From: Clostridiales bacterium
GTDB lineage: Bacteria; Bacillota; Clostridia; Lachnospirales; Bianqueaceae
Assembly: GCA_024689505.1 (NCBI GenBank)
Contig: JAILDJ010000177.1
Coordinates: forward strand, 1 to 64,000
Direction: 5' to 3'
Length of the DNA stretch: 64,000 nucleotides
Shown here: positions 1 to 64,000 of the stretch, piece by piece
Layout: every line of letters starts with the position of its first letter
Position numbering within the stretch: position 1 is the stretch's first letter
The notes under the pieces: generated by a model
The model's database searches: none
Seen by the model: only the letters and a program-made list of their open reading frames with translations
Told to the model about the DNA's origin: nothing
Made by a program: the position numbers and the translations under genes

Positions 1-212
1 ATGCCTGAGAGCACCTTGACCGTTGTGCTCTTACCGGCGCCGTTCGGGCCGATCAGGCCGACGATCTCCCCTTCCTGAATGGTGAACGAAAGACCGTTGA
101 GTGCGTGGACGAGTGTGTATTTGCGATGGAATAAAGCACGAAACGCGGACATCATGCCCGCATCCCGTTGAAACACTTTGAATGTTTTGGAAATATTCTG
201 AACTTCGATCAC
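1..212 (-). CDS. ABC transporter ATP-binding protein, N-terminal part
   Basis: This is the start of an ABC ATPase that runs off the left edge; about 70 residues are visible. The translation opens [14 protein letters not shown] and reaches the Walker A motif GPNGAGKST, so nucleotide binding is clear. The spacing from the start resembles the NatA/ABC-2 exporter class, where a cytoplasmic ATPase pairs with a separate permease. I chose GTG at 210-212 because AAAGGA lies at good spacing upstream. An ATG at 228-230 in the same frame has a ribosome site only two bases away. It follows the gpmI operon on the same strand after a hairpin. The substrate cannot be told from this fragment. Confidence 0.85.
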
Positions 213-248
213 TGAAAAGTCCTTTCCCATTTCCTTATGTACAGGAGA

Positions 249-284
249 AGATCGGATATCTCCAGATACAGAGATATCCGATCT
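249..284. other. Perfect 14-bp hairpin between gpmI and the ABC gene
   Basis: AGATCGGATATCTC and its exact reverse complement are separated by 8 bases. A run of eight T lies 3' on the plus strand at 294-301, but no plus-strand gene precedes it. Read in the direction of gpmI (minus), the A-run comes before the stem and no U-tract follows. It could be an mRNA end or processing hairpin, or a weak terminator. Confidence 0.7.
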
Positions 285-314
285 ATTAGATGCTTTTTTT
301 TCCTACACTGCTCC

Positions 315-1850
315 TTAACGGATCAGCAGGCTCTGTCCGGTCATTTCTTTGGGCTGTTCCAGACCCATCATGTCCAGCAGAGTCGGTGCGATGTCGGCAA
401 GGCGGCCGCCTTCACGGATGCCCTTGCAGCCATCAGCATTCACGATGACGAACGGTACGGGATTGGTCGTATGAGCGGTCCAAGGTGCACCGGTCTCATA
501 ATCGATCATCTGCTCACAGTTACCATGGTCGGCACACATGAACAGCTGTCCGTTCTCCTCCAGGACTGCTTCGATGACACGGCCCACGCAGGTATCCACC
601 GCTTCGACCGCGGCGACAGCAGCCTCCATGATACCGGTATGGCCGACCATATCCGGATTCGCGAAGTTCAGGATGATGGCATCATATTTGCCGGAATGGA
701 TGGCTTCCACCATCTTTTCGCAGACTTTATACGCGCTCATCTCGGGCTGCAGATCGTAGGTGGCGACCTTCGGGCTCGGGACCAGGATGCGGTCCTCACC
801 CGGATACGGCTCTTCTACACCGCCGTTGAAGAAGAAGGTAACATGGGCGTATTTCTCAGTCTCAGCGATACGCAGCTGGGTCAAGCCCAGAGAAGAAATG
901 TACTCGCCGAAGATGTTGCTGTAGGATTCTTTGACGAAGGCCACATCCTTGTTCGGGATCGTCGCATCGTAATCGGTGAAGCAGACCCACTTCAGCGGGA
1001 ACCACTTACGCTCGAATCCATCGAATTCCGGGTCGCAGAAGATGCGGGTCAACTGACGGGCACGGTCCGGACGGAAATTGAAGAAAACGACGGAGTCGTT
1101 CTCTTTGATGGTCGCGACCGGCTGGCCATTTTCCTTAACGACGACCGGCAGGACGAATTCATCGAATACTTCCTTGTCGTAGGAATCCTGGATGCCCTGG
1201 ATGGAACTTGCGGCTTCCACGCCTTCACCGAAGACAAGCGCTTTATAGGCGATCTCCTCACGCTCCCAACGTTTGTCACGATCCATCGCGTAATAACGTC
1301 CATGGACAGACGCGACTTTGCCGACGCCGATCTTCTTCATCTCGTCTTCCAGCTCCTGGACATAGCCCAGGCCGGAATTCGGAGGCGTGTCACGGCCGTC
1401 CAGATAGCAGTGTACATAGACCTTTGTGAGCCCCTGGCGCTTCGCCAGCTCCAGCAGACCATACAGATGCGTCTGATGGCTGTGGACACCGCCGTCGGAG
1501 ACAAGGCCCATCAGATGCAGGGCGCTGTCGTTCTTCTTGCAGTTCTCGATCGCGCCAAGCAGGACCGGATTCTCAAAGAAATCCCCGTCCTGGATGGACT
1601 TGGTGATACGGGTGAGTTCCTGGTACACGATGCGGCCGGCGCCGATATTCAGATGGCCGACTTCGGAGTTGCCCATCTGTCCATCCGGCAGACCCACGTC
1701 GAGGCCGCTGGCACCGCCCTGGGTGTTGGGCCACTCAGCGTACAGCTTGTCGATATTCGGCGTCTTCGCCATATAAGCCGCGTTGGCTTCATGTCTGGGG
1801 TTCAGACCGAAGCCGTCCAGGATCATAAGTACGGTAGGTTTCTTGCTCAT
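315..1850 (-). CDS. gpmI: 2,3-bisphosphoglycerate-independent phosphoglycerate mutase
   Basis: This cytoplasmic glycolytic enzyme interconverts 3- and 2-phosphoglycerate using two metal ions. At 511 aa it has the usual length of the cofactor-independent family. The N-terminal DGFG metal site (Asp12) and the nucleophile Ser62 in [13 protein letters not shown] are present. So are DGGVHSH, DGRD, GHTG and HGNCEQM, which are alkaline-phosphatase-fold metal ligands. It is the last gene of the gapA-pgk-tpiA-gpmI operon and starts 9 bases after tpiA. No enolase follows; the next gene is an ABC ATPase. Confidence 0.98.
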
Positions 1851-1859
1851 AAGTACCTC

Positions 1860-2606
1860 TTAGAAATTGACGATCTTCGCGAAGTCAGCCTTCAGAGAAG
1901 CACCGCCGACCAGGCCGCCGTCGATGTTCGGCATTGCGAACAGTTCCGCTGCGTTGCCGGCATTGACAGAGCCGCCGTACTGGATGCGGATCTGCTGCGC
2001 AGTCTCTTCGTCATAGATCTCGGTCAGGACTTTGCGGATCGCGGCGCAGACTTCTTCCGCCTGCACGCTGGTCGCGGTCTTGCCGGTGCCGATGGCCCAT
2101 ACAGGCTCATAAGCGATGACGGCCAGGACAGCCTGCTCCGCCGGAACATCCTTCAGAGCGATCTTGGTCTGCAGACGGACCAGATCCTCGGTGATGCCCT
2201 GCTCACGCTGCTCCAGGGTCTCTCCCACGCAGATGATCGGCTTGAGCTCATGCTCGAAAGCCTTCAGGACCTTCTTGTTGACGGTTTCATCGGTCTCGCC
2301 GAAATATGCGCGGCGCTCGGAATGACCCAGGATGACATACTCGCATCCGGCTTCCTTGACCATATTCGGAGCGACTTCACCGGTGTAGGCGCCGCTCTCT
2401 TCAAAGTACATATTCTGTGCACCGATCTTGATCGGGGTGCCTTTGACAGCTTCCACAGCGAGCATCAGGTCGATGAACGGCGGGCAGAAAACGACTTCGA
2501 CATCGTCACGGCCGCATACGATGGGCTTCAAAGTCTCGATCAGTTCAAGAGCTTCTTTCGGCGTCTTGTTCATTTTCCAGTTGCCGGCTACGATAGTTTT
2601 ACGCAT
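1860..2606 (-). CDS. tpiA: Triosephosphate isomerase
   Basis: This TIM-barrel enzyme interconverts dihydroxyacetone phosphate and glyceraldehyde 3-phosphate. Its 248 aa is standard. The active site is complete: the N-terminal AGNWKMNKT with catalytic Lys, the electrophile His in ILGHSERR, the catalytic Glu in [10 protein letters not shown], and the C-terminal phosphate-binding GGASLKA. An AAAGGAG site precedes the ATG. It lies between pgk and gpmI. A perfect hairpin separates it from pgk, which may set the relative mRNA levels of the two cistrons. Confidence 0.98.
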
Positions 2607-2639
2607 AACAAATCTCCTTTGTTTTTAATGAAATCAAGA

Positions 2640-2670
2640 GACTTTCGGCAGTGACAGACTGCCGAAAGTC
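2640..2670. other. Perfect 13-bp intercistronic hairpin, pgk-tpiA
   Basis: GACTTTCGGCAGT and its exact complement flank the loop GACAG. No U-tract follows on the transcribed (minus) strand, so it is not a classical terminator. Its place between two glycolytic cistrons suggests an mRNA-stability or processing element; that role is inferred. Confidence 0.75.
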
Positions 2671-2691
2671 CTAAATCATACTAAAGTCAGA

Positions 2692-3900
2692 TCAACGGTC
2701 GTTGGCTGCCGCAACGCCAGGAAGCTCTTTGCCTTCCAGGAATTCCAGAGAAGCGCCGCCACCGGTGGAGATATGGCTCATCTTGTCGCCGAAGCCCAAC
2801 TGGTTGACAGCAGCAGCAGAATCACCGCCGCCGATGATCGTGGTAGCTTCGGTCTCAGCCAGAGCCTTAGCAACAGCAATGGTACCCTTCGCAAGGATGG
2901 GGTTCTCGAAAACGCCCATCGGTCCGTTCCAGACGACGGTCTTGGCGGTCTTCGCTGCCTCAGCGTACAGCTCAGCCGTCTTCGGTCCGATATCCAGACC
3001 CATCATGTCGGCCGGGATCTTGTCGGAATCAACGACACAGACCTCGATCTCAGCATCGATCGGGTTCGGGAACTCTTTCGCGATGGTGGTGTCGATCGGA
3101 AGAAGAAGCTTTTTGCCCAGCTCTTCTGCCTTCTTGATCATGTTAGCGCAGTACTCGACCTTCTCGTCGTCGACCAGAGAGGTGCCGACTTCCAGACCCT
3201 GAGCCTTCAGGAAGGTGTAGGCCATGCCGCCGCCGATGATCAGGGTATCGCATTTTTCAAGAAGATTGTTGATAACATTGAGCTTGTCAGCGACTTTCGC
3301 GCCACCCAGGATAGCGACGAACGGACGCTTCGGATCATCAACAGCGTTACCCAGGAAGTCGATCTCTTTCTGCATCAGATAACCGACAACAGCGGTATCC
3401 ACGAACTGGGTCACACCAACGTTGGAGCAATGTGCACGATGCGCAGTACCAAAAGCATCGTTTACGAATACATCGCACAGGGAAGCCAGGTCTTTGGAGA
3501 AAGCTTCGCCGCACTTGGATTCTTCTTTGCGGAAGCGGGTGTTCTCGAGCAGGATGACGTCTCCATCCTTCATCGCGTTCACAGCTTCAACTACGTTTTC
3601 ACCGACGACGTCCGGATTCGGAACGAACTTCACTTCCTGACCCAGAAGCTCGGAGAGACGGACAGCAACGGGAGCCAAAGTCTTGGTCAGCTTGTCCTCT
3701 TCGGTCTTGACCTTGCCCAGATGAGAGCAAAGGATGATCTTGCCACCGTCAGCGATCAGCTTTTTGATGGTCGGCAGAGCCGCGACCAGACGGTTCTCAT
3801 CGGTGATCTTGCCTTCCTTCAACGGTACGTTGAAGTCGCAGCGGACCAGGACGCGGAGGCCTTTTACGTTGATGTCGTCAACACTCTTCTTGTTCAGCAT
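2692..3900 (-). CDS. pgk: Phosphoglycerate kinase
   Basis: This enzyme transfers phosphate from 1,3-bisphosphoglycerate to ADP, the first ATP-yielding step of lower glycolysis. At 402 aa it is close to the typical length. Seen motifs are the N-terminal substrate-binding RCDFNVPL, the Arg/His region [16 protein letters not shown], the hinge VAILGGAKV, and the C-terminal nucleotide-binding GGGDSAAA followed by [15 protein letters not shown]. The ATG has an AAAGGAG site. It lies about 70 bases after gapA, with only a weak hairpin (3941-3958) between, so it is co-transcribed. Confidence 0.98.
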
Positions 3901-3970
3901 ACTTTTAATACTCCTTTCGGAAATTGATTATATAATTATAAGCGGTTTTAAAGCCGCTGATAATCCAGCT

Positions 3971-4975
3971 TCAGTATACGCCGGCATCCTGCATGCGGCC
4001 GGCTACGTAATTGGTCAGATCCACAAGGCGGTTGGAATACATCCACTCGTTGTCATACCAAGCCACGACCTTGACCATATTGCCGCCCAGCACCTTAGTG
4101 GAAAGCGCGTCCACAATAGAGGAACGGGAATCCTGCTTGAAATCTACAGAGACCAAAGGCTCGTCACAATACCCTAGGATCCGGTCGTCCGCCGCGCTCT
4201 TCAACGCATGGTTGACTTCCTCGACCGTGACGTCCCGTTCCAGCTCCGCCACCAGATCGACCATGGATACGGTCGGCGTCGGCACACGCACAGCCATGCC
4301 TGTCAAGCGGCCTTTCATATCCGGGATGACTTTGGCTACCGCTTCCGCCGCGCCGGTCGTCGTGGGAATCATGGAAAGCGATGCCGCACGGGCTCTGCGC
4401 AGGTCGCTATGCGGAAGATCCAGGACCTTCTGATCGTTCGTGTAGGAATGTACCGTCGTCATCATACCTTTTTTGATACCGAAGGCATCGTGCAGGGCTT
4501 TGACGACTGGCGACAGACAATTTGTTGTACAAGAGGCATTATCGATGACCCGATCCGTGATGGGATCGTACGTCTCCTCGTTGACACCCATGACAAAGGA
4601 CTTCGTGCCTTTGGCCGGACAGGAGATGATGACCTGCTTCGCCCCGGCCTTGATGTGGTAGATGGCCTTGTCATAGCTTGCGAACAGACCGGTGGACTCG
4701 ATGACGATATCGATCCCCATGGTGCCCCAGGGCAGCTCCTGCGGTGCGCGCTGCGCCAGCACTTCCACCCGCTTTCCATTGATGATCAGCGCATGATCGG
4801 CGACTTCGATGGAACCCGTGAATTTACCGAACAAACTATCATATTTCAGCAGGTGCGCCAGGGTCTTGGGATCTGTAAGATCGTTGATGGCAACGATATC
4901 CAGGCCCTTTTCCAGGCCGATCTTAAAGGCATTTCTGCCGATCCGTCCAAACCCGTTGATAGCAACTCTTGGCAT
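3971..4975 (-). CDS. gapA: Glyceraldehyde-3-phosphate dehydrogenase
   Basis: This enzyme oxidises glyceraldehyde 3-phosphate to 1,3-bisphosphoglycerate with NAD. Its 334 aa is standard. The Rossmann start INGFGRIGR and the acidic NDLTD (Asp near 32, favouring NAD) are present. The catalytic Cys149 sits in SCTTNC, and WYDNEWMYSNR is near the C-terminus. It is the first gene of the glycolytic operon and has a strong promoter just upstream (5029-5057). No CggR-type regulator gene is adjacent, unlike in Bacillus. Confidence 0.98.
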   Translation of the reverse strand: MPRVAINGFGRIGRNAFKIGLEKGLDIVAINDLTDPKTLAHLLKYDSLFGKFTGSIEVADHALIINGKRVEVLAQRAPQELPWGTMGIDIVIESTGLFASYDKAIYHIKAGAKQVIISCPAKGTKSFVMGVNEETYDPITDRVIDNASCTTNCLSPVVKALHDAFGIKKGMMTTVHSYTNDQKVLDLPHSDLRRARAASLSMIPTTTGAAEAVAKVIPDMKGRLTGMAVRVPTPTVSMVDLVAELERDVTVEEVNHALKSAADDRILGYCDEPLVSVDFKQDSRSSIVDALSTKVLGGNMVKVVAWYDNEWMYSNRLVDLTNYVAGRMQDAGVY

Positions 4976-5028
4976 GGTCTCCTCCTTGTATACACGATAC
5001 CGGCAGAATACATACTACCGCAACCTAT

Positions 5029-5057
5029 ATTGTATAGTATGGCTCGTTTTTTGTCAA
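5029..5057 (-). promoter_or_regulatory. Promoter of the gapA operon
   Basis: On the minus strand TTGACA (5052-5057) is followed after exactly 17 bases by TACAAT (5029-5034), about 50 bases upstream of gapA. This is close to the vegetative sigma consensus. Confidence 0.8.
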
Positions 5058-5093
5058 TTGAATCTTGCTGTAGTATGCCTCTCCCGATCGATA

Positions 5094-5122
5094 TTGTGCA
5101 TATCGCTGTTTCATGGTATACT
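5094..5122 (+). promoter_or_regulatory. Promoter of the flavin reductase-like gene
   Basis: TTGTGC (5094-5099), a 17-base spacer and TATACT (5117-5122) lie about 45 bases upstream of the ATG at 5165. The site diverges from the gapA promoter. Confidence 0.6.
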
Positions 5123-5164
5123 ACCTGGTAAAGCATCAAATATAACATCAGGAGGAATTGCAAC

Positions 5165-5734
5165 ATGAGAAAAGATTTTGGAAGCCTAGGAGCTGTATAC
5201 CCGATGCCCGTACTGATCGTTGCCGCGTATGATGAAAACGGTGTGCCCTGCGCTATGAACGCTGCCTGGGGCATGATCTGCGGCATGCACGAGATCGCCC
5301 TGTTCATCGATGAGGATCACAAGACCACCCAGAATATTTTCGCCTCCAAGGCTTTCACAGTAAGTCTGGCAGACAAAGATCATATCGTACCAGCGGATTA
5401 CGTTGGCATCGCCACCGGCAATAAGGTCCCGGATAAGTTTGCCAAGAGCGGCCTGACCGCGGTCAAGAGCAACTTCGTCAACGCACCGGTCATCCCCGAG
5501 TTCCCGGTCTGCATGGAATGCGAATTGCTGGAAGTCATCAATACCGAACATGTATATGCCATCATCGGCCGGATCGTCAATACCAGTGCAGACGAGAAAG
5601 TCATCGGTGAGAACGGCAAGATCGAGATCGATAAGCTGAACGCTTTGATCTTCGACCAATTCCAGGCAGGTTATTATGTGACCGGAGAAAAAGCCGGCCA
5701 AGCCTGGCGTGATGGGCGTCAATTGATGGATTGA
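5165..5734 (+). CDS. Flavin reductase family protein (FMN-binding split barrel)
   Basis: The 189-aa protein matches flavoredoxin/flavin-reductase-like domains, which bind FMN and reduce it or pass electrons. It begins MRKDFGSLGAVYPMPVLIVA, with the conserved early Pro-hydrophobic strand. It continues with NAAWGMICGMHEIALFI and the ligand-binding stretch FTVSLADKDH, and later CMECELLEV. It is soluble, with no signal peptide. An AGGAGG site lies 7 bases before the ATG. It is monocistronic, has its own promoter, and ends at a bidirectional terminator. The electron partner is unknown; such proteins often act in anaerobic redox or oxygen defence. Confidence 0.88.
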   Translation: MRKDFGSLGAVYPMPVLIVAAYDENGVPCAMNAAWGMICGMHEIALFIDEDHKTTQNIFASKAFTVSLADKDHIVPADYVGIATGNKVPDKFAKSGLTAVKSNFVNAPVIPEFPVCMECELLEVINTEHVYAIIGRIVNTSADEKVIGENGKIEIDKLNALIFDQFQAGYYVTGEKAGQAWRDGRQLMD

Positions 5735-5758
5735 TCTTCTTCCGATCTGTTTCAAGCA

Positions 5759-5795
5759 AAAACCGGAATGCCACCCTTAGTGACATTCCGGTTTT
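5759..5795. terminator. Bidirectional terminator between convergent genes
   Basis: AAAACCGGAATG and its exact complement CATTCCGGTTTT are separated by 13 bases. The ends are A/T rich, so it can serve both the flavin reductase gene (+) and the DUF1848 gene (-). Confidence 0.85.
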
Positions 5796-5812
5796 CTTAA
5801 TATTAGATCACT

Positions 5813-6739
5813 CTAAAGCAGGATCGTCTGCCCGTCGGCCCAGGATTCCTGCGGCACGTCATGGATCCGATCGCCGTCCCTGTAATTACCGATCAAAAAC
5901 GGTGATGCGGGATCGTGCATGCGGCTATTGGCCAACACTCGTTCAGGAGAGGCATTGGCATAACAATACTTACATAGATGCCGGCAGGTATCATATGCTC
6001 CAATATCACAGGAAAGATAGCAGGCACAGGCGGCCCTGGCATAGCTCTTTTTCGGTGCTTTCAGCCGCTTGCCGATCGCTTTTTCATAATCGGAGATTTT
6101 CATGCATCCGCTGCAGTCCGCACCATATGCTTCCAGTTCATCACCTTCCGCACAAGGCCGTACCGTCATACCATGGGCTTTTGCGATCTCGATCATTGCT
6201 TTGCCCAGACGCAGGCGCTCCTCTTTCGTCACCTCCCGTGCTTCCGGGAAATTGCGGCGCACCTTCGGATACAGATCGATGAAACTGATCACCACGATCC
6301 TGGTATAGCCATCCAAGGCTGAAGCGATCTGCTCAAATGCATGCAGGTGATACTCTTCCGTATATCGGTCCGAGATGAAGATCGGATCATAGCGCCACCC
6401 GACCGCATCGATGCCGACTTTCGTGGAAAGCTTCTGAAAATCCTCCAGCAGTTTGTACTTGTTTGGGACGTACGGTTCGATATCACGGCCATAGGATGTG
6501 ATCGTCACATACCAGAACTGCCCAAAACCCTTCAACAGATCCATATACGGGAACATCGGCGCCGGGTTTTTGGTACAGAATCCTATCACATCCACGACCG
6601 AAGGATCCAGACGATACCGGCTGACCTGGTTCTGATCATACGGATTTCGAACGCAGACATAGCCCTCTTTGAGTCTGTTGGCGAACCATTCCGCGTAAAA
6701 AGCAGGAATGTCTGTCCGTTGTCCTGTATTGATGATCAT
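5813..6739 (-). CDS. DUF1848 family protein with C-terminal CX3CX2C
   Basis: The 308-aa sequence matches the DUF1848 family: RRTDIPAF-like start (GQRTDIPAFYAEWF), RNPYDQNQVSRY, FCTKNPAPM and GWRYDPIFI. The function is not established. The C-terminal third is rich in cysteine (DCSGC, CACYLSC) and contains C252-x3-C256-x2-C259, the spacing of radical-SAM [4Fe-4S] sites. An iron-sulfur role is therefore likely but inferred. The gene overlaps the upstream M20 hydrolase by 4 bp (ATGA) and is the last member of the MarR-ABC-ABC-M20 unit. Its link to the exporter may simply be co-transcription. Confidence 0.88.
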   Translation of the reverse strand: MIINTGQRTDIPAFYAEWFANRLKEGYVCVRNPYDQNQVSRYRLDPSVVDVIGFCTKNPAPMFPYMDLLKGFGQFWYVTITSYGRDIEPYVPNKYKLLEDFQKLSTKVGIDAVGWRYDPIFISDRYTEEYHLHAFEQIASALDGYTRIVVISFIDLYPKVRRNFPEAREVTKEERLRLGKAMIEIAKAHGMTVRPCAEGDELEAYGADCSGCMKISDYEKAIGKRLKAPKKSYARAACACYLSCDIGAYDTCRHLCKYCYANASPERVLANSRMHDPASPFLIGNYRDGDRIHDVPQESWADGQTILL

Positions 6740-8103
6740 GTTCGTACTCGTTTCCAGTGGACCATGGCCCCCTCATCATCATACTCGATTGCAGGATCAT
6801 CGCAAAAAAGGGAATCCATCAACGAGAAATACTCCTCCTTACTGTGAAACAAAGGCTTCGCATGCGCAATGACCTTATACGCTTTCGCAGCATCATCACA
6901 TAACAAAGCTGAGACAGTAGATAGCAGCGCGACAGCACCGCCCAAGCAGGCTTTGTCTTTGTCTTCAATGAAATAGTCCGCACCATGTCCATGCCCCGCC
7001 GCGCCGGCAGCATAGATCTGCAGGACCGGCATCACGGTCGAAAGATCACCCATATCAGTACTCCCAGTATCCCAACGTTCCGATATGATGACAGCCTCCT
7101 CATCATACGTCCTGCGCAAAATATCTGCGCAGATCGAGGATAGTTCTTCATCATTGTGCAATGGCGAATATCCGGGACGGTCACCATAATACAGTTGTCC
7201 ACCGACAGCCAAAGCCCCTGACGCAAGAGCCCGGTCGATCTTCTCATTGGCTTCCAGGATCGCTTCCCAGGATGCTCCGCGTACATAGCTTTCGACTTTC
7301 ACTCGATCCGGGATCGCATTGACGATCTGTCCTCCCTCGGTGATGATCGGATGGAAACGGATGTAATCCTTCTCAATAAAAGTTTCGCGCAGCGCGTTGA
7401 CCGCGGAAATGCCCAGATTCGCGGCGTACAATGCATTGATACCGTTCTGGGGAGCTCCGCCGGCATGGGCAGCTTTGCCTTCATATATCATATTCTTCAG
7501 CAGACATCCGTTGCCACCCGGCACCAACAGATATCTTGCCTGCGGTCCTGCTGACGAAAGGTTGGATGAATGGACCATCAAAGCCATATCTACGCCGTCA
7601 AAATATCCACGATACAGGAACTCGACCTTTCCGCCATAATACCGGATCGTACCTTTGGCACGCAGTGTGTCCCGGAAAGCGATCTCCAATAATTCTTCAG
7701 CGGGAACAGCCATCAGGCGGATCTTACCGCATAAACCATCCAGAGCACCAGGCTCTTTCAGAACGGCTGCAACACCGATCAGGCCTGCCATCTGAGCCGC
7801 GTGCCCGCAGGCATGGACCGCCCCGGTCTCGGGGTCAGCCGCAGGATGCGAAGCGCAGATCACAGAATCCAGCTCAGCCAAGAGCGCGATCACAGGCCCC
7901 GGGCGTCCGGTATCGATATCTGTATAAAAACCCGGGATATCACCTGCACGTGTCAAAGTGTAACCCAAAGACTCGAATATCTGCTCTGCGAAGGCTGTCG
8001 TCTTCCACTCCTTGTATCCTGTTTCCGGATTGGCCCAGATCGTCTCATACGTATTCAGGATCTGTACCCGGTGCTTCTCGGTCAAAGCTCTGAAATCCAC
8101 CAT
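6736..8103 (-). CDS. M20 family amidohydrolase
   Basis: This is a 455-aa metal-dependent amidohydrolase or peptidase of the M20 family, related to aminobenzoyl-glutamate and N-acyl amino acid hydrolases. The first metal cluster is visible in ALLAELDSV and ACGHAAQMAGL, then the Glu pair in VPAEELLE. The dimerisation 'lid' domain follows, and GTGHGADYF-type residues (GHGHGADYF) lie near the C-terminus. It has no signal peptide, so it acts in the cytoplasm. It starts after a GGGAGAAG site 15 bases past the ABC gene and overlaps the DUF1848 gene by 4 bp. The substrate is unknown. Confidence 0.88.
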   Translation of the reverse strand: MVDFRALTEKHRVQILNTYETIWANPETGYKEWKTTAFAEQIFESLGYTLTRAGDIPGFYTDIDTGRPGPVIALLAELDSVICASHPAADPETGAVHACGHAAQMAGLIGVAAVLKEPGALDGLCGKIRLMAVPAEELLEIAFRDTLRAKGTIRYYGGKVEFLYRGYFDGVDMALMVHSSNLSSAGPQARYLLVPGGNGCLLKNMIYEGKAAHAGGAPQNGINALYAANLGISAVNALRETFIEKDYIRFHPIITEGGQIVNAIPDRVKVESYVRGASWEAILEANEKIDRALASGALAVGGQLYYGDRPGYSPLHNDEELSSICADILRRTYDEEAVIISERWDTGSTDMGDLSTVMPVLQIYAAGAAGHGHGADYFIEDKDKACLGGAVALLSTVSALLCDDAAKAYKVIAHAKPLFHSKEEYFSLMDSLFCDDPAIEYDDEGAMVHWKRVRT

Positions 8104-8118
8104 GTTCTTCTCCCTGCT

Positions 8119-9897
8119 TTATTCGAACTGACTTGCGTACAGCCTATAGTAGAAGCCCTTTGCGGCCATCAATTCATCGTGGGTGCCCTGCTCGACCACA
8201 TCTCCATGATCCACCACCAGGATGTTGTCCGCGTTCTGGATGGTCGAAAGACGATGAGCGATGACGAAACAGGTGCGCCCTTTCATCAGATTGCGCATGG
8301 CTTTCTGCACCTGACGTTCCGTACTGGTATCGACATTGCTGGTGGCCTCATCCAGGATCAGCATATGGGTATCGTACAGCATGGCCCGTGCGATGGTCAG
8401 CAGCTGTTTCTGTCCCTTACTGATATTTCCGCCGTCTTCGCTGACGATGGTATTGTACCCTTGGGGCAGACGCATGATATAGTTATGGATGCGTGCCGCT
8501 TTGGCTGCCGCCACGACTTCATCCATAGTCGCGTTTTCCTTACCGTAGGCGATATTATCAAAGATCGTACCATTGAAGACCCAGGTATCCTGCAGGACCA
8601 TCGCATAGTTGCGCCGCAGGGATTCCATGGTATATTCATCATTTTGCTTCCCATCCACGCGGATGCTTCCGGTGTCAGGATCATAGAAGCGCATCAGCAA
8701 GTTGATGATCGTAGTCTTGCCGGCGCCGGTCGGTCCAACGATGGCGATCGTCTGGCCCGGATCCGCCTTCAGGTTGAGGTTCTTCAGGACGATCTTGCCC
8801 GGCAGGTATCCGAAGCTTACATCTTCCGCTTCCACATCACCATCCGCTTCGACCAGTTCCACAGCGCCGTAGATATCGGCCGCTTCTTCCGGCTCATCCA
8901 GCAGCTGGAATACACGCTCTGAAGCCGCCAGCGCGCTGTAGATCTCGTTGATGATATTGGCGATCTCATTGATCGGACCGCTGAATTTGCGGCTGTACAG
9001 CACGAAACTGGAGATCTGGCCCAAGCCGACGATCCCTTTCATGTACATGATCGCACCGCCCATACCGATGGCTGCCAGACCCACGTTGTTGATCAGGCCG
9101 ACGGTCGGACCCATGGTCATACCCATGCTGTCCGCGTCTCTGTAGGCAACAGCCGCATCACGGTTGATCTTGCTGAAGTTTTCGCAGACCTGATCCTCAT
9201 GCGCATAGGCAAGGATCGTTTTCTGCCCGTTGAACATTTCTTCGGCAAACCCGTTCATCACGCCGTACGCCGCGCTTCGTTTGGCATACAGCGGACGGGT
9301 CTTACGACCACGATAGCGCGTGAACAAGATAGCCGCGGGGATCGTAAAGACCATACAGCAGACCAGCGGCAATGAGATCGCGCACATCATGATGAAACTG
9401 CCGACGACCGTGACCGTACTGGTCACGATGTGCACCACGTCTGTAGAAAGGCTCATGGAGACCACGTCGATATCGTAGGAAACACGGCTGATGATATCGC
9501 CCGCCTGGTGCCTGTCGAAGTAACCGACTGGCAGTGTCATGAGTTTATTGAAAACATCACGCCGCATATTCTGCGCCACATGGCGGCCGACCCGCATCAT
9601 ACCGACCTGTACGATGAAGCTCAGGATACCGCTGCTGACATAAAAGATCAGCATGAGCAGCGCATAGTGCATGACCAGTTTCAGATCGATCTTCCCGGCG
9701 CCGGCGCTTGCTGCGTCGATCGCTTTACCTGCGAAGTTCGGCCCCATCAGGTTGCCCAGGTTGCTGGCGAATGCACAGAAGATGAACAACAATACAAGAA
9801 ATTTATACTGCATCAGGTACTTGATGATGCGCCTGAGTGCTCCTTTAGCGTCTTTCGGTTTGGCTTTGACGCCATCTCTGCCTCTTGGACCCGGCAT
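8119..9897 (-). CDS. ABC exporter half-transporter with canonical Walker B
   Basis: This 592-aa fused membrane-ATPase protein has six transmembrane segments in the first 320 residues, then a nucleotide-binding domain. Walker A is GPTGAGKTT, Walker B is LILDEATSNVD with the catalytic Glu, and the H-loop His is in IAHRLST. The signature is the variant ISKGQ. It is paired with the following half-transporter (9915-11666), which has the opposite pattern, so together they form a heterodimer of the LmrCD/BmrCD/TM287-288 type. The N-terminal stretch PRGRDGVKAKPKDAKG is basic and cytoplasmic. A MarR gene at the operon head suggests drug-responsive control. Confidence 0.93.
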   Translation of the reverse strand: MPGPRGRDGVKAKPKDAKGALRRIIKYLMQYKFLVLLFIFCAFASNLGNLMGPNFAGKAIDAASAGAGKIDLKLVMHYALLMLIFYVSSGILSFIVQVGMMRVGRHVAQNMRRDVFNKLMTLPVGYFDRHQAGDIISRVSYDIDVVSMSLSTDVVHIVTSTVTVVGSFIMMCAISLPLVCCMVFTIPAAILFTRYRGRKTRPLYAKRSAAYGVMNGFAEEMFNGQKTILAYAHEDQVCENFSKINRDAAVAYRDADSMGMTMGPTVGLINNVGLAAIGMGGAIMYMKGIVGLGQISSFVLYSRKFSGPINEIANIINEIYSALAASERVFQLLDEPEEAADIYGAVELVEADGDVEAEDVSFGYLPGKIVLKNLNLKADPGQTIAIVGPTGAGKTTIINLLMRFYDPDTGSIRVDGKQNDEYTMESLRRNYAMVLQDTWVFNGTIFDNIAYGKENATMDEVVAAAKAARIHNYIMRLPQGYNTIVSEDGGNISKGQKQLLTIARAMLYDTHMLILDEATSNVDTSTERQVQKAMRNLMKGRTCFVIAHRLSTIQNADNILVVDHGDVVEQGTHDELMAAKGFYYRLYASQFE

Positions 9898-9914
9898 ATC
9901 CGCACTCCTTTCTA

Positions 9915-11666
9915 TTACTGACCGATACTGCCCATCTGGATATCATAGATCTCCTTATAGGCAGGACAGTTTTCAAGCAATTCTTCATGAGACCCGTATC
10001 CGATGCAGCGGCCATTGTCCATGACCAGGATGTTCGTCATGCTCATGACACTGGAAACACGCTGCGCGATCATGATCAAGGTCGTACCGGCATGATGCTC
10101 GGCGATCGCTTTGCGCATCGCGGCATCGGTCTTATAGTCCAGCGCGCTGGAACTATCGTCCAGGATCAGGATCTCCGGATGGCCGGCTAAAGCGCGGGCG
10201 ACCAGCAAACGCTGTTTCTGCCCGCCGGAAAGGTTGGCACCGCGGATCGTGGCTTCATACTGCAGCCCTTCTTCCAGACTGTCGATATACTCCGCCGCCA
10301 TGGCATCTTCCACCGCACCACGGATGTCCGTCTCTTCCAGACCGCGTCCGAAATCGATGTTTTCATACAAGGTATCTTTGAAGACCATGTCGTTCTGGAA
10401 GACCGGGCCGAACTTGCGGCGCAGTTCATCTTTATCATAGGTCCGGACGTCGCGGCCATCTACAAAGACACCTCCCTCATCCGCATCATAGAAACGCATC
10501 AGCAGGTTGATGATCGTGGTCTTGCCGCAGCCCGTCGGACCGATGATGCCCAGGCTCTCTCCCTTTTTGATCGCGAAATCGATATCTTCCAGAGCCTTTT
10601 CCGACTTGCCGCCAGTAAAGTGCTGTTCGTCCACGGTACTGTAATTGAAATGGACATGTTCAAAGCGGATCTGCTCGTCTCCCGTGGGCTTGAGCGCCTC
10701 TTCTTCCGAAAGGATGTGCTGATCCGTCTCGGTCTGCAGGACCAGGTCGATACGGTTGGCGCTGGCACTGGCACGGCTCATCGACATAAAGATACGGTTC
10801 AGACCCATGATGCCCATGGTGATCATGTTGAAATAGGTAAGGAATGCAAGGATGACACCCGGCTGCATCTGACCGGCATTGACCCGGCGCGCACCGAAGA
10901 TGATGACCAGTGCGAGACCGGTGTTCAGGCACAGCTGCATGAACGGCCATGGAATGGACATGATCGTACTGGCTTTGATATCACTGTCCGCCATGGCTTT
11001 ATTGGCGCCGGCGAAGCGGTTCATTTCGAATTCTTCTTTGCTCAGTGCTTTGACGACACGGATGCCCGTGATGTTCTCACGCATGATGCGTACTACAGAG
11101 TCCAGCTTCTGCTGCACGACTGTGAACATGGGGATACCTTTCGATGTTACGAACAGGATGATGCCCAACAAGAACGGAATCATGATAATGAGGATCAAGG
11201 ACAGCTTCAGGTCCATGGACATCGTCATGATAAGGCCGCCGGTCAACATGATCGGCGCGCGGACACACAGGCTCTGGATCTGCTGAACGGCCGTCTGCAC
11301 GTTGTAGCTGTCGCTGGTCATACGGCTGATCAAACTAGGCAGCCCGAATGCATCGAACTGGCTGCCGGAAAGGTTCTCCGTTTTGACGAAGAGCGCCTGC
11401 CGTACGTCGTAGCTGACACGATGTGCGTTGAAGACCGCCTTGCGGTTGGCCATGACGTTGAACTGCCGGCACAGGAGCGCCGCGACGAACATCATCAGGC
11501 CCCACAGGATGACCTGTTTCAGGTCGCCCAAAGGCACGATGTCATCGACCATGTGCTCCAGGATATAAGGCAGTGTCAGTTCAGCCATCGTACCCAGCAG
11601 TTTCAGGAAGATGGCCAGGGCGATCGCCCACTTGTACTTTTTGATGGATCGGAAGATCAGTTTCAT
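9915..11666 (-). CDS. ABC exporter half-transporter with degenerate catalytic site
   Basis: This 583-aa half-transporter has a six-helix membrane domain followed by an ATPase domain. Walker A is GPTGCGKTT and the signature is a canonical LSGGQ. The Walker B acidic pair is LILDDSSSALD (Asp in place of the catalytic Glu), and the H-loop reads IAQRVSS (Gln in place of His). These are the hallmarks of the non-catalytic member of heterodimeric exporters such as TM287. It lies 14 bases after marR and 17 bases before its partner. Multidrug or peptide export is the likely job; the substrate is not shown. Confidence 0.93.
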   Translation of the reverse strand: MKLIFRSIKKYKWAIALAIFLKLLGTMAELTLPYILEHMVDDIVPLGDLKQVILWGLMMFVAALLCRQFNVMANRKAVFNAHRVSYDVRQALFVKTENLSGSQFDAFGLPSLISRMTSDSYNVQTAVQQIQSLCVRAPIMLTGGLIMTMSMDLKLSLILIIMIPFLLGIILFVTSKGIPMFTVVQQKLDSVVRIMRENITGIRVVKALSKEEFEMNRFAGANKAMADSDIKASTIMSIPWPFMQLCLNTGLALVIIFGARRVNAGQMQPGVILAFLTYFNMITMGIMGLNRIFMSMSRASASANRIDLVLQTETDQHILSEEEALKPTGDEQIRFEHVHFNYSTVDEQHFTGGKSEKALEDIDFAIKKGESLGIIGPTGCGKTTIINLLMRFYDADEGGVFVDGRDVRTYDKDELRRKFGPVFQNDMVFKDTLYENIDFGRGLEETDIRGAVEDAMAAEYIDSLEEGLQYEATIRGANLSGGQKQRLLVARALAGHPEILILDDSSSALDYKTDAAMRKAIAEHHAGTTLIMIAQRVSSVMSMTNILVMDNGRCIGYGSHEELLENCPAYKEIYDIQMGSIGQ

Positions 11667-11680
11667 GGTATAACCTCTGC

Positions 11681-12109
11681 TTATTTCTTGATCAGCCCGT
11701 AGGCATTGTTATATAGTTTTTCAGCCAGGATCGAGACCTGCAGCTGCTCCTCTTCCGTAAGTCCTTGCAGCAGCGTATCGTAGAAAGTGACGTAGGTCTC
11801 ATGCAGCTGCGGGCGTATGGCCTCGGCCTTTTCCGTGGGATAGACCAGACGGCAGCGGGCATCCTCCGGAGAGACCTTGCGCACGATGTACCCTTTCTCC
11901 TCGAGGCGCATCAGATGATGCGTGACTGTGGTCTTGTCGATGCACAATTCCTCGACCAGATTCTCTTGGATGCACCCCGGATGACGACAGATATAACTGA
12001 CGAACAGCTGCAAAGCCGGATAAATATCCACGTCTTTGATCTGCTGCCTGCGGAAGTTGTCGAAACAACGGCTGATGCGCAGCAGATTCCCTAAAACACG
12101 ATGGTTCAT
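11681..12109 (-). CDS. MarR family transcriptional regulator
   Basis: This winged-helix regulator of about 142 aa contains the recognition region LCIDKTTVTHHLMRLEEKGYIVRKVS and the wing DARCRLVYPTEKAE. It heads the operon encoding the ABC heterodimer, so it probably represses its own operon and is released by a transported compound. I start at ATG 12107-12109, 11 bases from AGGAG; the ORF track's GTG (12116-12118) leaves only two bases from the ribosome site. An inverted repeat overlaps its promoter. Confidence 0.93.
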   Translation of the reverse strand: MNHRVLGNLLRISRCFDNFRRQQIKDVDIYPALQLFVSYICRHPGCIQENLVEELCIDKTTVTHHLMRLEEKGYIVRKVSPEDARCRLVYPTEKAEAIRPQLHETYVTFYDTLLQGLTEEEQLQVSILAEKLYNNAYGLIKK

Positions 12110-12144
12110 GTGAATCACTTCTCCTGAATGATAAAGTCCTTAAC

Positions 12145-12177
12145 AGTATATCGCATTTAGTTTTATTTTGCAACTAA
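12145..12177 (-). promoter_or_regulatory. marR promoter with overlapping operator palindrome
   Basis: On the minus strand TTGCAA (12168-12173), 17 bases, TATACT (12145-12150). The inverted repeat TTAGTT-N9-AACTAA (12157-12177) covers the -35 and spacer, the expected place for a self-repressing MarR site. Confidence 0.72.
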
Positions 12178-12187
12178 TTATATGAAC

Positions 12188-12212
12188 AAAAAACCGGATC
12201 TTACGACCCGGT
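12188..12212 (-). terminator. Terminator of the GH3 gene
   Basis: On the minus strand ACCGGGTC-GTAA-GATCCGGT is followed by six T, directly after the GH3 stop codon. One G-T pair occurs in the stem. Confidence 0.8.
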
Positions 12213-12219
12213 CTTATGA

Positions 12220-14343
12220 TCAATCCATATAAAATTCTGCAGTCAGCGGTGCTTGTCCGCTCAATGCCAGTGTGCGTGCATCCGGCTGTCCTCCGCCCAC
12301 ATAGATGGTATAGCGGCCCGGCTCCAGGATGCGGCTTCCATCGTCCTGCACCGTCCACAGATCCTGTGGCCTCAAGACGAAACAGACTCGCTGCGACTCG
12401 CCCGGCGCCAAGTGCAGACGTTTGAAGCCTTTCAGGCTCCAGCGCGGTGTGGCGGTATTCGGACTTTCGTGCTGCAGATACAATTCCGCTACTTCATCCG
12501 ATGCGACAGAACCGGTATTGGCGACACACACCTCGACCTCGACCGTATCCTCCGCTTTTTCGATCTTCAGATCCTCATACTGGAAAGTCGTGTAGCTCAA
12601 ACCATAACCGAAGGGATACAGGGCCTCCTGCTCCATGTAGCGGTATGTGCGGCCTTTCATACTGTAGTCCGTGAATTCCGGCAGTTCCTCAGTGGAACGA
12701 TAGAATGTCACCGGCAGGCGCCCAGCGGGGCTTACATCGCCGAACAGGATGTGGGCTGCTGCTTCACCGCCACGAGAGCCCGGATACCAGGTCTGCAGGA
12801 TCGCGTCCACATTTTCATCCGCCCAGGCCATATCGATGGAGCTGCCCGTCATCATCAGCAGGATGACCGGCTTGCCCTCTGCGGCCTTGGTCACGGCTTC
12901 CAGCAGTTCCTCCTGGTGGCCTGGCAGCTCCAAGCCATACTTATCGCCGCTGCCCCAGGAATTGGACTCGTGCATCTCTTCGCCTTCCAGGGTCTCGTCA
13001 AGGCCCAGAACGACGATGGCCAAATCCGCATGCTGCACCGCGAGGATGGCTTCCGCGAAGCCTTCTCCCGCGAAATAGGGGTTCGGATTCGTATCCGGCT
13101 GCCACAGTTTGCAGCCCGGCGCATAAATGACCTTGTCCGCACCGATGCGGTCCTCGATCCCTTCCAGGATCGTCGTATAACGGGAAGCATCTCCATGATA
13201 ATTGCCCATCAAAGCGACACGATTGTCCGCGTTCGGTCCGATGACTGCCACTTTACCGATCTTCGCCTCATTCAGCGGCAGGACCCCGTTGTTTTTCAGG
13301 AGGACCATGGATTTCTCAGAAGCTTCCAGGTTGACCTCTGCATGTTCCGGAGCATTATTGGCTTCATATGGAATATCCGCGTATGGGACATCTCGATCGA
13401 ACAATCCGAGGCGCATGCGCGTGGTATACAGGCGGATCAGCGCCTGGTCGATCTGCTCCTCTGTGACCAGTCCCTCATTATATGCGATCTGGAGCTGCAG
13501 GTAGACGACGCCGCAGTTGACATCGCAGCCGGCCTCCAGCGCCATGGCCGCGGACTGCGGGGCTGTTGCAGTGACATGATGACCTGTATGGAAATCCCGG
13601 ATCGCCCAGCAATCCGAAACAAAATGACCATCAAATACCCACTGACCGCGCAGGATGTCTTTGATGAGCGTCTTAGAGCCGCAGCATGGTTCGCCGTTCG
13701 TACGGTTGTACGCGCCCATGACGGATTCGACTTTGGCTTCTTTGACCAAGGCTTCAAATGCCGGCAGGTATGTCTCCCACATGTCCTTCGGACTTGCCTG
13801 GGCATCGAACTCATGGCGGATCTTTTCCGGACCACTGTGCACCGCATAATGCTTCGCGCAGGCGGCCGTCTTCAGGTATTTCGGATCATCGCCCTGCAGG
13901 CCTTTGACGAAGGCTACGCCGACACGAGATGTCAGATACGGATCCTCACCATAGGTCTCATGACCGCGGCCCCAGCGCGGATCCCGGAAGATATTGACAT
14001 TGGGAGACCAGAATGTCAACCCTTTATAGATGGCACGATCGCCCAACTCAGAAAACGCGTGGTATTTGGCACGGCCTTCGGTGGAGATCACATCGGCGAT
14101 CTTTTCCATGAAAGCATCGTCGAACATCGCCGCCAGGCCGATGGCCTGTGGAAACATGGTTGCGACACCAGCACGGGCGACACCGTGCAGCGCCTCGTTC
14201 CACCAGTTATAAGCAGGAATGCCAAGCCGCGGGATCGCCTGGGACTGATAGGTCATCTGTGTGAATTTTTCCTCCAAGGTCATCTGCGAGACCAGTTCTT
14301 TGGCACGTTCTTTGTACTGTTTGTCGTAGACTTGATCGATCAT
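12220..14343 (-). CDS. Glycoside hydrolase family 3 (beta-xylosidase/beta-glucosidase type)
   Basis: This 707-aa cytoplasmic GH3 enzyme has no signal peptide. The (beta/alpha)8 domain starts near residue 15. YNWWNEALHGVARAG resembles the beta-xylosidase subgroup, and the nucleophile is Asp244 in FVSDCWAI. The alpha/beta sandwich domain (IGPNADN, LGLDETLEGE) and a C-terminal fibronectin-III-like domain follow. It probably cleaves imported oligosaccharides, with xylo- or gluco-substrates equally possible. It is monocistronic with its own promoter. A 7-bp inverted repeat surrounds its AGGAGG site. Confidence 0.95.
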   Translation of the reverse strand: MIDQVYDKQYKERAKELVSQMTLEEKFTQMTYQSQAIPRLGIPAYNWWNEALHGVARAGVATMFPQAIGLAAMFDDAFMEKIADVISTEGRAKYHAFSELGDRAIYKGLTFWSPNVNIFRDPRWGRGHETYGEDPYLTSRVGVAFVKGLQGDDPKYLKTAACAKHYAVHSGPEKIRHEFDAQASPKDMWETYLPAFEALVKEAKVESVMGAYNRTNGEPCCGSKTLIKDILRGQWVFDGHFVSDCWAIRDFHTGHHVTATAPQSAAMALEAGCDVNCGVVYLQLQIAYNEGLVTEEQIDQALIRLYTTRMRLGLFDRDVPYADIPYEANNAPEHAEVNLEASEKSMVLLKNNGVLPLNEAKIGKVAVIGPNADNRVALMGNYHGDASRYTTILEGIEDRIGADKVIYAPGCKLWQPDTNPNPYFAGEGFAEAILAVQHADLAIVVLGLDETLEGEEMHESNSWGSGDKYGLELPGHQEELLEAVTKAAEGKPVILLMMTGSSIDMAWADENVDAILQTWYPGSRGGEAAAHILFGDVSPAGRLPVTFYRSTEELPEFTDYSMKGRTYRYMEQEALYPFGYGLSYTTFQYEDLKIEKAEDTVEVEVCVANTGSVASDEVAELYLQHESPNTATPRWSLKGFKRLHLAPGESQRVCFVLRPQDLWTVQDDGSRILEPGRYTIYVGGGQPDARTLALSGQAPLTAEFYMD

Positions 14344-14344
14344 G

Positions 14345-14399
14345 GAACAACCTCCTTCTCATGTTGTTCTCATTCTATCATAGGCGATTGCAAAGTCAA
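14345..14399 (-). promoter_or_regulatory. GH3 promoter and RBS-enclosing inverted repeat
   Basis: On the minus strand TTGACT (14394-14399), 16 bases, TAGAAT (14372-14377). GAACAAC/GTTGTTC (14345-14351 and 14363-14369) are perfect arms around the AAGGAGG site. They could be an operator just downstream of the start site or an RNA hairpin exposing the ribosome site. Confidence 0.65.
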
Positions 14400-14540
14400 T
14401 GGAGAATACGATATTAAAGTAGGAGCAAACATAGTGTGGGCCGATACAGCAGGTTTTACAAATGAGTATCCACTGATAGGCCTATTGGGGGAGATTCTGG
14501 ATATGATTCCTGAAAAGAGTACTTCAGGTCCAAAACATAT
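14400..14540. other. AT-rich intergenic stretch with no assignable gene
   Basis: The stretch is more AT-rich than its surroundings. One plus frame stays open (for example VGANIVWADTAGF) with A/T-ending codons unlike neighbouring genes, but it has no start codon or ribosome site. It may be a decayed gene end beside tRNA genes. I cannot assign it. Confidence 0.3.
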
Positions 14541-14575
14541 AAAAAAACCTCTTTCAAATATTTGTGAAAGAGGTT
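14541..14575 (-). terminator. Terminator of the tRNA-Val unit
   Basis: On the minus strand AACCTCTTTCA-N8-TGAAAGAGGTT is followed by a run of seven T. It lies 5 bases past the 3' end of tRNA-Val(CAC). Confidence 0.85.
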
Positions 14576-14579
14576 TTAG

Positions 14580-14653
14580 TAGGGATGAAAGGGCTCGAAC
14601 CTTCGACTTCTACGATGTGAACGTAGCGCTCTGACCAACTGAGCTACATCCCC
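14580..14653 (-). tRNA. tRNA-Val (anticodon CAC)
   Basis: A 74-nt cloverleaf: acceptor GGGGATG pairs with CATCCCT, D-arm GCTC/GAGC, anticodon stem CTACG/CGTAG with loop TTCACAT, and T-arm with TTCGAGC. The anticodon CAC reads GUG. The 3' CCA is not encoded. Its D and anticodon arms are nearly identical to the tRNA-Val(GAC) upstream, pointing to duplication. Confidence 0.93.
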
Positions 14654-14674
14654 AGGAGATAAACAATCATAACC

Positions 14675-14754
14675 GAAGCGCTGCCCACAGCGCTTCTCCC
14701 CCGACACTCGGACTCTCGCAATTCCACTACCGTTTCATTGCTTCGTCCTCGTTT
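14675..14754 (-). repeat. Structured intergenic repeat between tRNA-Val genes
   Basis: On the minus strand the element reads CGAGGACG ... GAGAGTCCGAGTGT followed by the perfect hairpin GAAGCGCTG-TGGG-CAGCGCTTC. The same CGAGGACG/GAGAGTCCGAGTGT frame with a following hairpin occurs twice at 38825-39029. The rest of the 186-bp spacer also contains an imperfect long inverted repeat (about 14761-14823). Confidence 0.6.
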
Positions 14755-14839
14755 CGGCAGCGAATCGTAAACTCTTCAGTTCTCGCTCTTGCAAGCAAAG
14801 CTCGAACCAAGAGTTTCCGATTCTTGGTTATAAAAAAAG

Positions 14840-14913
14840 TGGAACTAAATGGACTCGAACCATCGGCCTCTACGATGTCAACGTAGCGCTCTAACCAACT
14901 GAGCTATAGTTCC
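14840..14913 (-). tRNA. tRNA-Val (anticodon GAC)
   Basis: A 74-nt cloverleaf: acceptor GGAACTA/TAGTTCC, D-arm GCTC/GAGC, anticodon stem CTACG/CGTAG with loop TTGACAT, and T-loop TTCGAGT. The anticodon GAC reads GUC and GUU. CCA is not encoded. It is the first gene of a minus-strand tRNA unit. Confidence 0.93.
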
Positions 14914-14942
14914 ACATGTGCTCGTTACCGAGCGCAAAAAGT

Positions 14943-14971
14943 ATAATACTACAAATCAGGAGATTTGTAAA
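14943..14971 (-). promoter_or_regulatory. Promoter of the tRNA-Val unit
   Basis: On the minus strand TTTACA (14966-14971), 17 bases, TATTAT (14943-14948), ending about 30 bases upstream of tRNA-Val(GAC). Confidence 0.7.
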
Positions 14972-14999
14972 CCCCTGGTTTGCAATTTTTTGAATTTTT

Positions 15000-16001
15000 T
15001 TAGTGATGGAACAGCATGTCGTGATTGATCGTGGTATAAAAAAGCTCGCGAATGCGGCGTTTATCCTGTTCCTGGCCCATCGCCCACATCAATTTCGTGA
15101 CCGCAGCTTCCAGTGTCATATCGTAGGTTTCCATCAATTCATACTGTTCTTTGGCGACACGTCCGACTTGGTAGACCGTCATGTCGCTGCCTTCATGGAT
15201 GACCTGCGTCGCCATCACGATGATCTTGCCATCCTTTTCCAGCTGCGCGAGGACGTCATCGTAGCTGTAGGCGCCGATCCATGGAATACCGCCGACACCG
15301 TAGCTCTCGATGATGAATCCATCATAGGAATCCTCGAGTTTCAACAATACGCCCGGATCCATGCCCGGGATCAGCTTGAACACGAAGATCCGCTCATTGA
15401 GCGTATGATAGAAGGTCGGTCTGCCATAGGGTTTGAGTTCACGAATATAAGAAATGATCTGTCCATCCTGGATCACTGCAAGATGGGGATAGTTGATCGT
15501 ATCGAAGGCGTTGTAGCTTTTGGTACGCATTTTGCGAGCCCGCGTTCCGGAGATGACCCTGCCATCAAAGACCATGCAGACGCCGAAAGCATCGTCAGAA
15601 GCAGCATAACGTACGCTGTCCTCAAGATTGATGCGTGCGTCTGTATTCTCTTCCTCTATGGGCTTCTGCGATCCGGTCACGACGACAGGCTTTCTCAGGT
15701 TCTGACACAGATAGGACAAGGCCGCCGCCGTATACGCCATGGTATCGGTCCCATGACAGATGACGAAACCCTCGTACTCCTCGTATCGCTCCTCGATGGC
15801 GCGGCTCATCTGGATCCAATGCTCCGGCCGCATATTGGTACTGTCCAGGCTCATCAGCTGCAGCGTTTCGACGTCTGCGATCTGACGGATCGTCGGCACG
15901 AGCCCCAGCAGTTCATCCGAGGACAGCATCGGCACCAACCCCTGCTCCGTCTTTTTACAGGCGATCGTCCCGCCGGTCGCGATGATCAGTATCTTTTTCA
16001 T
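15000..16001 (-). CDS. L-asparaginase, type I
   Basis: This 333-aa enzyme hydrolyses asparagine to aspartate and ammonia. Both threonine centres are visible: IIATGGTIAC at the N-terminus and CHGTDTMAYTAAALSYL in the middle, followed by PVVVTGSQKPI. It has no signal peptide, so it is the cytoplasmic type. The C-terminal domain carries SYGVGGIPW. It starts 6 bases after the HAD phosphatase gene and forms a two-gene unit with it. The family includes some amidases of wider specificity, but the match is strong. Confidence 0.95.
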   Translation of the reverse strand: MKKILIIATGGTIACKKTEQGLVPMLSSDELLGLVPTIRQIADVETLQLMSLDSTNMRPEHWIQMSRAIEERYEEYEGFVICHGTDTMAYTAAALSYLCQNLRKPVVVTGSQKPIEEENTDARINLEDSVRYAASDDAFGVCMVFDGRVISGTRARKMRTKSYNAFDTINYPHLAVIQDGQIISYIRELKPYGRPTFYHTLNERIFVFKLIPGMDPGVLLKLEDSYDGFIIESYGVGGIPWIGAYSYDDVLAQLEKDGKIIVMATQVIHEGSDMTVYQVGRVAKEQYELMETYDMTLEAAVTKLMWAMGQEQDKRRIRELFYTTINHDMLFHH

Positions 16002-16007
16002 GGCAGA

Positions 16008-16664
16008 TCACACCTCGTTGATCAACTGTAAGAGTTCCATCGGCGCTTCCGCAACGGCATAAGCTCTCGCGTCCAACAATTCATCAATGGTGCGGAACCC
16101 CCAGCTGACGCCGACCGTAAGACACCCCGCGGCTTTCCCGGTCTGCATGTCCGTGGCCGTATCTCCGATATACATGCATTTCTGCGGTTTGACCTGGAGT
16201 TCTTCACAAATGCGATATACACCCTCCGGGTCCGGCTTGCGTGCCAGCCCTTCCTGCTGTCCTAAGATTATCTTGAACAGGTCTTCCGGGAAGAACGCTT
16301 TCAACACGCCTTCCACCTGTGCCTCCGGCTTATTCGAAAAGACTGCCATAGGGATGCCCCACTTCTGGAACGCACCCAACAAGTCCAGGATCCCATCGTA
16401 ATATGCTGTCTTATTGGCCGGATCCGCATCATAAGCCGCACGGTAATCCGCATATACCGCGTCGAACATCGAAGGATCAGCTCCGACCGTCTCCAGCATC
16501 CGTTCTACCAATAATTTAGCGCCCTCTCCCACGAGAAGCTTATACTTCTCCGTCTCGATTTCCGGAAGGCCATGGAGCTTCAACGCCCGATTGCCATAAT
16601 ATGCAATGGAAGGAAGCGTATTGAGCAAGGTACCATCAAGATCGAAAATCGCCGCTTGTATCAT
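16008..16664 (-). CDS. HAD family hydrolase (phosphoglycolate phosphatase-like)
   Basis: This 218-aa HAD-superfamily phosphatase has motif I FDLDGTLLNT, motif II VFSNKP and the motif III/IV region IGDTATDMQTGKAAG. An alpha-helical cap lies between motifs I and II. The fold and length match Gph/PgmB-like subclass IA enzymes, which act on small phosphorylated sugars or glycolate. It is the first gene of the unit with asparaginase. The substrate cannot be read from sequence. Confidence 0.92.
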   Translation of the reverse strand: MIQAAIFDLDGTLLNTLPSIAYYGNRALKLHGLPEIETEKYKLLVGEGAKLLVERMLETVGADPSMFDAVYADYRAAYDADPANKTAYYDGILDLLGAFQKWGIPMAVFSNKPEAQVEGVLKAFFPEDLFKIILGQQEGLARKPDPEGVYRICEELQVKPQKCMYIGDTATDMQTGKAAGCLTVGVSWGFRTIDELLDARAYAVAEAPMELLQLINEV

Positions 16665-16709
16665 AACGAACCTCTCCTCTTCATAACTATGATCGAACCA
16701 CTAAACGTT

Positions 16710-16738
16710 ATTTTACTCTTTTTTATTTCGTAATGCAA
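16710..16738 (-). promoter_or_regulatory. Promoter of the HAD-asparaginase unit
   Basis: On the minus strand TTGCAT (16733-16738), 17 bases, TAAAAT (16710-16715). It is back to back with the P-type ATPase promoter; the two -35 boxes are 6 bases apart. Confidence 0.65.
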
Positions 16739-16744
16739 TTGTAA

Positions 16745-16773
16745 TTGAAATTTGACTATAAGTAAGCTACAAT
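16745..16773 (+). promoter_or_regulatory. Promoter of the P-type ATPase gene
   Basis: TTGAAA (16745-16750), 17 bases, TACAAT (16768-16773), about 35 bases upstream of the ATG at 16810. Confidence 0.65.
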
Positions 16774-16809
16774 ATTATTTGGTATTATTTCGAAATCACG
16801 GAGGCATAT

Positions 16810-19239
16810 ATGAAAAAGCAAGCTGAGATCCAACCGCAGCGGGTCGAGATCGAACGGGTCACACCGCCGATCGAGCAAGGTCTCACCGACAGTCAGGTGC
16901 GGATCCGAATGGAAAACGGGTATACGAACGTCATGCCCGAGGATACCAGCCATTCCGTCAAGCAGATCATCAAAAGCAACGTTTTCACGTTCTTCAATTT
17001 ACTGTTCATTCTTCTCGCCGCGGCGATCATCGCCGTGGGTTCCTATAAGAACCTCCTGTTTATGCCCGTTGTTATCGTGAATACGGTCATCGGCATCGTG
17101 CAGGAGCTGCGCGCCAAAAAAGTGCTGGATCAGCTTACGGTCATATCGGCGCCGCACGCGACGGTGGTACGATCCGGGCAGCGGCAGCAGATCCCGGTGG
17201 ATCAATTGGTCATCGATGATCTGATCGTACTGGGCGCCGGCAACCAGATCCCGGCCGATGCCATCGTGCTCAACGGCCAGGTCCAGGTCAACGAATCTCT
17301 CATTACAGGCGAATCCGACGAAGTCACCAAGAATGTGGATGATTCCCTGTACTCAGGCAGCTACGTCGTTTCCGGCTACTGCATCGCCGTATTGCAGCAG
17401 GTCGGTGCTGATTCTTTCGCGGCCCGCCTCACCATCGAAGCGAAGCAGAAAAAGAAGAAGACCCAGTCCGAAATGCTGCGGGCTCTCTCTCGTTTGATCC
17501 AGGTCATCGGATTCTTGATCATTCCCTTGGGTCTCATCGTATTTTATCGTTCCTGGAAAGTGCTTGGCAACCCGCTGAACGATGCCGTCGTCTCCACGGT
17601 CGCCAGTTTGATCGGTATGATCCCCGAAGGTCTGTACCTGCTGACCAGTGTGGCGCTGGCCGTCAGCGTCATTCGGTTGGGACAGAAAAAGACTTTGGTC
17701 CACGACATGGGCTGCATCGAGACATTGGCTCGTGTGGACGTCCTCTGTGTCGATAAGACCGGTACCATCACCGAACCGGACATGAAGGTCACCGATCTGC
17801 GCACCATCCATCCCAACTATAGCGATTCAGAGATCCGTCACATCCTTGGCTTCGTGACTGGCGCGCTGCCGGCGGAAAACATCACCATGCAGGCGCTCAA
17901 AGCTGAATATGATATTCCATCTCCGCGCCGCGCGGTCTCCATTCTGCCTTTCTCTTCTGTTACCAAATGCAGTGCCGTCTTCTTCGAGGATAACGAAAGC
18001 TATTATATCGGCGCACCGGAATTCCTGATGCCCCATATGGACGAGACCTTGCAGCAGACCATCAGTCAGTACGCCGAACAGGGCAAACGTGTCCTGCTGC
18101 TGACCCGTGCAGACGAGGCTTACCATGGTGCCCTTCCCGAGAATCCCATTCCGCTGGCGCTCGTCATGTTGATGAACCCCATCCGGGCTGAGGCTAAAGA
18201 TACTTTCGGTTTCTTCGCTGAGCAAGGTGTAAATATCAAGGTCATTTCCGGTGATAATCCTCTGACCGTATCCCGCATCGCTGAACAGGCCGGCATCGCC
18301 AACGCATCGCAGTATGTCGATGCCACCACGCTTACGACCGACGCTTTGATCGATGAAGCGATGGAAACCTATACCGTCTTCGGCCGCGTCACCCCGGAAC
18401 AAAAGCGCCAGTTCGTGCTCTCTATGAAGAAACATGGGCATCATGTGGCCATGACCGGCGACGGTGTCAACGATCTGCTCGCGCTCAAATCAGCGGACTG
18501 CAGTATTGCGATGGCCTCCGGCAGCGACGCCGCTGCTCAGGTCTCGCAGCTCGTTCTGTTGGATTCCAACTTCGCCGCTATGCCCTCCGTCGTTGCGGAA
18601 GGCCGCCGCGTCGTCAACAACATCGAACGTGCCGCCTCCTTGTTCCTCGTCAAGAACATCTTCTCCTTCTTTGTTGCATTTCTTGCACTGTTCATCCCAC
18701 TTACCTATCCGCTTACTCCGATGCAGCTGTCCCTGATCAGTACGCTGACCATCGGTACGCCTTCCTTCTTCCTGGCCCTCGCACCGAACACGGAACGCGT
18801 CAAAGGCCACTTCCTGAAGAATGTTTTATTCAAGGCAATGCCAGCGGGTCTGACCAATGTTTTCCTGATCTGCGGCACGCTGCTCTTCGCCTATGTCTTC
18901 AAGATGCCCGATGAAGAAAGCTCCACGATCTGCGTGATCCTGATGGGCTTTGTCGGTTTCCTGATGCTGTGGCGTGTCTGCACACCTTTCAATCTCAAAC
19001 GCCGCGTCCTGTGGGGCACCATGTTCACCGGATTTTTGATCGGTGTACTGGGGTTGGGCCATTTCTTCGATCTGACGTCGCTTTCCCTGGGCAGCTGGCT
19101 GGTCTTCATCGTATTCATGCTTTTGGCGGTTCCTACGATCCGTACGATCACACAGATCATGAACTATGGCGCGGACCTGATCAACAAATACATCAGTCCG
19201 TGGATGCGCAAAGTCAAAGAAAAGTGGAACGAACGATAA
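16810..19239 (+). CDS. Cation-translocating P-type ATPase (CtpE-like)
   Basis: This 809-aa membrane pump has two N-terminal transmembrane helices (about 55-95) and an actuator domain with TGES (166-169). The M4 motif is PEGL (272-275), the phosphorylated Asp315 is in DKTGTIT, and the hinge is MTGDGVNDLLALK. A C-terminal bundle of helices follows. There is no N-terminal metal-binding CXXC, so it is not a soft-metal pump. PEGL and the overall plan resemble CtpE-type calcium pumps; a proton- or calcium-coupled role is inferred. GGAGG precedes the ATG. It is monocistronic with its own terminator. Confidence 0.93.
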   Translation: MKKQAEIQPQRVEIERVTPPIEQGLTDSQVRIRMENGYTNVMPEDTSHSVKQIIKSNVFTFFNLLFILLAAAIIAVGSYKNLLFMPVVIVNTVIGIVQELRAKKVLDQLTVISAPHATVVRSGQRQQIPVDQLVIDDLIVLGAGNQIPADAIVLNGQVQVNESLITGESDEVTKNVDDSLYSGSYVVSGYCIAVLQQVGADSFAARLTIEAKQKKKKTQSEMLRALSRLIQVIGFLIIPLGLIVFYRSWKVLGNPLNDAVVSTVASLIGMIPEGLYLLTSVALAVSVIRLGQKKTLVHDMGCIETLARVDVLCVDKTGTITEPDMKVTDLRTIHPNYSDSEIRHILGFVTGALPAENITMQALKAEYDIPSPRRAVSILPFSSVTKCSAVFFEDNESYYIGAPEFLMPHMDETLQQTISQYAEQGKRVLLLTRADEAYHGALPENPIPLALVMLMNPIRAEAKDTFGFFAEQGVNIKVISGDNPLTVSRIAEQAGIANASQYVDATTLTTDALIDEAMETYTVFGRVTPEQKRQFVLSMKKHGHHVAMTGDGVNDLLALKSADCSIAMASGSDAAAQVSQLVLLDSNFAAMPSVVAEGRRVVNNIERAASLFLVKNIFSFFVAFLALFIPLTYPLTPMQLSLISTLTIGTPSFFLALAPNTERVKGHFLKNVLFKAMPAGLTNVFLICGTLLFAYVFKMPDEESSTICVILMGFVGFLMLWRVCTPFNLKRRVLWGTMFTGFLIGVLGLGHFFDLTSLSLGSWLVFIVFMLLAVPTIRTITQIMNYGADLINKYISPWMRKVKEKWNER

Positions 19240-19256
19240 CTTCTAAAAAGAAAAAT

Positions 19257-19292
19257 GCCGATATACTTTCAAGGTATATCGGCTATTTTTTT
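19257..19292. terminator. Terminator between P-type ATPase and ABC permease
   Basis: GCCGATATAC-N7-GTATATCGGC is followed by TATTTTTTT on the plus strand and is A-rich on the other side, so it can serve both convergent genes. Confidence 0.88.
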
Positions 19293-19306
19293 CGGAATCG
19301 ACTCCA

Positions 19307-20851
19307 TCAGTTAGGTAATTCCTTATATTTGAACGTTGTGAAATACAAGATGAGCGATACCAGCGAACAGAAGGCTATGACAATGAGCGAAGTGATGTAA
19401 TTGGGATACGGCGCGATCGGCGTGCTTTGGATGTACTGGATCAGCTCCAGGTTGCCGAACAGCATGTATCTGAGGATCCCCGCTGGATACACATAAGTGT
19501 AGATCGTGCTGTAGATCGCAGGACCCGCCAACGACAATAGCAGCATGACCAACATCGGGACAGCGACTGATTCCGTAAGTGTCGCAAACATCAACGTGAT
19601 CACCGATACGATGCAGATCTTGAACGCTTCCAGGAAATAATGCACAACAATGTATAAATGGAATGGGATCTCCACGATCCGGCCATGGATAAAGGAAATG
19701 AACGCAGGCCCGGCGCCGGAACTGACGCTTTGACCGATCGTGGTATTGCTGAACAGGAGACGGCCGGCGACCATACCAAATAGTGGTATGATCAGCGACA
19801 GTAATATGATCGTGATGATCAAAGTGATCAATTTGGCTGCAGCGATCTGTGTTCTGGAATAGGGAGCCAGCACGACCTGTCGGATCGTTCTGCGCCGGAA
19901 TTCATCAGCCATGATGAAAGAAGCCAATCCAATGGACAGTGCCATTACGATGCGCATCAGATTCTTGATGGACAGCACGAAGGCACTGTAGGTCGTCGTC
20001 TTCGCACGCTCCGCCATCTTCTCATAGATGGACAGCGGGATCTGATCGTTCTTCAGCGCATATTCGTTGACGCGGATGCGGCGCTGAGTCCAGCTCTTCT
20101 GCCGGTCCAGTTCTTCTTGTTTCAAATCTACGAACGCTTGATCATCGTACTGATAACGGGCCAGCCACTCTTTTTCATCTGCCAGCTCCTGGATCGCCAC
20201 GCTCTTCCACTGGTCGACCGCGCCTGGTGCCGTCTTATACTGGATGTACAGTTTCCAGCTCTCGATCTGTATATCCATCAAAACGGTAGACAGCGTATCC
20301 ATGGATCCATTCTGCTCCGCATAGACCTGCTGCAGTTGTGCCAGCTGCTCCTGCGAATACGCCATATAGTCGTTTTCTTCGACCATACGGATCTGCACAT
20401 CCCGGCGGTTTTCCAGTTTCTGGACCAACGTTGCCCGTGACTCGTAAGTACCAAGGTCCGTATATCCATAATCCGCAGGATTCTGGCCGGCGGCCAGCAG
20501 ATTCAGGATCGTCTGGTTCGTGAAATATTTACTCAGGACATCACTGCGCCAATCCCACTGTGGGATCCCGTGATCCAGCATATATTGCAAGCGGTCGATC
20601 GTAGCCTGTGAGGTCAGGATCGCAGACTGCATCTCCAGATCGGTCTCCCACTGGATCGTCTCGATCTGACCGAAATACGTCTTCTCTCGCTCAAGCTGCT
20701 CTTCTACGATATCCATATCACTGCGGGTATCAGACTGTGCATAGAAGACACTGGTGAAAACGAGGCAGGCAAAGACGATCAGAATAAAGGAAAACAGGAA
20801 GAAATGACGGCGGTGCAGTTTTAAGAATTCGTTACGGATCAGATCACCCAT
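19307..20851 (-). CDS. ABC-2 type transporter permease
   Basis: This is a 514-aa membrane protein. One helix lies near residues 15-38 (FFLFSFILIVFACLVF). A large charged extracytoplasmic segment of about 230 residues with coiled-coil character follows, then about five C-terminal helices. This matches ABC-2 permeases of the bacitracin/antibiotic-resistance or gliding type. It overlaps the ATPase gene by 8 bp, so the two make one transporter. MGDLIRNEFLKLHRR is the typical cytoplasmic start of such permeases. The substrate is unknown. Confidence 0.88.
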   Translation of the reverse strand: MGDLIRNEFLKLHRRHFFLFSFILIVFACLVFTSVFYAQSDTRSDMDIVEEQLEREKTYFGQIETIQWETDLEMQSAILTSQATIDRLQYMLDHGIPQWDWRSDVLSKYFTNQTILNLLAAGQNPADYGYTDLGTYESRATLVQKLENRRDVQIRMVEENDYMAYSQEQLAQLQQVYAEQNGSMDTLSTVLMDIQIESWKLYIQYKTAPGAVDQWKSVAIQELADEKEWLARYQYDDQAFVDLKQEELDRQKSWTQRRIRVNEYALKNDQIPLSIYEKMAERAKTTTYSAFVLSIKNLMRIVMALSIGLASFIMADEFRRRTIRQVVLAPYSRTQIAAAKLITLIITIILLSLIIPLFGMVAGRLLFSNTTIGQSVSSGAGPAFISFIHGRIVEIPFHLYIVVHYFLEAFKICIVSVITLMFATLTESVAVPMLVMLLLSLAGPAIYSTIYTYVYPAGILRYMLFGNLELIQYIQSTPIAPYPNYITSLIVIAFCSLVSLILYFTTFKYKELPN

Positions 20852-21773
20852 GGTCTTCCTCCTCCTGCATCAACTCCATAAAGTACTCTTCCAACGGTTC
20901 ACGGTTGACAGCGATCTCGTAGACGTCGACATCATTGAAGATGAGCGTGCGGTTCATCTGAGGGATCTGCAGGTTTTCTCCGGTCACGATCAGCTCATCA
21001 TCATCGATACGGACCGTAGCATCGTCGAACAAGGCTTCCAGCACTTCAAATCCATGCTGCGGCTGTCCGACCCGGATCCGCACACGGACACGGTTGGGAT
21101 CCAGCAGTTCATGAGAACTCAGGTCGGAAATGAAGCGCCCATCCTTCATAATGATGATCCGGGTACAAAAAGCATCCATCTCCGACAGGATATGACTGGA
21201 GACTACGACGCATGCGCCTCTGGCCGCTTCTTCCTTCAACAGTTCCTTCAATGCCTTGATCCCCACAGGATCCAGATCATCGGTCGGCTCGTCCAGAAGC
21301 AGCAGCGCAGGCCGTGTGACCAGCGCCTGGGCTACGGCCAACATGTATCGCTGCCGGCTGCTATAGGTCGCGACCTTGTCACGGATGCAGCTTTTCAAAC
21401 CGGTCCGATCCACCACCTCACGGATCTCCTCGATGGTGATGTCTTTATAGGGTCTTGCTGTCATCCTGAGATGATCCAGACCCGTCATATAACGATAGTT
21501 AGAAGGATTCTCCAGCACCGCGCTGACGCGGCCTTCGGAATGGATCCCGCGCTTTTCGATGTCCTCGCCGCAGATACGGATCGTACCTTCCGGGGTCCGC
21601 ATATGACGCAGGATCATTCGGATGAGCATGGTCTTACCAGCACTGTTGGGTCCGACCAGTCCCACGATCTCCCCCGCGTACAGGGTACACGAGCAATGAT
21701 CGACCTGCCGACGGCCGCCATGGGTCCGGAAGACATTGTCCAGTTCGAGGATGACTTCTTTTTCTTTACTCAT
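20844..21773 (-). CDS. ABC-2 transporter ATP-binding protein
   Basis: This 309-aa cytoplasmic ATPase has Walker A GPNSAGKTML, Walker B LLLLDEPTDDLD and the H-loop SSHILSE. The signature is YSSRQ rather than LSGGQ, an unusual departure. A C-terminal domain of about 90 residues follows, as in the NatA/CcmA exporter class. I start at ATG 21771-21773 (MSKEKEV) because AAGGA lies 7 bases upstream; the track's TTG is two codons earlier. It overlaps the MFS gene by 8 bp and the permease gene by 8 bp. Confidence 0.9.
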   Translation of the reverse strand: MSKEKEVILELDNVFRTHGGRRQVDHCSCTLYAGEIVGLVGPNSAGKTMLIRMILRHMRTPEGTIRICGEDIEKRGIHSEGRVSAVLENPSNYRYMTGLDHLRMTARPYKDITIEEIREVVDRTGLKSCIRDKVATYSSRQRYMLAVAQALVTRPALLLLDEPTDDLDPVGIKALKELLKEEAARGACVVVSSHILSEMDAFCTRIIIMKDGRFISDLSSHELLDPNRVRVRIRVGQPQHGFEVLEALFDDATVRIDDDELIVTGENLQIPQMNRTLIFNDVDVYEIAVNREPLEEYFMELMQEEEDHG

Positions 21774-22959
21774 GAGCAATTCCTTTTCTTCGCATAAGGA
21801 TCAAAACACCAAGGACCATGACGATCGGGAACAGGATCGCGCACAGGATCCCCATGTCGAGCCGGTCACCGAACAGACCGGAGAGAATACCGATATAACC
21901 AGGTGCCAGTGCACATCCCACATCACCAGCCAGCGCCAGGAAGGCGAACATGGCCGTACCACCCATGGGAATGGCCGCGGATGAGAGACTGAGCGTGCCC
22001 GGCCACATGATGCCAACGGCAAACCCGGTGCATGCGCAGCCCATCAAGGCTAAGACGGGGATCCGCGCAAAGACCGCGATCAAATATGTGATGATGCATA
22101 ACAGACAGCTGCACAGCAGATAGGTCTTCAGCGCTATGTATTTTGAAAGCTTCGCATAAATGACCCGGGAAGAACCCATCAAGATGGCAAACAGGCAAGG
22201 CCCCAACAGATCTCCGACCGATTTTGTGACCTTAAGGCCTGTCTCCGCGAAAGCGGATGACCACTGGCTCATGCCCATCTCAGAAGCGCCGGCAGCCAGC
22301 ATCAGGAAGAAAAACAGCCAGAACAGCTTGTTTTTGAACAAAGTACCGATGGAATGTCCCTGCCCCTCTTCCGTCAGACGACCGATGGGCACGATGCTGA
22401 AATACAAGACGTTGCATAACGGGACCAAAGCCCAAAGGCAGGAAAGGGTCTTCCAGCTTCCAATACCGAACAGTGCGAAGAACGCGGTCGAGATCAGGAC
22501 CATAAGTACGTGTCCCCAGCAATAAAAGGAATGCAGCAGACTCATATTTCCGGATTTCTGATCCGTCGGGCAGGCTTCTACGATAGGACTGATCAAAACT
22601 TCGATGATCCCACCGCCCGTCGCGTATAAGAGGATCGCCAGGACAAGTCCAATGTATGGATCCGCGAAAACACCCGGCAGCACAGGCAGCATCAAAAGCC
22701 CCACACACATGAGCAGATGGGACAGGATGACCAACGGACGGTATCCTACTCTGTCACCGATATTAGCGATGAGCAGATCCATACACAGCTGGACGACAAA
22801 GTTGATCGTCGCAAGAAGTCCCAGTTTTTGAAAGGAGATCCCGTACTGCGTATAGAACATGACAAACAGCAGCGATATGAAATTATTGACTACCGCATGT
22901 GACATGTAGGATATATAGCAGGCACGCAGCGTGTGTTTATAATGCGTTAGTTTTTTCAT
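21766..22959 (-). CDS. MFS transporter
   Basis: This 397-aa polytopic membrane protein has about 12 predicted hydrophobic segments arranged as two six-helix halves. The loop GDRVGYRPLVIL after helix 2 matches the major facilitator signature region. It is predicted to be a secondary carrier in the cytoplasmic membrane. It is first in a unit with the ABC-2 transporter genes, to which it is joined by an 8-bp overlap. That coupling suggests a shared substrate or resistance role, but neither is identified. Confidence 0.87.
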   Translation of the reverse strand: MKKLTHYKHTLRACYISYMSHAVVNNFISLLFVMFYTQYGISFQKLGLLATINFVVQLCMDLLIANIGDRVGYRPLVILSHLLMCVGLLMLPVLPGVFADPYIGLVLAILLYATGGGIIEVLISPIVEACPTDQKSGNMSLLHSFYCWGHVLMVLISTAFFALFGIGSWKTLSCLWALVPLCNVLYFSIVPIGRLTEEGQGHSIGTLFKNKLFWLFFFLMLAAGASEMGMSQWSSAFAETGLKVTKSVGDLLGPCLFAILMGSSRVIYAKLSKYIALKTYLLCSCLLCIITYLIAVFARIPVLALMGCACTGFAVGIMWPGTLSLSSAAIPMGGTAMFAFLALAGDVGCALAPGYIGILSGLFGDRLDMGILCAILFPIVMVLGVLILMRRKGIAHE

Positions 22960-22994
22960 AAAAACATAATGCTCCGATAATAATGATCATATGT

Positions 22995-23044
22995 ATTATA
23001 CCGCAGGTTTACTCTATTGACAATCCCGCAAATTATGATAAAAT
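22995..23044. promoter_or_regulatory. Divergent promoters sharing one -35 sequence
   Basis: The heptamer TTGACAA (23017-23023) serves as -35 in both directions. Plus: TTGACA, 16 bases, TAAAAT (23039-23044), toward the tyrS leader. Minus: TTGTCA, 17 bases, TATAAT (22995-23000), toward the MFS gene. The two polymerases cannot bind at once. Confidence 0.75.
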
Positions 23045-23069
23045 AAGCATGTTCTGTGTATAACTTCAT

Positions 23070-23368
23070 ACGTTTCAAAAGCAGTGAAAAGAACAAGTAC
23101 TGTACAGCGGTTCATACAGAAAGGCGCCGGTCGATGAGAGGCCCATGATAAAACTGTACCAGGAATACATCTTAGAGCTTCGCACCGAACATGCAGATTT
23201 TTCTGCGTCAGTAGGCTGCGACGGATCCTTCCCCTGCAGGGGGTTCACCCGTTATCGTGATAGAATATGTCAAGTATTCGAAGAGGCAGGCAGCGCAAGC
23301 TGTCTGTAAACACAAGGTGGTACCACGAGACAATATGCTCCCGTCCTTATGAGGATCGGGAGCTTTTA
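23070..23368 (+). promoter_or_regulatory. T-box riboswitch, tyrosine type, upstream of tyrS
   Basis: The T-box core AAGGTGGTACCACG lies at 23314-23327, followed by a terminator hairpin GCTCCCGTCC...GGATCGGGAGC (23337-23363) and TTTT. A UAC triplet in AGGAATACATC (23166-23168) fits the tyrosine specifier. Uncharged tRNA-Tyr is expected to stabilise the antiterminator and switch on tyrS. The start of Stem I is approximate. Confidence 0.92.
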
Positions 23369-23412
23369 TATTTTGAAACGTTGCCCACACAGAAAAAACA
23401 TTCCTTAAGGAG

Positions 23413-23480
23413 GACATGCGCCTTCTGATTCTTGTACAAAGATGATTCTCGTGGCGCATGACAAATCGCCTGCGGCGATT
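23413..23480 (+). other. Two further hairpins between T-box terminator and tyrS
   Basis: CATGCGCC/GGCGCATG enclose about 30 bases. Next comes AAATCGCC-TGC-GGCGATTT, a perfect 8-bp hairpin ending about 18 bases before the AAGGAGG site. A nine-codon open frame (MRLLILVQR) starts in the first arm. These are not part of the standard T-box and may tune translation. Confidence 0.5.
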
Positions 23481-23508
23481 TCGCAGGCTAATGCAAGGAG
23501 GATTATTT

Positions 23509-24729
23509 ATGGGTATCTATGAGGAACTGCAGGCAAGAGGTCTGATCGCACAGGTCACCGATGAGCCGCGCATCCGCGATTTGGTCAACAACGGTAAGGC
23601 GGTCTTTTACATCGGTTTTGATCCGACGGCCGACAGCCTTCATGTGGGACATTTCATGGCGCTATGCCTTATGAAACGTCTGCAGGAAGCCGGTAACAAG
23701 CCGATCGCTCTGCTTGGCGGCGGCACCGGCATGATCGGTGATCCCTCCGGCAAGACCGATATGCGCCAGATGCTCACCAAAGAGCAGATCCAGCATAACA
23801 TCGACTGTTTCAAGGAACAGATGAGCCGTTTCATCGACTTCTCCGATGGCAAGGCGCTGATGGTCAACAACGCCGACTGGCTGTTGGATCTCAACTACGT
23901 AGAATTGCTGCGTGAAGTCGGTCCACACTTCACTGTCAACCGCATGCTGGCAGCCGAGTGCTACAAACAGCGCTGGGAAAAGGGTCTGACCTTCATCGAG
24001 TTCAACTACATGATCATGCAGGCCTACGATTTCTACAAGCTGTACACGGAATACGGCTGCAACCTGGAATTCGGCGGCGATGACCAGTGGAGCAACATGC
24101 TGGCCGGTACCGAACTGATCCGCCGCAAGATCGGTGGCGATGCTGACGCTATGACGCAGGTCCTGCTGCTCAACTCCGAAGGCAAAAAGATGGGCAAGAC
24201 CGTTGGCGGCGCCGTTTGGCTGGATCCCAAGAAGACCTCTCCGTACGATTTCTACCAGTACTGGCGCAATGTCGCGGATGCTGACGTTCTGAAGTGTCTG
24301 CGCATGCTCACCTTCCTTCCGCTGGAACAGATCGATGAGATGGATCAGTGGGAAGGTTCTCAGCTCAATACTGCCAAAGAGATCCTGGCCTTCGAGCTGA
24401 CCAAGCTGGTCCATGGCGAAGAAGAAGCCAAGAAAGCTCAGGACAGTGCCCGTGCGCTTTTCGGCGGCGGTCCTTCCGCTGATACACCGACCACCACGCT
24501 GACCGATGCAGATCTGAACAATGGTGTGATCGATGTCATCACCCTCTTCCAGAAAGCCGGCCTGATCGAGTCCCGTTCCGATGGACGCCGTGCCATCCAG
24601 CAAGGCGGCCTTTCCGCAAATGACGCCAAGATCACAAGCTTCGACCAGGTGTTCTCCAGGGATCAGCTGGCAGAAGGTGTCATGCTCAGAAGAGGGAAAA
24701 AGAAGTATATGAAGGTCCTTTTAGGGTAA
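23509..24729 (+). CDS. tyrS: Tyrosyl-tRNA synthetase
   Basis: This enzyme charges tRNA-Tyr. The class I HIGH-like motif is LHVGHFMAL and the KMSKS equivalent is KKMGKT. GFDPTADSLHVGH, GGDDQWSNM and a C-terminal S4 RNA-binding domain (about 340-406, ending RRGKKKYMKV) complete the family plan. I use ATG 23509, preceded by AAGGAGG at 7 bases, giving 406 aa. The track's start at 23458 adds 17 unrelated residues and lies within leader hairpins. Control is by the upstream T-box. Confidence 0.97.
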   Translation: MGIYEELQARGLIAQVTDEPRIRDLVNNGKAVFYIGFDPTADSLHVGHFMALCLMKRLQEAGNKPIALLGGGTGMIGDPSGKTDMRQMLTKEQIQHNIDCFKEQMSRFIDFSDGKALMVNNADWLLDLNYVELLREVGPHFTVNRMLAAECYKQRWEKGLTFIEFNYMIMQAYDFYKLYTEYGCNLEFGGDDQWSNMLAGTELIRRKIGGDADAMTQVLLLNSEGKKMGKTVGGAVWLDPKKTSPYDFYQYWRNVADADVLKCLRMLTFLPLEQIDEMDQWEGSQLNTAKEILAFELTKLVHGEEEAKKAQDSARALFGGGPSADTPTTTLTDADLNNGVIDVITLFQKAGLIESRSDGRRAIQQGGLSANDAKITSFDQVFSRDQLAEGVMLRRGKKKYMKVLLG

Positions 24730-24776
24730 TATATAGAGTCCCTTAAGATCCATTGTTCGCTTACTTCGCGCAAAGT

Positions 24777-24841
24777 CCCCAATATCCTTTGTGCGCTTAC
24801 TTCGCACTACGTGCTCAAAATGCGCACGCAGGATATTGGGG
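24777..24841. repeat. Long intergenic hairpin after tyrS
   Basis: CCCCAATATCCT-tt-GTGCGC pairs with GCGCAC-gc-AGGATATTGGGG across a 25-base loop. The preceding 24735-24776 and the loop both contain CGCTTACTTCGC. The loop also carries GCACTACGT, the complement of ACGTAGTGC in the 38825 repeat. It may end tyrS transcription, though no clean T-tract follows. Confidence 0.6.
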
Positions 24842-24932
24842 GCTCTGTATTATACTATGCTGAAAGGATTTGATTCTTTTTTCTTAATTGATGGTGGTTT
24901 GGTTTCTGATGATTGCAAAAGGGGGTGAGATT

Positions 24933-25601
24933 ATGAAAAGATCATTCGTTGTCGTGTTGATTTGTTTGTTGGTGATCGTTGCAGTGGGGTGTGGTAAGAA
25001 GGTTGATGCTGAGGGCATCGATTATCTGGTTTTGGTCAATAAAGAGAATAAGCTTCCGGATACATGGGAGCGCGAGATCACGATCGTCAAGTATGTGGAT
25101 TCCCAGGGCTGGGACGTGGAAACCGAAAAAGAAGCTTTTGAGGCTTACCAGAAACTGCATGATGCTTTGGAAAAAGAGGACGTCCACGTTGATCTGGATT
25201 CTGCATACCGCAGTGTTGCCGAACAAGAACGGATCGTGAAGGATTTCACCGAGAAATATGGTGAAGATTACGTCAAACAATATGTAGCTGTGCCCGGTTT
25301 TTCAGAGCATCATACCGGCCTGGCCCTGGATCTCTATCTGAATATCGATGGTGCGGATGTCTATGAAAATGAGGACATGGTACAGTACCCTGAAGTTTGG
25401 GCCAAGATCCATGAAAAGCTGGCGGAATACGGTTTTATCCTGCGCTATTTGGAAGGCAGAGAAGCGATCACCGGATATAGCTACGAACCTTGGCACATTC
25501 GCTATGTCGGTGATCCTGCGATCGCAAAAGATATCATGGAAAAAGGCATCACGCTGGAAGAGTATCTTGGCAAACTGCCGACTACCGATGTCGCTCCGTA
25601 A
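24933..25601 (+). CDS. VanY-like D-alanyl-D-alanine carboxypeptidase, lipoprotein
   Basis: This 222-aa lipoprotein of peptidase family M15 (VanY/LAS type) would trim the terminal D-Ala from peptidoglycan stems outside the membrane. The signal peptide MKRSFVVVLICLLVIVAVGC ends in a lipobox with Cys20. The zinc site is complete: His and Asp in SEHHTGLALDL, and catalytic Glu with His in EPWHIRYVG. I start at ATG 24933, after GGGGTGAG; the longer track ORF adds 15 unlikely residues. It is monocistronic, with a terminator after it. Confidence 0.92.
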   Translation: MKRSFVVVLICLLVIVAVGCGKKVDAEGIDYLVLVNKENKLPDTWEREITIVKYVDSQGWDVETEKEAFEAYQKLHDALEKEDVHVDLDSAYRSVAEQERIVKDFTEKYGEDYVKQYVAVPGFSEHHTGLALDLYLNIDGADVYENEDMVQYPEVWAKIHEKLAEYGFILRYLEGREAITGYSYEPWHIRYVGDPAIAKDIMEKGITLEEYLGKLPTTDVAP

Positions 25602-25630
25602 ATTGCAGCTAAGCATGTTTTGATATAAAT

Positions 25631-25685
25631 AAACCCCGTGTTGAGGCATCCATTACTTTTAATAAAGGACCTCAGACGGGGTTTT
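25631..25685 (+). terminator. Terminator of the VanY-like gene
   Basis: AAACCCCGT-g-TTGAGG pairs with CCTCA-g-ACGGGGTTTT across a loop of about 23 bases. The T-rich and A-rich flanks allow use in both directions, including by icd. Confidence 0.8.
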
Positions 25686-25722
25686 GTTTATTTCCTACTG
25701 AACGAACACGCCAGATCTGCCT

Positions 25723-26934
25723 TTACAGCAGCGCTTCCAGGTATCTGCGGATCGCCTTCAGGAACTCGACGCTGTTCACCACTTGGATGGTTCCATCATC
25801 GTCAGCCAGTAAGGCCAGATCCTTGGTCATGATGCCGCTTTCGATGGTATCCAGGCAGGCTTTTTCCAGCTTGTCTGCGAATGTGACCAGATCTTGGATA
25901 TCATCGAGTTCACCACGTTTCCGCAATGCGCCGGTCCAAGCGAAGATCGTCGCCACAGGATTGGTAGACGTCTGCTCACCTTGCAGATAGCGATAATAAT
26001 GTCTTGTGACCGTGCCATGCGCGGCCTCATACTCATAGATCCCGTCCGGACTGACCAGGACCGATGTCATCATTGCCAGAGACCCGAAAGCTGTGGAGAC
26101 CATGTCGCTCATGACGTCGCCGTCATAGTTCTTGCACGCCCAGATGAATCCACCTTTGGAACGGATCACGCGGGCGACCGCATCATCGATCAGGGTATAA
26201 AAGTATTCGATGCCGGCTGCGTCGAACCTGTCTTTATACTCTTCAAACACCTCCGCCATGATCTCTTTGAACGTGCCGTCGTAGATCTTGGAGATGGTAT
26301 CCTTGGTACCGAACCACAGATCCTGTTTCTGCGAAAGGGCGAACTGGAAACAGGAATGCGCGAATGAACGGATCGAAGCCTCTTTATTGTGCATGCCCTG
26401 CAGGACACCCGGTCCATCCAGCTTCTGCACGATCTGACGGGTCACTGCTCCGCTGTCACCGGTGAAGACCAATTCAGCCGTACCACCTTCCGTCGTGCGG
26501 ATCTCGGTGTTCTTATAGACGTCACCGTAAGCATGACGAGCGATGGTGATCGGTTTTTCCCAACTGCGCACCGCAGGATGGATGCGGCTGACGGTGATCG
26601 GTGTACGGAATACGGTACCGTCCAGGATGGCACGGATCGTACCATTAGGGCTCTTCCACATCTCATGCAGATCATACTCGCTCATTCGCTGTACATTCGG
26701 GGTGATCGTCGCGCATTTGACCGCCACACCGTACTTTTTCGTCGCCTCCGCGGAATCGATCGTGACCTGATCCCGTGTCTCATCGCGATGCTTCAGACCC
26801 AGGTCATAATACTCGGTCTTCAGATCGACAAAGGGCAGGATCAGCTCATCTTTGATCATCTGCCACAGGATGCGGGTCATTTCATCGCCGTCCATCTCGA
26901 CGAGCGGTGTCTTCATGAGGATCTTATCAGCCAT
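25723..26934 (-). CDS. icd: NADP-dependent isocitrate dehydrogenase, eukaryotic type
   Basis: This 403-aa enzyme oxidatively decarboxylates isocitrate to 2-oxoglutarate. The start [17 protein letters not shown] and the substrate loop [19 protein letters not shown] are those of the eukaryotic cytosolic/mitochondrial subfamily. The metal site [20 protein letters not shown] and the nucleotide region [12 protein letters not shown] follow the same pattern. It begins 3 bases after the aconitase-family gene and completes a three-gene route from acetyl-CoA and oxaloacetate to 2-oxoglutarate. It is the last gene before the convergent VanY terminator. Confidence 0.95.
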
Positions 26935-26937
26935 ATT

Positions 26938-29067
26938 TCAAGCCCTCTCTTTCTGGAATCGATAGTAATTCATCAAACAGCCGTCCAACAGGATCTGACG
27001 CTCTTCCGCGGTCAATCCCTGCATATACAGCTGGATCTCGTGCTTCTCTTCACCTTGCAGCACATATCCTTTGATCTGCTCTTCTCCAGCTTCCAAAGCT
27101 TTACGAATGCCCGGAACGAACAGCAATGCGCCTGTCTCGTAGGGGAAGGCTTCTGTTGTGAACGGTACCATCCCCCAGTTGATGCAGTTGGAGCGATACC
27201 GTTTGGTGGCATACTCGATGGCGATATTGGCCGCTCCGCCCAACACACGCTGGCAGGAAGCCGCCTGCTCACGCGCGGAGCCATCACCCGGTTTGTTCGC
27301 GAAGATCGCAGAACCTAAGGATGTTGTTTCATTGCTGAAGCCGAGATCTGCCGGTGTTTTAGCATTGACCGCTTTAGCTCTGCCAACATAGGCAGGCTCT
27401 CTGCGGGACAGAGCGAATTCTGCCAGACGCAGCGGGTTGGAACGATAAGAAGAAGTCTCGCCCGAAGGGATCAATTCATCCGTCGTTGTGACGGGATCCC
27501 GGATCACAGCAGCCATTTCGACCAGAAGATCGTCTTTCAAAGGCTCGATGGTCGGCCAGTCTGTGATATTGGGACCAAAGATCAGCTGGGCGTCCGCATC
27601 CGGCTTTCCGAACCCATTGTAGCAGCGCTTTTCATAGATCGAACCATCAAAATGATACGGCTGCTTTTCTACTGTATAATCGATCTCATCTGCACCGGTC
27701 AGGATACCGCCATTGGCGGCGGTCGCTGCGATGGAACGGGCATCCATCAAAGCAACGTAACAGGACTGCCCTTCTCCGGGTTTGGAACCTTCACGATTGG
27801 GGAAGTTCCGTGTGGTATGACGAATGGAGAACGCACCGTTGGCCGGAACATCACCCGCACCGAAACATGGCCCGCAGAAGCAGGGCTTGATCACGGCACC
27901 TGCCATCAGAAGATCCGACAGCATGCCATTCTTCATGGTCTGCTGTTGGATCGGTGTGGATGCCGGATAGACGGAAAGGCCAAATGCACCGGTCCCCACG
28001 CTCTTGTCCTTGAGGATCGCAGCCGCTTCCTGGATATTCTCATACAGACCGCCGGCACATCCCGCGATCACGCCCTGGTCGACCTGGATCTTTCCATCTT
28101 TGATCTTATTCGAAAGGCCCAGCGGCCCCAGATACTTCTCAGGATCCTGCTTCAGCACGCGGATCGGAAGTGCGTTCGAAGGATGGAACGGAAGCGCGAT
28201 CATCGGCTCGATCTGAGAAAGATCCAGATCGATCCAGTGATCGTAACATGCGCCATCGACCGGCTCCAATTTCGTGTAGACTTCAGGGCGTCCGTGGTCC
28301 GCATAAAACTCAGCTACTTTTTCATCTGTCTGCCAGATCGATGACAGGCAGGCCGTCTCCGTCGTCATGACGTCGATACCGATACGCTCGTCCGTACTTA
28401 AGGAAGCGATGCCCGGGCCCGCAAATTCCAGGATCATGTTCTTGACTGTACCAAACACTTCTCTGCAAAGATCGAGTGCCACGTCATGAGGTCCGACACC
28501 ATGTGGCAGCGCACCATGTACATACACCAGGACCACTTCCGGTGCAGGGATGTCATAAGTATTCTCCAGCAGCTGCTTGACCAGTTCCGGGCCGCCTTCA
28601 CCGATGCCCATGGTCCCATAAGCACCATAGCGGGTATGACTGTCGGAACCCAGGATCATACGGCCGACACCGGTCAGCTGCTCACGCGCGTACTGATGGA
28701 TGACCGCTTGATTAGCGGGTACGTAGATGCCGCCATACTTCTTCGCAGCGGACAGGCCGAAGACATGATCATCCTCATTGATCGTGCCGCCGACGGCGCA
28801 AAGGCTGTTATGGCAGTTCGTCAATGCATAAGGCACGGGAAACTGCGTCAGGCCGCTGGCCCGTGCGGACTGGATGATGCCTACATAGGTGATATCATGG
28901 GAGATCAACGCGTCGAAGCGCAGTTGCAGGGTCTTGCGGTCCTCTGACATCATGTGCTGCGTCAGAATCTGATAGGCCATGGTACCTGCACGACCAGCCC
29001 CAGAACTCTCAGCGGCGGCTTCTGGCTTTCCATTATGATAGATCACGGGATCTTTATAATATCTCAT
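26938..29067 (-). CDS. Aconitase-family hydratase
   Basis: This 709-aa protein belongs to the aconitase superfamily and resembles YbhJ-like hydratases more than AcnA or AcnB. Seen are the Fe-S/substrate regions GSDSHTRYGAYGTMGIGEGG, the Cys cluster PCFCGPCFGAGD and the swivel-domain stretch near SCYVALMDARSIAATAANGG. Its position between a citrate synthase candidate and icd, with a 4-bp overlap upstream and 3 bases downstream, argues that it isomerises citrate to isocitrate. That assignment is from context. It would need a [4Fe-4S] cluster. Confidence 0.88.
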   Translation of the reverse strand: MRYYKDPVIYHNGKPEAAAESSGAGRAGTMAYQILTQHMMSEDRKTLQLRFDALISHDITYVGIIQSARASGLTQFPVPYALTNCHNSLCAVGGTINEDDHVFGLSAAKKYGGIYVPANQAVIHQYAREQLTGVGRMILGSDSHTRYGAYGTMGIGEGGPELVKQLLENTYDIPAPEVVLVYVHGALPHGVGPHDVALDLCREVFGTVKNMILEFAGPGIASLSTDERIGIDVMTTETACLSSIWQTDEKVAEFYADHGRPEVYTKLEPVDGACYDHWIDLDLSQIEPMIALPFHPSNALPIRVLKQDPEKYLGPLGLSNKIKDGKIQVDQGVIAGCAGGLYENIQEAAAILKDKSVGTGAFGLSVYPASTPIQQQTMKNGMLSDLLMAGAVIKPCFCGPCFGAGDVPANGAFSIRHTTRNFPNREGSKPGEGQSCYVALMDARSIAATAANGGILTGADEIDYTVEKQPYHFDGSIYEKRCYNGFGKPDADAQLIFGPNITDWPTIEPLKDDLLVEMAAVIRDPVTTTDELIPSGETSSYRSNPLRLAEFALSRREPAYVGRAKAVNAKTPADLGFSNETTSLGSAIFANKPGDGSAREQAASCQRVLGGAANIAIEYATKRYRSNCINWGMVPFTTEAFPYETGALLFVPGIRKALEAGEEQIKGYVLQGEEKHEIQLYMQGLTAEERQILLDGCLMNYYRFQKERA

Positions 29068-30467
29068 TTCTTATCCTCCATACTTGCAAGGCAAGTGTAT
29101 AATTCATCATCAGTGATCGCGGTGACACGGCCTTCCGCGTACTGTCTGTCGACCCAATCCTTCAGATACAAGACCCGTGGATCGGTCTTTTCGATGGTCT
29201 CCCCCTCCGCAAGATCCAAATGCTGCTTCAGCCATGCAGCGATCCCGGAGGCACCGGATGTGTTGCTGATCATGATCTTCGGCGGCCTGTGCAGGATCGC
29301 CTTGGTATCAAAGATATTATAGACTTCCTCGTTTTTCAGCAGGCCATCCGCATGGACGCCGGCACGGGTCACATTGAACTCGTCACCCACGAACGGGGTA
29401 CGCGGCGGGATCTCATACCCGATCTCGTTCTTATAATACTCGGCGATCTCGGTGATGACCGTCGGATCCATGCCATCGAAGGAACCTCGCAGCTGCGCGT
29501 ACTCCATGACCATAGCTTCCAACGGACAGTTGCCCGTGCGCTCCCCGATGCCCAGCAGTGAACAGTTGACACCGGAAGCACCGTAGAGCCAGGCGGTCGT
29601 CGAATTGGAGACCGCACGATAGAAATCATTGTGGCCGTGGAATTCGATCAGTTCCGAAGGCATATGTGCATAGTGATGGATACCATAGATGATACCGGGA
29701 ATACTGCGCGGTAGCGCTACACCGGGTATACTGACACCATACCCCATGGTATCACAGGCGCGCACCTTGATGGGCACACCGGTCTCCATCATCAACTTGT
29801 GCAGTTCGATGACGAAAGGTACCACGAACCCATAGAAATCCGCACGGGTGATGTCCTCAAAGTGGCAGCGTGGACGGATCCCGGCATCGATGCAGTCCTT
29901 GACGATACCCAGATAATGATCGATGGCCTGGCCGCGTGTCATTTTCAGTTTATAGAAAATATGGTAGTCCGAGCAGCTGACCAGGATACCGGTCTCCTGC
30001 AAGCCCAGTGTGCGGACCAATTCAAAGTCCTTCTTGCTGGCACGGATCCAACTCGTGACCTCTGGAAATTCATAGCCCTTATCCAGGCACTTGACTACCG
30101 CTTCCCGATCCTTCTTGCTGTACAGGAAGAACTCGCTCTGACGGATGATGCCCTTCGGGCCGCCCAATCGATGCAGAAGATCGTACAGATCCACGATCTG
30201 CTTGGCCGTATAGGGTTCTCTTGACTGCTGCCCGTCACGGAAGGTCGTATCCGTGATCCAGATATGACGTGGCATGTTCATAGGAACCAGTCGTTGGTTG
30301 AACATCAGTTTCGGTACTTCTTCATAATTATACAACATACGATACAGATTCGGCTGTTCCACGTCCTGCAGCGTATATTCAAAGTTCATGACCTCCAGAA
30401 GGTTGGTCTTCGGATTCATTCTGAGCTCGCCCTTAGGCGAAGCATCAAACATCCTCTCGCGATCCAT
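29064..30467 (-). CDS. DRE-TIM metallolyase, probable Re-type citrate synthase
   Basis: This 467-aa protein of the isopropylmalate/homocitrate synthase family carries the metal- and ketoacid-binding WITDTTFRDGQQSRE and the HxH site EFHGHNDFY. It lacks the C-terminal LeuA allosteric domain. Re-citrate synthase of Clostridium kluyveri is of this type and is often misannotated as isopropylmalate synthase. Here the gene overlaps an aconitase-family gene by 4 bp and is followed by icd, so condensation of acetyl-CoA with oxaloacetate is the best guess; homocitrate synthase is the alternative. No leuB/C/D is nearby. It is first in the operon. Confidence 0.82.
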   Translation of the reverse strand: MDRERMFDASPKGELRMNPKTNLLEVMNFEYTLQDVEQPNLYRMLYNYEEVPKLMFNQRLVPMNMPRHIWITDTTFRDGQQSREPYTAKQIVDLYDLLHRLGGPKGIIRQSEFFLYSKKDREAVVKCLDKGYEFPEVTSWIRASKKDFELVRTLGLQETGILVSCSDYHIFYKLKMTRGQAIDHYLGIVKDCIDAGIRPRCHFEDITRADFYGFVVPFVIELHKLMMETGVPIKVRACDTMGYGVSIPGVALPRSIPGIIYGIHHYAHMPSELIEFHGHNDFYRAVSNSTTAWLYGASGVNCSLLGIGERTGNCPLEAMVMEYAQLRGSFDGMDPTVITEIAEYYKNEIGYEIPPRTPFVGDEFNVTRAGVHADGLLKNEEVYNIFDTKAILHRPPKIMISNTSGASGIAAWLKQHLDLAEGETIEKTDPRVLYLKDWVDRQYAEGRVTAITDDELYTCLASMEDKK

Positions 30468-30499
30468 GTTCGTCCTTCCTTTCCGCTATTATGTATGCT

Positions 30500-30534
30500 T
30501 GTATAATTGTATACATTTTCATGCGATATGTCAA
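30500..30534 (-). promoter_or_regulatory. Promoter of the citrate-to-oxoglutarate operon with operator
   Basis: On the minus strand TTGACA (30529-30534), 17 bases, TACAAT (30506-30511). The perfect inverted repeat TGTATA-ATTG-TATACA (30500-30515) lies on the -10 box, so a bound repressor would block polymerase. The regulator is not in this window. Confidence 0.75.
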
Positions 30535-30548
30535 CACTTTAAACAGAA

Positions 30549-30581
30549 AAACCTCCGTAAATCCATGATCTACGGAGGTTT
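30549..30581 (-). terminator. Terminator of ilvE
   Basis: AAACCTCCGTA-N11-TACGGAGGTTT followed on the minus strand by T residues; it separates ilvE from the citrate operon promoter. Confidence 0.88.
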
Positions 30582-30599
30582 TTGGCTTTGTCAATGGGT

Positions 30600-31622
30600 T
30601 CAGACTTCTACGATCCAGCCTTCCGGCGCTTCGATGCGGCCCATCTGGATGCCCGTCAGCGTCTCATACAGCTTCTTGGTGATCGGACCCATCTCGGTCA
30701 TGCCACTCGGGAACAGGATGGTCTCACCATGGTTGTCGATCCGGCCGACAGGGCTGATCACAGCGGCTGTACCGCAAAGTCCGCACTCTGCCATATCTTT
30801 GACTTCTTCGAACGGGATCTCACGCTCCTCTGCTTTGAGGCCCAGATAATGCTGTGCCACATAGATCAGAGAGCGACGCGTGATCGACGGCAGGATACTG
30901 TTGGATTTTGGTGTAACGACCGTGCCGTCCTTCGTGACGAACAGGAAATTAGCGCCACCGGTCTCCTCGACAAAAGTACGGGTCCCAGCATCCAGATACA
31001 TATTCTCGTCGTAGCCTTCTTCATGAGCGGTAACGATCGCATGCAGGCTCATGGCGTAATTCAGGCCAGCCTTGATATGTCCGGTACCGTGCGGTGCCGC
31101 ACGGTCGAAATCAGAGACTTTCAAAGTCAAAGGCTTGATGCCGCCCTTGAAGTACGGTCCGACCGGTGTGACCAGGATACGGAACTGATACTCTTCCGCC
31201 GGTTTGACGCCGATGACCGGAGAGCTGCCGAACATATACGGACGAATGTACAGAGACGCACCGGTCCCATACGGCGGGACCCAGGCTTCATTCGCGCGTA
31301 CGGTCTCTTTGACCGCTTCAAGGAAACGTTCTTTCGGGAAGACCGGCATTTCCAGACGTCTTGCAGAATTTTCCATACGCTCAGCATTGAGGTCCGGACG
31401 GAAGACGACCGTACGTCCGTCTTCGGTCGTATATGCCTTCATTCCTTCAAATACGGTCTGCGCATACTGCAGCACGCCGGCACACTCGTTCATAACGATA
31501 TTGCTGTCCGTCGTCAATCCGCCTTCATCCCAGGCACCATTTTTGAAATTTGCTACATAACGATAATCTGTTGTCTGATAGCCAAATCCAAGGCTACCCC
31601 AGTCGATGTTTTTCTTCTCCAA
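30600..31622 (-). CDS. ilvE: Branched-chain amino acid aminotransferase
   Basis: This 340-aa PLP enzyme (fold type IV) transfers amino groups between glutamate and leucine, isoleucine or valine. The start WGSLGFGYQTTDYRYVANF and QTVFEGMKAY match the class II BCAT subfamily. The PLP lysine lies in GTGHIKAGLNYAMSLHA, and EETGGANFLFV precedes the specificity loop. It consumes glutamate, whose precursor the neighbouring operon would supply. It has a strong terminator and sits between that operon and the rubredoxin gene. Confidence 0.95.
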   Translation of the reverse strand: MEKKNIDWGSLGFGYQTTDYRYVANFKNGAWDEGGLTTDSNIVMNECAGVLQYAQTVFEGMKAYTTEDGRTVVFRPDLNAERMENSARRLEMPVFPKERFLEAVKETVRANEAWVPPYGTGASLYIRPYMFGSSPVIGVKPAEEYQFRILVTPVGPYFKGGIKPLTLKVSDFDRAAPHGTGHIKAGLNYAMSLHAIVTAHEEGYDENMYLDAGTRTFVEETGGANFLFVTKDGTVVTPKSNSILPSITRRSLIYVAQHYLGLKAEEREIPFEEVKDMAECGLCGTAAVISPVGRIDNHGETILFPSGMTEMGPITKKLYETLTGIQMGRIEAPEGWIVEV

Positions 31623-31660
31623 CTAATCCAACCTTCTTTCAAACTTACTATCTTACTTGA

Positions 31661-31822
31661 TCATTCAGCCTCAGAAAAGCTGTCCTTTCCTACGCCGCAC
31701 AGCGGGCATGCCCAATCTTCAGGCAGATCCTCGAATGCAGTACCGGCCTCGATACCGTTATCCGGATCACCGATCTCAGGGTCATAGATATAACCGCAGA
31801 TGTCACATACATACTTCTTCAT
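31661..31822 (-). CDS. Rubredoxin
   Basis: This 53-aa protein is absent from the ORF track because it is short. Its translation starts [20 protein letters not shown] and contains CPLCGVG near the end, giving the two CxxC(G) pairs that bind a single iron. It is a soluble one-electron carrier of anaerobes, acting with oxygen- or peroxide-reducing enzymes and other oxidoreductases. The ribosome site AAAGGAGG lies 7-8 bases before the ATG. It stands between the sugar isomerase-like gene and ilvE. Confidence 0.97.
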
Positions 31823-31854
31823 AATAAAATCCTCCTTTTGGATTGATTAACTGA

Positions 31855-31914
31855 TTTATTCTGCGAGGAATGCTCGAGAGCCTTCCGAGCAGTTTTATTC
31901 TGCGAGGAATGCTC
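31855..31914. repeat. Direct repeat of the isomerase gene's 3' end
   Basis: TTTATTCTGCGAGGAATGCTC occurs at 31855-31875 and 31894-31914, an exact 21-bp match with a 39-bp offset. The second copy encodes the last codons and stop of the sugar isomerase gene, so the first is a short duplicated tail. Confidence 0.9.
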
Positions 31915-32803
31915 TTGTCATAGAAAGACAGATGTCCGTTGCGCGTTTGCACGGTTCCATGCCTTCGAATTCGATGGAGATATATCCGTCGAAATCGGAT
32001 TCCTTGATCATGTGGATGATCTGACGGACCGGCATATCGCCCTGTCCGGTGATCGCGCCGCGCAGCATCATGCCGCCCAGCGTCTCGAACCAGCTGCCAT
32101 TGTCGCAGTTGAACATTTCGTTCTGTCCCGGTAACTGATCCTTGGAGCGGATGTAGAAATCCTTCAGATGGATGATCTGCGCGTACGGCAGGCACTTCTT
32201 TACGGCAGCGATGTTGTACTCATCGACACACAGGAAGTTGCCCACGTCCATGGTCATCTTCATCTGCGGACGATCCAGTCCATCCAGGATGCGGATCAGA
32301 CGGTCGGAGCCATTGCAATAGAAACCATGGTTCTCCAAGGTGGTCGTGATACCATATCCAGCAGCATAGTCGCACAACTCTCGTGTTCCCTCGATCATCA
32401 ACGGCAGGTCCTTCTCAAAGTTGAGCGGTGTATTGCTGGAGAACGGACGGCGGAAACCGGCGATATCATGACGCATCCATTTCAGGCCAAGACGAGCGGC
32501 CGCATCGATATGCAGCTTGACACGCTCGATCTCCGCACGGCGCTCTGCCGCATCCGGTTTGATCAGATCGGCATTGACGGAATATGTAGAGATCTCCAGA
32601 TCGATCTTCTTGGCGTATTCACGGACGTTATCGATCAGCTCCGTGTTCAGGCATTTGTTCTTTTCATCCACCAGGGGCAGATGGAAAGGAACGAATTCGA
32701 TATGTTCGCAGCCATGCTCCTTTGCCCAATCCATAGCCTCATAGACGGTCATACCTTCCGCCATGGCGTTATCCAGGCAGTAAATACTGATACCTAATTT
32801 CAT
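31895..32803 (-). CDS. Sugar phosphate isomerase/epimerase family protein
   Basis: This 302-aa xylose-isomerase-like TIM barrel has the four metal ligands of the family: Glu in TTTLENHG, Asp in MTMDVGN, His in IIHLKDFY and Glu in ISIEFEG. Members epimerise or isomerise ketoses or inositol derivatives in the cytoplasm. The substrate cannot be deduced. It has its own promoter (32845-32873) and an AAAGGAAC site before the ATG. The neighbourhood of glycosidases suggests sugar catabolism. Confidence 0.9.
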   Translation of the reverse strand: MKLGISIYCLDNAMAEGMTVYEAMDWAKEHGCEHIEFVPFHLPLVDEKNKCLNTELIDNVREYAKKIDLEISTYSVNADLIKPDAAERRAEIERVKLHIDAAARLGLKWMRHDIAGFRRPFSSNTPLNFEKDLPLMIEGTRELCDYAAGYGITTTLENHGFYCNGSDRLIRILDGLDRPQMKMTMDVGNFLCVDEYNIAAVKKCLPYAQIIHLKDFYIRSKDQLPGQNEMFNCDNGSWFETLGGMMLRGAITGQGDMPVRQIIHMIKESDFDGYISIEFEGMEPCKRATDICLSMTRAFLAE

Positions 32804-32844
32804 GATTCAAGTTCCTTTCTTACAGTTAATGAAACTTACACCCA

Positions 32845-32873
32845 AGTATAGCGCACTCAAGATGGAAATACAA
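32845..32873 (-). promoter_or_regulatory. Promoter of the sugar isomerase-like gene
   Basis: On the minus strand TTGTAT (32868-32873), 17 bases, TATACT (32845-32850). The -35 nearly touches the stop codon of the upstream 104-aa gene. Confidence 0.68.
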
Positions 32874-32875
32874 GA

Positions 32876-33190
32876 TTATTCTTCTATCAGCCGTATCGAT
32901 TCGATCCCCTCAAATGCGATCCAGTTTTTATACTCCTCTTTCAGCGTATCCGCTTCCAAGGATCCGCCCGCAGCCTCCGCCGCCTGAGCCAGTTCATCCG
33001 CCAAACGCGTCACGACCGCACCACGATGGATGTAGCATGGTTCCGGATCATCAAAGAACTGGATGCTCTTTTCAATGATCGTCTGCTCTTTCAGCGGGAT
33101 CTCGATCAACGGCGCACGAAAGACTTCCACGCCCGCGGCCGTGATGCTGAATTTCTTCTTCGGCTTAGCTTTTTTCTTACCAAATAACAT
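32876..33190 (-). CDS. Hypothetical protein, 104 aa
   Basis: I do not recognise this protein. It begins with a lysine-rich stretch (MLFGKKKAKPKKKFSI) and is then acidic and probably alpha/beta, with no signal peptide or membrane segment. A single Cys lies in EPCYIHRGA. It starts 14 bases after the thioredoxin-CcdA fusion gene with a good AAGGAGA site, so it belongs to the GH95 operon. The codon use matches its neighbours, supporting it as a real gene. Confidence 0.75.
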   Translation of the reverse strand: MLFGKKKAKPKKKFSITAAGVEVFRAPLIEIPLKEQTIIEKSIQFFDDPEPCYIHRGAVVTRLADELAQAAEAAGGSLEADTLKEEYKNWIAFEGIESIRLIEE

Positions 33191-33204
33191 CGACAGATCT
33201 CCTT

Positions 33205-34755
33205 CTACATAAAACTGATGCGGTACAAGAGGACAGCGAACAGGATGAACACCAGGAAATTGACGAATTTGATGATCGGAAAACGCTTACGTGTACCTTC
33301 CGTCAGACTGATGACATTCGCTCCGCCCCGTACGAGCAGGATCATGATGGCCTGCGGCAGGCACATGGCCGTGATGTACACCAGGAAAGCAACGATGGTG
33401 ATCGTCATGCTTCCGGTACCCCGTTTGAGCATATAAATGATCGTCCCCAGATAGATCTGCCCTGTGCAAAGGAACTCACCGGCAGAGATCACCATGGCCG
33501 CCAGGAAAATGACCGGCAGCAGCCATTTGCGGTTCTGATCCTTCAGGACCTTTTTGACCAGATTGTTGTTGAACCGGCGGAAGCTTTCCGGCAGCTGTGC
33601 CTTCACCTTGCCATATTCCTGTTTCCGAACGGCGAAGAAATCCATCAGATTGAGGATGGCCAGGTATAGAGCAGCCACGATCAAAATGACTGTGATCACC
33701 TTCTGCACGGTCTCGAACCATACGAAATCCAGGACAGATACCAGGGAATACAGTCCGATGCCCAGCAGGAAATAGGCCACATATTTGCCGGCTATGAATG
33801 TGAAGCCGACTTTGAGGATGCGGCGTTTGTCGATCATGATCAGCGAAAGCAGCAAGAACAGGATCGAGATCGAGCAAGGATTGAATCCATTGATGAAGCC
33901 TGTCAAAGCGATGCCCGGCAGATCTTTCGCCTGCAGCGGTTCGACCTTGGATCCGGTCTCCGGATATCGGAAATCCAGCAGATCTCCATTGGTCAGATGC
34001 GCATCCATCTGCTCTACGATATGGGAAGCGCCGGCAATATAACCGTCTTTATAAAAGACGATCGGCACCAGCTGATCTTCTTCCGGTACGTCATAGGCGC
34101 TGAACATGGCGCGGATCTTTTCGATCCCTTCCGGTTCAGCGATATTGAACAGTTGTATGACGAGCGGATATTCTTTCCCATCGACCATGACGGTTCCAGG
34201 CAGAGTCTCATAGTAGGCTTCTGCACGCTCACAATCATGGCAGGACAATGTCACGAAGCCGCAAAGATACGCGCTGTCCTTTGGCACTTCCACATCCGCG
34301 AAAACATCTTTTTCAGTATCTTTCGTACCCTCTTCTTCCGGAAGATCCACGTAGGTCGCGGATGGAGCCGTTGCATATTTCAGGAACAACGCCCGGATCC
34401 CGTCTTCGATCTGGGGCAGGCCGCTGAGCACTTCTTCACCAATGATCACACAGGGCAGGGAAATATCTGCCCGTGTCTTGCCTATGGTCTTCAGATGCTC
34501 CTCAAGACGTTCCGTGCCGCCTTCCTTGAAGGTGTTGACCGTATGTACCTCGTACTGATAGTCCTCCTTCACGTCACCTACCTGTGTGTTGAAGATGTCG
34601 AAGAACTCCGTCGTCCCATCACAGGACCCGCAGGTGGTCTCATGGTAGAAATAGATATGGAGCGTATCCTCATCTTCTGCAGCAGCCGTTGATGGATGCA
34701 CCACCAGAAGACAGAGGATCAAAACCAGCAACCATACACGTTTAGCATACTGCAT
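33205..34755 (-). CDS. Thioredoxin-like/CcdA-type membrane thiol-disulfide protein
   Basis: This 516-aa fusion has a signal peptide (about 1-26) followed by two thioredoxin-fold domains outside the membrane. The first has C42GSC45 and the second C172HDC175. A C-terminal CcdA/DsbD-type domain of about six helices carries the paired cysteines in FNPC294SISIL and EFLC430TGQIYLG. It would carry electrons from cytoplasmic thioredoxin across the membrane to substrates outside. It overlaps the GH95 gene by 14 bp. Having the receiving and delivering modules in one chain is DsbD-like, but the order is reversed and doubled. Confidence 0.85.
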   Translation of the reverse strand: MQYAKRVWLLVLILCLLVVHPSTAAAEDEDTLHIYFYHETTCGSCDGTTEFFDIFNTQVGDVKEDYQYEVHTVNTFKEGGTERLEEHLKTIGKTRADISLPCVIIGEEVLSGLPQIEDGIRALFLKYATAPSATYVDLPEEEGTKDTEKDVFADVEVPKDSAYLCGFVTLSCHDCERAEAYYETLPGTVMVDGKEYPLVIQLFNIAEPEGIEKIRAMFSAYDVPEEDQLVPIVFYKDGYIAGASHIVEQMDAHLTNGDLLDFRYPETGSKVEPLQAKDLPGIALTGFINGFNPCSISILFLLLSLIMIDKRRILKVGFTFIAGKYVAYFLLGIGLYSLVSVLDFVWFETVQKVITVILIVAALYLAILNLMDFFAVRKQEYGKVKAQLPESFRRFNNNLVKKVLKDQNRKWLLPVIFLAAMVISAGEFLCTGQIYLGTIIYMLKRGTGSMTITIVAFLVYITAMCLPQAIMILLVRGGANVISLTEGTRKRFPIIKFVNFLVFILFAVLLYRISFM

Positions 34756-37024
34756 CGTAGGTCTCCCCTGCTTCCAAAGTGATCAACTTCTCATCTCCAT
34801 CGATGCAAAGGACCGCCTGCCACGGCTGATCTGCTGTGATGGTATATTTCTGCACTTTACCATCTTTCCAGGTCAGATCCAGAGAAGCATTGCCGCGCAG
34901 CCTCAAGCCTTTCAGGGTGCCCTCCGGCAGTGCATCCGGCAATGCCGGCAGCAGAACGACACGTCCGCCGTAATTCTGTACAAGCATCTCGGTGATGCCT
35001 GCCGTGGCCCCGAAATTGCCATCGATCTGGAAAACGGAGCCCCGTCCCAGCGGATGATTATCCATCAAATTGTCATAGGTGCACTGGCGGAACAAAGCTT
35101 CGATATTCTCCAGGACCTTGTTTCCATCGCGGAATCGATCCCACAAAAGGATGATCCAGGCGCGGCTCCACCCGGTGTGCCCGCCACCATTGGCAAGACG
35201 GCGCTCCAAAGTGGCCTGTGCGGCTTTGGCCAGTTCCGGTGTATCTTCTAAAGTAAACAGGTTGCCGGGATAGACACCGAACAACTGAGATACGTGACGA
35301 TGGCCCGGTTCCGCCTCCGCGTAATCATTGCGCCACTCCATCAACTGACCGTAACGGCCGATCCCGCTCTTCGGAAGACGATCTTTCATATTCTGGACTT
35401 CGGCGCGGAAATCCGGATCACGGTCCAGGATGGCAGACGCTTCCATGAACTGTTCGAACAGCATCGTCAGGATCTGATTGTCCATGGCAGGGCCTGCCGT
35501 CAGTCGTCCAAATGTCCCGTTCTCCAGGATGAAGGTATTCTCCGGCGAGATGGATGGGCAGGTGACCAGGCGCCCTTGCTCATCTTCGATCAAGAAGTCC
35601 TTAAAGAACAATACCGCCTGATATAATGTATCGTAATGGTCCTCCAGGAATTTCAGATCCTGGGTGTAGGCATAATGCTCCATGATATGCGTGCTGAGCC
35701 ATGCGGCACCCATAGGCCAATATGTGGATGAAACGACCATGTCCTGCGGCGCGGTATCCGCATACAGATCCGTATTGTGATGCGCCACGAACCCCCGGCA
35801 GCCGTACATGCGGCGCGCTGTTTCCTGTCCATGCGGCTTCATGCGCTCCAGCAGATCGAACAGCGGCAGATGGCACTCCGCAAGGCCGGCTGTCTCTACG
35901 GGCCAGTAGTTCATTTCCGTATTGATATTGATGGTATATTTACTGTCCCAGATCGGGAAGAAACTGTCACACCAGATGCCCTGCAGGTTCGCAGGCATAG
36001 AACCCGGCCGTGAACAGGCGATCATCAGATAGCGGCCATATTGATAATACATGGCCACAAGTCCGGGATCGGTGGCTCCGTCACGCACCTGCGCAAGACG
36101 ATCATCTGTAGGAACGTTTGCTTTTTCATCCGCACCGAAGGACAGGCTGACCCGATCAAACAGCGCTTTATAGTCCGCGATATGGGCTGCCTTGAGCGTC
36201 TCATAGTCCTTGACAGCTGCTTTGGCCAGGATATCGCGGCAGGCTGCTTCTGTATCCTCGAAGCGGAAAGATGTCGCTGCAGTAAATAATAAGGTAACTT
36301 CCGGAGCTTCTTCGATGATCAGGTGTTCGCCGATGGTAGATATCTTTCCTTCTTTCAGGACTGCCGTCATCATGCCAGTGAAACGAATTGCGTTCTCACC
36401 AGTGCTGCCATCATAGGCGATGGTATGGTCATCGACCTTCCAGGCATGGTCCAAATTGCGGCGTCGATCAAAGGCACAATCAAAATGAAGCTTCTCGGAC
36501 CCTTCCGCTTTCAGATGGATGACCAGCACATCATCGGGATACGAAATGAAGACTTCTCTCTCATGCACATCTTCCCCTTTGGTAAAACGTGTACGAGCGA
36601 TCGCCTCGTCCAAGACCAAGCTTCGTTCATAGGTATCCGGCTGCTTATCCGGATCCAGAGATGCGCCGAACATGGGGACGAATTCTTCGTTTGGATTGAC
36701 GATATGTTTTCCATAAAAGGTGATCAGCAGATCGCCCAGGGACTGGTATGGCCGTTCAGACTGCGGTGTAGCTGTGAGCGCATATTTAGCCAGGCGCTCT
36801 GCTTCCGCGATCTGATCGTTCAATATATACGCTCTGATCTTCGGCAGCGCTTCCAACGCGTCCGGGTTATGACGGTCGACATACGAGCCGCCCCAGAGTG
36901 TATCTTCATTTAATTGGATATGTTCTTTCTCGATCCCACCGAACACCATAGCGCCTAGGCGGCCGTTGCCTAAAGGCAGAGCCTGATCCCAGCGTTTCGC
37001 AGGAGACTGATACCAAAGCTTCAT
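34742..37024 (-). CDS. Glycoside hydrolase family 95 (alpha-L-fucosidase type)
   Basis: This 760-aa enzyme has the GH95 plan: an N-terminal beta-domain starting LWYQSPAKRWDQALPLGNGRLGAMVFGG, then an (alpha/alpha)6 barrel with GIWCDSFFPIWDSKYTININTEMNYWP and a C-terminal beta-sheet region. The active-site HNTDLYAD is seen. The family acts on alpha-1,2-fucosyl or alpha-galactosyl linkages of host and plant glycans. It lacks a signal peptide, so substrates must be imported. It heads an operon with the thiol-disulfide protein and a small unknown, and diverges from a sodium symporter. Confidence 0.95.
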   Translation of the reverse strand: MKLWYQSPAKRWDQALPLGNGRLGAMVFGGIEKEHIQLNEDTLWGGSYVDRHNPDALEALPKIRAYILNDQIAEAERLAKYALTATPQSERPYQSLGDLLITFYGKHIVNPNEEFVPMFGASLDPDKQPDTYERSLVLDEAIARTRFTKGEDVHEREVFISYPDDVLVIHLKAEGSEKLHFDCAFDRRRNLDHAWKVDDHTIAYDGSTGENAIRFTGMMTAVLKEGKISTIGEHLIIEEAPEVTLLFTAATSFRFEDTEAACRDILAKAAVKDYETLKAAHIADYKALFDRVSLSFGADEKANVPTDDRLAQVRDGATDPGLVAMYYQYGRYLMIACSRPGSMPANLQGIWCDSFFPIWDSKYTININTEMNYWPVETAGLAECHLPLFDLLERMKPHGQETARRMYGCRGFVAHHNTDLYADTAPQDMVVSSTYWPMGAAWLSTHIMEHYAYTQDLKFLEDHYDTLYQAVLFFKDFLIEDEQGRLVTCPSISPENTFILENGTFGRLTAGPAMDNQILTMLFEQFMEASAILDRDPDFRAEVQNMKDRLPKSGIGRYGQLMEWRNDYAEAEPGHRHVSQLFGVYPGNLFTLEDTPELAKAAQATLERRLANGGGHTGWSRAWIILLWDRFRDGNKVLENIEALFRQCTYDNLMDNHPLGRGSVFQIDGNFGATAGITEMLVQNYGGRVVLLPALPDALPEGTLKGLRLRGNASLDLTWKDGKVQKYTITADQPWQAVLCIDGDEKLITLEAGETYDAVC

Positions 37025-37074
37025 GATATGACCCTTTCTTCAGCTATTAAAACCGCTAAATACGACTTTTCGTC

Positions 37075-37103
37075 ATTATACCCCTTAAGACGAGAAAAGT
37101 AAA
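37075..37103 (-). promoter_or_regulatory. Promoter of the GH95 operon
   Basis: On the minus strand TTTACT (37098-37103), 17 bases, TATAAT (37075-37080). TTTAGCGGTTTTAA just downstream resembles a half of the palindrome at 37172-37197. Confidence 0.7.
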
Positions 37104-37127
37104 ATAAAAAAATCTATCGAAAAACCC

Positions 37128-37197
37128 TTGACAATCATTTCAGCCTGTTGTATACTCTTTAACGATTTCAAGGTTTAACGCTTCAAAGCGTTAAACC
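37128..37197 (+). promoter_or_regulatory. Symporter promoter with 26-bp operator palindrome
   Basis: TTGACA (37128-37133), 17 bases, TATACT (37151-37156). Sixteen bases further lies GGTTTAACGCTT-CA-AAGCGTTAAACC, 12-bp arms exactly complementary. The position just past the start site and the AACGCTT/AAGCGTT core suit a LacI-family repressor; an RNA hairpin is the alternative. Confidence 0.8.
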
Positions 37198-37213
37198 AAC
37201 AGGAGGTAAAACT

Positions 37214-38746
37214 ATGAAACTCGCATTGCTCATCTTGTACTTTGGCGTGATGGTCGCCATCGGTCTCTACTGTCGTAAGAACGCGACGGACGTCAACGGA
37301 TTCGTCCTTGGCGGTCGTTCCGTCGGTCCTTGGCTTACTGCTTTCGCTTACGGCACTTCTTATTTCTCTGCTGTCGTATTCGTTGGCTACGCAGGACAGT
37401 TCGGCTGGAAATATGGCATCGCCGCGACTTGGGCCGGGATCGGTAATGCGATCATTGGCTCCCTGATGGCTTGGGTCATCCTTGGCCGCCGCACGCGCAT
37501 CATGACGCAGCATCTGGATTCCGCAACCATGCCGGAATTCTTCGGCCGCCGCTTCTCCAGCAACACTCTGAAGATCGTGTCTTCTGTCATCATCTTCATT
37601 TTCCTGATCCCCTATACCGCTTCTCTGTATAATGGTCTGTCTCGTCTGTTCGGTATGGCTTTCCATATCGACTACTCTGTCTGCATCATCCTGATGGCTG
37701 TGCTGACCGCCATCTACGTCATCGCCGGTGGTTACATGGCTACCGCCATCAATGACTTCATCCAGGGCATGATCATGCTCGTAGGTATCGTAGCCGTCAT
37801 CGCCGCTGTCATCGGCAGCAAGGGCGGTCTGATCGAGGCCATGAACGGCCTGGCTGCCGTACAGGACGAAACCGTCTCCACCACGCCCGGTATCTTCAAC
37901 TCCTTCCTGGGCCCGGATCCATTGAATCTATTGTTCGTCGTCATACTGACTTCCCTGGGTACCTGGGGTCTGCCGCAGATGGTCCAGAAGTTCTATGCGA
38001 TCAAAGATGAAGGCTCCATCAAAAAGGGTACCGTCATCTCCACAATTTTCGCGATCGTCGTTGCTGGTGGCTGCTACTTCCTTGGTGGTTTCGGCCGTCT
38101 GTTCTCTGATAAGATCGATATCGCGAAGAATGGTTTCGACTCTGTCATCCCGACCATGCTGGAAGGTCTCTCACCCTTCATGCTGGCTCTGGTCGTGATC
38201 CTGGTCCTCTCCGCTTCCATGTCCACCCTGTCTTCTCTGGTCATGACGTCCAGCTCCACCTTGACGATCGACTTCATCAAGGGTCAGTTCGTCAAAGACA
38301 TGGATGACAAGAAACAGGTCCTGTTGATCCGTATCCTGATCGTTGTATTCATCGCGATCTCTTCCATCATCGCACTTGTCCAGTACAAGAGCAAGGTTAC
38401 TTTCATCGCGCAGCTGATGGGTATTTCCTGGGGCGCTTTGGCCGGTTCCTTCCTGGCTCCTTTCCTGTACTCCCTGTACTGGAAACGTACCACCGAGCTT
38501 TCCTGCTGGGTCTGCTTCGTGTTTGGTTCCGTTCTGATGGTCGTAGATATGCTCAGACCGGCACTTCTGCCCGTATGGATGCGTTCCCCGATCGTCTGCG
38601 GCGCTATGGCTATGCTGCTGGGTCTCGTCATCGTCCCCATCGTCAGCCTGTTCTCCAAAGCACCTGACCGTATGTTCGTAGACGATTGCTTCGCCTGCTA
38701 CGAAAAACCCACCGTTGTCGAACAAAAGACAGCCCTGGGAAAGTGA
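37214..38746 (+). CDS. Sodium:solute symporter (SSS family)
   Basis: This 510-aa carrier has about 13 hydrophobic helices and the SSS features GRSVGPWLTAFAYGTSYFSAVVFVG in the first helices and YVIAGGYMATAINDFIQG in the middle. It would import a sugar, amino acid or organic acid with sodium. An AGGAGG site precedes the ATG. Being divergent from the GH95 fucosidase operon with an operator between, it may import the sugar released by that pathway. It ends at a long hairpin followed by tandem terminator-like repeats. Confidence 0.93.
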   Translation: MKLALLILYFGVMVAIGLYCRKNATDVNGFVLGGRSVGPWLTAFAYGTSYFSAVVFVGYAGQFGWKYGIAATWAGIGNAIIGSLMAWVILGRRTRIMTQHLDSATMPEFFGRRFSSNTLKIVSSVIIFIFLIPYTASLYNGLSRLFGMAFHIDYSVCIILMAVLTAIYVIAGGYMATAINDFIQGMIMLVGIVAVIAAVIGSKGGLIEAMNGLAAVQDETVSTTPGIFNSFLGPDPLNLLFVVILTSLGTWGLPQMVQKFYAIKDEGSIKKGTVISTIFAIVVAGGCYFLGGFGRLFSDKIDIAKNGFDSVIPTMLEGLSPFMLALVVILVLSASMSTLSSLVMTSSSTLTIDFIKGQFVKDMDDKKQVLLIRILIVVFIAISSIIALVQYKSKVTFIAQLMGISWGALAGSFLAPFLYSLYWKRTTELSCWVCFVFGSVLMVVDMLRPALLPVWMRSPIVCGAMAMLLGLVIVPIVSLFSKAPDRMFVDDCFACYEKPTVVEQKTALGK

Positions 38747-38752
38747 TAAAAA

Positions 38753-38825
38753 GCGTTCTAAAGTCAAATACAGCCGTGGAAGCACATTTATGCGCTGACA
38801 CGGCTTTATTTGACCTTAAGAACGC
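38753..38825 (+). terminator. Long hairpin after the symporter gene
   Basis: GCGTTCT-a-AAGTCAAATA-c-AGCCGTG pairs with CACGGCT-t-TATTTGAC-c-TTAAGAACGC, a nearly perfect stem of about 25 bp. No T-tract follows directly; two repeat units with T-tracts come next. Confidence 0.65.
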
Positions 38826-38917
38826 AAAAAACACGAGGACGTAGTGCGAAGCATGAGAGTCCGAGTGTTTTCAGGGAGCCGGGAGTGCTGTAAGCACGAA
38901 GGCTCCCGTTTTTATCA
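38825..38917 (+). repeat. 93-bp terminator-like repeat, copy 1
   Basis: It contains AACACGAGGAC...GTCCGAGTGTT (first stem) and GGGAGCC-GGGAGTGCT-gta-AGCACGAA-GGCTCCC followed by GTTTTT (second stem with T-tract). It differs from copy 2 at three positions. Confidence 0.88.
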
Positions 38918-38936
38918 AAACACAACTTTATGGATA

Positions 38937-39029
38937 CAAAAAACACGAGGACGCAGTGCAAAGCACGAGAGTCCGAGTGTTTTCAGGGAGCCGGGAGTGC
39001 TGTAAGCACGAAGGCTCCCGTTTTTATCA
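38937..39029 (+). repeat. 93-bp terminator-like repeat, copy 2
   Basis: It is a near-identical second copy offset by 112 bp, again ending in a GGGAGCC/GGCTCCC hairpin and a T-tract. The changes GCAGTGCAAAGCACG versus GTAGTGCGAAGCATG lie in the loop of the first stem. Confidence 0.88.
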
Positions 39030-39297
39030 GGACACTATCATATTTATGCGTCTTTTCTTTGATTTTGGATCGTCTATTGGATCAAAAATCATTCTTTTAA
39101 TGATCGATCTGGATCCATCCAGAAAAACAGTGGATATAATTCCAAGGATCCCTTAAGACTGATCCAATCCATGGATCAAATACCCCTGATTTGATTCAAA
39201 GCATCCATTTGCTGAAGGATCATGGTGGATACAATGATGAAAAACTCTCATATTTGATCCATCACACATGAGCAAACCCGCAGCTTGACCGCTCTCT
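39030..39297. other. Non-coding stretch with clustered GGATC motifs
   Basis: I find no convincing gene. GGATC or its complement GATCC occurs about ten times in 230 bases, some in inverted pairs such as TGATCC-N7-GGATCA. A 36-codon frame (MRLFFDFGSSIG) lacks a ribosome site. Confidence 0.4.
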
Positions 39298-39720
39298 TCA
39301 CACGTAATACGCCATATTCACTTCATGGCAATCTGGTTCATCCACCACGTCGGTCTCGACGAAACCCACGGTTTCATATACATGCTTTGCATGGTCGTTG
39401 CCATATATGTATGTTGTAGTGAACTCTTTGGCACCATGGTCCTTTTTCATATACGAAATGAACTCTTTCAAAGCCTTTGTCCCTTTATGTTGGTTCTGAT
39501 GATCCATATCGATAGCGTATTCCCACAAGAAATATTTCTGCTCTTCGAAACAGCGGACCAAAACGAAACCGATCAGTTCATCTCCCTCATATATGTCGAA
39601 CGCCATGACCGTGTCGGGATTCTCTTTAATGATCGTTTTTATGGCTTCCTTTGTTGAAAGCATCTTCGTTTGATCAGATCTGAGCCTGATCTTCATTTCT
39701 TTTGATTCTGAAAAAATCAT
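39298..39720 (-). CDS. GNAT family acetyltransferase
   Basis: This 140-aa GNAT-fold protein has the central strand GFVLVRCFEEQKYFLWEYAID, a helix region HQNQHKGTKALKEFI that replaces the usual Q/RxxGxG/A loop, and the C-terminal HVYETVGFVETD typical of the fold. It probably transfers an acyl group from acyl-CoA. I start at ATG 39718-39720, which overlaps the nitrilase stop (TGATG) and has AGAGGA 7 bases upstream; the track's start is 7 codons earlier. It ends the nanE-GH3-nitrilase operon. The acceptor is unknown. Confidence 0.85.
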   Translation of the reverse strand: MIFSESKEMKIRLRSDQTKMLSTKEAIKTIIKENPDTVMAFDIYEGDELIGFVLVRCFEEQKYFLWEYAIDMDHQNQHKGTKALKEFISYMKKDHGAKEFTTTYIYGNDHAKHVYETVGFVETDVVDEPDCHEVNMAYYV

Positions 39721-40502
39721 CAAAGAGTCCTCTGTCTGCACAGGCGGTCTGAGATCTCTTTCCTTCCCGATTCACCAAAATTCAAAGGCGCCGGATCGAG
39801 ATCATAGACCAAAAGTCCTTCTTTCCCAGCTTCCAGTTCTGTCAATATCTTTCCGGATCGATCGAACATCCCGGTCGGTGCGGTCTGGTAAGGTGCTCCG
39901 GTGTTGCACGTAAGGGTATGGCACACATTTTCCACGGCTCTGGTCTGGATATGCCCCTTGATCAGGCTATATCGTTCAAGATGCTCGTGATCCGACGTAT
40001 CATAGAACAAGATGATGTTCAGATCCGTCTGCTCTTGATACAGTTCTCTGAAATACTCGGGAAATCGGACTTCAAAACAGATCCTGATGCCGACCTTCAG
40101 ACCGTCGGCAGTGAAAACTCCGGTGTCATGCCCTTCCGAGAAATTATCTCTGTCCCATCCCCAGAGCGCTCGTTTTCTGTAAACATCCCTTCCTCTATCC
40201 GGCGAAAAAGCGATCGCTGCATTGAAACAACGGGAATCATCCCAAAAGATCGTACCAACAATAAGGAACATATCATGGGTTGCTGCAAGATCACTGATCT
40301 TTTCATGGATCCATTCCACTGCTTCCGGATCGATGTCCGAAGCAGAATTGATGCAATAAGGCGGATACCCGGTCACTGCACATTCCGGAAAAGCCAGAAG
40401 CCTGACACCGGCTTTGGCCGCTTCTTCAATACCCTGTTTTATATGTTCGAAATTGATGTCAGGATCACCTGTTACCCTGAATTGATACGCACCGATCCTC
40501 AT
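39720..40502 (-). CDS. Carbon-nitrogen hydrolase (nitrilase superfamily)
   Basis: This 260-aa cytoplasmic amidase-like enzyme has the Glu-Lys-Cys triad: Glu in LLAFPECAVTGYPP, Lys in VYRKRALWGWD and Cys in VGIRICFEVRFPEYFR. The family hydrolyses small amides, carbamoyl groups or nitriles. It starts 4 bases after the GH3 gene and shares its stop with the GNAT start. In this operon it could deacylate or deamidate a glycan-derived product. That is inference. Confidence 0.9.
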   Translation of the reverse strand: MRIGAYQFRVTGDPDINFEHIKQGIEEAAKAGVRLLAFPECAVTGYPPYCINSASDIDPEAVEWIHEKISDLAATHDMFLIVGTIFWDDSRCFNAAIAFSPDRGRDVYRKRALWGWDRDNFSEGHDTGVFTADGLKVGIRICFEVRFPEYFRELYQEQTDLNIILFYDTSDHEHLERYSLIKGHIQTRAVENVCHTLTCNTGAPYQTAPTGMFDRSGKILTELEAGKEGLLVYDLDPAPLNFGESGRKEISDRLCRQRTL

Positions 40503-40506
40503 GACA

Positions 40507-42990
40507 TCACTCTTTTGTCAGTCTCAGGATCATACTGAGCATTCGGCGGCAGCAGGCGTTCAGATCATCCTTGGAAAGTGTCAGATCATACTTGGCATCC
40601 AGTGCATCCAGGATCTCCTGTACGTCAGACTGGTTGCCCGGCATGATCAGGTCGTTACCGGCGGAGATGCATTTGGCCGCAGCAGAGCCACCGTTGGAAT
40701 TCGTCGTCAGCCAGTCTGTCATGATGATGCCATCGAAGCCCCATTCCTTACGTGCGGCCGTGGTGCACAGGTCGAAACTGTTGGCCGTATGGACACCGTT
40801 GACCTTATTGTAGGAAGTCATGATAGCTTTCGGGTGTGCTTCTTTCACCGCGATCTCGAAGCCCTTCAGGTAGATCTCACGCAGTGCGCGCTCGGAAACG
40901 ATGCTTGATACCCCACGACGGTTCTCTTCCTGGTTGTTGCATGCATAATGTTTGATCGTGACCGCGCATCCGGGATGCAGTTCAACACCTTTTGTGATGG
41001 CCGCCGCCATCAGGCCGCTGACGACAGGATCTTCAGAATAGTATTCGAAATTGCGTCCGCAGAGAGGATTTCTGTGGATGTTCATACCTGGTGCCAGCCA
41101 GACCTGCACACCCATCTCTTCCATCTCTGTGCCGATCAGATCACCGACCTCCTGCATGAGCTTGACATCAAAGGACTGAGCCAGCAAAGTCCCGACGGGG
41201 ATGGCACTGCAGAATTGATAATGATCCTCCGCGCCTTCCTTCAGGAATTCCTTGCCGAAAATGCGGTTTTCCAATGTTTCGTAACGATTCATCTTATAGA
41301 TCTCTCCTGTCTCCGGATCGACCTGATAATGCTTCTGCAAACGGATACCGGCAGGGCCGTCCGCCAGGATCAGATGTCCTACACCCAGACTCTCCAGGCA
41401 GTGGGTCGTCTCGCCAGCCGCGCCAGGTATGGTCATGGCCGCGGAACCGATGATCTCGCCGCTCATGACACTGGGCTGTCCGCAGACCAGGCGTGCTTTC
41501 TGCTCTCGGCTCATCTGATCCAGGATCTCGTCCACTTCAAAAGCATAGGGCAATTTGCGGATATCGTCCTTGATATGCTGCAAGGTGATGTTGGCGCCGG
41601 CCATAGTGACGGCGGTATCGATGTTGATCAATTCACTGAAGGCAGGCCGTTCCGGCATGGATTCCGGGCGGATCTCCTTCAAAGCGTCCAGCAGCGGACA
41701 GATGGGCGTAAGCGTATCCAGCTTTCGATCCTCCGTCAACGCCAAGGTGCCAACGGTCTGCTTCTCCATAACTCCGGAAGCGTCGCAGGAATCCAGTGTG
41801 AGCACATACCATCCACGCTCCATATAATACGTAGAGGTCGCAGTATGATAGGACGCAAGCAGATACAATGGGAAGGAAAGCTCCAGCATCTCCTCCGCCC
41901 CCGGTTCCAGCAAGCCAGTCTTCGCGAAAGCGACCAGGCGGCGGCGTTCCTTCGGCCGCGTGCCTTCCGGCAGATCAGCGAAAAGCATCAGAACTTGTTT
42001 GCCAGCTGTTTCGCCAGTATTCTGGACCGCGGCTGTCACATACACCCGGTCCCCATCCACATGGGTCTCACTGCGAGACAAGCGGAATGTGGTATAAGAA
42101 AGACCGAAACCGAAGGGGAAGCGCGGTTCGACAGCGAAGGTTTCAAAATACCGATATCCAACGTAGATACCTTCAGTGTACTTCTCTTCCACCACGTTGC
42201 CGTTGTTATGGCTGAATTTCTCGCTGCTGGGATAGTCATAATAATTGTATGCCCAGGTATCGGTCAGACGGCCTGAAGGATCCACAACGCCGGTCAATAC
42301 GTCTGCCAGGGCATGTCCGCCCTCCATCCCTGCCTGAGACATCAAGACCACGGCAGAGATCGGGAATCCATCCAGGAAAGACAGGTCGATGATACCGCCA
42401 ACGTTCAGGATGACGATCGTTTTCGGATACAAGGCCGTGATCGCACGCAAAGTCTCTGTTTCATCATCGGACAGATAGTAATCCCCGGGAACAGCCTTGC
42501 GGTCCGCACCTTCGCCGGAAATACGGCTGATCACGAAGATGGCCGTGTCAGTCTCCTTTTTCTCGATCGGGTCACCTTTGGGCATCACCATAGGATTCGA
42601 GGCATGGGCGGCATATAATTTGCCAAAATCACCCGGCTCTCCTGCGATATCATAGATCTTCTGGATCCAATTGTTCCTGGCTTCTTCATATGCCTTGTCG
42701 TAGGATGTGAGCCAGTCCTCATTCAACAGTTGGACACCTGCATCACGCAGTCCTTCTGTGATACTGATGTTGGTGCGGTTGTTGACCATGCCGGACCCGG
42801 TACCGCCCTTGACAGTATAACTCGCACCACCACCGTATAAAGTCACAGCAGCATCCGCCCCCAGGGGCAGAACGCCATCGTTTTTCAGCAGCACCATACC
42901 TTCCGCCGCGGCGCGTCGTGCTATTTCACAATGCTGTTTCTCTCGCTCCGTGATCTCAACGGACATCGTTCCGGGATATTCTTTTGCCAT
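40507..42990 (-). CDS. Glycoside hydrolase family 3 with permuted domain order
   Basis: This 827-aa enzyme carries the GH3 modules in swapped order. The alpha/beta sandwich (VLLKNDGVLPLG, about 35-260) and a fibronectin-III-like domain (about 290-400) come first. The (beta/alpha)8 domain (about 480-827) comes last, with LADGPAGIR, KHYACNNQEENRR and the nucleophile Asp near 759 in IIMTDWLT. It has no signal peptide. I start at ATG 42988-42990, 8 bases from GGAG; the track starts at TTG two codons earlier. It lies between nanE and a nitrilase-family gene; the glycan cleaved is unknown. Confidence 0.93.
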   Translation of the reverse strand: MAKEYPGTMSVEITEREKQHCEIARRAAAEGMVLLKNDGVLPLGADAAVTLYGGGASYTVKGGTGSGMVNNRTNISITEGLRDAGVQLLNEDWLTSYDKAYEEARNNWIQKIYDIAGEPGDFGKLYAAHASNPMVMPKGDPIEKKETDTAIFVISRISGEGADRKAVPGDYYLSDDETETLRAITALYPKTIVILNVGGIIDLSFLDGFPISAVVLMSQAGMEGGHALADVLTGVVDPSGRLTDTWAYNYYDYPSSEKFSHNNGNVVEEKYTEGIYVGYRYFETFAVEPRFPFGFGLSYTTFRLSRSETHVDGDRVYVTAAVQNTGETAGKQVLMLFADLPEGTRPKERRRLVAFAKTGLLEPGAEEMLELSFPLYLLASYHTATSTYYMERGWYVLTLDSCDASGVMEKQTVGTLALTEDRKLDTLTPICPLLDALKEIRPESMPERPAFSELINIDTAVTMAGANITLQHIKDDIRKLPYAFEVDEILDQMSREQKARLVCGQPSVMSGEIIGSAAMTIPGAAGETTHCLESLGVGHLILADGPAGIRLQKHYQVDPETGEIYKMNRYETLENRIFGKEFLKEGAEDHYQFCSAIPVGTLLAQSFDVKLMQEVGDLIGTEMEEMGVQVWLAPGMNIHRNPLCGRNFEYYSEDPVVSGLMAAAITKGVELHPGCAVTIKHYACNNQEENRRGVSSIVSERALREIYLKGFEIAVKEAHPKAIMTSYNKVNGVHTANSFDLCTTAARKEWGFDGIIMTDWLTTNSNGGSAAAKCISAGNDLIMPGNQSDVQEILDALDAKYDLTLSKDDLNACCRRMLSMILRLTKE

Positions 42991-42992
42991 GA

Positions 42993-43706
42993 TCAATGCT
43001 CCTCCTTATGATACTCTGTGATCGCATGAATGAACCGACCGGCGATCTCCAACGGTCGGGTGATCGCCCCGCCGACTACGACAGCCCAAGCGCCGCAAGC
43101 AAGCATCTGCACGGCCTGCTCAGGCGAATGGATGCGCCCCTCTCCTATGACCGGAATGGGCAAATCGGCACAAAGACGGCGGACCAGCTCGTAATCCGGT
43201 CCCTCCAGCTTCGGCGACTGTGGCGTATACCCGCTCATGGTGGTCCCAACCAGGTCCATGCCCAGCTTCCAGGCACGTATACCCTCCTCATACGTAGAGA
43301 TATCCGCCATGAGCAATTGGTTCGGATACTTGGCACGCACCGCCTGCATATAAGCTTCGATGGAGTAACCATCACCACGCTGCTGATCCGTGCAGTCCAG
43401 GGCGATGATGTCTGCGCCGGCTTCCACCAGTTGATCCACCTCCAACATCGTCGGTGTGATATATCTGTCAAAACCCGGGTACTGGATCTTGATCAGACCG
43501 ATGACCGGCAGCCCCGTCTCTTGTTTGATCGCGGTAACATCTCTGACGCTGCTGGTGCGGATCATCGGACTTCCGGCCTGTTGAGCCGCCCGCGCCATCA
43601 GCGGCATGATCGTGCCGTTTTCCAGATATAAGGGTTCCCCAGGCACAGCCTGACAGGATACGATCAACTGATGCCGGATCTGTTCCAACAGCTCGGCTCG
43701 TTTCAT
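42993..43706 (-). CDS. nanE: N-acetylmannosamine-6-phosphate 2-epimerase
   Basis: This 237-aa TIM barrel converts ManNAc-6-P to GlcNAc-6-P in sialic acid or ManNAc catabolism. Family signatures are IVSCQAVPGEPLY, IGLIKIQYPG, ALDCTDQQR, LMADISTYEEG, GTTMSGYTPQS and PVIGEGRIHSPEQA. It heads an operon with a permuted GH3, a nitrilase-family enzyme and a GNAT; no nanA or nanK is in the window. An AAAGGAG site precedes the ATG. The pairing suggests the GH3 product may be an amino sugar. Confidence 0.96.
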   Translation of the reverse strand: MKRAELLEQIRHQLIVSCQAVPGEPLYLENGTIMPLMARAAQQAGSPMIRTSSVRDVTAIKQETGLPVIGLIKIQYPGFDRYITPTMLEVDQLVEAGADIIALDCTDQQRGDGYSIEAYMQAVRAKYPNQLLMADISTYEEGIRAWKLGMDLVGTTMSGYTPQSPKLEGPDYELVRRLCADLPIPVIGEGRIHSPEQAVQMLACGAWAVVVGGAITRPLEIAGRFIHAITEYHKEEH

Positions 43707-43741
43707 GCTGTGTCACTCCTTTACATAGTACTCTGATCCAC

Positions 43742-43771
43742 AGTATAACACACATCCACATAAATTCACAA
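43742..43771 (-). promoter_or_regulatory. Promoter of the nanE operon
   Basis: On the minus strand TTGTGA (43766-43771), 18 bases, TATACT (43742-43747), about 35 bases upstream of nanE. Confidence 0.6.
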
Positions 43772-43772
43772 T

Positions 43773-43806
43773 AAAAACCGCCGCAAGATCTTTCGTCCTG
43801 CGGCGG
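43773..43806 (-). terminator. Terminator of the acyl-CoA ligase gene
   Basis: On the minus strand TGCCGCCGCA...TGCGGCGG is followed by TTTTTAT, just past the ligase stop codon. Confidence 0.88.
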
Positions 43807-43817
43807 CAGTGCATTGC

Positions 43818-45452
43818 TTATGCCATATTCTGTTGTTCGACCAGTCGCTCTGCTCCGTAACGCTTGCGCAGCAGCGGCTTTTCGATCTTGCCGGTGGCGT
43901 TGCGCGGCACATCCGCAAAGATGATCTTACGCGGACGCTTGTAGCGCGGCAGCTGCAGACAGAAATCGTTGACCTCGTCTTCCGTGCAGGTCATGCCCGG
44001 CTTGATCTGGATGATGGCGCCGGTGATCTCGCCCAGGCGGTGATCCGGCAATCCTATGACCGCCACATCCTGGATCTTCTCGAAGTTCCGAAGGAAATCC
44101 TCGATCTGCACGGGGTAGATATTCTCACCGCCGCTGACGATGACGTCTTTCTTACGGTCGACCAGGAAGATGAAGCCGTCTTCGTCCTGCATGGCCATGT
44201 CTCCGGTATACAGCCAGCCATCTTTGAGAACTTCTGCTGTGGCTTTAGGATCGTTATAGTAGCAGGTCATGACGCCGGGGCCTTTGACACAAAGCTCACC
44301 CACGTCGCCCTGTTTGACTTCCTGTCCGTCCTCATCGACGATCTTGGTCTGCCAGCGGTATCCGGGGATGCCGATCGCGCCGACCTTGTTGACGTTGCCC
44401 AGGCCCAAATGGACGCAGCCCGGACCGGTGGATTCGGACAGGCCATAGTTGGTATCATAATCATGGTTCGGGAAGTAATCCAGCCAATGACGGATCAGAG
44501 ACGGCGGGACCGGCTGCGCACCCACATGCATCAGACGCCACTGATCCAGCTGATAATCTTCCAGCTTCAGTTCACCGCTGTCCAGAGCGGTAAGGATATC
44601 CTGGACCCATGGCACCAGCAGCCAGACCAGCGTACAATGCTCGTTGGAGACCGCCTCCAGGATCGTCTTCGGATTCGTACCCTGCAGCAGGACAGCTTTG
44701 CTACCCGCCCAAAGGCTGCCCATCCAGTGGAACTTGGCACCGGTATGGTACAACGGCGGGATGCAAAGGAAGGTATCGTCACGGTTGGTCTTATGATGGA
44801 CCATCTCCATCTCCGCGGCCTGCATCAAGCTTTCATGATTGTGCAGGATGGCCTTCGGGAAACCGGTGGTACCGGATGAGAAATAAATGGCAGCATCGTC
44901 CTGATCGGTGATCTCGATCTTTGGCGGCTGGCTGGAGCAATCAGCAACCAGTTCCATATAGCTTTCGGCGAATGTCGGGCAGCCATCACCCACATAGATC
45001 AGCAGGCGTCCGCGCGCCAGTTTCTCCTCGATGGCCTCGATACGGCCGATGAACTGCGGTCCGAAGAACAGGATGTGCACTTCAGCCAGATCCGCACAAT
45101 ACTGGATCTCGTTGGAATCAAAACGGAAGTTGAACGGTACGGCGATGGCACCGGTCTTCAGGATACCGAAATAGATCGGCAGCCATTCCAGACAGTTGAA
45201 CATAAGGATGGCGACCCGATCGCCCTTCTTGATGCCGCGGGACAGCAGCATGTTAGCGACGCGGTTGGCCTTTTCATCGAAAACGCTCCAGGTCAGCTCA
45301 CGGCGGTACGGCTGATTGGACGTAGCCTGGACCAGTTCATATTCTTTCCAGGTGATCTTCCGGGTTTCCTTCTGGGAAGGGTTCAGCTCGACCAGCGCGA
45401 CTTCGTCGCCGTATAAGGCGTGGTTTCGTTCCAGCAGATCCATAACAGGCAT
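43818..45452 (-). CDS. AMP-dependent acyl-CoA synthetase/ligase
   Basis: This 544-aa ANL-superfamily adenylating enzyme activates a carboxylic acid with ATP, then forms a CoA thioester. The P-loop is YFSSGTTGFPKA, A5 is NYGLSEST, A7 is WLYTGD, the hinge is DRKKDVIVSGGENIYP, and the catalytic Lys lies in PRNATGKIEK. The sequence resembles medium-chain or aryl acid ligases, but the acid is not identifiable. It is monocistronic, with a promoter facing the amidohydrolase gene and a good terminator. Confidence 0.92.
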   Translation of the reverse strand: MPVMDLLERNHALYGDEVALVELNPSQKETRKITWKEYELVQATSNQPYRRELTWSVFDEKANRVANMLLSRGIKKGDRVAILMFNCLEWLPIYFGILKTGAIAVPFNFRFDSNEIQYCADLAEVHILFFGPQFIGRIEAIEEKLARGRLLIYVGDGCPTFAESYMELVADCSSQPPKIEITDQDDAAIYFSSGTTGFPKAILHNHESLMQAAEMEMVHHKTNRDDTFLCIPPLYHTGAKFHWMGSLWAGSKAVLLQGTNPKTILEAVSNEHCTLVWLLVPWVQDILTALDSGELKLEDYQLDQWRLMHVGAQPVPPSLIRHWLDYFPNHDYDTNYGLSESTGPGCVHLGLGNVNKVGAIGIPGYRWQTKIVDEDGQEVKQGDVGELCVKGPGVMTCYYNDPKATAEVLKDGWLYTGDMAMQDEDGFIFLVDRKKDVIVSGGENIYPVQIEDFLRNFEKIQDVAVIGLPDHRLGEITGAIIQIKPGMTCTEDEVNDFCLQLPRYKRPRKIIFADVPRNATGKIEKPLLRKRYGAERLVEQQNMA

Positions 45453-45492
45453 GAGATATATCCTCTTTTCACTTTTATTGTTTAAAGCTTTA

Positions 45493-45548
45493 TTGCTTTT
45501 ATTTGTTAAACCGTGTATAATGATACCACAAGCTATTCATTTTGTCAA
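45493..45548. promoter_or_regulatory. Overlapping face-to-face promoters, ligase and amidohydrolase
   Basis: Plus: TTGCTT (45493-45498), 17 bases, TATAAT (45516-45521). Minus: TTGACA (45543-45548), 17 bases, TATCAT (45520-45525). The two -10 boxes overlap by two bases, so one polymerase excludes the other. Confidence 0.75.
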
Positions 45549-45572
45549 CGAAAGAAGTTAAAAAGAAGAACC

Positions 45573-46418
45573 ATGATCATCGATTTTCACACCCACACTT
45601 TCCCGGACCGGATCGCCGGCCGCGTACTGCAATCCTTATCCAACGCATCCAGGACCCTACCGGTCGTCGACGGTACGATCGGTGGACTTACTGCAAACAT
45701 GAAAGCCGCAGGTGTCGATTTCGCCGTCAATCTGCCGGTCATGACAAGGCCGGACCAGGTCGAATCTCTCAATCACAAAATGATCGACAGTCAGGAAGAC
45801 CTGCTCGCCTCTGGTATCATCACCTTTGGCGGTATGCATCCGGATTATCAGAACTATAAACAGGAGCTGCGCCTGCTGCATGAAAGCGGGATCAAAGGGA
45901 TCAAACTGCATCCGGCTTATCAAGGCCGCAATATCGACGATCCTTCGTTCCTTCGGATCATCGAAACAGCATCTGCGCTGGGCCTCATCATACTCACGCA
46001 CGCGGGCATCGATATCGGCATCTATGACCATAACTACGCTTCCGTACCCCAGATCCTCAATGTACTGCGGCTCGTGGCACCGGATCGTTTTGTACTGGCG
46101 CATATGGGCGGCTGGGGCTGTTGGTACCAGTTCGAAGCGGATCTGGCCGGTGCGCCGCTTTGGATCGACACAGCCTTCTCCATCGGGCCAATCCCGGTCA
46201 TGACGGAACCACCGGCTCCTCTTGCCTCCCAGAACCTTTCCGTGGAAGACGCAGTCCGCATCATGCGCAAACATGGTACCGACCGTGTTCTGTTCGCTAC
46301 CGACAGTCCTTGGGCGGATATGGTCGATTATGTACAGATGGTCAAGGAAAGTACGCTCTCCAACGAAGAACAGGAGCGGATCTTAGGCAGCAATGCCCTG
46401 CAGCTTTTAGGTATGTAA
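45573..46418 (+). CDS. Amidohydrolase family protein (TIM barrel)
   Basis: This 281-aa metal-dependent hydrolase or decarboxylase of the amidohydrolase-2 type has metal ligands in DFHTHTFPDR, a Lys/His region GIKLHPAYQG, His in LILTHAGIDIG and VLAHMGGWG, and the catalytic Asp in LFATDSPWADM. The real start is ATG 45573 (MIIDFHTHTF); the track ORF adds 20 residues including the promoter. The ribosome site AAGAAG is weak. It diverges from an acyl-CoA ligase gene; a joint aromatic-acid pathway is possible but unproven. Confidence 0.9.
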   Translation: MIIDFHTHTFPDRIAGRVLQSLSNASRTLPVVDGTIGGLTANMKAAGVDFAVNLPVMTRPDQVESLNHKMIDSQEDLLASGIITFGGMHPDYQNYKQELRLLHESGIKGIKLHPAYQGRNIDDPSFLRIIETASALGLIILTHAGIDIGIYDHNYASVPQILNVLRLVAPDRFVLAHMGGWGCWYQFEADLAGAPLWIDTAFSIGPIPVMTEPPAPLASQNLSVEDAVRIMRKHGTDRVLFATDSPWADMVDYVQMVKESTLSNEEQERILGSNALQLLGM

Positions 46419-46427
46419 GAACGAACC

Positions 46428-46460
46428 AAAAAAGGAACCTTAACGCAAGGTTCCTTTTTT
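46428..46460. terminator. Bidirectional terminator
   Basis: AAAAAAGGAACCTT-AACGC-AAGGTTCCTTTTTT, perfect 14-bp arms between the convergent amidohydrolase and triple-GNAT genes. Confidence 0.93.
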
Positions 46461-46464
46461 CGTC

Positions 46465-47886
46465 TTATGCCTGCAATCGCTTCAAGAAGACCTGATCTTC
46501 GTTTTTCGCTCTACACCCAGGCGCGGATTCGTATCCATGCTGCAGATAGAAACGCTCTGCCGTATCCGTTGTCAGAATACTTGTGCAGATACCCTGTTCC
46601 CTGAATCGGTCTTCTGCCATCTGCAGTAATGATGCACCATGTCCCTGATTCCGATACGCTTCGGCGATCCAGAACTCCCGAATGAATCCGCAGATCTCTT
46701 CAAAGAACCAACTGGTAAATTTGACAGGTCTGAACATGATGAATCCAATGACACTATCATCTTCCGCGGTGCGCAGGATCGCCTCGTTGTCACCTTCCTC
46801 GTTCATTTCATGGAACAGACCGTTCCAGTCCTGGACGGTGATCCCAAACTCCGTGAAATATTGTTGGAACGCAGTCTGGAACAACGGTGACGAGAAGTCC
46901 GAGATCCGTCGATCCCTGCAGACTGCAGCTTTCCGTTGATAATAGCAAGAAAGACGTCCGTCCTCTTCAAACTCTTCCATCAAGAGGAAACCGTTTTTCT
47001 CCAGTACGCGGCGGGATGCCATATTATCAGCAAAAGTGAAAGCCCCGATCGATCTTAGGCCATGTTTTGCAGTTGCTTTCTGCAGGAACGCTGCCACCGC
47101 CTCTGTCCCGATACCCTGGTTCCAACTGGCTTTATCGAAGATGCAAAAACTCAGCATGGCATTCGGCTCCTCTTCCGGGTCTATGCCATAGCACCAGATA
47201 TCACCGATATACCGACCGTCCACCAGGATCGTAAGCCCAAAGCTGGACGCACCGGGCTCCAAGGTCTTATCGTAGTCCGCAAGCGCTTCTTCCACTGTCT
47301 GTGCTTTTTGCGGCAGGACCGCCCGGATCTCCGGATCCTGCACTTTTTCAAAGTAGATCCGTACGCTGTCTGCAGTCCTGGTCCGAAAAGAGATCTTTTG
47401 ATTCACAGAGACGGTTGCGGTTCGTGTTTTTCGCATAATATCATAGGGCAGGATCTTCCCGTTCGGTGCCTGATGTTCCATATGTTCAAAGGGCACGTAA
47501 TGCCTTCTGTAATAAAATCGGACCGCCGGCAGCGATGATTCGATCTCCACCGTGTCATATGTCTTAAATATCTCCTGCTCCAGATGCTCCATCATGGCAG
47601 ACCCGGCACCAGTACCCTGGCATTCCGGCAACACATAGACCCGCGTGATGGTATTGCCATCGATGGTGCCTGTTCCAACGATCTTTCCATCCTGCAGAAC
47701 AAACCAGACTCTGCCTTCAGTGATATCTTTTTCAATATGAGGAAGACTGTGCCAGTCGAGAAAAAACTGTACCACTTCCTCAGGATAATACTTAGGATAC
47801 ACTTTTCGGATCGTCCTATCGACGATCTCTTTTACAATTTCTGCCTGGTCATTATGCGCCAAGCAGATCGTCATCTCTTCTCTCAT
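46465..47886 (-). CDS. Triple GNAT-domain acetyltransferase
   Basis: This 473-aa protein is made of three GNAT folds in tandem. Domain 1 (about 1-150) has the acyl-CoA loop LPECQGTGAGSAMM. Domain 2 (about 155-325, RimJ/RimL-like) has ASWNQGIGTEAVAAF. Domain 3 (about 330-473) has AEAYRNQGHGASLLQMAE and ends ERFYLQHGYE. All three loops keep the glycine pattern, so each may bind acetyl-CoA. Most GNATs have one or two domains. The start could be ATG 47886 or the second ATG four codons later. Targets are unknown. Confidence 0.88.
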   Translation of the reverse strand: MREEMTICLAHNDQAEIVKEIVDRTIRKVYPKYYPEEVVQFFLDWHSLPHIEKDITEGRVWFVLQDGKIVGTGTIDGNTITRVYVLPECQGTGAGSAMMEHLEQEIFKTYDTVEIESSLPAVRFYYRRHYVPFEHMEHQAPNGKILPYDIMRKTRTATVSVNQKISFRTRTADSVRIYFEKVQDPEIRAVLPQKAQTVEEALADYDKTLEPGASSFGLTILVDGRYIGDIWCYGIDPEEEPNAMLSFCIFDKASWNQGIGTEAVAAFLQKATAKHGLRSIGAFTFADNMASRRVLEKNGFLLMEEFEEDGRLSCYYQRKAAVCRDRRISDFSSPLFQTAFQQYFTEFGITVQDWNGLFHEMNEEGDNEAILRTAEDDSVIGFIMFRPVKFTSWFFEEICGFIREFWIAEAYRNQGHGASLLQMAEDRFREQGICTSILTTDTAERFYLQHGYESAPGCRAKNEDQVFLKRLQA

Positions 47887-47904
47887 AGGTTTTCTGAACT
47901 CTTT

Positions 47905-48733
47905 TTATCCCAGGACCGTTGCACCCATTTCCGTCACATTTAGATCGGATGCCTCGACTTTGTCTTCTGCCGCTTGTTTTGTGCTGTCTGAAGAAAGTGC
48001 CCCATCCAACTGTTTGCGGATGCTCTCCGCCCGCAATGCACAAAATCGCTTAAGCACGCACTTCCACTCTTGAACTCCTCCGGCGTGAAAAAGGCCGTGG
48101 GATCCTTCTCCACATAAGGAAGGATCATCCGGATCGTCTCATCATATTCCCGCTCGAAGGACCCTGACTCGAAATACTCGGTGAGCATCCTATCCTCTAC
48201 AGCCAGATACTGGCCCCTGTCCGCACCGTTGACACGAAGCCAGACAAAACTGGACAACGGTGCGGGGACCCCATCTTCCGGAAGAGCGCGTAACTGAGAT
48301 GATCCTTCATATAGGTGGCATCACTGAATTGATTCGTCAGGTTGAATTTGTCAAGCCCATGATACGTCTGTCCCTCCACGTATTTGCCGAAAGACACCTT
48401 ATAACTATAGCGATCGCTTTCAGGATCCGCAGCGACGAAGATCAGACTGGAGTTGCCTTTCGTTGCGAACGAAACATCTTTTACTTTTTCCCCGTCGATG
48501 GTGATATCCACATGATATTTCGTTTTATCGGTCGGGTTTTCCAGCAGATCTGCCCAGTCCTCTTCCGCAATGTCCACGTCTACCTTGTGGACGTAGCTGG
48601 TATCGAAGAGCATAGACTCATATTCCACAGTATGTGGAATTGTCTTTCCTTCTTTTTTCTTATCTTTGCAGCCGTTCAACAGCATGGCTGGCAGCAACAG
48701 TACTGCTAGGATCAATACTAGTCTCTTTTTCAT
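47905..48733 (-). pseudogene. Decayed CotH-family lipoprotein gene
   Basis: The gene begins with a lipoprotein signal (MKKRLVLILAVLLLPAMLLNGC) and CotH-like sequence (YKVSFGKYVEGQTYHGLDKFNLTNQFSD). At about 48270 a lost G in a G-run shifts the frame; the other frame continues with SSFVWLRVNGADRGQYLAVE. That jumps at about 48195 to DRMLTEYFESG, omitting the large kinase-like middle of CotH proteins. A second 1-bp loss near 48058 shifts to a frame ending CALRAESIRKQLDG. CotH proteins are atypical kinases or surface proteins; this copy cannot make one. Confidence 0.85.
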
Positions 48734-48763
48734 AATGAACTTCACTTCATACATGATACAGAA

Positions 48764-48804
48764 AGCCACAGCACTTCCGACGCACTGCCGGAAACACTAT
48801 GGCT
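48764..48804 (-). terminator. Imperfect terminator hairpin after iorB
   Basis: On the minus strand AGCCA...TTCCG pairs with CGGAA...TGGCT and is followed by TTCTGT. Several internal mismatches occur. Confidence 0.5.
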
Positions 48805-48813
48805 TTGACTCGC

Positions 48814-49380
48814 TTATCCTCGTCCCAAAAGGAACGCTTTCTGGTTGAGTTCGATGAACCGTGCCGGTACACAGGCTTCGATCGCCTTCTGCCAGCGCTC
48901 CACCGGGATCTCGAAATAACGGGACAAACGTCCCATCAAAACGATGTTCACTGCTTTGGAAGAACCAGCCTCTTCTGCCAGTGACAGACAGTCCATGGCA
49001 TCCACCTGGAATCCCAACGCTTCCAGTTTTTCAATGAGCTCTTCCGGATACTGCTGGGCACCAGTGATGACAGGCATGGGATCGATCTCCTGCGTATTGA
49101 CAACGATGCGTCCACCGGGTCTCAGATACTCTGCGTATCGTGCAGCTTCCAGTTTTTCAAAAGATACGATAACGTCGGCCTCGCCCTTGTCGATGATCGG
49201 AGAATAGACCTTTTCTCCAAAACGCACATACGTTACGACGCTGCCTCCGCGCTGGCTCATGCCATGTACCTCGGATACCTTTACATCGTACCCTTCCTCC
49301 AGCAGCAGATGGCCCAAGAGCTTACTGGCAAGCAAGGACCCCTGGCCGCCGACACCTACGATCATGATATTCTTAGTCAT
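48814..49380 (-). CDS. iorB: Indolepyruvate:ferredoxin oxidoreductase, beta subunit
   Basis: This 188-aa subunit belongs to the 2-oxoacid:ferredoxin oxidoreductase gamma-type domain family. It begins NIMIVGVGGQGSLLASKLLG and contains EVHGMSQRGGSVVTYVRFG, both characteristic. With IorA it oxidatively decarboxylates arylpyruvates to aryl-acetyl-CoA, reducing ferredoxin. It overlaps iorA by 8 bp. It is the last gene of the yerC-iorA-iorB operon. Confidence 0.95.
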   Translation of the reverse strand: MTKNIMIVGVGGQGSLLASKLLGHLLLEEGYDVKVSEVHGMSQRGGSVVTYVRFGEKVYSPIIDKGEADVIVSFEKLEAARYAEYLRPGGRIVVNTQEIDPMPVITGAQQYPEELIEKLEALGFQVDAMDCLSLAEEAGSSKAVNIVLMGRLSRYFEIPVERWQKAIEACVPARFIELNQKAFLLGRG

Positions 49381-51112
49381 TGTCTGTCCCTCCTAACGCT
49401 CCGAACCGGCACAGCTGGCTGCAGACACCGCAGCCGACGCACAAGGTCGCATCTATGACCGCTTTGCCTTCTTTGATGCTGATGGCAGGACATCCCAGGC
49501 GCATGCAGGACTTGCAGCCGATGCACTTATTGGTATCGACTTTCAGTGGCGGGTTGTGTTTCACATATTTCAACAATGCGCAAGGTCTGCGGCTGATGAT
49601 GACAGAAGCTTCTTCCGCCGCCAGCTCTTCCGTGATGGCGGTGTCGCAGGCAGCCAGATCATAAGGATCGACCACGCGGACCCGGGTAAAGCCCATAGCC
49701 TTGCAAAGCGCTTCCAGATCGATCTTTCCGGCCGGATCGCCCTTGATGTTGTATCCGGTCGTAGGATTCTGCTGATGACCAGTCATACCGGTGATGGAAT
49801 TATCCAGGATGATGACTGTGGAATTGCTCTGGTTGTATGCTACATTGGCTAAACCAGTCATTCCGGAATGCATGAAGGTGGAATCCCCGATGACGGCGAC
49901 TGTCTTGCCCTCCGATGCCTGTCCCAGAGCCTTGTTGAAGCCATGGACCGCATTGATGGACGCGCCCATGCAGAGGGTCATTTCCATGGCGTTCAAAGGC
50001 GCGGCCGCACCCAGGGTATAACAGCCGATATCACCCAGCACGGTGATTTTATGCTTCGCCAGCGTGAAGAACAGCCCGCGGTGCGGACATCCGGCGCACA
50101 TGACCGGCGGACGGATGGGCAATGCTTCCGCAAGACCTTTGTACGGCGGCACAGTGCCCCCTAAACGCTCTGCAAGCAGATTCTGGGAATATTCCCCACA
50201 GATCGGCAGAAGGTCCTTGCCGTGGACCTGAAGGCCCATAGCACGCACCTGATCCTCGATGATCGGATCCAGTTCTTCCACGACGATAAGCTGCTCGCAG
50301 GCCTCTGCCAACTGACGGATCTTCTGCTCCGGCAGCGGATGGACCATTCCCAGTTTCAGGATGCTGACACTGTCGCCGAAAACTTCTTTCACATACTGAT
50401 AGGAAGTTGAAGACGTGATGATACCCATCTTCGTTCCGCCCATCTCCAGACGGTTCAGATCCGTGGTCTCCGCGAAGGCCTTCAGCTTCAAAGTACGCTC
50501 TTCCACGAAGGGATGGCGGCGGATGGCATTGGCCGGAGACATGACGTATTTGGCGATATTCTTTACATATGGCTTCGGTTCCGGAACGATGCGCTCTCCC
50601 GTCTCGACTACGCTCTGGGAATGGGCCACGCGGGTGCACATCTTGACAAGCACCGGTGTATCGAAGGTTTCAGAGATCTCATAGGCTTTGAACGCGAAGG
50701 CATACGCCTCTTCAGAATCTGATGGTTCCAGCATGGGGATCTTTGCGGCGACGGCATAGTGGCGCGAATCCTGCTCGTTCTGCGAAGAATGCATACCCGC
50801 ATCATCAGCGACGCAGATGACGAGACCACCATTGACGCCTGTATAAGAACAAGTGAACAAAGGATCGGCCGCCACGTTCAAACCGACGTGCTTCATGCCG
50901 CAGAAACTGCGTTTGCCGGCCAGAGCCGCGCCGAACGCCGTTTCCATCGCGACCTTTTCATTGGGCGCCCACTCACTGTAGACTTCATCGAATTTCGCCA
51001 GTTCTTCGGTGACCTCGGTACTCGGGGTACCCGGATAACTGGAAACGACGCTGACGCCTGCTTCGTACAGTCCGCGGGCCAGCGCTTTATTACCTAAGAG
51101 TAATTGCTTCAT
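49373..51112 (-). CDS. iorA: Indolepyruvate:ferredoxin oxidoreductase, alpha subunit
   Basis: This 579-aa catalytic subunit has an N-terminal pyrimidine-type domain (GNKALARGLYEAGVSVVSSYPGTPSTEV) and a thiamine diphosphate-binding domain (CAGCPHRGLFFTL, DIGCYTLG, GDSTFMHSGMTGL). Two C-terminal [4Fe-4S] ferredoxin motifs follow, CIGCKSCMRLGCP and CVGCGVCSQLC. It handles transamination products of tryptophan, phenylalanine and tyrosine. It overlaps yerC by 4 bp and iorB by 8 bp. Ferredoxin from this reaction can feed hydrogenase or other reductases. Confidence 0.97.
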   Translation of the reverse strand: MKQLLLGNKALARGLYEAGVSVVSSYPGTPSTEVTEELAKFDEVYSEWAPNEKVAMETAFGAALAGKRSFCGMKHVGLNVAADPLFTCSYTGVNGGLVICVADDAGMHSSQNEQDSRHYAVAAKIPMLEPSDSEEAYAFAFKAYEISETFDTPVLVKMCTRVAHSQSVVETGERIVPEPKPYVKNIAKYVMSPANAIRRHPFVEERTLKLKAFAETTDLNRLEMGGTKMGIITSSTSYQYVKEVFGDSVSILKLGMVHPLPEQKIRQLAEACEQLIVVEELDPIIEDQVRAMGLQVHGKDLLPICGEYSQNLLAERLGGTVPPYKGLAEALPIRPPVMCAGCPHRGLFFTLAKHKITVLGDIGCYTLGAAAPLNAMEMTLCMGASINAVHGFNKALGQASEGKTVAVIGDSTFMHSGMTGLANVAYNQSNSTVIILDNSITGMTGHQQNPTTGYNIKGDPAGKIDLEALCKAMGFTRVRVVDPYDLAACDTAITEELAAEEASVIISRRPCALLKYVKHNPPLKVDTNKCIGCKSCMRLGCPAISIKEGKAVIDATLCVGCGVCSQLCRFGALGGTDND

Positions 51113-51426
51113 TCTGTTTCTTCCTTGCTTTCAGATTCCATTGCCTGCATACGGTCGAGCACTTCCCCGATGCAGCCGGTGCCATAATTGAGCATCCGGT
51201 TGACACGGCTGATCGTTGCCGAGCTGGCATTGGTTTTTTCTTTGATCTCAGTATAAACGCGGTTTTGGTGCAGCATGCTTGCTACTTCAAATCGCTGTTC
51301 GATGGAATTAAGTTCTGTCATGGCACAAAGATCCTCAAAGAAACGGCGGCACTCCTCCACGGACTGCAGCGTAAGGATCGCTTTATACATGGCATCATCA
51401 TGCGTTTTCACGACGGGTCTTGGCAT
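51109..51426 (-). CDS. YerC/YecD family TrpR-related regulator
   Basis: This 105-aa all-helical protein of the TrpR/YerC family has the region NSIEQRFEVASMLHQNRVYTEIKEKTNASSATISRVNRML, the TrpR-like tandem helix-turn-helix. Its gene overlaps iorA by 4 bp, so it is tied to aryl-pyruvate metabolism. It probably senses tryptophan or a relative and controls this operon; ligand and effect are inferred. An AGGAGG site lies 9 bases before the ATG. Confidence 0.93.
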   Translation of the reverse strand: MPRPVVKTHDDAMYKAILTLQSVEECRRFFEDLCAMTELNSIEQRFEVASMLHQNRVYTEIKEKTNASSATISRVNRMLNYGTGCIGEVLDRMQAMESESKEETE

Positions 51427-51464
51427 TTCGTTAAAAACCTCCTGATTTTTTACATTCCGCCTCT

Positions 51465-51493
51465 ATTTTACCATCAAATAATGAAATAGTAAA
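51465..51493 (-). promoter_or_regulatory. Promoter of the yerC-ior operon
   Basis: On the minus strand TTTACT (51488-51493), 17 bases, TAAAAT (51465-51470). The pair TTTAC/GTAAA forms an interrupted inverted repeat around it. Confidence 0.65.
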
Positions 51494-51543
51494 GAAAAAT
51501 AATTCAATGCTTTAAACTATAGAAAAACCGGCCTCAAATCCAC

Positions 51544-51572
51544 TTGACGGCTTGATTTCGGGTCAGTATAAT
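51544..51572 (+). promoter_or_regulatory. Promoter of the GH36 gene
   Basis: TTGACG (51544-51549), 17 bases, TATAAT (51567-51572), about 45 bases before the ATG at 51619. Confidence 0.78.
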
Positions 51573-51618
51573 GATTTCGAATGAACCTGCTGTGCAGGCT
51601 GACACAAGGAGATACACT

Positions 51619-53802
51619 ATGAGCATTTTCTTTAATGAATCGACTCGTTCTTTCCGTCTGGATGCAAAGGATACGTCGTATATGATCCAGATCCTGGGCC
51701 AGGAAGGGATCCTGCTGCATGCCTATTGGGGCAAACGGCTGCCCGATTCGGCGGCCTTGTATCCCGTCGGTCCTTATCCGGCACCGGAAACCTTCGAACG
51801 CGAACGTGTGACCATCATGGACATCATGCCATTGGAATATCCGACCGAAGACATCGGTGATTTCCGTGAAAGCGCCTTCTCCGTTCTGACGGAAGGCGGT
51901 CATGAAGCCGTCGCGTTGGTCTATCGTTCCCATACGATCATAAAAGGCAAACCCCAGCTTGCCGGTCTGCCTGCTACTTTTGGTACGGAGGATGATTGCG
52001 AGACACTGGAGATCCTGACAGAGGATCCGCTGCTTGGCCTCACCGCCAAACTGCGCTACACCGTGTTTGAAGATCTGGACGTGATCACCCGCAGTGCAGA
52101 GATCTGCAACGAAGGCACCGCTCCTGTCCGTTTGACCCGCGCTTTGTCTGCCTGTGTGGACTTCGATCGTGATGATCTGGATATGGTCACTTTGTATGGT
52201 GGTTGGGCCCGTGAGAACAATGCGCAGCGTATTCCTGTCCATCATGGAAAGCAAAGTGTTGAATCTGCCCGCGGTGAATCCAGCAACGCTTACAATCCGT
52301 TCATGGCCTTGATGGCACATGATGCTTCCGAGGACCACGGCACCGTGTATGGTTTCAGTTTCGTCTACTCCGGCAACTTCACCGCCTCTGCTCAATTGGA
52401 TCAATATGGGCATACCCGTGCATTGATGGGCATCAGCCCGCAGCACTTCGGATGGAAGTTAGCACCTGGCGCCTCCTTCCAGACTCCGGAAGTCGTGCTG
52501 GTACATTCCGATACCGGTCTGGGCAAAATGACCCGTACCTTCCATGATCTGTACCGCCAGCACCTGATCCGCGGCAAATACGCCCATGCGCTGCGTCCTG
52601 TCCTGATCAATAACTGGGAAGCCACCTATTTCGATTTCAATACCGAGAAGCTGCTGGAGATCGCACGTCTGGCGGCGGCGCAAGGGATCGAACTGTTCGT
52701 CATGGATGATGGATGGTTCGGTGCCCGCCGCAGCGACAATGCCGGTCTTGGCGACTGGTATGTATGTGAAGATGTATTGCCCGGCGGTCTGAAGCCTCTG
52801 GTCGATGGCATCAACAAACTGGGCATGAAATTCGGTATCTGGATCGAACCGGAAATGGTCAATGAGGATTCCGACCTGTTCCGTGCACATCCGGATTATG
52901 CTATCCAGATCCCGGACCGCAGACGCGGCTTAAAACGCAACCAGCTGGTCCTGGATTTCTCCCGCAAAGAAGTCGTGGACTATGTGTATGGCATGATCTC
53001 CAAAGTCCTGGCCAGCGCCAACGTAGAATATGTCAAATGGGATATGAACCGTACGCTGACCAACCTGGGTTCCTTCGCGCTCCCGGCGGATCAGCAGCAG
53101 GAACTGGAACACCGGTACATGCTCGGGGTCTACGATATGCAGAACCGTCTGACCACGGACTTCCCGAATATCCTGCTGGAGAACTGTTCCAGCGGCGGCG
53201 CCAGATTCGATGCCGGTATGCTCTACTATAGCCCGCAGATCTGGACCTCTGACAATACCGACGCGATCGCCCGTCTGAAGATCCAGGCAGGAACCGCTCT
53301 GGCCTATCCTCTGTCCGCGATCGATGCCAACATCAGCATCGTACCGAACCATCAGACCGGCCGTGTGACCCCGTTCTCGACCCGCGGCCATGTCGCCATG
53401 TGCGGCACCTTCGGATACCAGCTGGATATCACAAAGCTCAATGAAGAAGAACTGGCCATGATCCCGCAGCAGGTCGAGGATTATCACAAGTATAATCCTT
53501 TGGTCACCACCGGAGATTATTACCGCCTGCACGATATCTTCGTCAAGGATAGCTGGGACAGCTGGATGGTCGTGGCGAAAGACAAGAGTGAAGCCTTGGT
53601 CACCTACGTCAACATCTCTTCTCAAGGTGGCGATGCCGTCGTCAACAAGGTACGACTTAAAGGTCTGGATCCCATGGCGTTCTACCGCATCGACGGAACG
53701 GAGGTCATTGTTTCCGGCCAGATGCTGATGGAAAGCGGCATGTATGTCGAGCTTCCACGCGTGGACTATGCCTCCGCTATGGTGCATCTGACACGCATGT
53801 GA
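51619..53802 (+). CDS. Glycoside hydrolase family 36 alpha-galactosidase
   Basis: This 727-aa cytoplasmic enzyme removes alpha-1,6-galactose from raffinose-type sugars and galactomannans. A beta-supersandwich covers about 1-320, followed by the barrel with FVMDDGWFGARRSDNAGLGDW. The nucleophile Asp475 is in KWDMNRTL and the acid/base Asp545 is in WTSDNTDAI. A C-terminal beta-domain closes it. I start at ATG 51619 after AAGGAG; the track ORF adds 16 residues lying over the promoter. It is monocistronic. Confidence 0.96.
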   Translation: MSIFFNESTRSFRLDAKDTSYMIQILGQEGILLHAYWGKRLPDSAALYPVGPYPAPETFERERVTIMDIMPLEYPTEDIGDFRESAFSVLTEGGHEAVALVYRSHTIIKGKPQLAGLPATFGTEDDCETLEILTEDPLLGLTAKLRYTVFEDLDVITRSAEICNEGTAPVRLTRALSACVDFDRDDLDMVTLYGGWARENNAQRIPVHHGKQSVESARGESSNAYNPFMALMAHDASEDHGTVYGFSFVYSGNFTASAQLDQYGHTRALMGISPQHFGWKLAPGASFQTPEVVLVHSDTGLGKMTRTFHDLYRQHLIRGKYAHALRPVLINNWEATYFDFNTEKLLEIARLAAAQGIELFVMDDGWFGARRSDNAGLGDWYVCEDVLPGGLKPLVDGINKLGMKFGIWIEPEMVNEDSDLFRAHPDYAIQIPDRRRGLKRNQLVLDFSRKEVVDYVYGMISKVLASANVEYVKWDMNRTLTNLGSFALPADQQQELEHRYMLGVYDMQNRLTTDFPNILLENCSSGGARFDAGMLYYSPQIWTSDNTDAIARLKIQAGTALAYPLSAIDANISIVPNHQTGRVTPFSTRGHVAMCGTFGYQLDITKLNEEELAMIPQQVEDYHKYNPLVTTGDYYRLHDIFVKDSWDSWMVVAKDKSEALVTYVNISSQGGDAVVNKVRLKGLDPMAFYRIDGTEVIVSGQMLMESGMYVELPRVDYASAMVHLTRM

Positions 53803-53825
53803 ACCATTTACTCAAAACGAAAAAA

Positions 53826-53851
53826 GGAGTCTTTCAAGACTCCTTTTTTTT
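53826..53851. terminator. Bidirectional terminator overlapping a gene end
   Basis: GGAGTCTT-tc-AAGACTCC with an A-run before and eight T after. The stop and last codons of the HEITH protein gene (ending 53834) lie in the stem, so its C-terminal KKKES is encoded by terminator sequence. Confidence 0.88.
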
Positions 53852-54664
53852 GTACAGCAAAGGGATCAAACCCAATGGATCCTCCCCTTTGTACACATCT
53901 ATGATCTTCTTGTATTGCATCATTGTGTTGCTTACCCAAGCTGCCATCGTCTCCGGGTCGTCCGTGTAGTTTTCCAGACGTCCGCCCACATAGCGTCCCC
54001 CTTGGATCCCAAGGAACAGGCTTTCCAGTTCCGGATCGAAACATCCAAAGGCAGCGTATAGTCCCACCATGTCGGCGATCAGCTCATCCCGCACTGCATC
54101 CACGTCATCCGGATACAAACGCCGGCATATCACGTGTGTGATCTCATGGTACCTGCGGATCGTGTCGGAATGCAGGATCCAATCCTCTTCTGAACACCCC
54201 GCCGCCACGGCGTCCACATCACTGTAGGGCCCTCGGGACAGAACGATCAGTTGGTCGACATAATTTCCTTTATTTGCAGTGAAGCGTTTGAACTCTGCGT
54301 TTTGTTCTTCTTCAGGGAATTGTGCCAGATGCGCATGGATCCTGGGCCAGTTGAACACCTGCAGCATAGCGGCTCCCTGGCTCCGGGGGATCTGAACGTC
54401 AGGTCCGTTTTTGGCTGCCATAAAGCCGCGCATGACCCGTTCGAAATCCTGCCGGTTTCCCAGTGTTGCCAAACAGATCGGACCGGCCGGCGTGTCTGTG
54501 ATCTCAAGGCGGTCCATAGGATCTCCATGATAGTGGTCCAGTTCTTGAGACTTCGGCATATCACCACGCAGAACCACATTGCGGTACGCTGCCTGCTCAT
54601 CCTTGTCCGGGTCCAGATACAGCAGCGGATACTGTGCTGCCAATCTTTCGATCACTGTGCTCAT
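53834..54664 (-). CDS. Unknown protein with HEITH zincin-like motif
   Basis: This 276-aa soluble protein belongs to no family I can name with confidence. It has H173EITH177 followed by DE194LIAD, the His-Glu-x-x-His plus downstream Glu arrangement of zinc metallopeptidases. It has no signal peptide or membrane segment, so it would act in the cytoplasm. It overlaps the double-glycine peptide gene by 4 bp (ATGA) and is last in the exporter operon. A role in trimming, modifying or protecting against the peptide is plausible. It has no obvious cyclase, radical-SAM or lanthionine domain. Confidence 0.8.
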   Translation of the reverse strand: MSTVIERLAAQYPLLYLDPDKDEQAAYRNVVLRGDMPKSQELDHYHGDPMDRLEITDTPAGPICLATLGNRQDFERVMRGFMAAKNGPDVQIPRSQGAAMLQVFNWPRIHAHLAQFPEEEQNAEFKRFTANKGNYVDQLIVLSRGPYSDVDAVAAGCSEEDWILHSDTIRRYHEITHVICRRLYPDDVDAVRDELIADMVGLYAAFGCFDPELESLFLGIQGGRYVGGRLENYTDDPETMAAWVSNTMMQYKKIIDVYKGEDPLGLIPLLYKKKES

Positions 54665-54882
54665 ACTCTTTTCGTACCTGAAAGATCCGGTCCTGTATGA
54701 TCTGCCTGGATCTCTTCCGGAAAGACCGTCACGCCGCCGGCGGCCATATCAAGATCTTCCAGATCCAGTTCTTCTGTCATCTGCTCCATCAGCCGCCTTT
54801 TCAGTTTCTGTTTATGGCCAGGATTCGGAAACGCAGTGTTTCTGATCAGATCTTCCACGTCTTTTTCACTTCGTGCTTTCAT
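54661..54882 (-). CDS. Double-glycine leader peptide, candidate exported precursor
   Basis: This 73-aa peptide has a charged helical leader (about 6-45), then LDLEDLDMAAGG (39-50), the classic GG cleavage site of peptides exported by C39-peptidase ABC transporters. The predicted core VTVFPEEIQADHTGPDLSGTKRV is 23 residues, acidic-leaning and proline-containing. It has no Cys and few Ser/Thr, which argues against a lanthipeptide. Its ribosome site GGGAGG lies 6 bases before the ATG. It sits between the sigma factor and the HEITH protein, downstream of a C39 exporter. A signalling or bacteriocin role is open. Confidence 0.85.
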   Translation of the reverse strand: MKARSEKDVEDLIRNTAFPNPGHKQKLKRRLMEQMTEELDLEDLDMAAGGVTVFPEEIQADHTGPDLSGTKRV

Positions 54883-54927
54883 GGCACACCTCCCATCCGA
54901 TCTATACTTACCCTAATGATTTTCGTC

Positions 54928-55383
54928 CTATATACAATCCGGCACATGGACGATCTCAGCGATCTCAGAAAACTTAAGTTCCATGACACAGCGCATGTTG
55001 AGCAATTCTCGGTCTTCCGGATCCAGCTGCACATATAATCGCATCACTATGTCAGAATCCATGATCTGATCGGTGAAATCTCCGTTCGGGTCTGCCTGCT
55101 GCCATTCTTCCGGAAGATCTGTCCGTTTGGCATAGGCTGCTGATCGCATCAGATTGACCGCCTGATTGTGACAGATCCTGGTCAGCCAGGTCCGCATGGA
55201 AGCTTTCCCGGCGTCGTATCTGCTGAAGTTTGTATATGCTTTGACAAACGTTTCCGCAGTGACGTCTTCCGCATCCTGCTTGTTCATCAGCAGCATGAGC
55301 GCATACTTGTATATGCTGTCATAATATGTGTCGTAAACATCGATAAAATTCTCCCCTTCATACGGTCGACCTAAATCTCTCAC
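54928..55383 (-). CDS. ECF-like sigma-70 factor, truncated in region 4
   Basis: This 151-aa protein has region 2 (YYDSIYKYALMLLMNKQDAEDVTAETFVKAY, then RTWLTRICHNQAVNLMR) and most of region 4 (LDPEDRELLNMRCVMELKFSEIAEIVHVPD). It stops before the DNA-recognition helix. A change of frame at about 54936 would continue VYRTKIIRVSIDRMGG and end in a TGA overlapping the peptide's ATG. This suggests a recent frameshift, or less likely a naturally short sigma. The GTG start overlaps the exporter stop (GTGA) and has AGGAG upstream. Its probable targets include this operon or peptide genes elsewhere. Confidence 0.85.
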   Translation of the reverse strand: MRDLGRPYEGENFIDVYDTYYDSIYKYALMLLMNKQDAEDVTAETFVKAYTNFSRYDAGKASMRTWLTRICHNQAVNLMRSAAYAKRTDLPEEWQQADPNGDFTDQIMDSDIVMRLYVQLDPEDRELLNMRCVMELKFSEIAEIVHVPDCI

Positions 55384-57584
55384 GCTGGTTGCTCCTGCGT
55401 ATTTGTATCCAGTCTCTGCCTTTCTACAAGATCAGCGAAGAACCCACCTTTGGCGATCAGTTCTTCGTACGTCCCCTCTTCTGTAATATGGCCTCCATCC
55501 AATACCAGGATGCGATCGCAATGACGGATCGTTGAAAGCCGGTGCGCGATGATCACACGGGTGCAGCCCATCGCATCCAGCGCTTCCGAGACCTGTCGCT
55601 GCGTCTTATTGTCCAAGGCGGAAGTCGCCTCATCGAAGATCAGCATCTTGGGTTTCGGCGCGATCGCACGGGCGATCATGATACGCTGCCGCTGGCCGCC
55701 GGATATGCCTCCTTGTCCCTCGGAGATCATCGTATGCATCCCCATGGGCATGCGTCGGATATCCGCAGCGATGCCGGCCTTTTCCGCCGCTTCCCAGGCA
55801 TCATCCAAGGTCAGCTCCGGCGCGGAGATCACGATATTGGAATAGATGTCGCCCAGGAAAAGACCTGCATCCTGTGTCACTGTACCGATCTTCTTGCGCA
55901 GCGATGGCCGGTCGAGTCGTTCCAGATCTTTTCCATCATAATAGACAGCGCCGCGCTCCGGTTTTTCAAAACCGAGCATCAGACGGACCAGCGTGGATTT
56001 GCCGCAGCCGGTTTTGCCCACTACAGCAACATATTCGCCGGGTCGGATCTTCAACGACAGGTCGTTCAGGATATACGGCCCATCCTCGCTATAGCGGAAC
56101 GTTACATGATTCAGTTCGATCGCGCCGGAGATCGCCGTAACGATCTCTTTATTCTCTGCCGTCTCCGGTTCTGTTTTCAGGAAAGGCTCCGCCATCTCCA
56201 GGATCGGCTTGATCCTGGCCGCGGACAGTGCGATGCCTGAGACGGACATGAAAGCGCCCATCAGCATACCATATGCCGCGGTGAATGCAAAATACGATGA
56301 CTGTCCGATCTGACTTTTGACCGCTATATAATACATAACGATCGTAGATACGAGACTGATCGCTGTAGAAATCACACTGTTGATCCTGATGAACATCGGC
56401 GGACTGTACGTAAGCTCAGCCCCTTGTGTGAACAGGTCCAGCCATTTGGCAAAGACACGCTTCTCCGCTCCCGCAAGCTTGATCTTCCGCACACCGGTGA
56501 TCAAAGAGAATGTCATGCCAGATTCAGCCGCTGAAAGCTCCATTTGTCTCCGACTCAGCCGGATCTGCACCAGGGCTGAAACGATAGAGAAGCACACTGT
56601 GACCAACACGATGATGATAGACGGTATCACCAATGACGGGGCGAAATGAAAGATCTGCGATACGTACAGAAGCGAAGTGATGGATGTCAGGCCTGTCGAC
56701 ATGACCATGCTCAACAGCATATTACAAAGCTGATTGACCGACATGGCGCGGCTCTTCAATTCACCGGGACTGTACTGGCGGAAAAAGCTGGCCGGCAGAG
56801 CCATCAGACGCGCCATCATAGAGGCCTGTACGCCAAGAGACGTTTTGGTCGTGAGCCGGTTTTCCAGAAGGCTCCGCGTACTGCCGATGAGCTGCGAGGA
56901 TAAAGATACACAGATCATACAAACGGAGATCGCGATCAAGGCACTGGTCCGGCCGCTGGCCAAAACGGGACCCGTCAAAGCTTTTGTGATCCTTGGCGTA
57001 AACATGCCGACCACCGTGACCGCAATCGTCGCCGCGACGATCAAAATGATATCGCTCATGGAAACGCAGCGTTTCATGTACAACAGAAGATCCGGTATCC
57101 TCAGGGATTTCTGCGGCAAAGGGCGATAGAAGCAGACAGCTTCCCGCTCAAAAAGCCCTTCTGTCTTTTTATTGACTCTGGTTTTGCGGCCGGTCTTCGG
57201 ATCGTTGAAGACATACCCCGCGAAAGTACCGGGCAGCAATGTGACCGGCAGCCCCTCTTCCTTCGTAAAGGCCAGGATCGGGCCATACGCATCCTTGTAC
57301 CAGCCTTCCGTGAGTTCGATCGCACGACGCATCAGTCCATGCGGCCGCAGACAGTAATCCAGCTGCTCATCCACTTCCTTGATGGAATCCGGCAGTTCTA
57401 CTGTCTTGCAATGATAATACTTCAATATTTCATCGATCGCACCCTTGGTCATGATCCGTTCATCGGCGAATTTCTCCGCCATGCGGTGGCCCATCACGAC
57501 GCCTGCCACACGGATGAACGAATCCTCCAGTAGCTGTTGATCGGCATTACGCCGCTCCTCGATCTGATTCTCAAACCAACCCAT
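55380..57584 (-). CDS. NHLM-type exporter permease/ATPase, family 2
   Basis: This 734-aa ABC protein has an N-terminal region of about 160 residues without peptidase residues, typical of the second NHLM/NHLP bacteriocin exporter family. Six transmembrane helices follow (about 165-450), then an ATPase with Walker A GKTGCGKST, signature ISGGQRQR, Walker B MLIFDEATSALD and H-loop IAHRLST. It starts 10 bases after the C39 exporter gene, its likely partner, and overlaps the sigma gene by 4 bp. All catalytic residues are intact. Confidence 0.92.
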   Translation of the reverse strand: MGWFENQIEERRNADQQLLEDSFIRVAGVVMGHRMAEKFADERIMTKGAIDEILKYYHCKTVELPDSIKEVDEQLDYCLRPHGLMRRAIELTEGWYKDAYGPILAFTKEEGLPVTLLPGTFAGYVFNDPKTGRKTRVNKKTEGLFEREAVCFYRPLPQKSLRIPDLLLYMKRCVSMSDIILIVAATIAVTVVGMFTPRITKALTGPVLASGRTSALIAISVCMICVSLSSQLIGSTRSLLENRLTTKTSLGVQASMMARLMALPASFFRQYSPGELKSRAMSVNQLCNMLLSMVMSTGLTSITSLLYVSQIFHFAPSLVIPSIIIVLVTVCFSIVSALVQIRLSRRQMELSAAESGMTFSLITGVRKIKLAGAEKRVFAKWLDLFTQGAELTYSPPMFIRINSVISTAISLVSTIVMYYIAVKSQIGQSSYFAFTAAYGMLMGAFMSVSGIALSAARIKPILEMAEPFLKTEPETAENKEIVTAISGAIELNHVTFRYSEDGPYILNDLSLKIRPGEYVAVVGKTGCGKSTLVRLMLGFEKPERGAVYYDGKDLERLDRPSLRKKIGTVTQDAGLFLGDIYSNIVISAPELTLDDAWEAAEKAGIAADIRRMPMGMHTMISEGQGGISGGQRQRIMIARAIAPKPKMLIFDEATSALDNKTQRQVSEALDAMGCTRVIIAHRLSTIRHCDRILVLDGGHITEEGTYEELIAKGGFFADLVERQRLDTNTQEQPA

Positions 57585-57594
57585 AGGACCCCTC

Positions 57595-59772
57595 CTACTC
57601 GCTCGCTACCAACTCTGCGTACGCTCCGCCCTTAGCCATCAGTTCGTCATGTGTTCCGCGTTCGACCACATTGCCGTGCTCGAGAACGATGATCTCGTCG
57701 CAGTCACGGACGGTGGACAAGCGGTGGGCAACGACGATGCAGGTGATACCGCGATCGCGGATCGCTTTGACGACTTCGTATTCGGTCCTGGCATCAAGTG
57801 CGCTCGTGGCCTCATCCAGGATGATGATCATCGGATCCTGGGCCAGCACGCGGGCGATCTCAAGGCGCTGCCGCTGACCGCCGGAAAGATTCTTTCCTCC
57901 ACTGGTCAGTTTGTGCTGATACCCGCCGGACAGACGAATGATATCATCATGGATCTGCGCGTCTCGTGCCGCCATGATCATTTCGAAATCCTGGATGGAT
58001 TCATCCCACATTTTGATATTGTTCGCGACGGTATCCTCGAACATGATGATGTCCTGATCGACCACCGCCAAGGAACCGACGATGACCTCGCGCGGATAGG
58101 CTTCACGAGGCTTCCCGTCAAAAAGGATCTCGCCGCTCCACGGCTGATACAGTCCGGAGACCAGCTTCGATATGGTCGATTTGCCGCAGCCGGAAGCACC
58201 GACCAGCGCGATCCGGTCGCCGGTCTTCATTTTCAATGAGAAATCACGGATCAACGGTTCTTCCAATCTGGAATAACCGAATGTAACGTTCTTCAGTTCG
58301 ACGTTTCCGCGCAGTTTGGTCATGGTCTTGACTTCCGTGTCCTTCTCTATGACGTTGGGATCCTCCGGATACTCCATGACGTCTTCGACGCGTTCCATCT
58401 GCGTGCGCATCTCCTGGATGGTCTGTCCGGCACTGACCAGCGTCATAGCCGGTGCCATGAAGGAGCCCAGGAAACCCTGGAACATCATGACGGCGCCAAG
58501 CGTGAACCGCCCCTGCATCGTCATCCAGATGCCGACGATGAGGACCGCATAATTGGCGAGCGTGCTGAAGAATGCCGGTACCATACCGATGAACTGGTTG
58601 GTCTTTGCGGCTTTCACATTCTGTGCGTTGACGGAAGCCTGGTAGCCCGCCCATTTCTGGAAGTACCCATTCTCCGCGCCGCTTGATTTGATCGTCTCGA
58701 TCATGCTGATACCCGTGACTGTCGTGGCTTCCAACTTGCCAGCGTCACGCATCTGCACGCGGGTGATATTCATGCGCTTGTTGGAGATGATCCTGGACAT
58801 GACGATATTGACGATCAACGTGACAAGACCGATCAGCGTGAGCATCGCACTCTGCTTGAGCATCAGCACCAGATAGAAAATCATCATCACCGTATTGAGC
58901 AGCAACGGCGCGAATGTGCCGACCAAGGTGCCCGCGATGGAGGCATTCAATCCCAGACGGGCCTGGATGTCCCCCGCCAGGCGCTGAGAAAAGAATTCGA
59001 TGGGCATCCGCAATATCTTCCACATGTAGGTCGTACTGCCGATGACCGCCATTTTGCCATTGATCTTGAGGGAATAGATCGCCTGTGCCCAGGCTACGAT
59101 CAGCTGGATCACGGCCAGGATGGCTAAAAATGTTATGAATGGATACAGCCAGTTGCTGTTCGTTCCCGTCAACAATCGGTCCATGAAGATACGGGACGTA
59201 ACGGAATTGGCGATGCCGAACAGATAGGTGATGGCTGTCGTGAGCATCACAAAAGCGACCGCCGCTCCTGCGCCGATCAGACGCTTGCGCGCAAAGGCGA
59301 TCGTGCTCTTCGGTTTGCCCTCGGGCACAAAATCTTTGGATGGGACCGGGATCAGCGTGACACCGGTAAAGGACGCATCGAACTCGTCCATCGTAACTTT
59401 AACGACGCCGCGTGCCGGGTCGTTCAGATAGGCGTATTTGCCCTTGAACCCATTCAGGACCACGAAATGGTTCATGTTCCAGTGGATGATGCAAGGGAAT
59501 TTGCCGGATTCCCGGATCGAACGCACACTGTAGCGATATGCAGTCACATCAAATCCGTGATGCTGTGCCGCCAGATAGATGTTCTTGGCCTTTGAACCGT
59601 CACGGGAAACACCGCAGTCTATGCGCACCTGCTCCAGTGGGACCCATTTGCCGTAATAAGCCATGACCATGGCCAGTGCTGCAGCGCCGCATTCCAGCGC
59701 TTCCAACTGCATGACCACAGGTACTTTGGCTACGCCCTTGGTGCGCGTTGGTTTCACTTTTATTCCAGCCAT
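57595..59772 (-). CDS. C39-peptidase ABC exporter (NHLM/NHLP family 1)
   Basis: This 725-aa protein joins a cytoplasmic C39 peptidase (about 15-140), six membrane helices and an ATPase. The peptidase triad is complete: Cys28 in LEALECGAAALAM with Gln22, His102 in WNMNHFVVL, and Asp118 in YLNDPARGV. The ATPase has GASGCGKST, LSGGQRQR, IIILDEATSALD and VAHRLST. The peptidase would cleave after Gly-Gly during export, and the 73-aa peptide in the same operon has exactly that site. It starts 7 bases after the HlyD-like gene. Confidence 0.95.
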   Translation of the reverse strand: MAGIKVKPTRTKGVAKVPVVMQLEALECGAAALAMVMAYYGKWVPLEQVRIDCGVSRDGSKAKNIYLAAQHHGFDVTAYRYSVRSIRESGKFPCIIHWNMNHFVVLNGFKGKYAYLNDPARGVVKVTMDEFDASFTGVTLIPVPSKDFVPEGKPKSTIAFARKRLIGAGAAVAFVMLTTAITYLFGIANSVTSRIFMDRLLTGTNSNWLYPFITFLAILAVIQLIVAWAQAIYSLKINGKMAVIGSTTYMWKILRMPIEFFSQRLAGDIQARLGLNASIAGTLVGTFAPLLLNTVMMIFYLVLMLKQSAMLTLIGLVTLIVNIVMSRIISNKRMNITRVQMRDAGKLEATTVTGISMIETIKSSGAENGYFQKWAGYQASVNAQNVKAAKTNQFIGMVPAFFSTLANYAVLIVGIWMTMQGRFTLGAVMMFQGFLGSFMAPAMTLVSAGQTIQEMRTQMERVEDVMEYPEDPNVIEKDTEVKTMTKLRGNVELKNVTFGYSRLEEPLIRDFSLKMKTGDRIALVGASGCGKSTISKLVSGLYQPWSGEILFDGKPREAYPREVIVGSLAVVDQDIIMFEDTVANNIKMWDESIQDFEMIMAARDAQIHDDIIRLSGGYQHKLTSGGKNLSGGQRQRLEIARVLAQDPMIIILDEATSALDARTEYEVVKAIRDRGITCIVVAHRLSTVRDCDEIIVLEHGNVVERGTHDELMAKGGAYAELVASE

Positions 59773-59779
59773 GTCCCAC

Positions 59780-60202
59780 TCACCTGCTCGTCAATAAGAA
59801 TTCGATCGGATGCAGCTGCTCCGTGACAACGACGCCCTTATAGGTCCCATCAGGAAGATCCACCGTGGTCTGACCGATGATACGGCCATACGCATCCTCC
59901 TCAGCTATCCGGATTGTCGTTTCCTGCCCTTCGACCCTCAACGGCATGTCTTTGGCAAGATGCCCGTTAGGGGTCACGATCGTTGCCTCGTTTTGCTCGA
60001 CAACAACAGTCGCATCTACCGTGGTCTCCAATGTGCCGACGGCAGACCATACCAGGATCCCTGCCAGCAGCAGAATGACAGCAGCCAGCACGACCCAGAT
60101 ACCCGGATTTGTCACGCGCAGATAATCCGTGAGCTGTTCCGGTGAAGAAATGCGATCCAAGGTTTCCTTTCGGAATATGCTTTTATGCTCGCTCTTTTCC
60201 AT
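59780..60202 (-). CDS. Short HlyD-like NHLP system secretion protein
   Basis: This 140-aa membrane-anchored protein has an N-terminal cytoplasmic segment (FRKETLDRISSPEQLTDYLRV), one helix (about 35-57, WVVLAAVILLLAGILVWSAVG) and a small extracellular beta domain. The start matches NHLP bacteriocin secretion proteins. Those are usually much longer, with coiled-coil hairpins to cross a second membrane. The short form fits a one-membrane cell. It is the first gene of the operon. Confidence 0.85.
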   Translation of the reverse strand: MEKSEHKSIFRKETLDRISSPEQLTDYLRVTNPGIWVVLAAVILLLAGILVWSAVGTLETTVDATVVVEQNEATIVTPNGHLAKDMPLRVEGQETTIRIAEEDAYGRIIGQTTVDLPDGTYKGVVVTEQLHPIEFLLTSR

Positions 60203-60263
60203 GGCAAAGGCCCCTTCCTATATCAAGATCCTTTTTTGTATCATATTCGTATCGATTGCACTC

Positions 60264-60292
60264 ATTATACAGGAGGCATATCCTGAATTCAA
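60264..60292 (-). promoter_or_regulatory. Promoter of the peptide-export operon
   Basis: On the minus strand TTGAAT (60287-60292), 17 bases, TATAAT (60264-60269). It is a vegetative-type promoter, not an ECF-type one, so basal expression does not need the operon's own sigma factor. Confidence 0.72.
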
Positions 60293-60293
60293 T

Positions 60294-60339
60294 AAAAAAA
60301 CATGTACAGAAGATGTAAAAGCTCATTCTTCTGTACATG
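60294..60339 (-). terminator. Terminator of the serC-serA-DUF1015 unit
   Basis: On the minus strand CATGTACAGAAGA-N13-TCTTCTGTACATG is followed by TTTTTTT. It insulates the export operon from the serine genes. Confidence 0.92.
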
Positions 60340-60348
60340 CATGATATT

Positions 60349-61581
60349 TTAAAATTCGTGAATGAAAAGTCCACTGCGCAGTTTCGGTTCGAACCATGTG
60401 GATTTAGGCGGCATCAGACGCCCCGCATCCGCCACTGAAAGCAGCTCGCTGATATCCGTAGGATACATGGCAAACGCAGCCTTCGCATCCGTATGACAGC
60501 GGCGCTCCAGTTCTTTCAAACCGCGGATCCCACCGACAAAATCGATACGTGGGTCGTTTTTCGGATCCTCGATGCCCAGGACCGGCGACAGCAACAGGTC
60601 CTGCAAGAGGCTTACGTCCAGGCCCGCAACAGGATCATCTGAACGATCTTCCCTACGTACTTCACACTGATACCACCGGTCTTCCAAATACATAGAGAAA
60701 GTCCCTTTCTCCTGCGGTCTCGGATCTCCCGTCAGCAGTGTGACTTGAAAGATCTGCTGTACTTTTTGCAGGAACTCTTCCGGCGCAAGGCCGCCCAGAT
60801 CTCTCACGACACGGTTGTAATCCAGGATCTTCAATTCCTGATCCGGGAAAAGGACGGACAGGAAAAAGTTAAATTCTTCATCCCCTGTGTAGTCAGGATG
60901 CGCCTCTCTGCGCTTGAGCGCCACCTTTACGGCAGAAGCCGCCCGGTGATGTCCATCTGCGATGTAGATCGAATCGATACCGGCAAAAGCAGTTTCGATC
61001 CGCCGGATCTCTTCTGGTTCTGCGATCTCGAACACCCGATGACCGATGCCATCCTCCGCAGCAAAATCATACAATGGCGCCTGCGTCTTGGCACGTTGGA
61101 CGACTTCATTGATAACAGGATCGGAGCGATAGGCAAGGAAGATGGGTCCCGTCTGTGCATTCAATGTATCGATATGACGGATCCTGTCCTGTTCTTTCGC
61201 CGCCAATGTGTTCTCATGCCGTTTGATCGTCCCGGATAGGTAGTCGTCCACCGCAGCGGCAGCAACGATACCGGTCTGGGAACGGCCGTCCATGGTCAGC
61301 TCATACACGTAATATTTCCGCGCTTCATCCCGCACATATTTACCAGCAGCGATGTCTCCGGCCAGCATTTCTGCTGCCTTCTGATACACCTCATCCGCGT
61401 ACATATCCTGTTCATCCGGGAACTGGGTCTCCGGGCGGTCGATACGAAGGAAGGTATCCTGATCTCCCTGCACAGCAAGTTTAGCTTCCGCCCTGTTATA
61501 TACGTCATAGGGCAATGCAGCGATCGCCGACGCAAGTTCGGGTATGGGTCGGACACATGGAAATGGTTTGATCAGAGCCAT
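60349..61581 (-). CDS. DUF1015 family protein
   Basis: This 410-aa protein of unknown function has the family features PFPCVRPIPE, ALPYDVYNRAEA, IKRHENTLAAKEQDRIRHIDTLNAQTGPIFLAY, YIADGHHRAASA and FVGGIRGLKELE. GHHR resembles a catalytic or metal-binding motif. It follows serA by about 25 bases in the order serC-serA-DUF1015, which is a recurring arrangement in Clostridia and hints at a role connected with serine. It is cytoplasmic. The biochemical role is unknown. Confidence 0.93.
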   Translation of the reverse strand: MALIKPFPCVRPIPELASAIAALPYDVYNRAEAKLAVQGDQDTFLRIDRPETQFPDEQDMYADEVYQKAAEMLAGDIAAGKYVRDEARKYYVYELTMDGRSQTGIVAAAAVDDYLSGTIKRHENTLAAKEQDRIRHIDTLNAQTGPIFLAYRSDPVINEVVQRAKTQAPLYDFAAEDGIGHRVFEIAEPEEIRRIETAFAGIDSIYIADGHHRAASAVKVALKRREAHPDYTGDEEFNFFLSVLFPDQELKILDYNRVVRDLGGLAPEEFLQKVQQIFQVTLLTGDPRPQEKGTFSMYLEDRWYQCEVRREDRSDDPVAGLDVSLLQDLLLSPVLGIEDPKNDPRIDFVGGIRGLKELERRCHTDAKAAFAMYPTDISELLSVADAGRLMPPKSTWFEPKLRSGLFIHEF

Positions 61582-61605
61582 ATCATTCTCCCTGAAGATG
61601 TATTT

Positions 61606-62769
61606 TTACTGGATCACCCGAACGCGCAATACGCCGTCGATATTTTCCATCTTTTCGATGAGTTCCTCAGGGACTTTGGAATCCACATCCATCAGCGCAT
61701 AAGAATAATCGCCCTTGGACTGGTTGGTCATAGCGGAAACGTTCAATCCGGCATCGCCCAGAGCGGTGGTGAACTGTGCGATCCGGCCACGCAGGTTGCG
61801 GTGCAGGATGCCGATGCGGGCTGCGGTCTGGCAGGAAGCCATGCTGCAATCCGGGAAGTTGACGGAATGAACGATATTACCGTTCTCCAGATAATCACGT
61901 ATCTCACGAACCGCCATCAATGCACAGTTGTCTTCAGATTCTTCTGTGGAAGCTCCAAGATGCGGTGTCACGATGCAGTTTTTCGCACCGACAGTGATGG
62001 GATTCGGGAAGTCGGATACATAGCGCTTGATCTTGCGGGCTGCAAGAGCTTCGACCATGGCTTCCTCATCGACCAGTTTGTCGCGCGCAAAATTCAGGAC
62101 GATGGCGGTCGGCTTCATCATGTTGATGGCTTCCGCACTGATCATCTTCTTCGTTGCTTCCAGCAGCGGTACATGGATGGTGATGAAATCACACTCTTTA
62201 TAGATTTCTTCTACATTGCTGATATGCTTGACGCTGCGGGACAAGTTCCAGGCGGCATTGACGGAGATGTACGGATCATAGCCGTATACGTCCATGCCCA
62301 GATGTACCGCCGCGTTGGCGACCAACACACCGATGGCACCGAGGCCGATGACGCCCAGTTTCTTACCGGAGATCTCGGTACCGGCAAAATTCTTCTTCGC
62401 CTTTTCCGCCGTTTTTGCGATATTGTCATCGTTCTGATTGTCCAGGCACCAATCGATACCGCCAACGATATCACGGGAGGCATACAGCATGCCCGCCAGG
62501 ACCAGTTCTTTGACACCGTTGGCGTTGGCACCAGGTGTATTGAAAACTACGATGCCCTGTTCTGCACATTTGTCCAGGGGGATGTTGTTGACACCGGCGC
62601 CTGCGCGTGCAATGGCCAGCAGGTTTTCCGGCAGTTCCATATCGTGGACAGAGGCACTGCGTACTAAAGCAGCGTCCGCATCCTTCAGGTCGTTGACTTT
62701 TTTATAATCTTCAGAAAACAGATCCAGACCAACAGAAGCGATCGGATTCAGGCAGGTATATTTGTACAT
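61606..62769 (-). CDS. serA: D-3-phosphoglycerate dehydrogenase
   Basis: This 387-aa enzyme takes 3-phosphoglycerate into serine synthesis using NAD. The Rossmann motif is GVIGLGAIGVLVANAA. The catalytic Arg region is ALNFAR-like (TAIVLNFARDKLVDE), with Glu in KNCIVTPHLGASTEESE that also contains the catalytic His. A C-terminal ACT domain (about 320-387, NQSKGDYSYALMDVD) suggests feedback by serine. Its ATG overlaps the serC stop by one base. It draws on the phosphoglycerate made by the gapA-pgk operon. Confidence 0.95.
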   Translation of the reverse strand: MYKYTCLNPIASVGLDLFSEDYKKVNDLKDADAALVRSASVHDMELPENLLAIARAGAGVNNIPLDKCAEQGIVVFNTPGANANGVKELVLAGMLYASRDIVGGIDWCLDNQNDDNIAKTAEKAKKNFAGTEISGKKLGVIGLGAIGVLVANAAVHLGMDVYGYDPYISVNAAWNLSRSVKHISNVEEIYKECDFITIHVPLLEATKKMISAEAINMMKPTAIVLNFARDKLVDEEAMVEALAARKIKRYVSDFPNPITVGAKNCIVTPHLGASTEESEDNCALMAVREIRDYLENGNIVHSVNFPDCSMASCQTAARIGILHRNLRGRIAQFTTALGDAGLNVSAMTNQSKGDYSYALMDVDSKVPEELIEKMENIDGVLRVRVIQ

Positions 62770-63851
62770 CAGGCGTTTTCCTCCTCAAATTTCTTCATGA
62801 AAGCCACAAGTTTCTCCACGCCTTCCTTCGGCATCGCGTTGTAGATGGAGGCGCGCATGCCGCCGACGGAACGGTGTCCCTTCAGGTTTACGAATCCGGC
62901 CGCTTCCGCTTCCTTGACGAACTTCGCGTCCAGATCCTTGTCACCGGTCACGAAAGGTACGTTCATGATGGAACGGTCCTTTTTCTCTACCGTGCCCTTG
63001 AACAGCTTGCTCTCGTCCAGGAAATCATAGAGGATCTTTGCCTTTTCTTCATTGCGGATCTTCATAGCCTCAAGACCGCCCTGGGCTTTGAGCCACTTGA
63101 AGACCTTGCCACAGATGTAGATACCATAGCAAGGAGGCGTATTATACAGAGAATCCGCATCCGCCTGAGTCTTATACTTCAGGATGGTGGGTGTTCCGGG
63201 AAGGACGTCGTCACGAATGAGATCCTCCCGCACGATGACGATGACGACACCGGCCGGACCCACGTTCTTCTGAACACCGCCGTATACAAGACCGTACTTG
63301 GTCACGTCCATCGGCTCAGACAGGAAGCAGGAAGAGATATCCGCCACCAGATCCTTGCCCTTGGTATTCGGCAGTTCCCAGAATTTAGTGCCATAGATGG
63401 TATTGTTCTCACAAATATAGACGTAATCCATATCGTCCGTGATGGGTAGATCGGAACAATCCGGGATATAAGAAAACGTCTTGTCCGCGGAAGAGGCAAG
63501 CTCCACTGCCTCACCGAAGATCTTCGCTTCATTGAAAGCTCGCTTCGCCCACTGACCGGTGACGATATAGCCGGCTTTTCTGTTCTTCATCAGGTTCATG
63601 GGCACGGCCGCGAACTGCTGATGGGCGCCGCCCTGCAGGAACAGTACCTTATAATTATCCGGGATCTGCATCAGGTCGCGCAGATCAGCCTCGGCTTCTT
63701 TGATGATCTGATCATAAACTTTGGAACGATGGCTCATTTCCATGACGGACATACCGCTGCCCTTATAATCCAGCATTTCGTCGGCTGCTTCACGCAGCAC
63801 TTCTTCCGGCAGTACGGCGGGACCCGCTGAGAAATTATACACTCTTGCCAT
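62769..63851 (-). CDS. serC: Phosphoserine aminotransferase
   Basis: This 360-aa PLP enzyme (fold type I, class V) converts 3-phosphohydroxypyruvate and glutamate to phosphoserine. It has the start VYNFSAGPAVLPEEVL and the substrate region MEMSHRSK. The PLP lysine is in YGLVYGGVQKNVGPAG, and GHRSVGGMRASIYNAMP is near the C-terminus. It heads the serC-serA-DUF1015 operon; no serB is seen. AGGAGG precedes the ATG. Confidence 0.97.
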   Translation of the reverse strand: MARVYNFSAGPAVLPEEVLREAADEMLDYKGSGMSVMEMSHRSKVYDQIIKEAEADLRDLMQIPDNYKVLFLQGGAHQQFAAVPMNLMKNRKAGYIVTGQWAKRAFNEAKIFGEAVELASSADKTFSYIPDCSDLPITDDMDYVYICENNTIYGTKFWELPNTKGKDLVADISSCFLSEPMDVTKYGLVYGGVQKNVGPAGVVIVIVREDLIRDDVLPGTPTILKYKTQADADSLYNTPPCYGIYICGKVFKWLKAQGGLEAMKIRNEEKAKILYDFLDESKLFKGTVEKKDRSIMNVPFVTGDKDLDAKFVKEAEAAGFVNLKGHRSVGGMRASIYNAMPKEGVEKLVAFMKKFEEENA

Positions 63852-63891
63852 TTTAGTTCATCCTCCTAAAGCGTTGAATTCATGCAGTTGT

Positions 63892-63920
63892 AGTGTATCA
63901 CATCCGCAGTCGATTGTCTA
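63892..63920 (-). promoter_or_regulatory. Promoter of serC operon
   Basis: On the minus strand TAGACA (63915-63920), 17 bases, TACACT (63892-63897), about 40 bases upstream of serC. Confidence 0.68.
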
Positions 63921-63967
63921 TCGCGGAAGGGCATTTTCTCCCTTTTGGTAAAATATCCTCTCTTTCA

Positions 63968-63996
63968 TTGACAATTTATCGTCAATATGCTAACAT
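63968..63996 (+). promoter_or_regulatory. Promoter of a plus-strand gene beyond the window
   Basis: TTGACA (63968-63973), 17 bases, TAACAT (63991-63996). TTGAC-N8-GTCAA forms an inverted repeat at the -35. The gene it serves lies outside the window. Confidence 0.5.
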
Positions 63997-64000
63997 TGGT

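What the first reader, a model, noticed from the sequence alone, without database searches (positions are those of the whole stretch)
54661..54882. Cys-free GG-leader peptide with an acidic 23-residue core
The core VTVFPEEIQADHTGPDLSGTKRV lacks Cys and has few Ser/Thr, so standard lanthipeptide or thiopeptide chemistry is unlikely. It may be released unmodified as a signal, or modified by the HEITH protein. The leader is unusually long and basic (KQKLKRRLMEQM) and could also contact the adjacent sigma factor, coupling export to transcription in the manner of an anti-sigma. That last idea is speculative.
Basis: inference. Interest (0 to 1): 0.7.

Follow-up and report, generated by a model that had tools for sequence, protein, structure and literature searches.

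The report
Sigma-linked exporter-leader peptide, partly decayed
A real 73-residue bacterial peptide carries a tag for a peptide exporter and belongs to an unnamed family that almost always travels with a particular transcription (sigma) factor gene in bacteria that have that exporter, so it may link export to gene control, although here its partner gene is broken.

Summary
The ORF is real (ribosome-binding site, ATGA overlap with the next gene, homologues) and sits in a six-gene NHLM (NHLP bacteriocin export) operon: short HlyD, C39-ABC1, ABC2, ECF sigma, peptide, DUF7005 (HExxH). No Pfam or NCBIfam model matches it. It belongs to an undescribed family (16 members collected): a conserved N-terminal helical segment, a C39-recognition-like motif, and a short, variable, Cys-free tail. 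An ECF sigma gene is adjacent in most loci, and an NHLM exporter is in every member genome checked, even when far away. Tree and distance tests indicate that the N-terminal part tracks the sigma, not the transporter. Only four members keep Gly-Gly; twelve have AA or AG, and dedicated precursors lie beside some of them. Here the pair looks decayed: the sigma lacks its region-4.2 helix, a sister species deleted 393 bp between 10-bp repeats (sigma region 4 and peptide leader), and the operon has a sigma-A-like promoter. A second peptide class beside another sigma clade shares only the motif.

The parts
54661..54882 (-). peptide gene (73 aa)
   Evidence: ORF; RBS and ATGA overlap; family profile
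54784..54867 (-). conserved N-terminal segment, residues 6-33, two predicted helices
   Evidence: alignment A3; AF2 helices 6-15 and 21-33 at moderate confidence
54733..54768 (-). C39-recognition-like motif LDLEDLDMAAGG, residues 39-50
   Evidence: sequence; consensus L-12, E/D-8, L-7, G-2, G-1 from PMC6363468
54664..54732 (-). 23-residue variable tail ('core')
   Evidence: tail identity across family hardly better than shuffled; AF2 disordered
54889..54894 (-). ribosome-binding site GGGAGG
54928..55383 (-). ECF sigma factor, 151 aa, truncated: ends KFSEIAEIVHVPDCI, lacking the region-4.2 recognition helix and C-terminus
   Evidence: Pfam Sigma70_r2 hit, r4 partial; alignment with 13 relatives
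53834..54664 (-). DUF7005 (PF22541) protein with invariant HExxH...DExxAD, 276 aa
   Evidence: Pfam 144.5 bits; alignment A8
55380..57584 (-). NHLM ABC2 permease/ATPase
   Evidence: TIGR03797 724.3 bits, above cut-off 709.4
57595..59772 (-). NHLM ABC1 with C39 peptidase
   Evidence: TIGR03796 905.3 bits, above cut-off 853.3; Peptidase_C39
59780..60202 (-). short HlyD-like adaptor, 140 aa
   Evidence: N-terminal match to TIGR03794 below cut-off; short forms are usual in the order
60264..60292 (-). sigma-A-like promoter TTGAAT-17-TATAAT before the operon
53820..53849 (-). terminator-like hairpin after DUF7005
54713..54722 (.). 10-bp repeat TCTTCCGGAA, one end of the deletion seen in the sister species
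55106..55115 (.). 10-bp repeat TCTTCCGGAA, other end of the 393-bp deletion

Best explanation
The peptide is the window's copy of an undescribed family of small sigma-paired proteins that carry an exporter-docking leader motif. Proposed working: the N-terminal helical segment pairs with its cognate ECF sigma (anti-sigma or co-regulator), and the LxDDELxMxAGG motif docks on the C39 domain of the NHLM exporter. Docking, and cleavage or export where the site is Gly-Gly, would change how much peptide is free to hold sigma, so transcription would follow exporter availability (compare FlgM export by the flagellar export apparatus). Shown: the ORF, family, motif, sigma linkage, NHLM co-occurrence, and parallel divergence with sigma. 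Inferred: binding to sigma, docking, direction of the effect. In this genome the sigma is truncated and the operon has its own sigma-A-like promoter, so the regulatory circuit is probably lost or vestigial here and the peptide may persist only as an exporter substrate.
For: ECF sigma gene within about 0.5 kb in window, L029, L094, L095, L098, L100, L101, L102, L108, L109, at about 0.9 kb in L104 (DUF7005 between), and within about 5 kb in L096, L097, L099, L103. All member genomes checked have NHLM ABC1, including those where it is not adjacent: L102 (G714), L108 (G588), L107 (G692). Eleven members found without regard to NHLM were all NHLM-positive, against 52 of 392 genomes in the order sample. 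All class A sigmas form one clade (100/98) separate from class B sigmas. Partial Mantel, peptide N-part with sigma given ABC1: 0.81, p = 0.0001; with ABC1 given sigma: -0.28. L108 and L102 have the sigma-peptide pair with no NHLM genes within 10 kb. The cassette sigma-peptide-DUF7005 occurs as a block in another position in L109. The 12-residue C39-like motif is kept in nearly all members. A second class with a different N-terminus beside another ECF sigma clade shares the motif.
Against: No structural or experimental evidence for binding: the AF2 fusion had pTM 0.33. Adjacent genes are inherited together, so the parallel divergence with sigma need not mean contact, and the partial correlation weakens to 0.24, p = 0.08, without window, L109 and L029. 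Most members have AA or AG at the cleavage site, so export is doubtful for them. In L096, L097, L099 and L103 the sigma is 3.5-5 kb away, and L107 has none within 10 kb. In this genome the sigma is truncated.
Confidence: 0.45

Rival explanations
1. It is an ordinary exported peptide precursor: C39 cuts after GG and the acidic 23-mer is released, unmodified or changed by DUF7005, as a signal or bacteriocin.
For: Canonical AAGG and C39 spacing; the only GG-leader ORF seen near the exporter in window and L109; leader conserved and tail variable; ATGA coupling to DUF7005, which elsewhere sits beside other GG peptides (L015, L016, L019).
Against: 12 of 16 members have AA or AG instead of GG, while separate canonical precursors lie in some of the same clusters (L104 Nif11 type, L098). 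Tails are short (11-32 aa), polar and unlike bacteriocins. The pair persists without adjacent exporter genes (L102, L108).
Confidence: 0.3
2. It is an exporter-docking regulator or chaperone (a C39 decoy, inhibitor or gate) that never touches sigma; sigma is only co-transcribed.
For: Motif kept while GG is lost in most members; NHLM always present in the genome.
Against: The N-terminal part tracks sigma, not ABC1; the sigma pair is kept where the exporter is elsewhere.
Confidence: 0.12
3. In this genome it is a decaying remnant of a sigma-peptide module with no present function.
For: Partner sigma lacks region 4.2; sister species lost 393 bp in frame between 10-bp repeats; the other two species of the genus searched have no hit to the exporter; sigma-A-like promoter before the operon.
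Against: Peptide ORF, RBS, GG motif and coupling to DUF7005 are intact. The remaining sigma part (Ka/Ks 0.158), DUF7005 (0.165) and ABC2 (0.056) still show purifying selection between the two species.
Confidence: 0.13

Closest known systems
NHLP / Nif11-type leader peptide precursors (TIGR03793, TIGR03798) with the NHLM export system (TIGR03794/03796/03797; Haft et al. 2010, PMC2887384)
   Same: Exporter genes; C39 motif ending in Gly-Gly; conserved leader, hypervariable tail; some members lie beside such precursors.
   Different: No match to either leader model; short unrelated N-terminus; tied to an ECF sigma; Gly-Gly replaced in most members; tail without Cys and poor in Ser and Thr.
Double-glycine leader substrates of C39 ABC exporters (LahT substrates, PMC6363468; ComC-type pheromones)
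   Same: Spacing of L-12, E/D-8, L-7, G-2, G-1 in the window copy.
   Different: Relatives have AA or AG at -2/-1; the sigma-linked N-terminal segment is an addition.
Anti-sigma factors of ECF sigmas; FlgM, removed by the flagellar export apparatus (analogy from general knowledge)
   Same: Small protein encoded beside its sigma and possibly removable by an exporter.
   Different: No sequence match to any anti-sigma family; no membrane segment seen; binding untested; the exporter is a C39 ABC transporter, not a flagellar one.

Membership tests
NHLM (NHLP bacteriocin) export system | TIGR03796 C39-ABC1 above cut-off | tested here: met
   905.3 vs 853.3 bits
NHLM (NHLP bacteriocin) export system | TIGR03797 ABC2 above cut-off | tested here: met
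   724.3 vs 709.4 bits
NHLM (NHLP bacteriocin) export system | TIGR03794 HlyD adaptor above cut-off | tested here: not met
   33.8 vs 156.2 bits, 140 aa; short forms of 69-200 aa are common in the order
NHLP or Nif11 leader precursor | match to TIGR03793 or TIGR03798 | tested here: not met
   No hit for the window peptide at E up to 1; relatives likewise
Double-Gly leader peptide (C39 substrate) | L-12, E/D-8, L-7, G-2, G-1 next to a C39 exporter | tested here: met
   Window motif LDLEDLDMAAGG; rule from PMC6363468. Gly-Gly present in only 4 of 16 family members
Double-Gly leader peptide (C39 substrate) | cleavage after GG and export | not testable with these tools
   Needs protein work
Anti-sigma factor | binds and inhibits its cognate sigma | tested here: inconclusive
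   AF2 fusion pTM 0.33; only genetic linkage and parallel divergence
Anti-sigma factor | recognised anti-sigma domain | tested here: not met
   No Pfam hit
Sigma-peptide family described here | conserved N-terminal segment plus C39-like motif plus ECF sigma linkage | tested here: met
   Profile and neighbourhoods

The most novel reading that the evidence does not exclude
A peptide-exporting ABC transporter controls an ECF sigma factor by docking, and in Gly-Gly members exporting, a small leader-like anti-sigma protein: an ABC-exporter counterpart of FlgM control. At least two N-terminal sigma-specific modules share one exporter-docking motif.
Probability: 0.3. Interest if true: 0.85.

Novelty: new variant of a known kind. 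Interest (0 to 1): 0.6.

Why it matters
If right, gut and rumen Clostridia that export peptides through NHLM systems have a direct way for the exporter to report on itself to the transcription machinery, without a membrane sensor. It would name a family absent from Pfam and NCBIfam, explain why ECF sigma genes sit in these clusters, and warn genome miners not to count every GG-like leader ORF beside a C39 exporter as a bacteriocin. Intact pairs exist in relatives such as Butyrivibrio sp. MC2013.

Tried and rejected
Single-sequence searches with the peptide found no relative; profiles were needed. The first five-row alignment was too divergent for the collection scan; a four-row one worked. A joint alignment of sigma and peptide rows misplaced the peptides on sigma, so the fusion model was made with sigma rows only; it was uninformative. 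Profile search of solved structures gave only a weak hit to a chain named LRD-7A. Weak profile hits in G409, G333, G390, G488, G638 and G698 match the motif only or are remnants, and were not counted. Common origin of the class A and class B N-termini: hhalign aligns only the motif, so they are kept apart. The idea that sigma truncation is a sequencing slip was dropped: the missing helix is in no frame downstream (read), and the sister species has a separate lesion. No paper was found that describes a sigma link for these systems; the library is open-access only.

Full report
Observation. The ORF at 54661-54882 (-) is as described: MKARSEKDVEDLIRNTAFPNPGHKQKLKRRLMEQMTEELDLEDLDMAAGG/VTVFPEEIQADHTGPDLSGTKRV. 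It has a GGGAGG ribosome-binding site, and its stop overlaps the start of the next gene (ATGA). It is not a chance ORF, because a family can be assembled around it (below). The leader is not long by the standards of this export system (NHLP and Nif11 leaders average 83 and 70 residues, PMC2887384) and is basic only in the KQKLKRR patch.

Setting. On the minus strand the genes run: HlyD-like 140 aa (59780-60202), NHLM ABC1 with C39 peptidase (57595-59772; TIGR03796 905.3 bits, cut-off 853.3), NHLM ABC2 (55380-57584; TIGR03797 724.3, cut-off 709.4), ECF sigma (54928-55383), the peptide, and DUF7005 (53834-54664; PF22541, HExxH). The block lies between a sigma-A-like promoter TTGAAT-17-TATAAT at 60292-60264 and a terminator-like hairpin at 53849-53820. 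Both are consensus matches only, in a region where the scan finds about as many as in shuffled sequence.

Relatives. The single sequence finds nothing. I therefore read the neighbourhoods of 58 further NHLM ABC2 places found in a sample of 392 genomes of the order. Small ORFs near the ECF sigma genes in L029 and L070 share its layout. A profile built from those and the window ORF found L014 and L071. The five-row profile found G057. A scan of about 85,000 genomes with a four-row profile returned 12 loci, 11 of which hold a family member, all Lachnospiraceae including Butyrivibrio sp. MC2013 and Pseudobutyrivibrio. A 13-row profile in 397 Lachnospiraceae genomes added L107, L108 and L109. Some loci are the same place seen twice (L014/L104, L070/L094, L071/L096, L091/L099, L101/L106). 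Sixteen distinct members were used.

Anatomy of the family. First comes an N-terminal segment, consensus DVExILKNADFTxGSDHKERLRxxLF. After a linker comes a 12-residue motif, typically L-x-D-D-E-L-E-M-x-A-[AG]-[AG], then an 11-32-residue polar tail without Cys. Mean pairwise identity is 0.39 (N-part), 0.47 (motif) and 0.21 (tail; shuffled 0.18). Four members have Gly-Gly at the cleavage position (window, L102, L104, L109). The others have AG (L098, L100, L101) or AA. The published C39 rule is L-12, L-7, a hydrophobic residue at -4 and GG, GA or GS (PMC6363468), so the window copy fits (with Ala at -4) and most relatives depart only at the scissile pair. In L104 and L098 the same clusters hold separate canonical precursors (Nif11 type by TIGR03798 in L104; three GG ORFs in L098).

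Sigma link. An ECF sigma gene lies within about 0.5 kb in ten members, at 0.9 kb in L104 with DUF7005 between, and within 5 kb in four more; L107 has none within 10 kb. L102 and L108 have the pair with no NHLM gene within 10 kb, but both genomes, and that of L107, hold an NHLM ABC1 elsewhere. One sub-threshold remnant without the motif (G698) is in a genome without NHLM. Eleven members were found without reference to NHLM, and all eleven genomes are NHLM-positive, against 52 of 392 in the order sample (about 2e-10 at that base rate, 4e-5 even at 40%). The sigma tree puts all 15 partner sigmas in one clade (support 100/98), apart from the sigmas of the second peptide class. Distance matrices for 13 loci: N-segment with sigma r 0.83, with ABC1 0.42; partial correlation with sigma given ABC1 0.81 (p 0.0001), with ABC1 given sigma -0.28. 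Dropping window and L109 leaves 0.56 (p 0.002); dropping L029 as well leaves 0.24 (p 0.08). Joint inheritance of neighbouring genes could give the same pattern.

A second class. In L037, L038, L048, L051, L055 and L062, and in two independent finds, L121 and L122, small ORFs of the form LFDYQKFAxNxxLxxVI...LSDDDLEFVAAAG lie directly beside another ECF sigma clade. All seven genomes hit by the profile are NHLM-positive. Only the motif aligns with the first class (hhalign 90%). The L122 member ends in a zinc-ribbon tail like that of a GG peptide in L054.

State of the pair here. The window sigma ends at KFSEIAEIVHVPDCI, while 13 relatives continue through the region-4.2 helix, and no downstream frame holds the missing part. 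In the sister species G001 the sigma and peptide are fused by a 393-bp in-frame deletion exactly as long as the distance between two TCTTCCGGAA repeats (54713 and 55106). It removes sigma from about residue 93 and the peptide up to its tail, and DUF7005 remains intact. Between the two species Ka/Ks is 0.056 for ABC2, 0.165 for DUF7005 and 0.158 for the remaining sigma part. L109 has a complete sigma and the same block sigma-peptide-DUF7005, placed before HlyD. So the exporter and DUF7005 are kept while the sigma-peptide pair erodes in this genus.

Judgement. The precursor reading is possible for the window copy. The family-level evidence points rather to a sigma partner with an exporter-docking tail. 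Contact with sigma, docking on C39 and export are all inferred; the fusion model could not test contact.

Noticed in passing
window 53834-54664; L104 9125-9991, L109 8718-9581, L015 8470-9330, L016 8705-9427, L017 8386-9324, L019 8350-9189: DUF7005 (PF22541) keeps HExxH...DExxAD invariant and repeatedly sits beside GG-leader peptides, radical SAM genes or NHLM exporters: a candidate metal-dependent RiPP-cluster enzyme or peptidase without known function.
   Followed up: partly
window 59780-60202; L014, L019, L027, L029 and others: The NHLM HlyD adaptor in this order is usually cut to 69-200 aa (N-terminal membrane part and little else), perhaps because these are single-membrane bacteria.
   Followed up: partly
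L122 6688-7008: A class B sigma-linked peptide carries a zinc-ribbon tail very like the core of a GG peptide in L054, joining the regulatory and precursor types in one protein.
   Followed up: no
L048, L051, L054, L071, L094-L097, L103: STAS, HATPase_c_2 and PP2C-like genes (partner-switching type) are common in these NHLM clusters, suggesting another layer of sigma control.
   Followed up: no
L108 7048-13435: A sigma-peptide pair lies beside pilT-like, YifB/ComM-like and DprA-like genes, so this sigma may serve competence or pili rather than peptide export.
   Followed up: no
L033, downstream of ABC2 (8176-10377): Tandem GG-leader ORFs with zinc-ribbon-like cores follow NHLM ABC2; similar cores occur in L015, L016, L054 and L070.
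   Followed up: no
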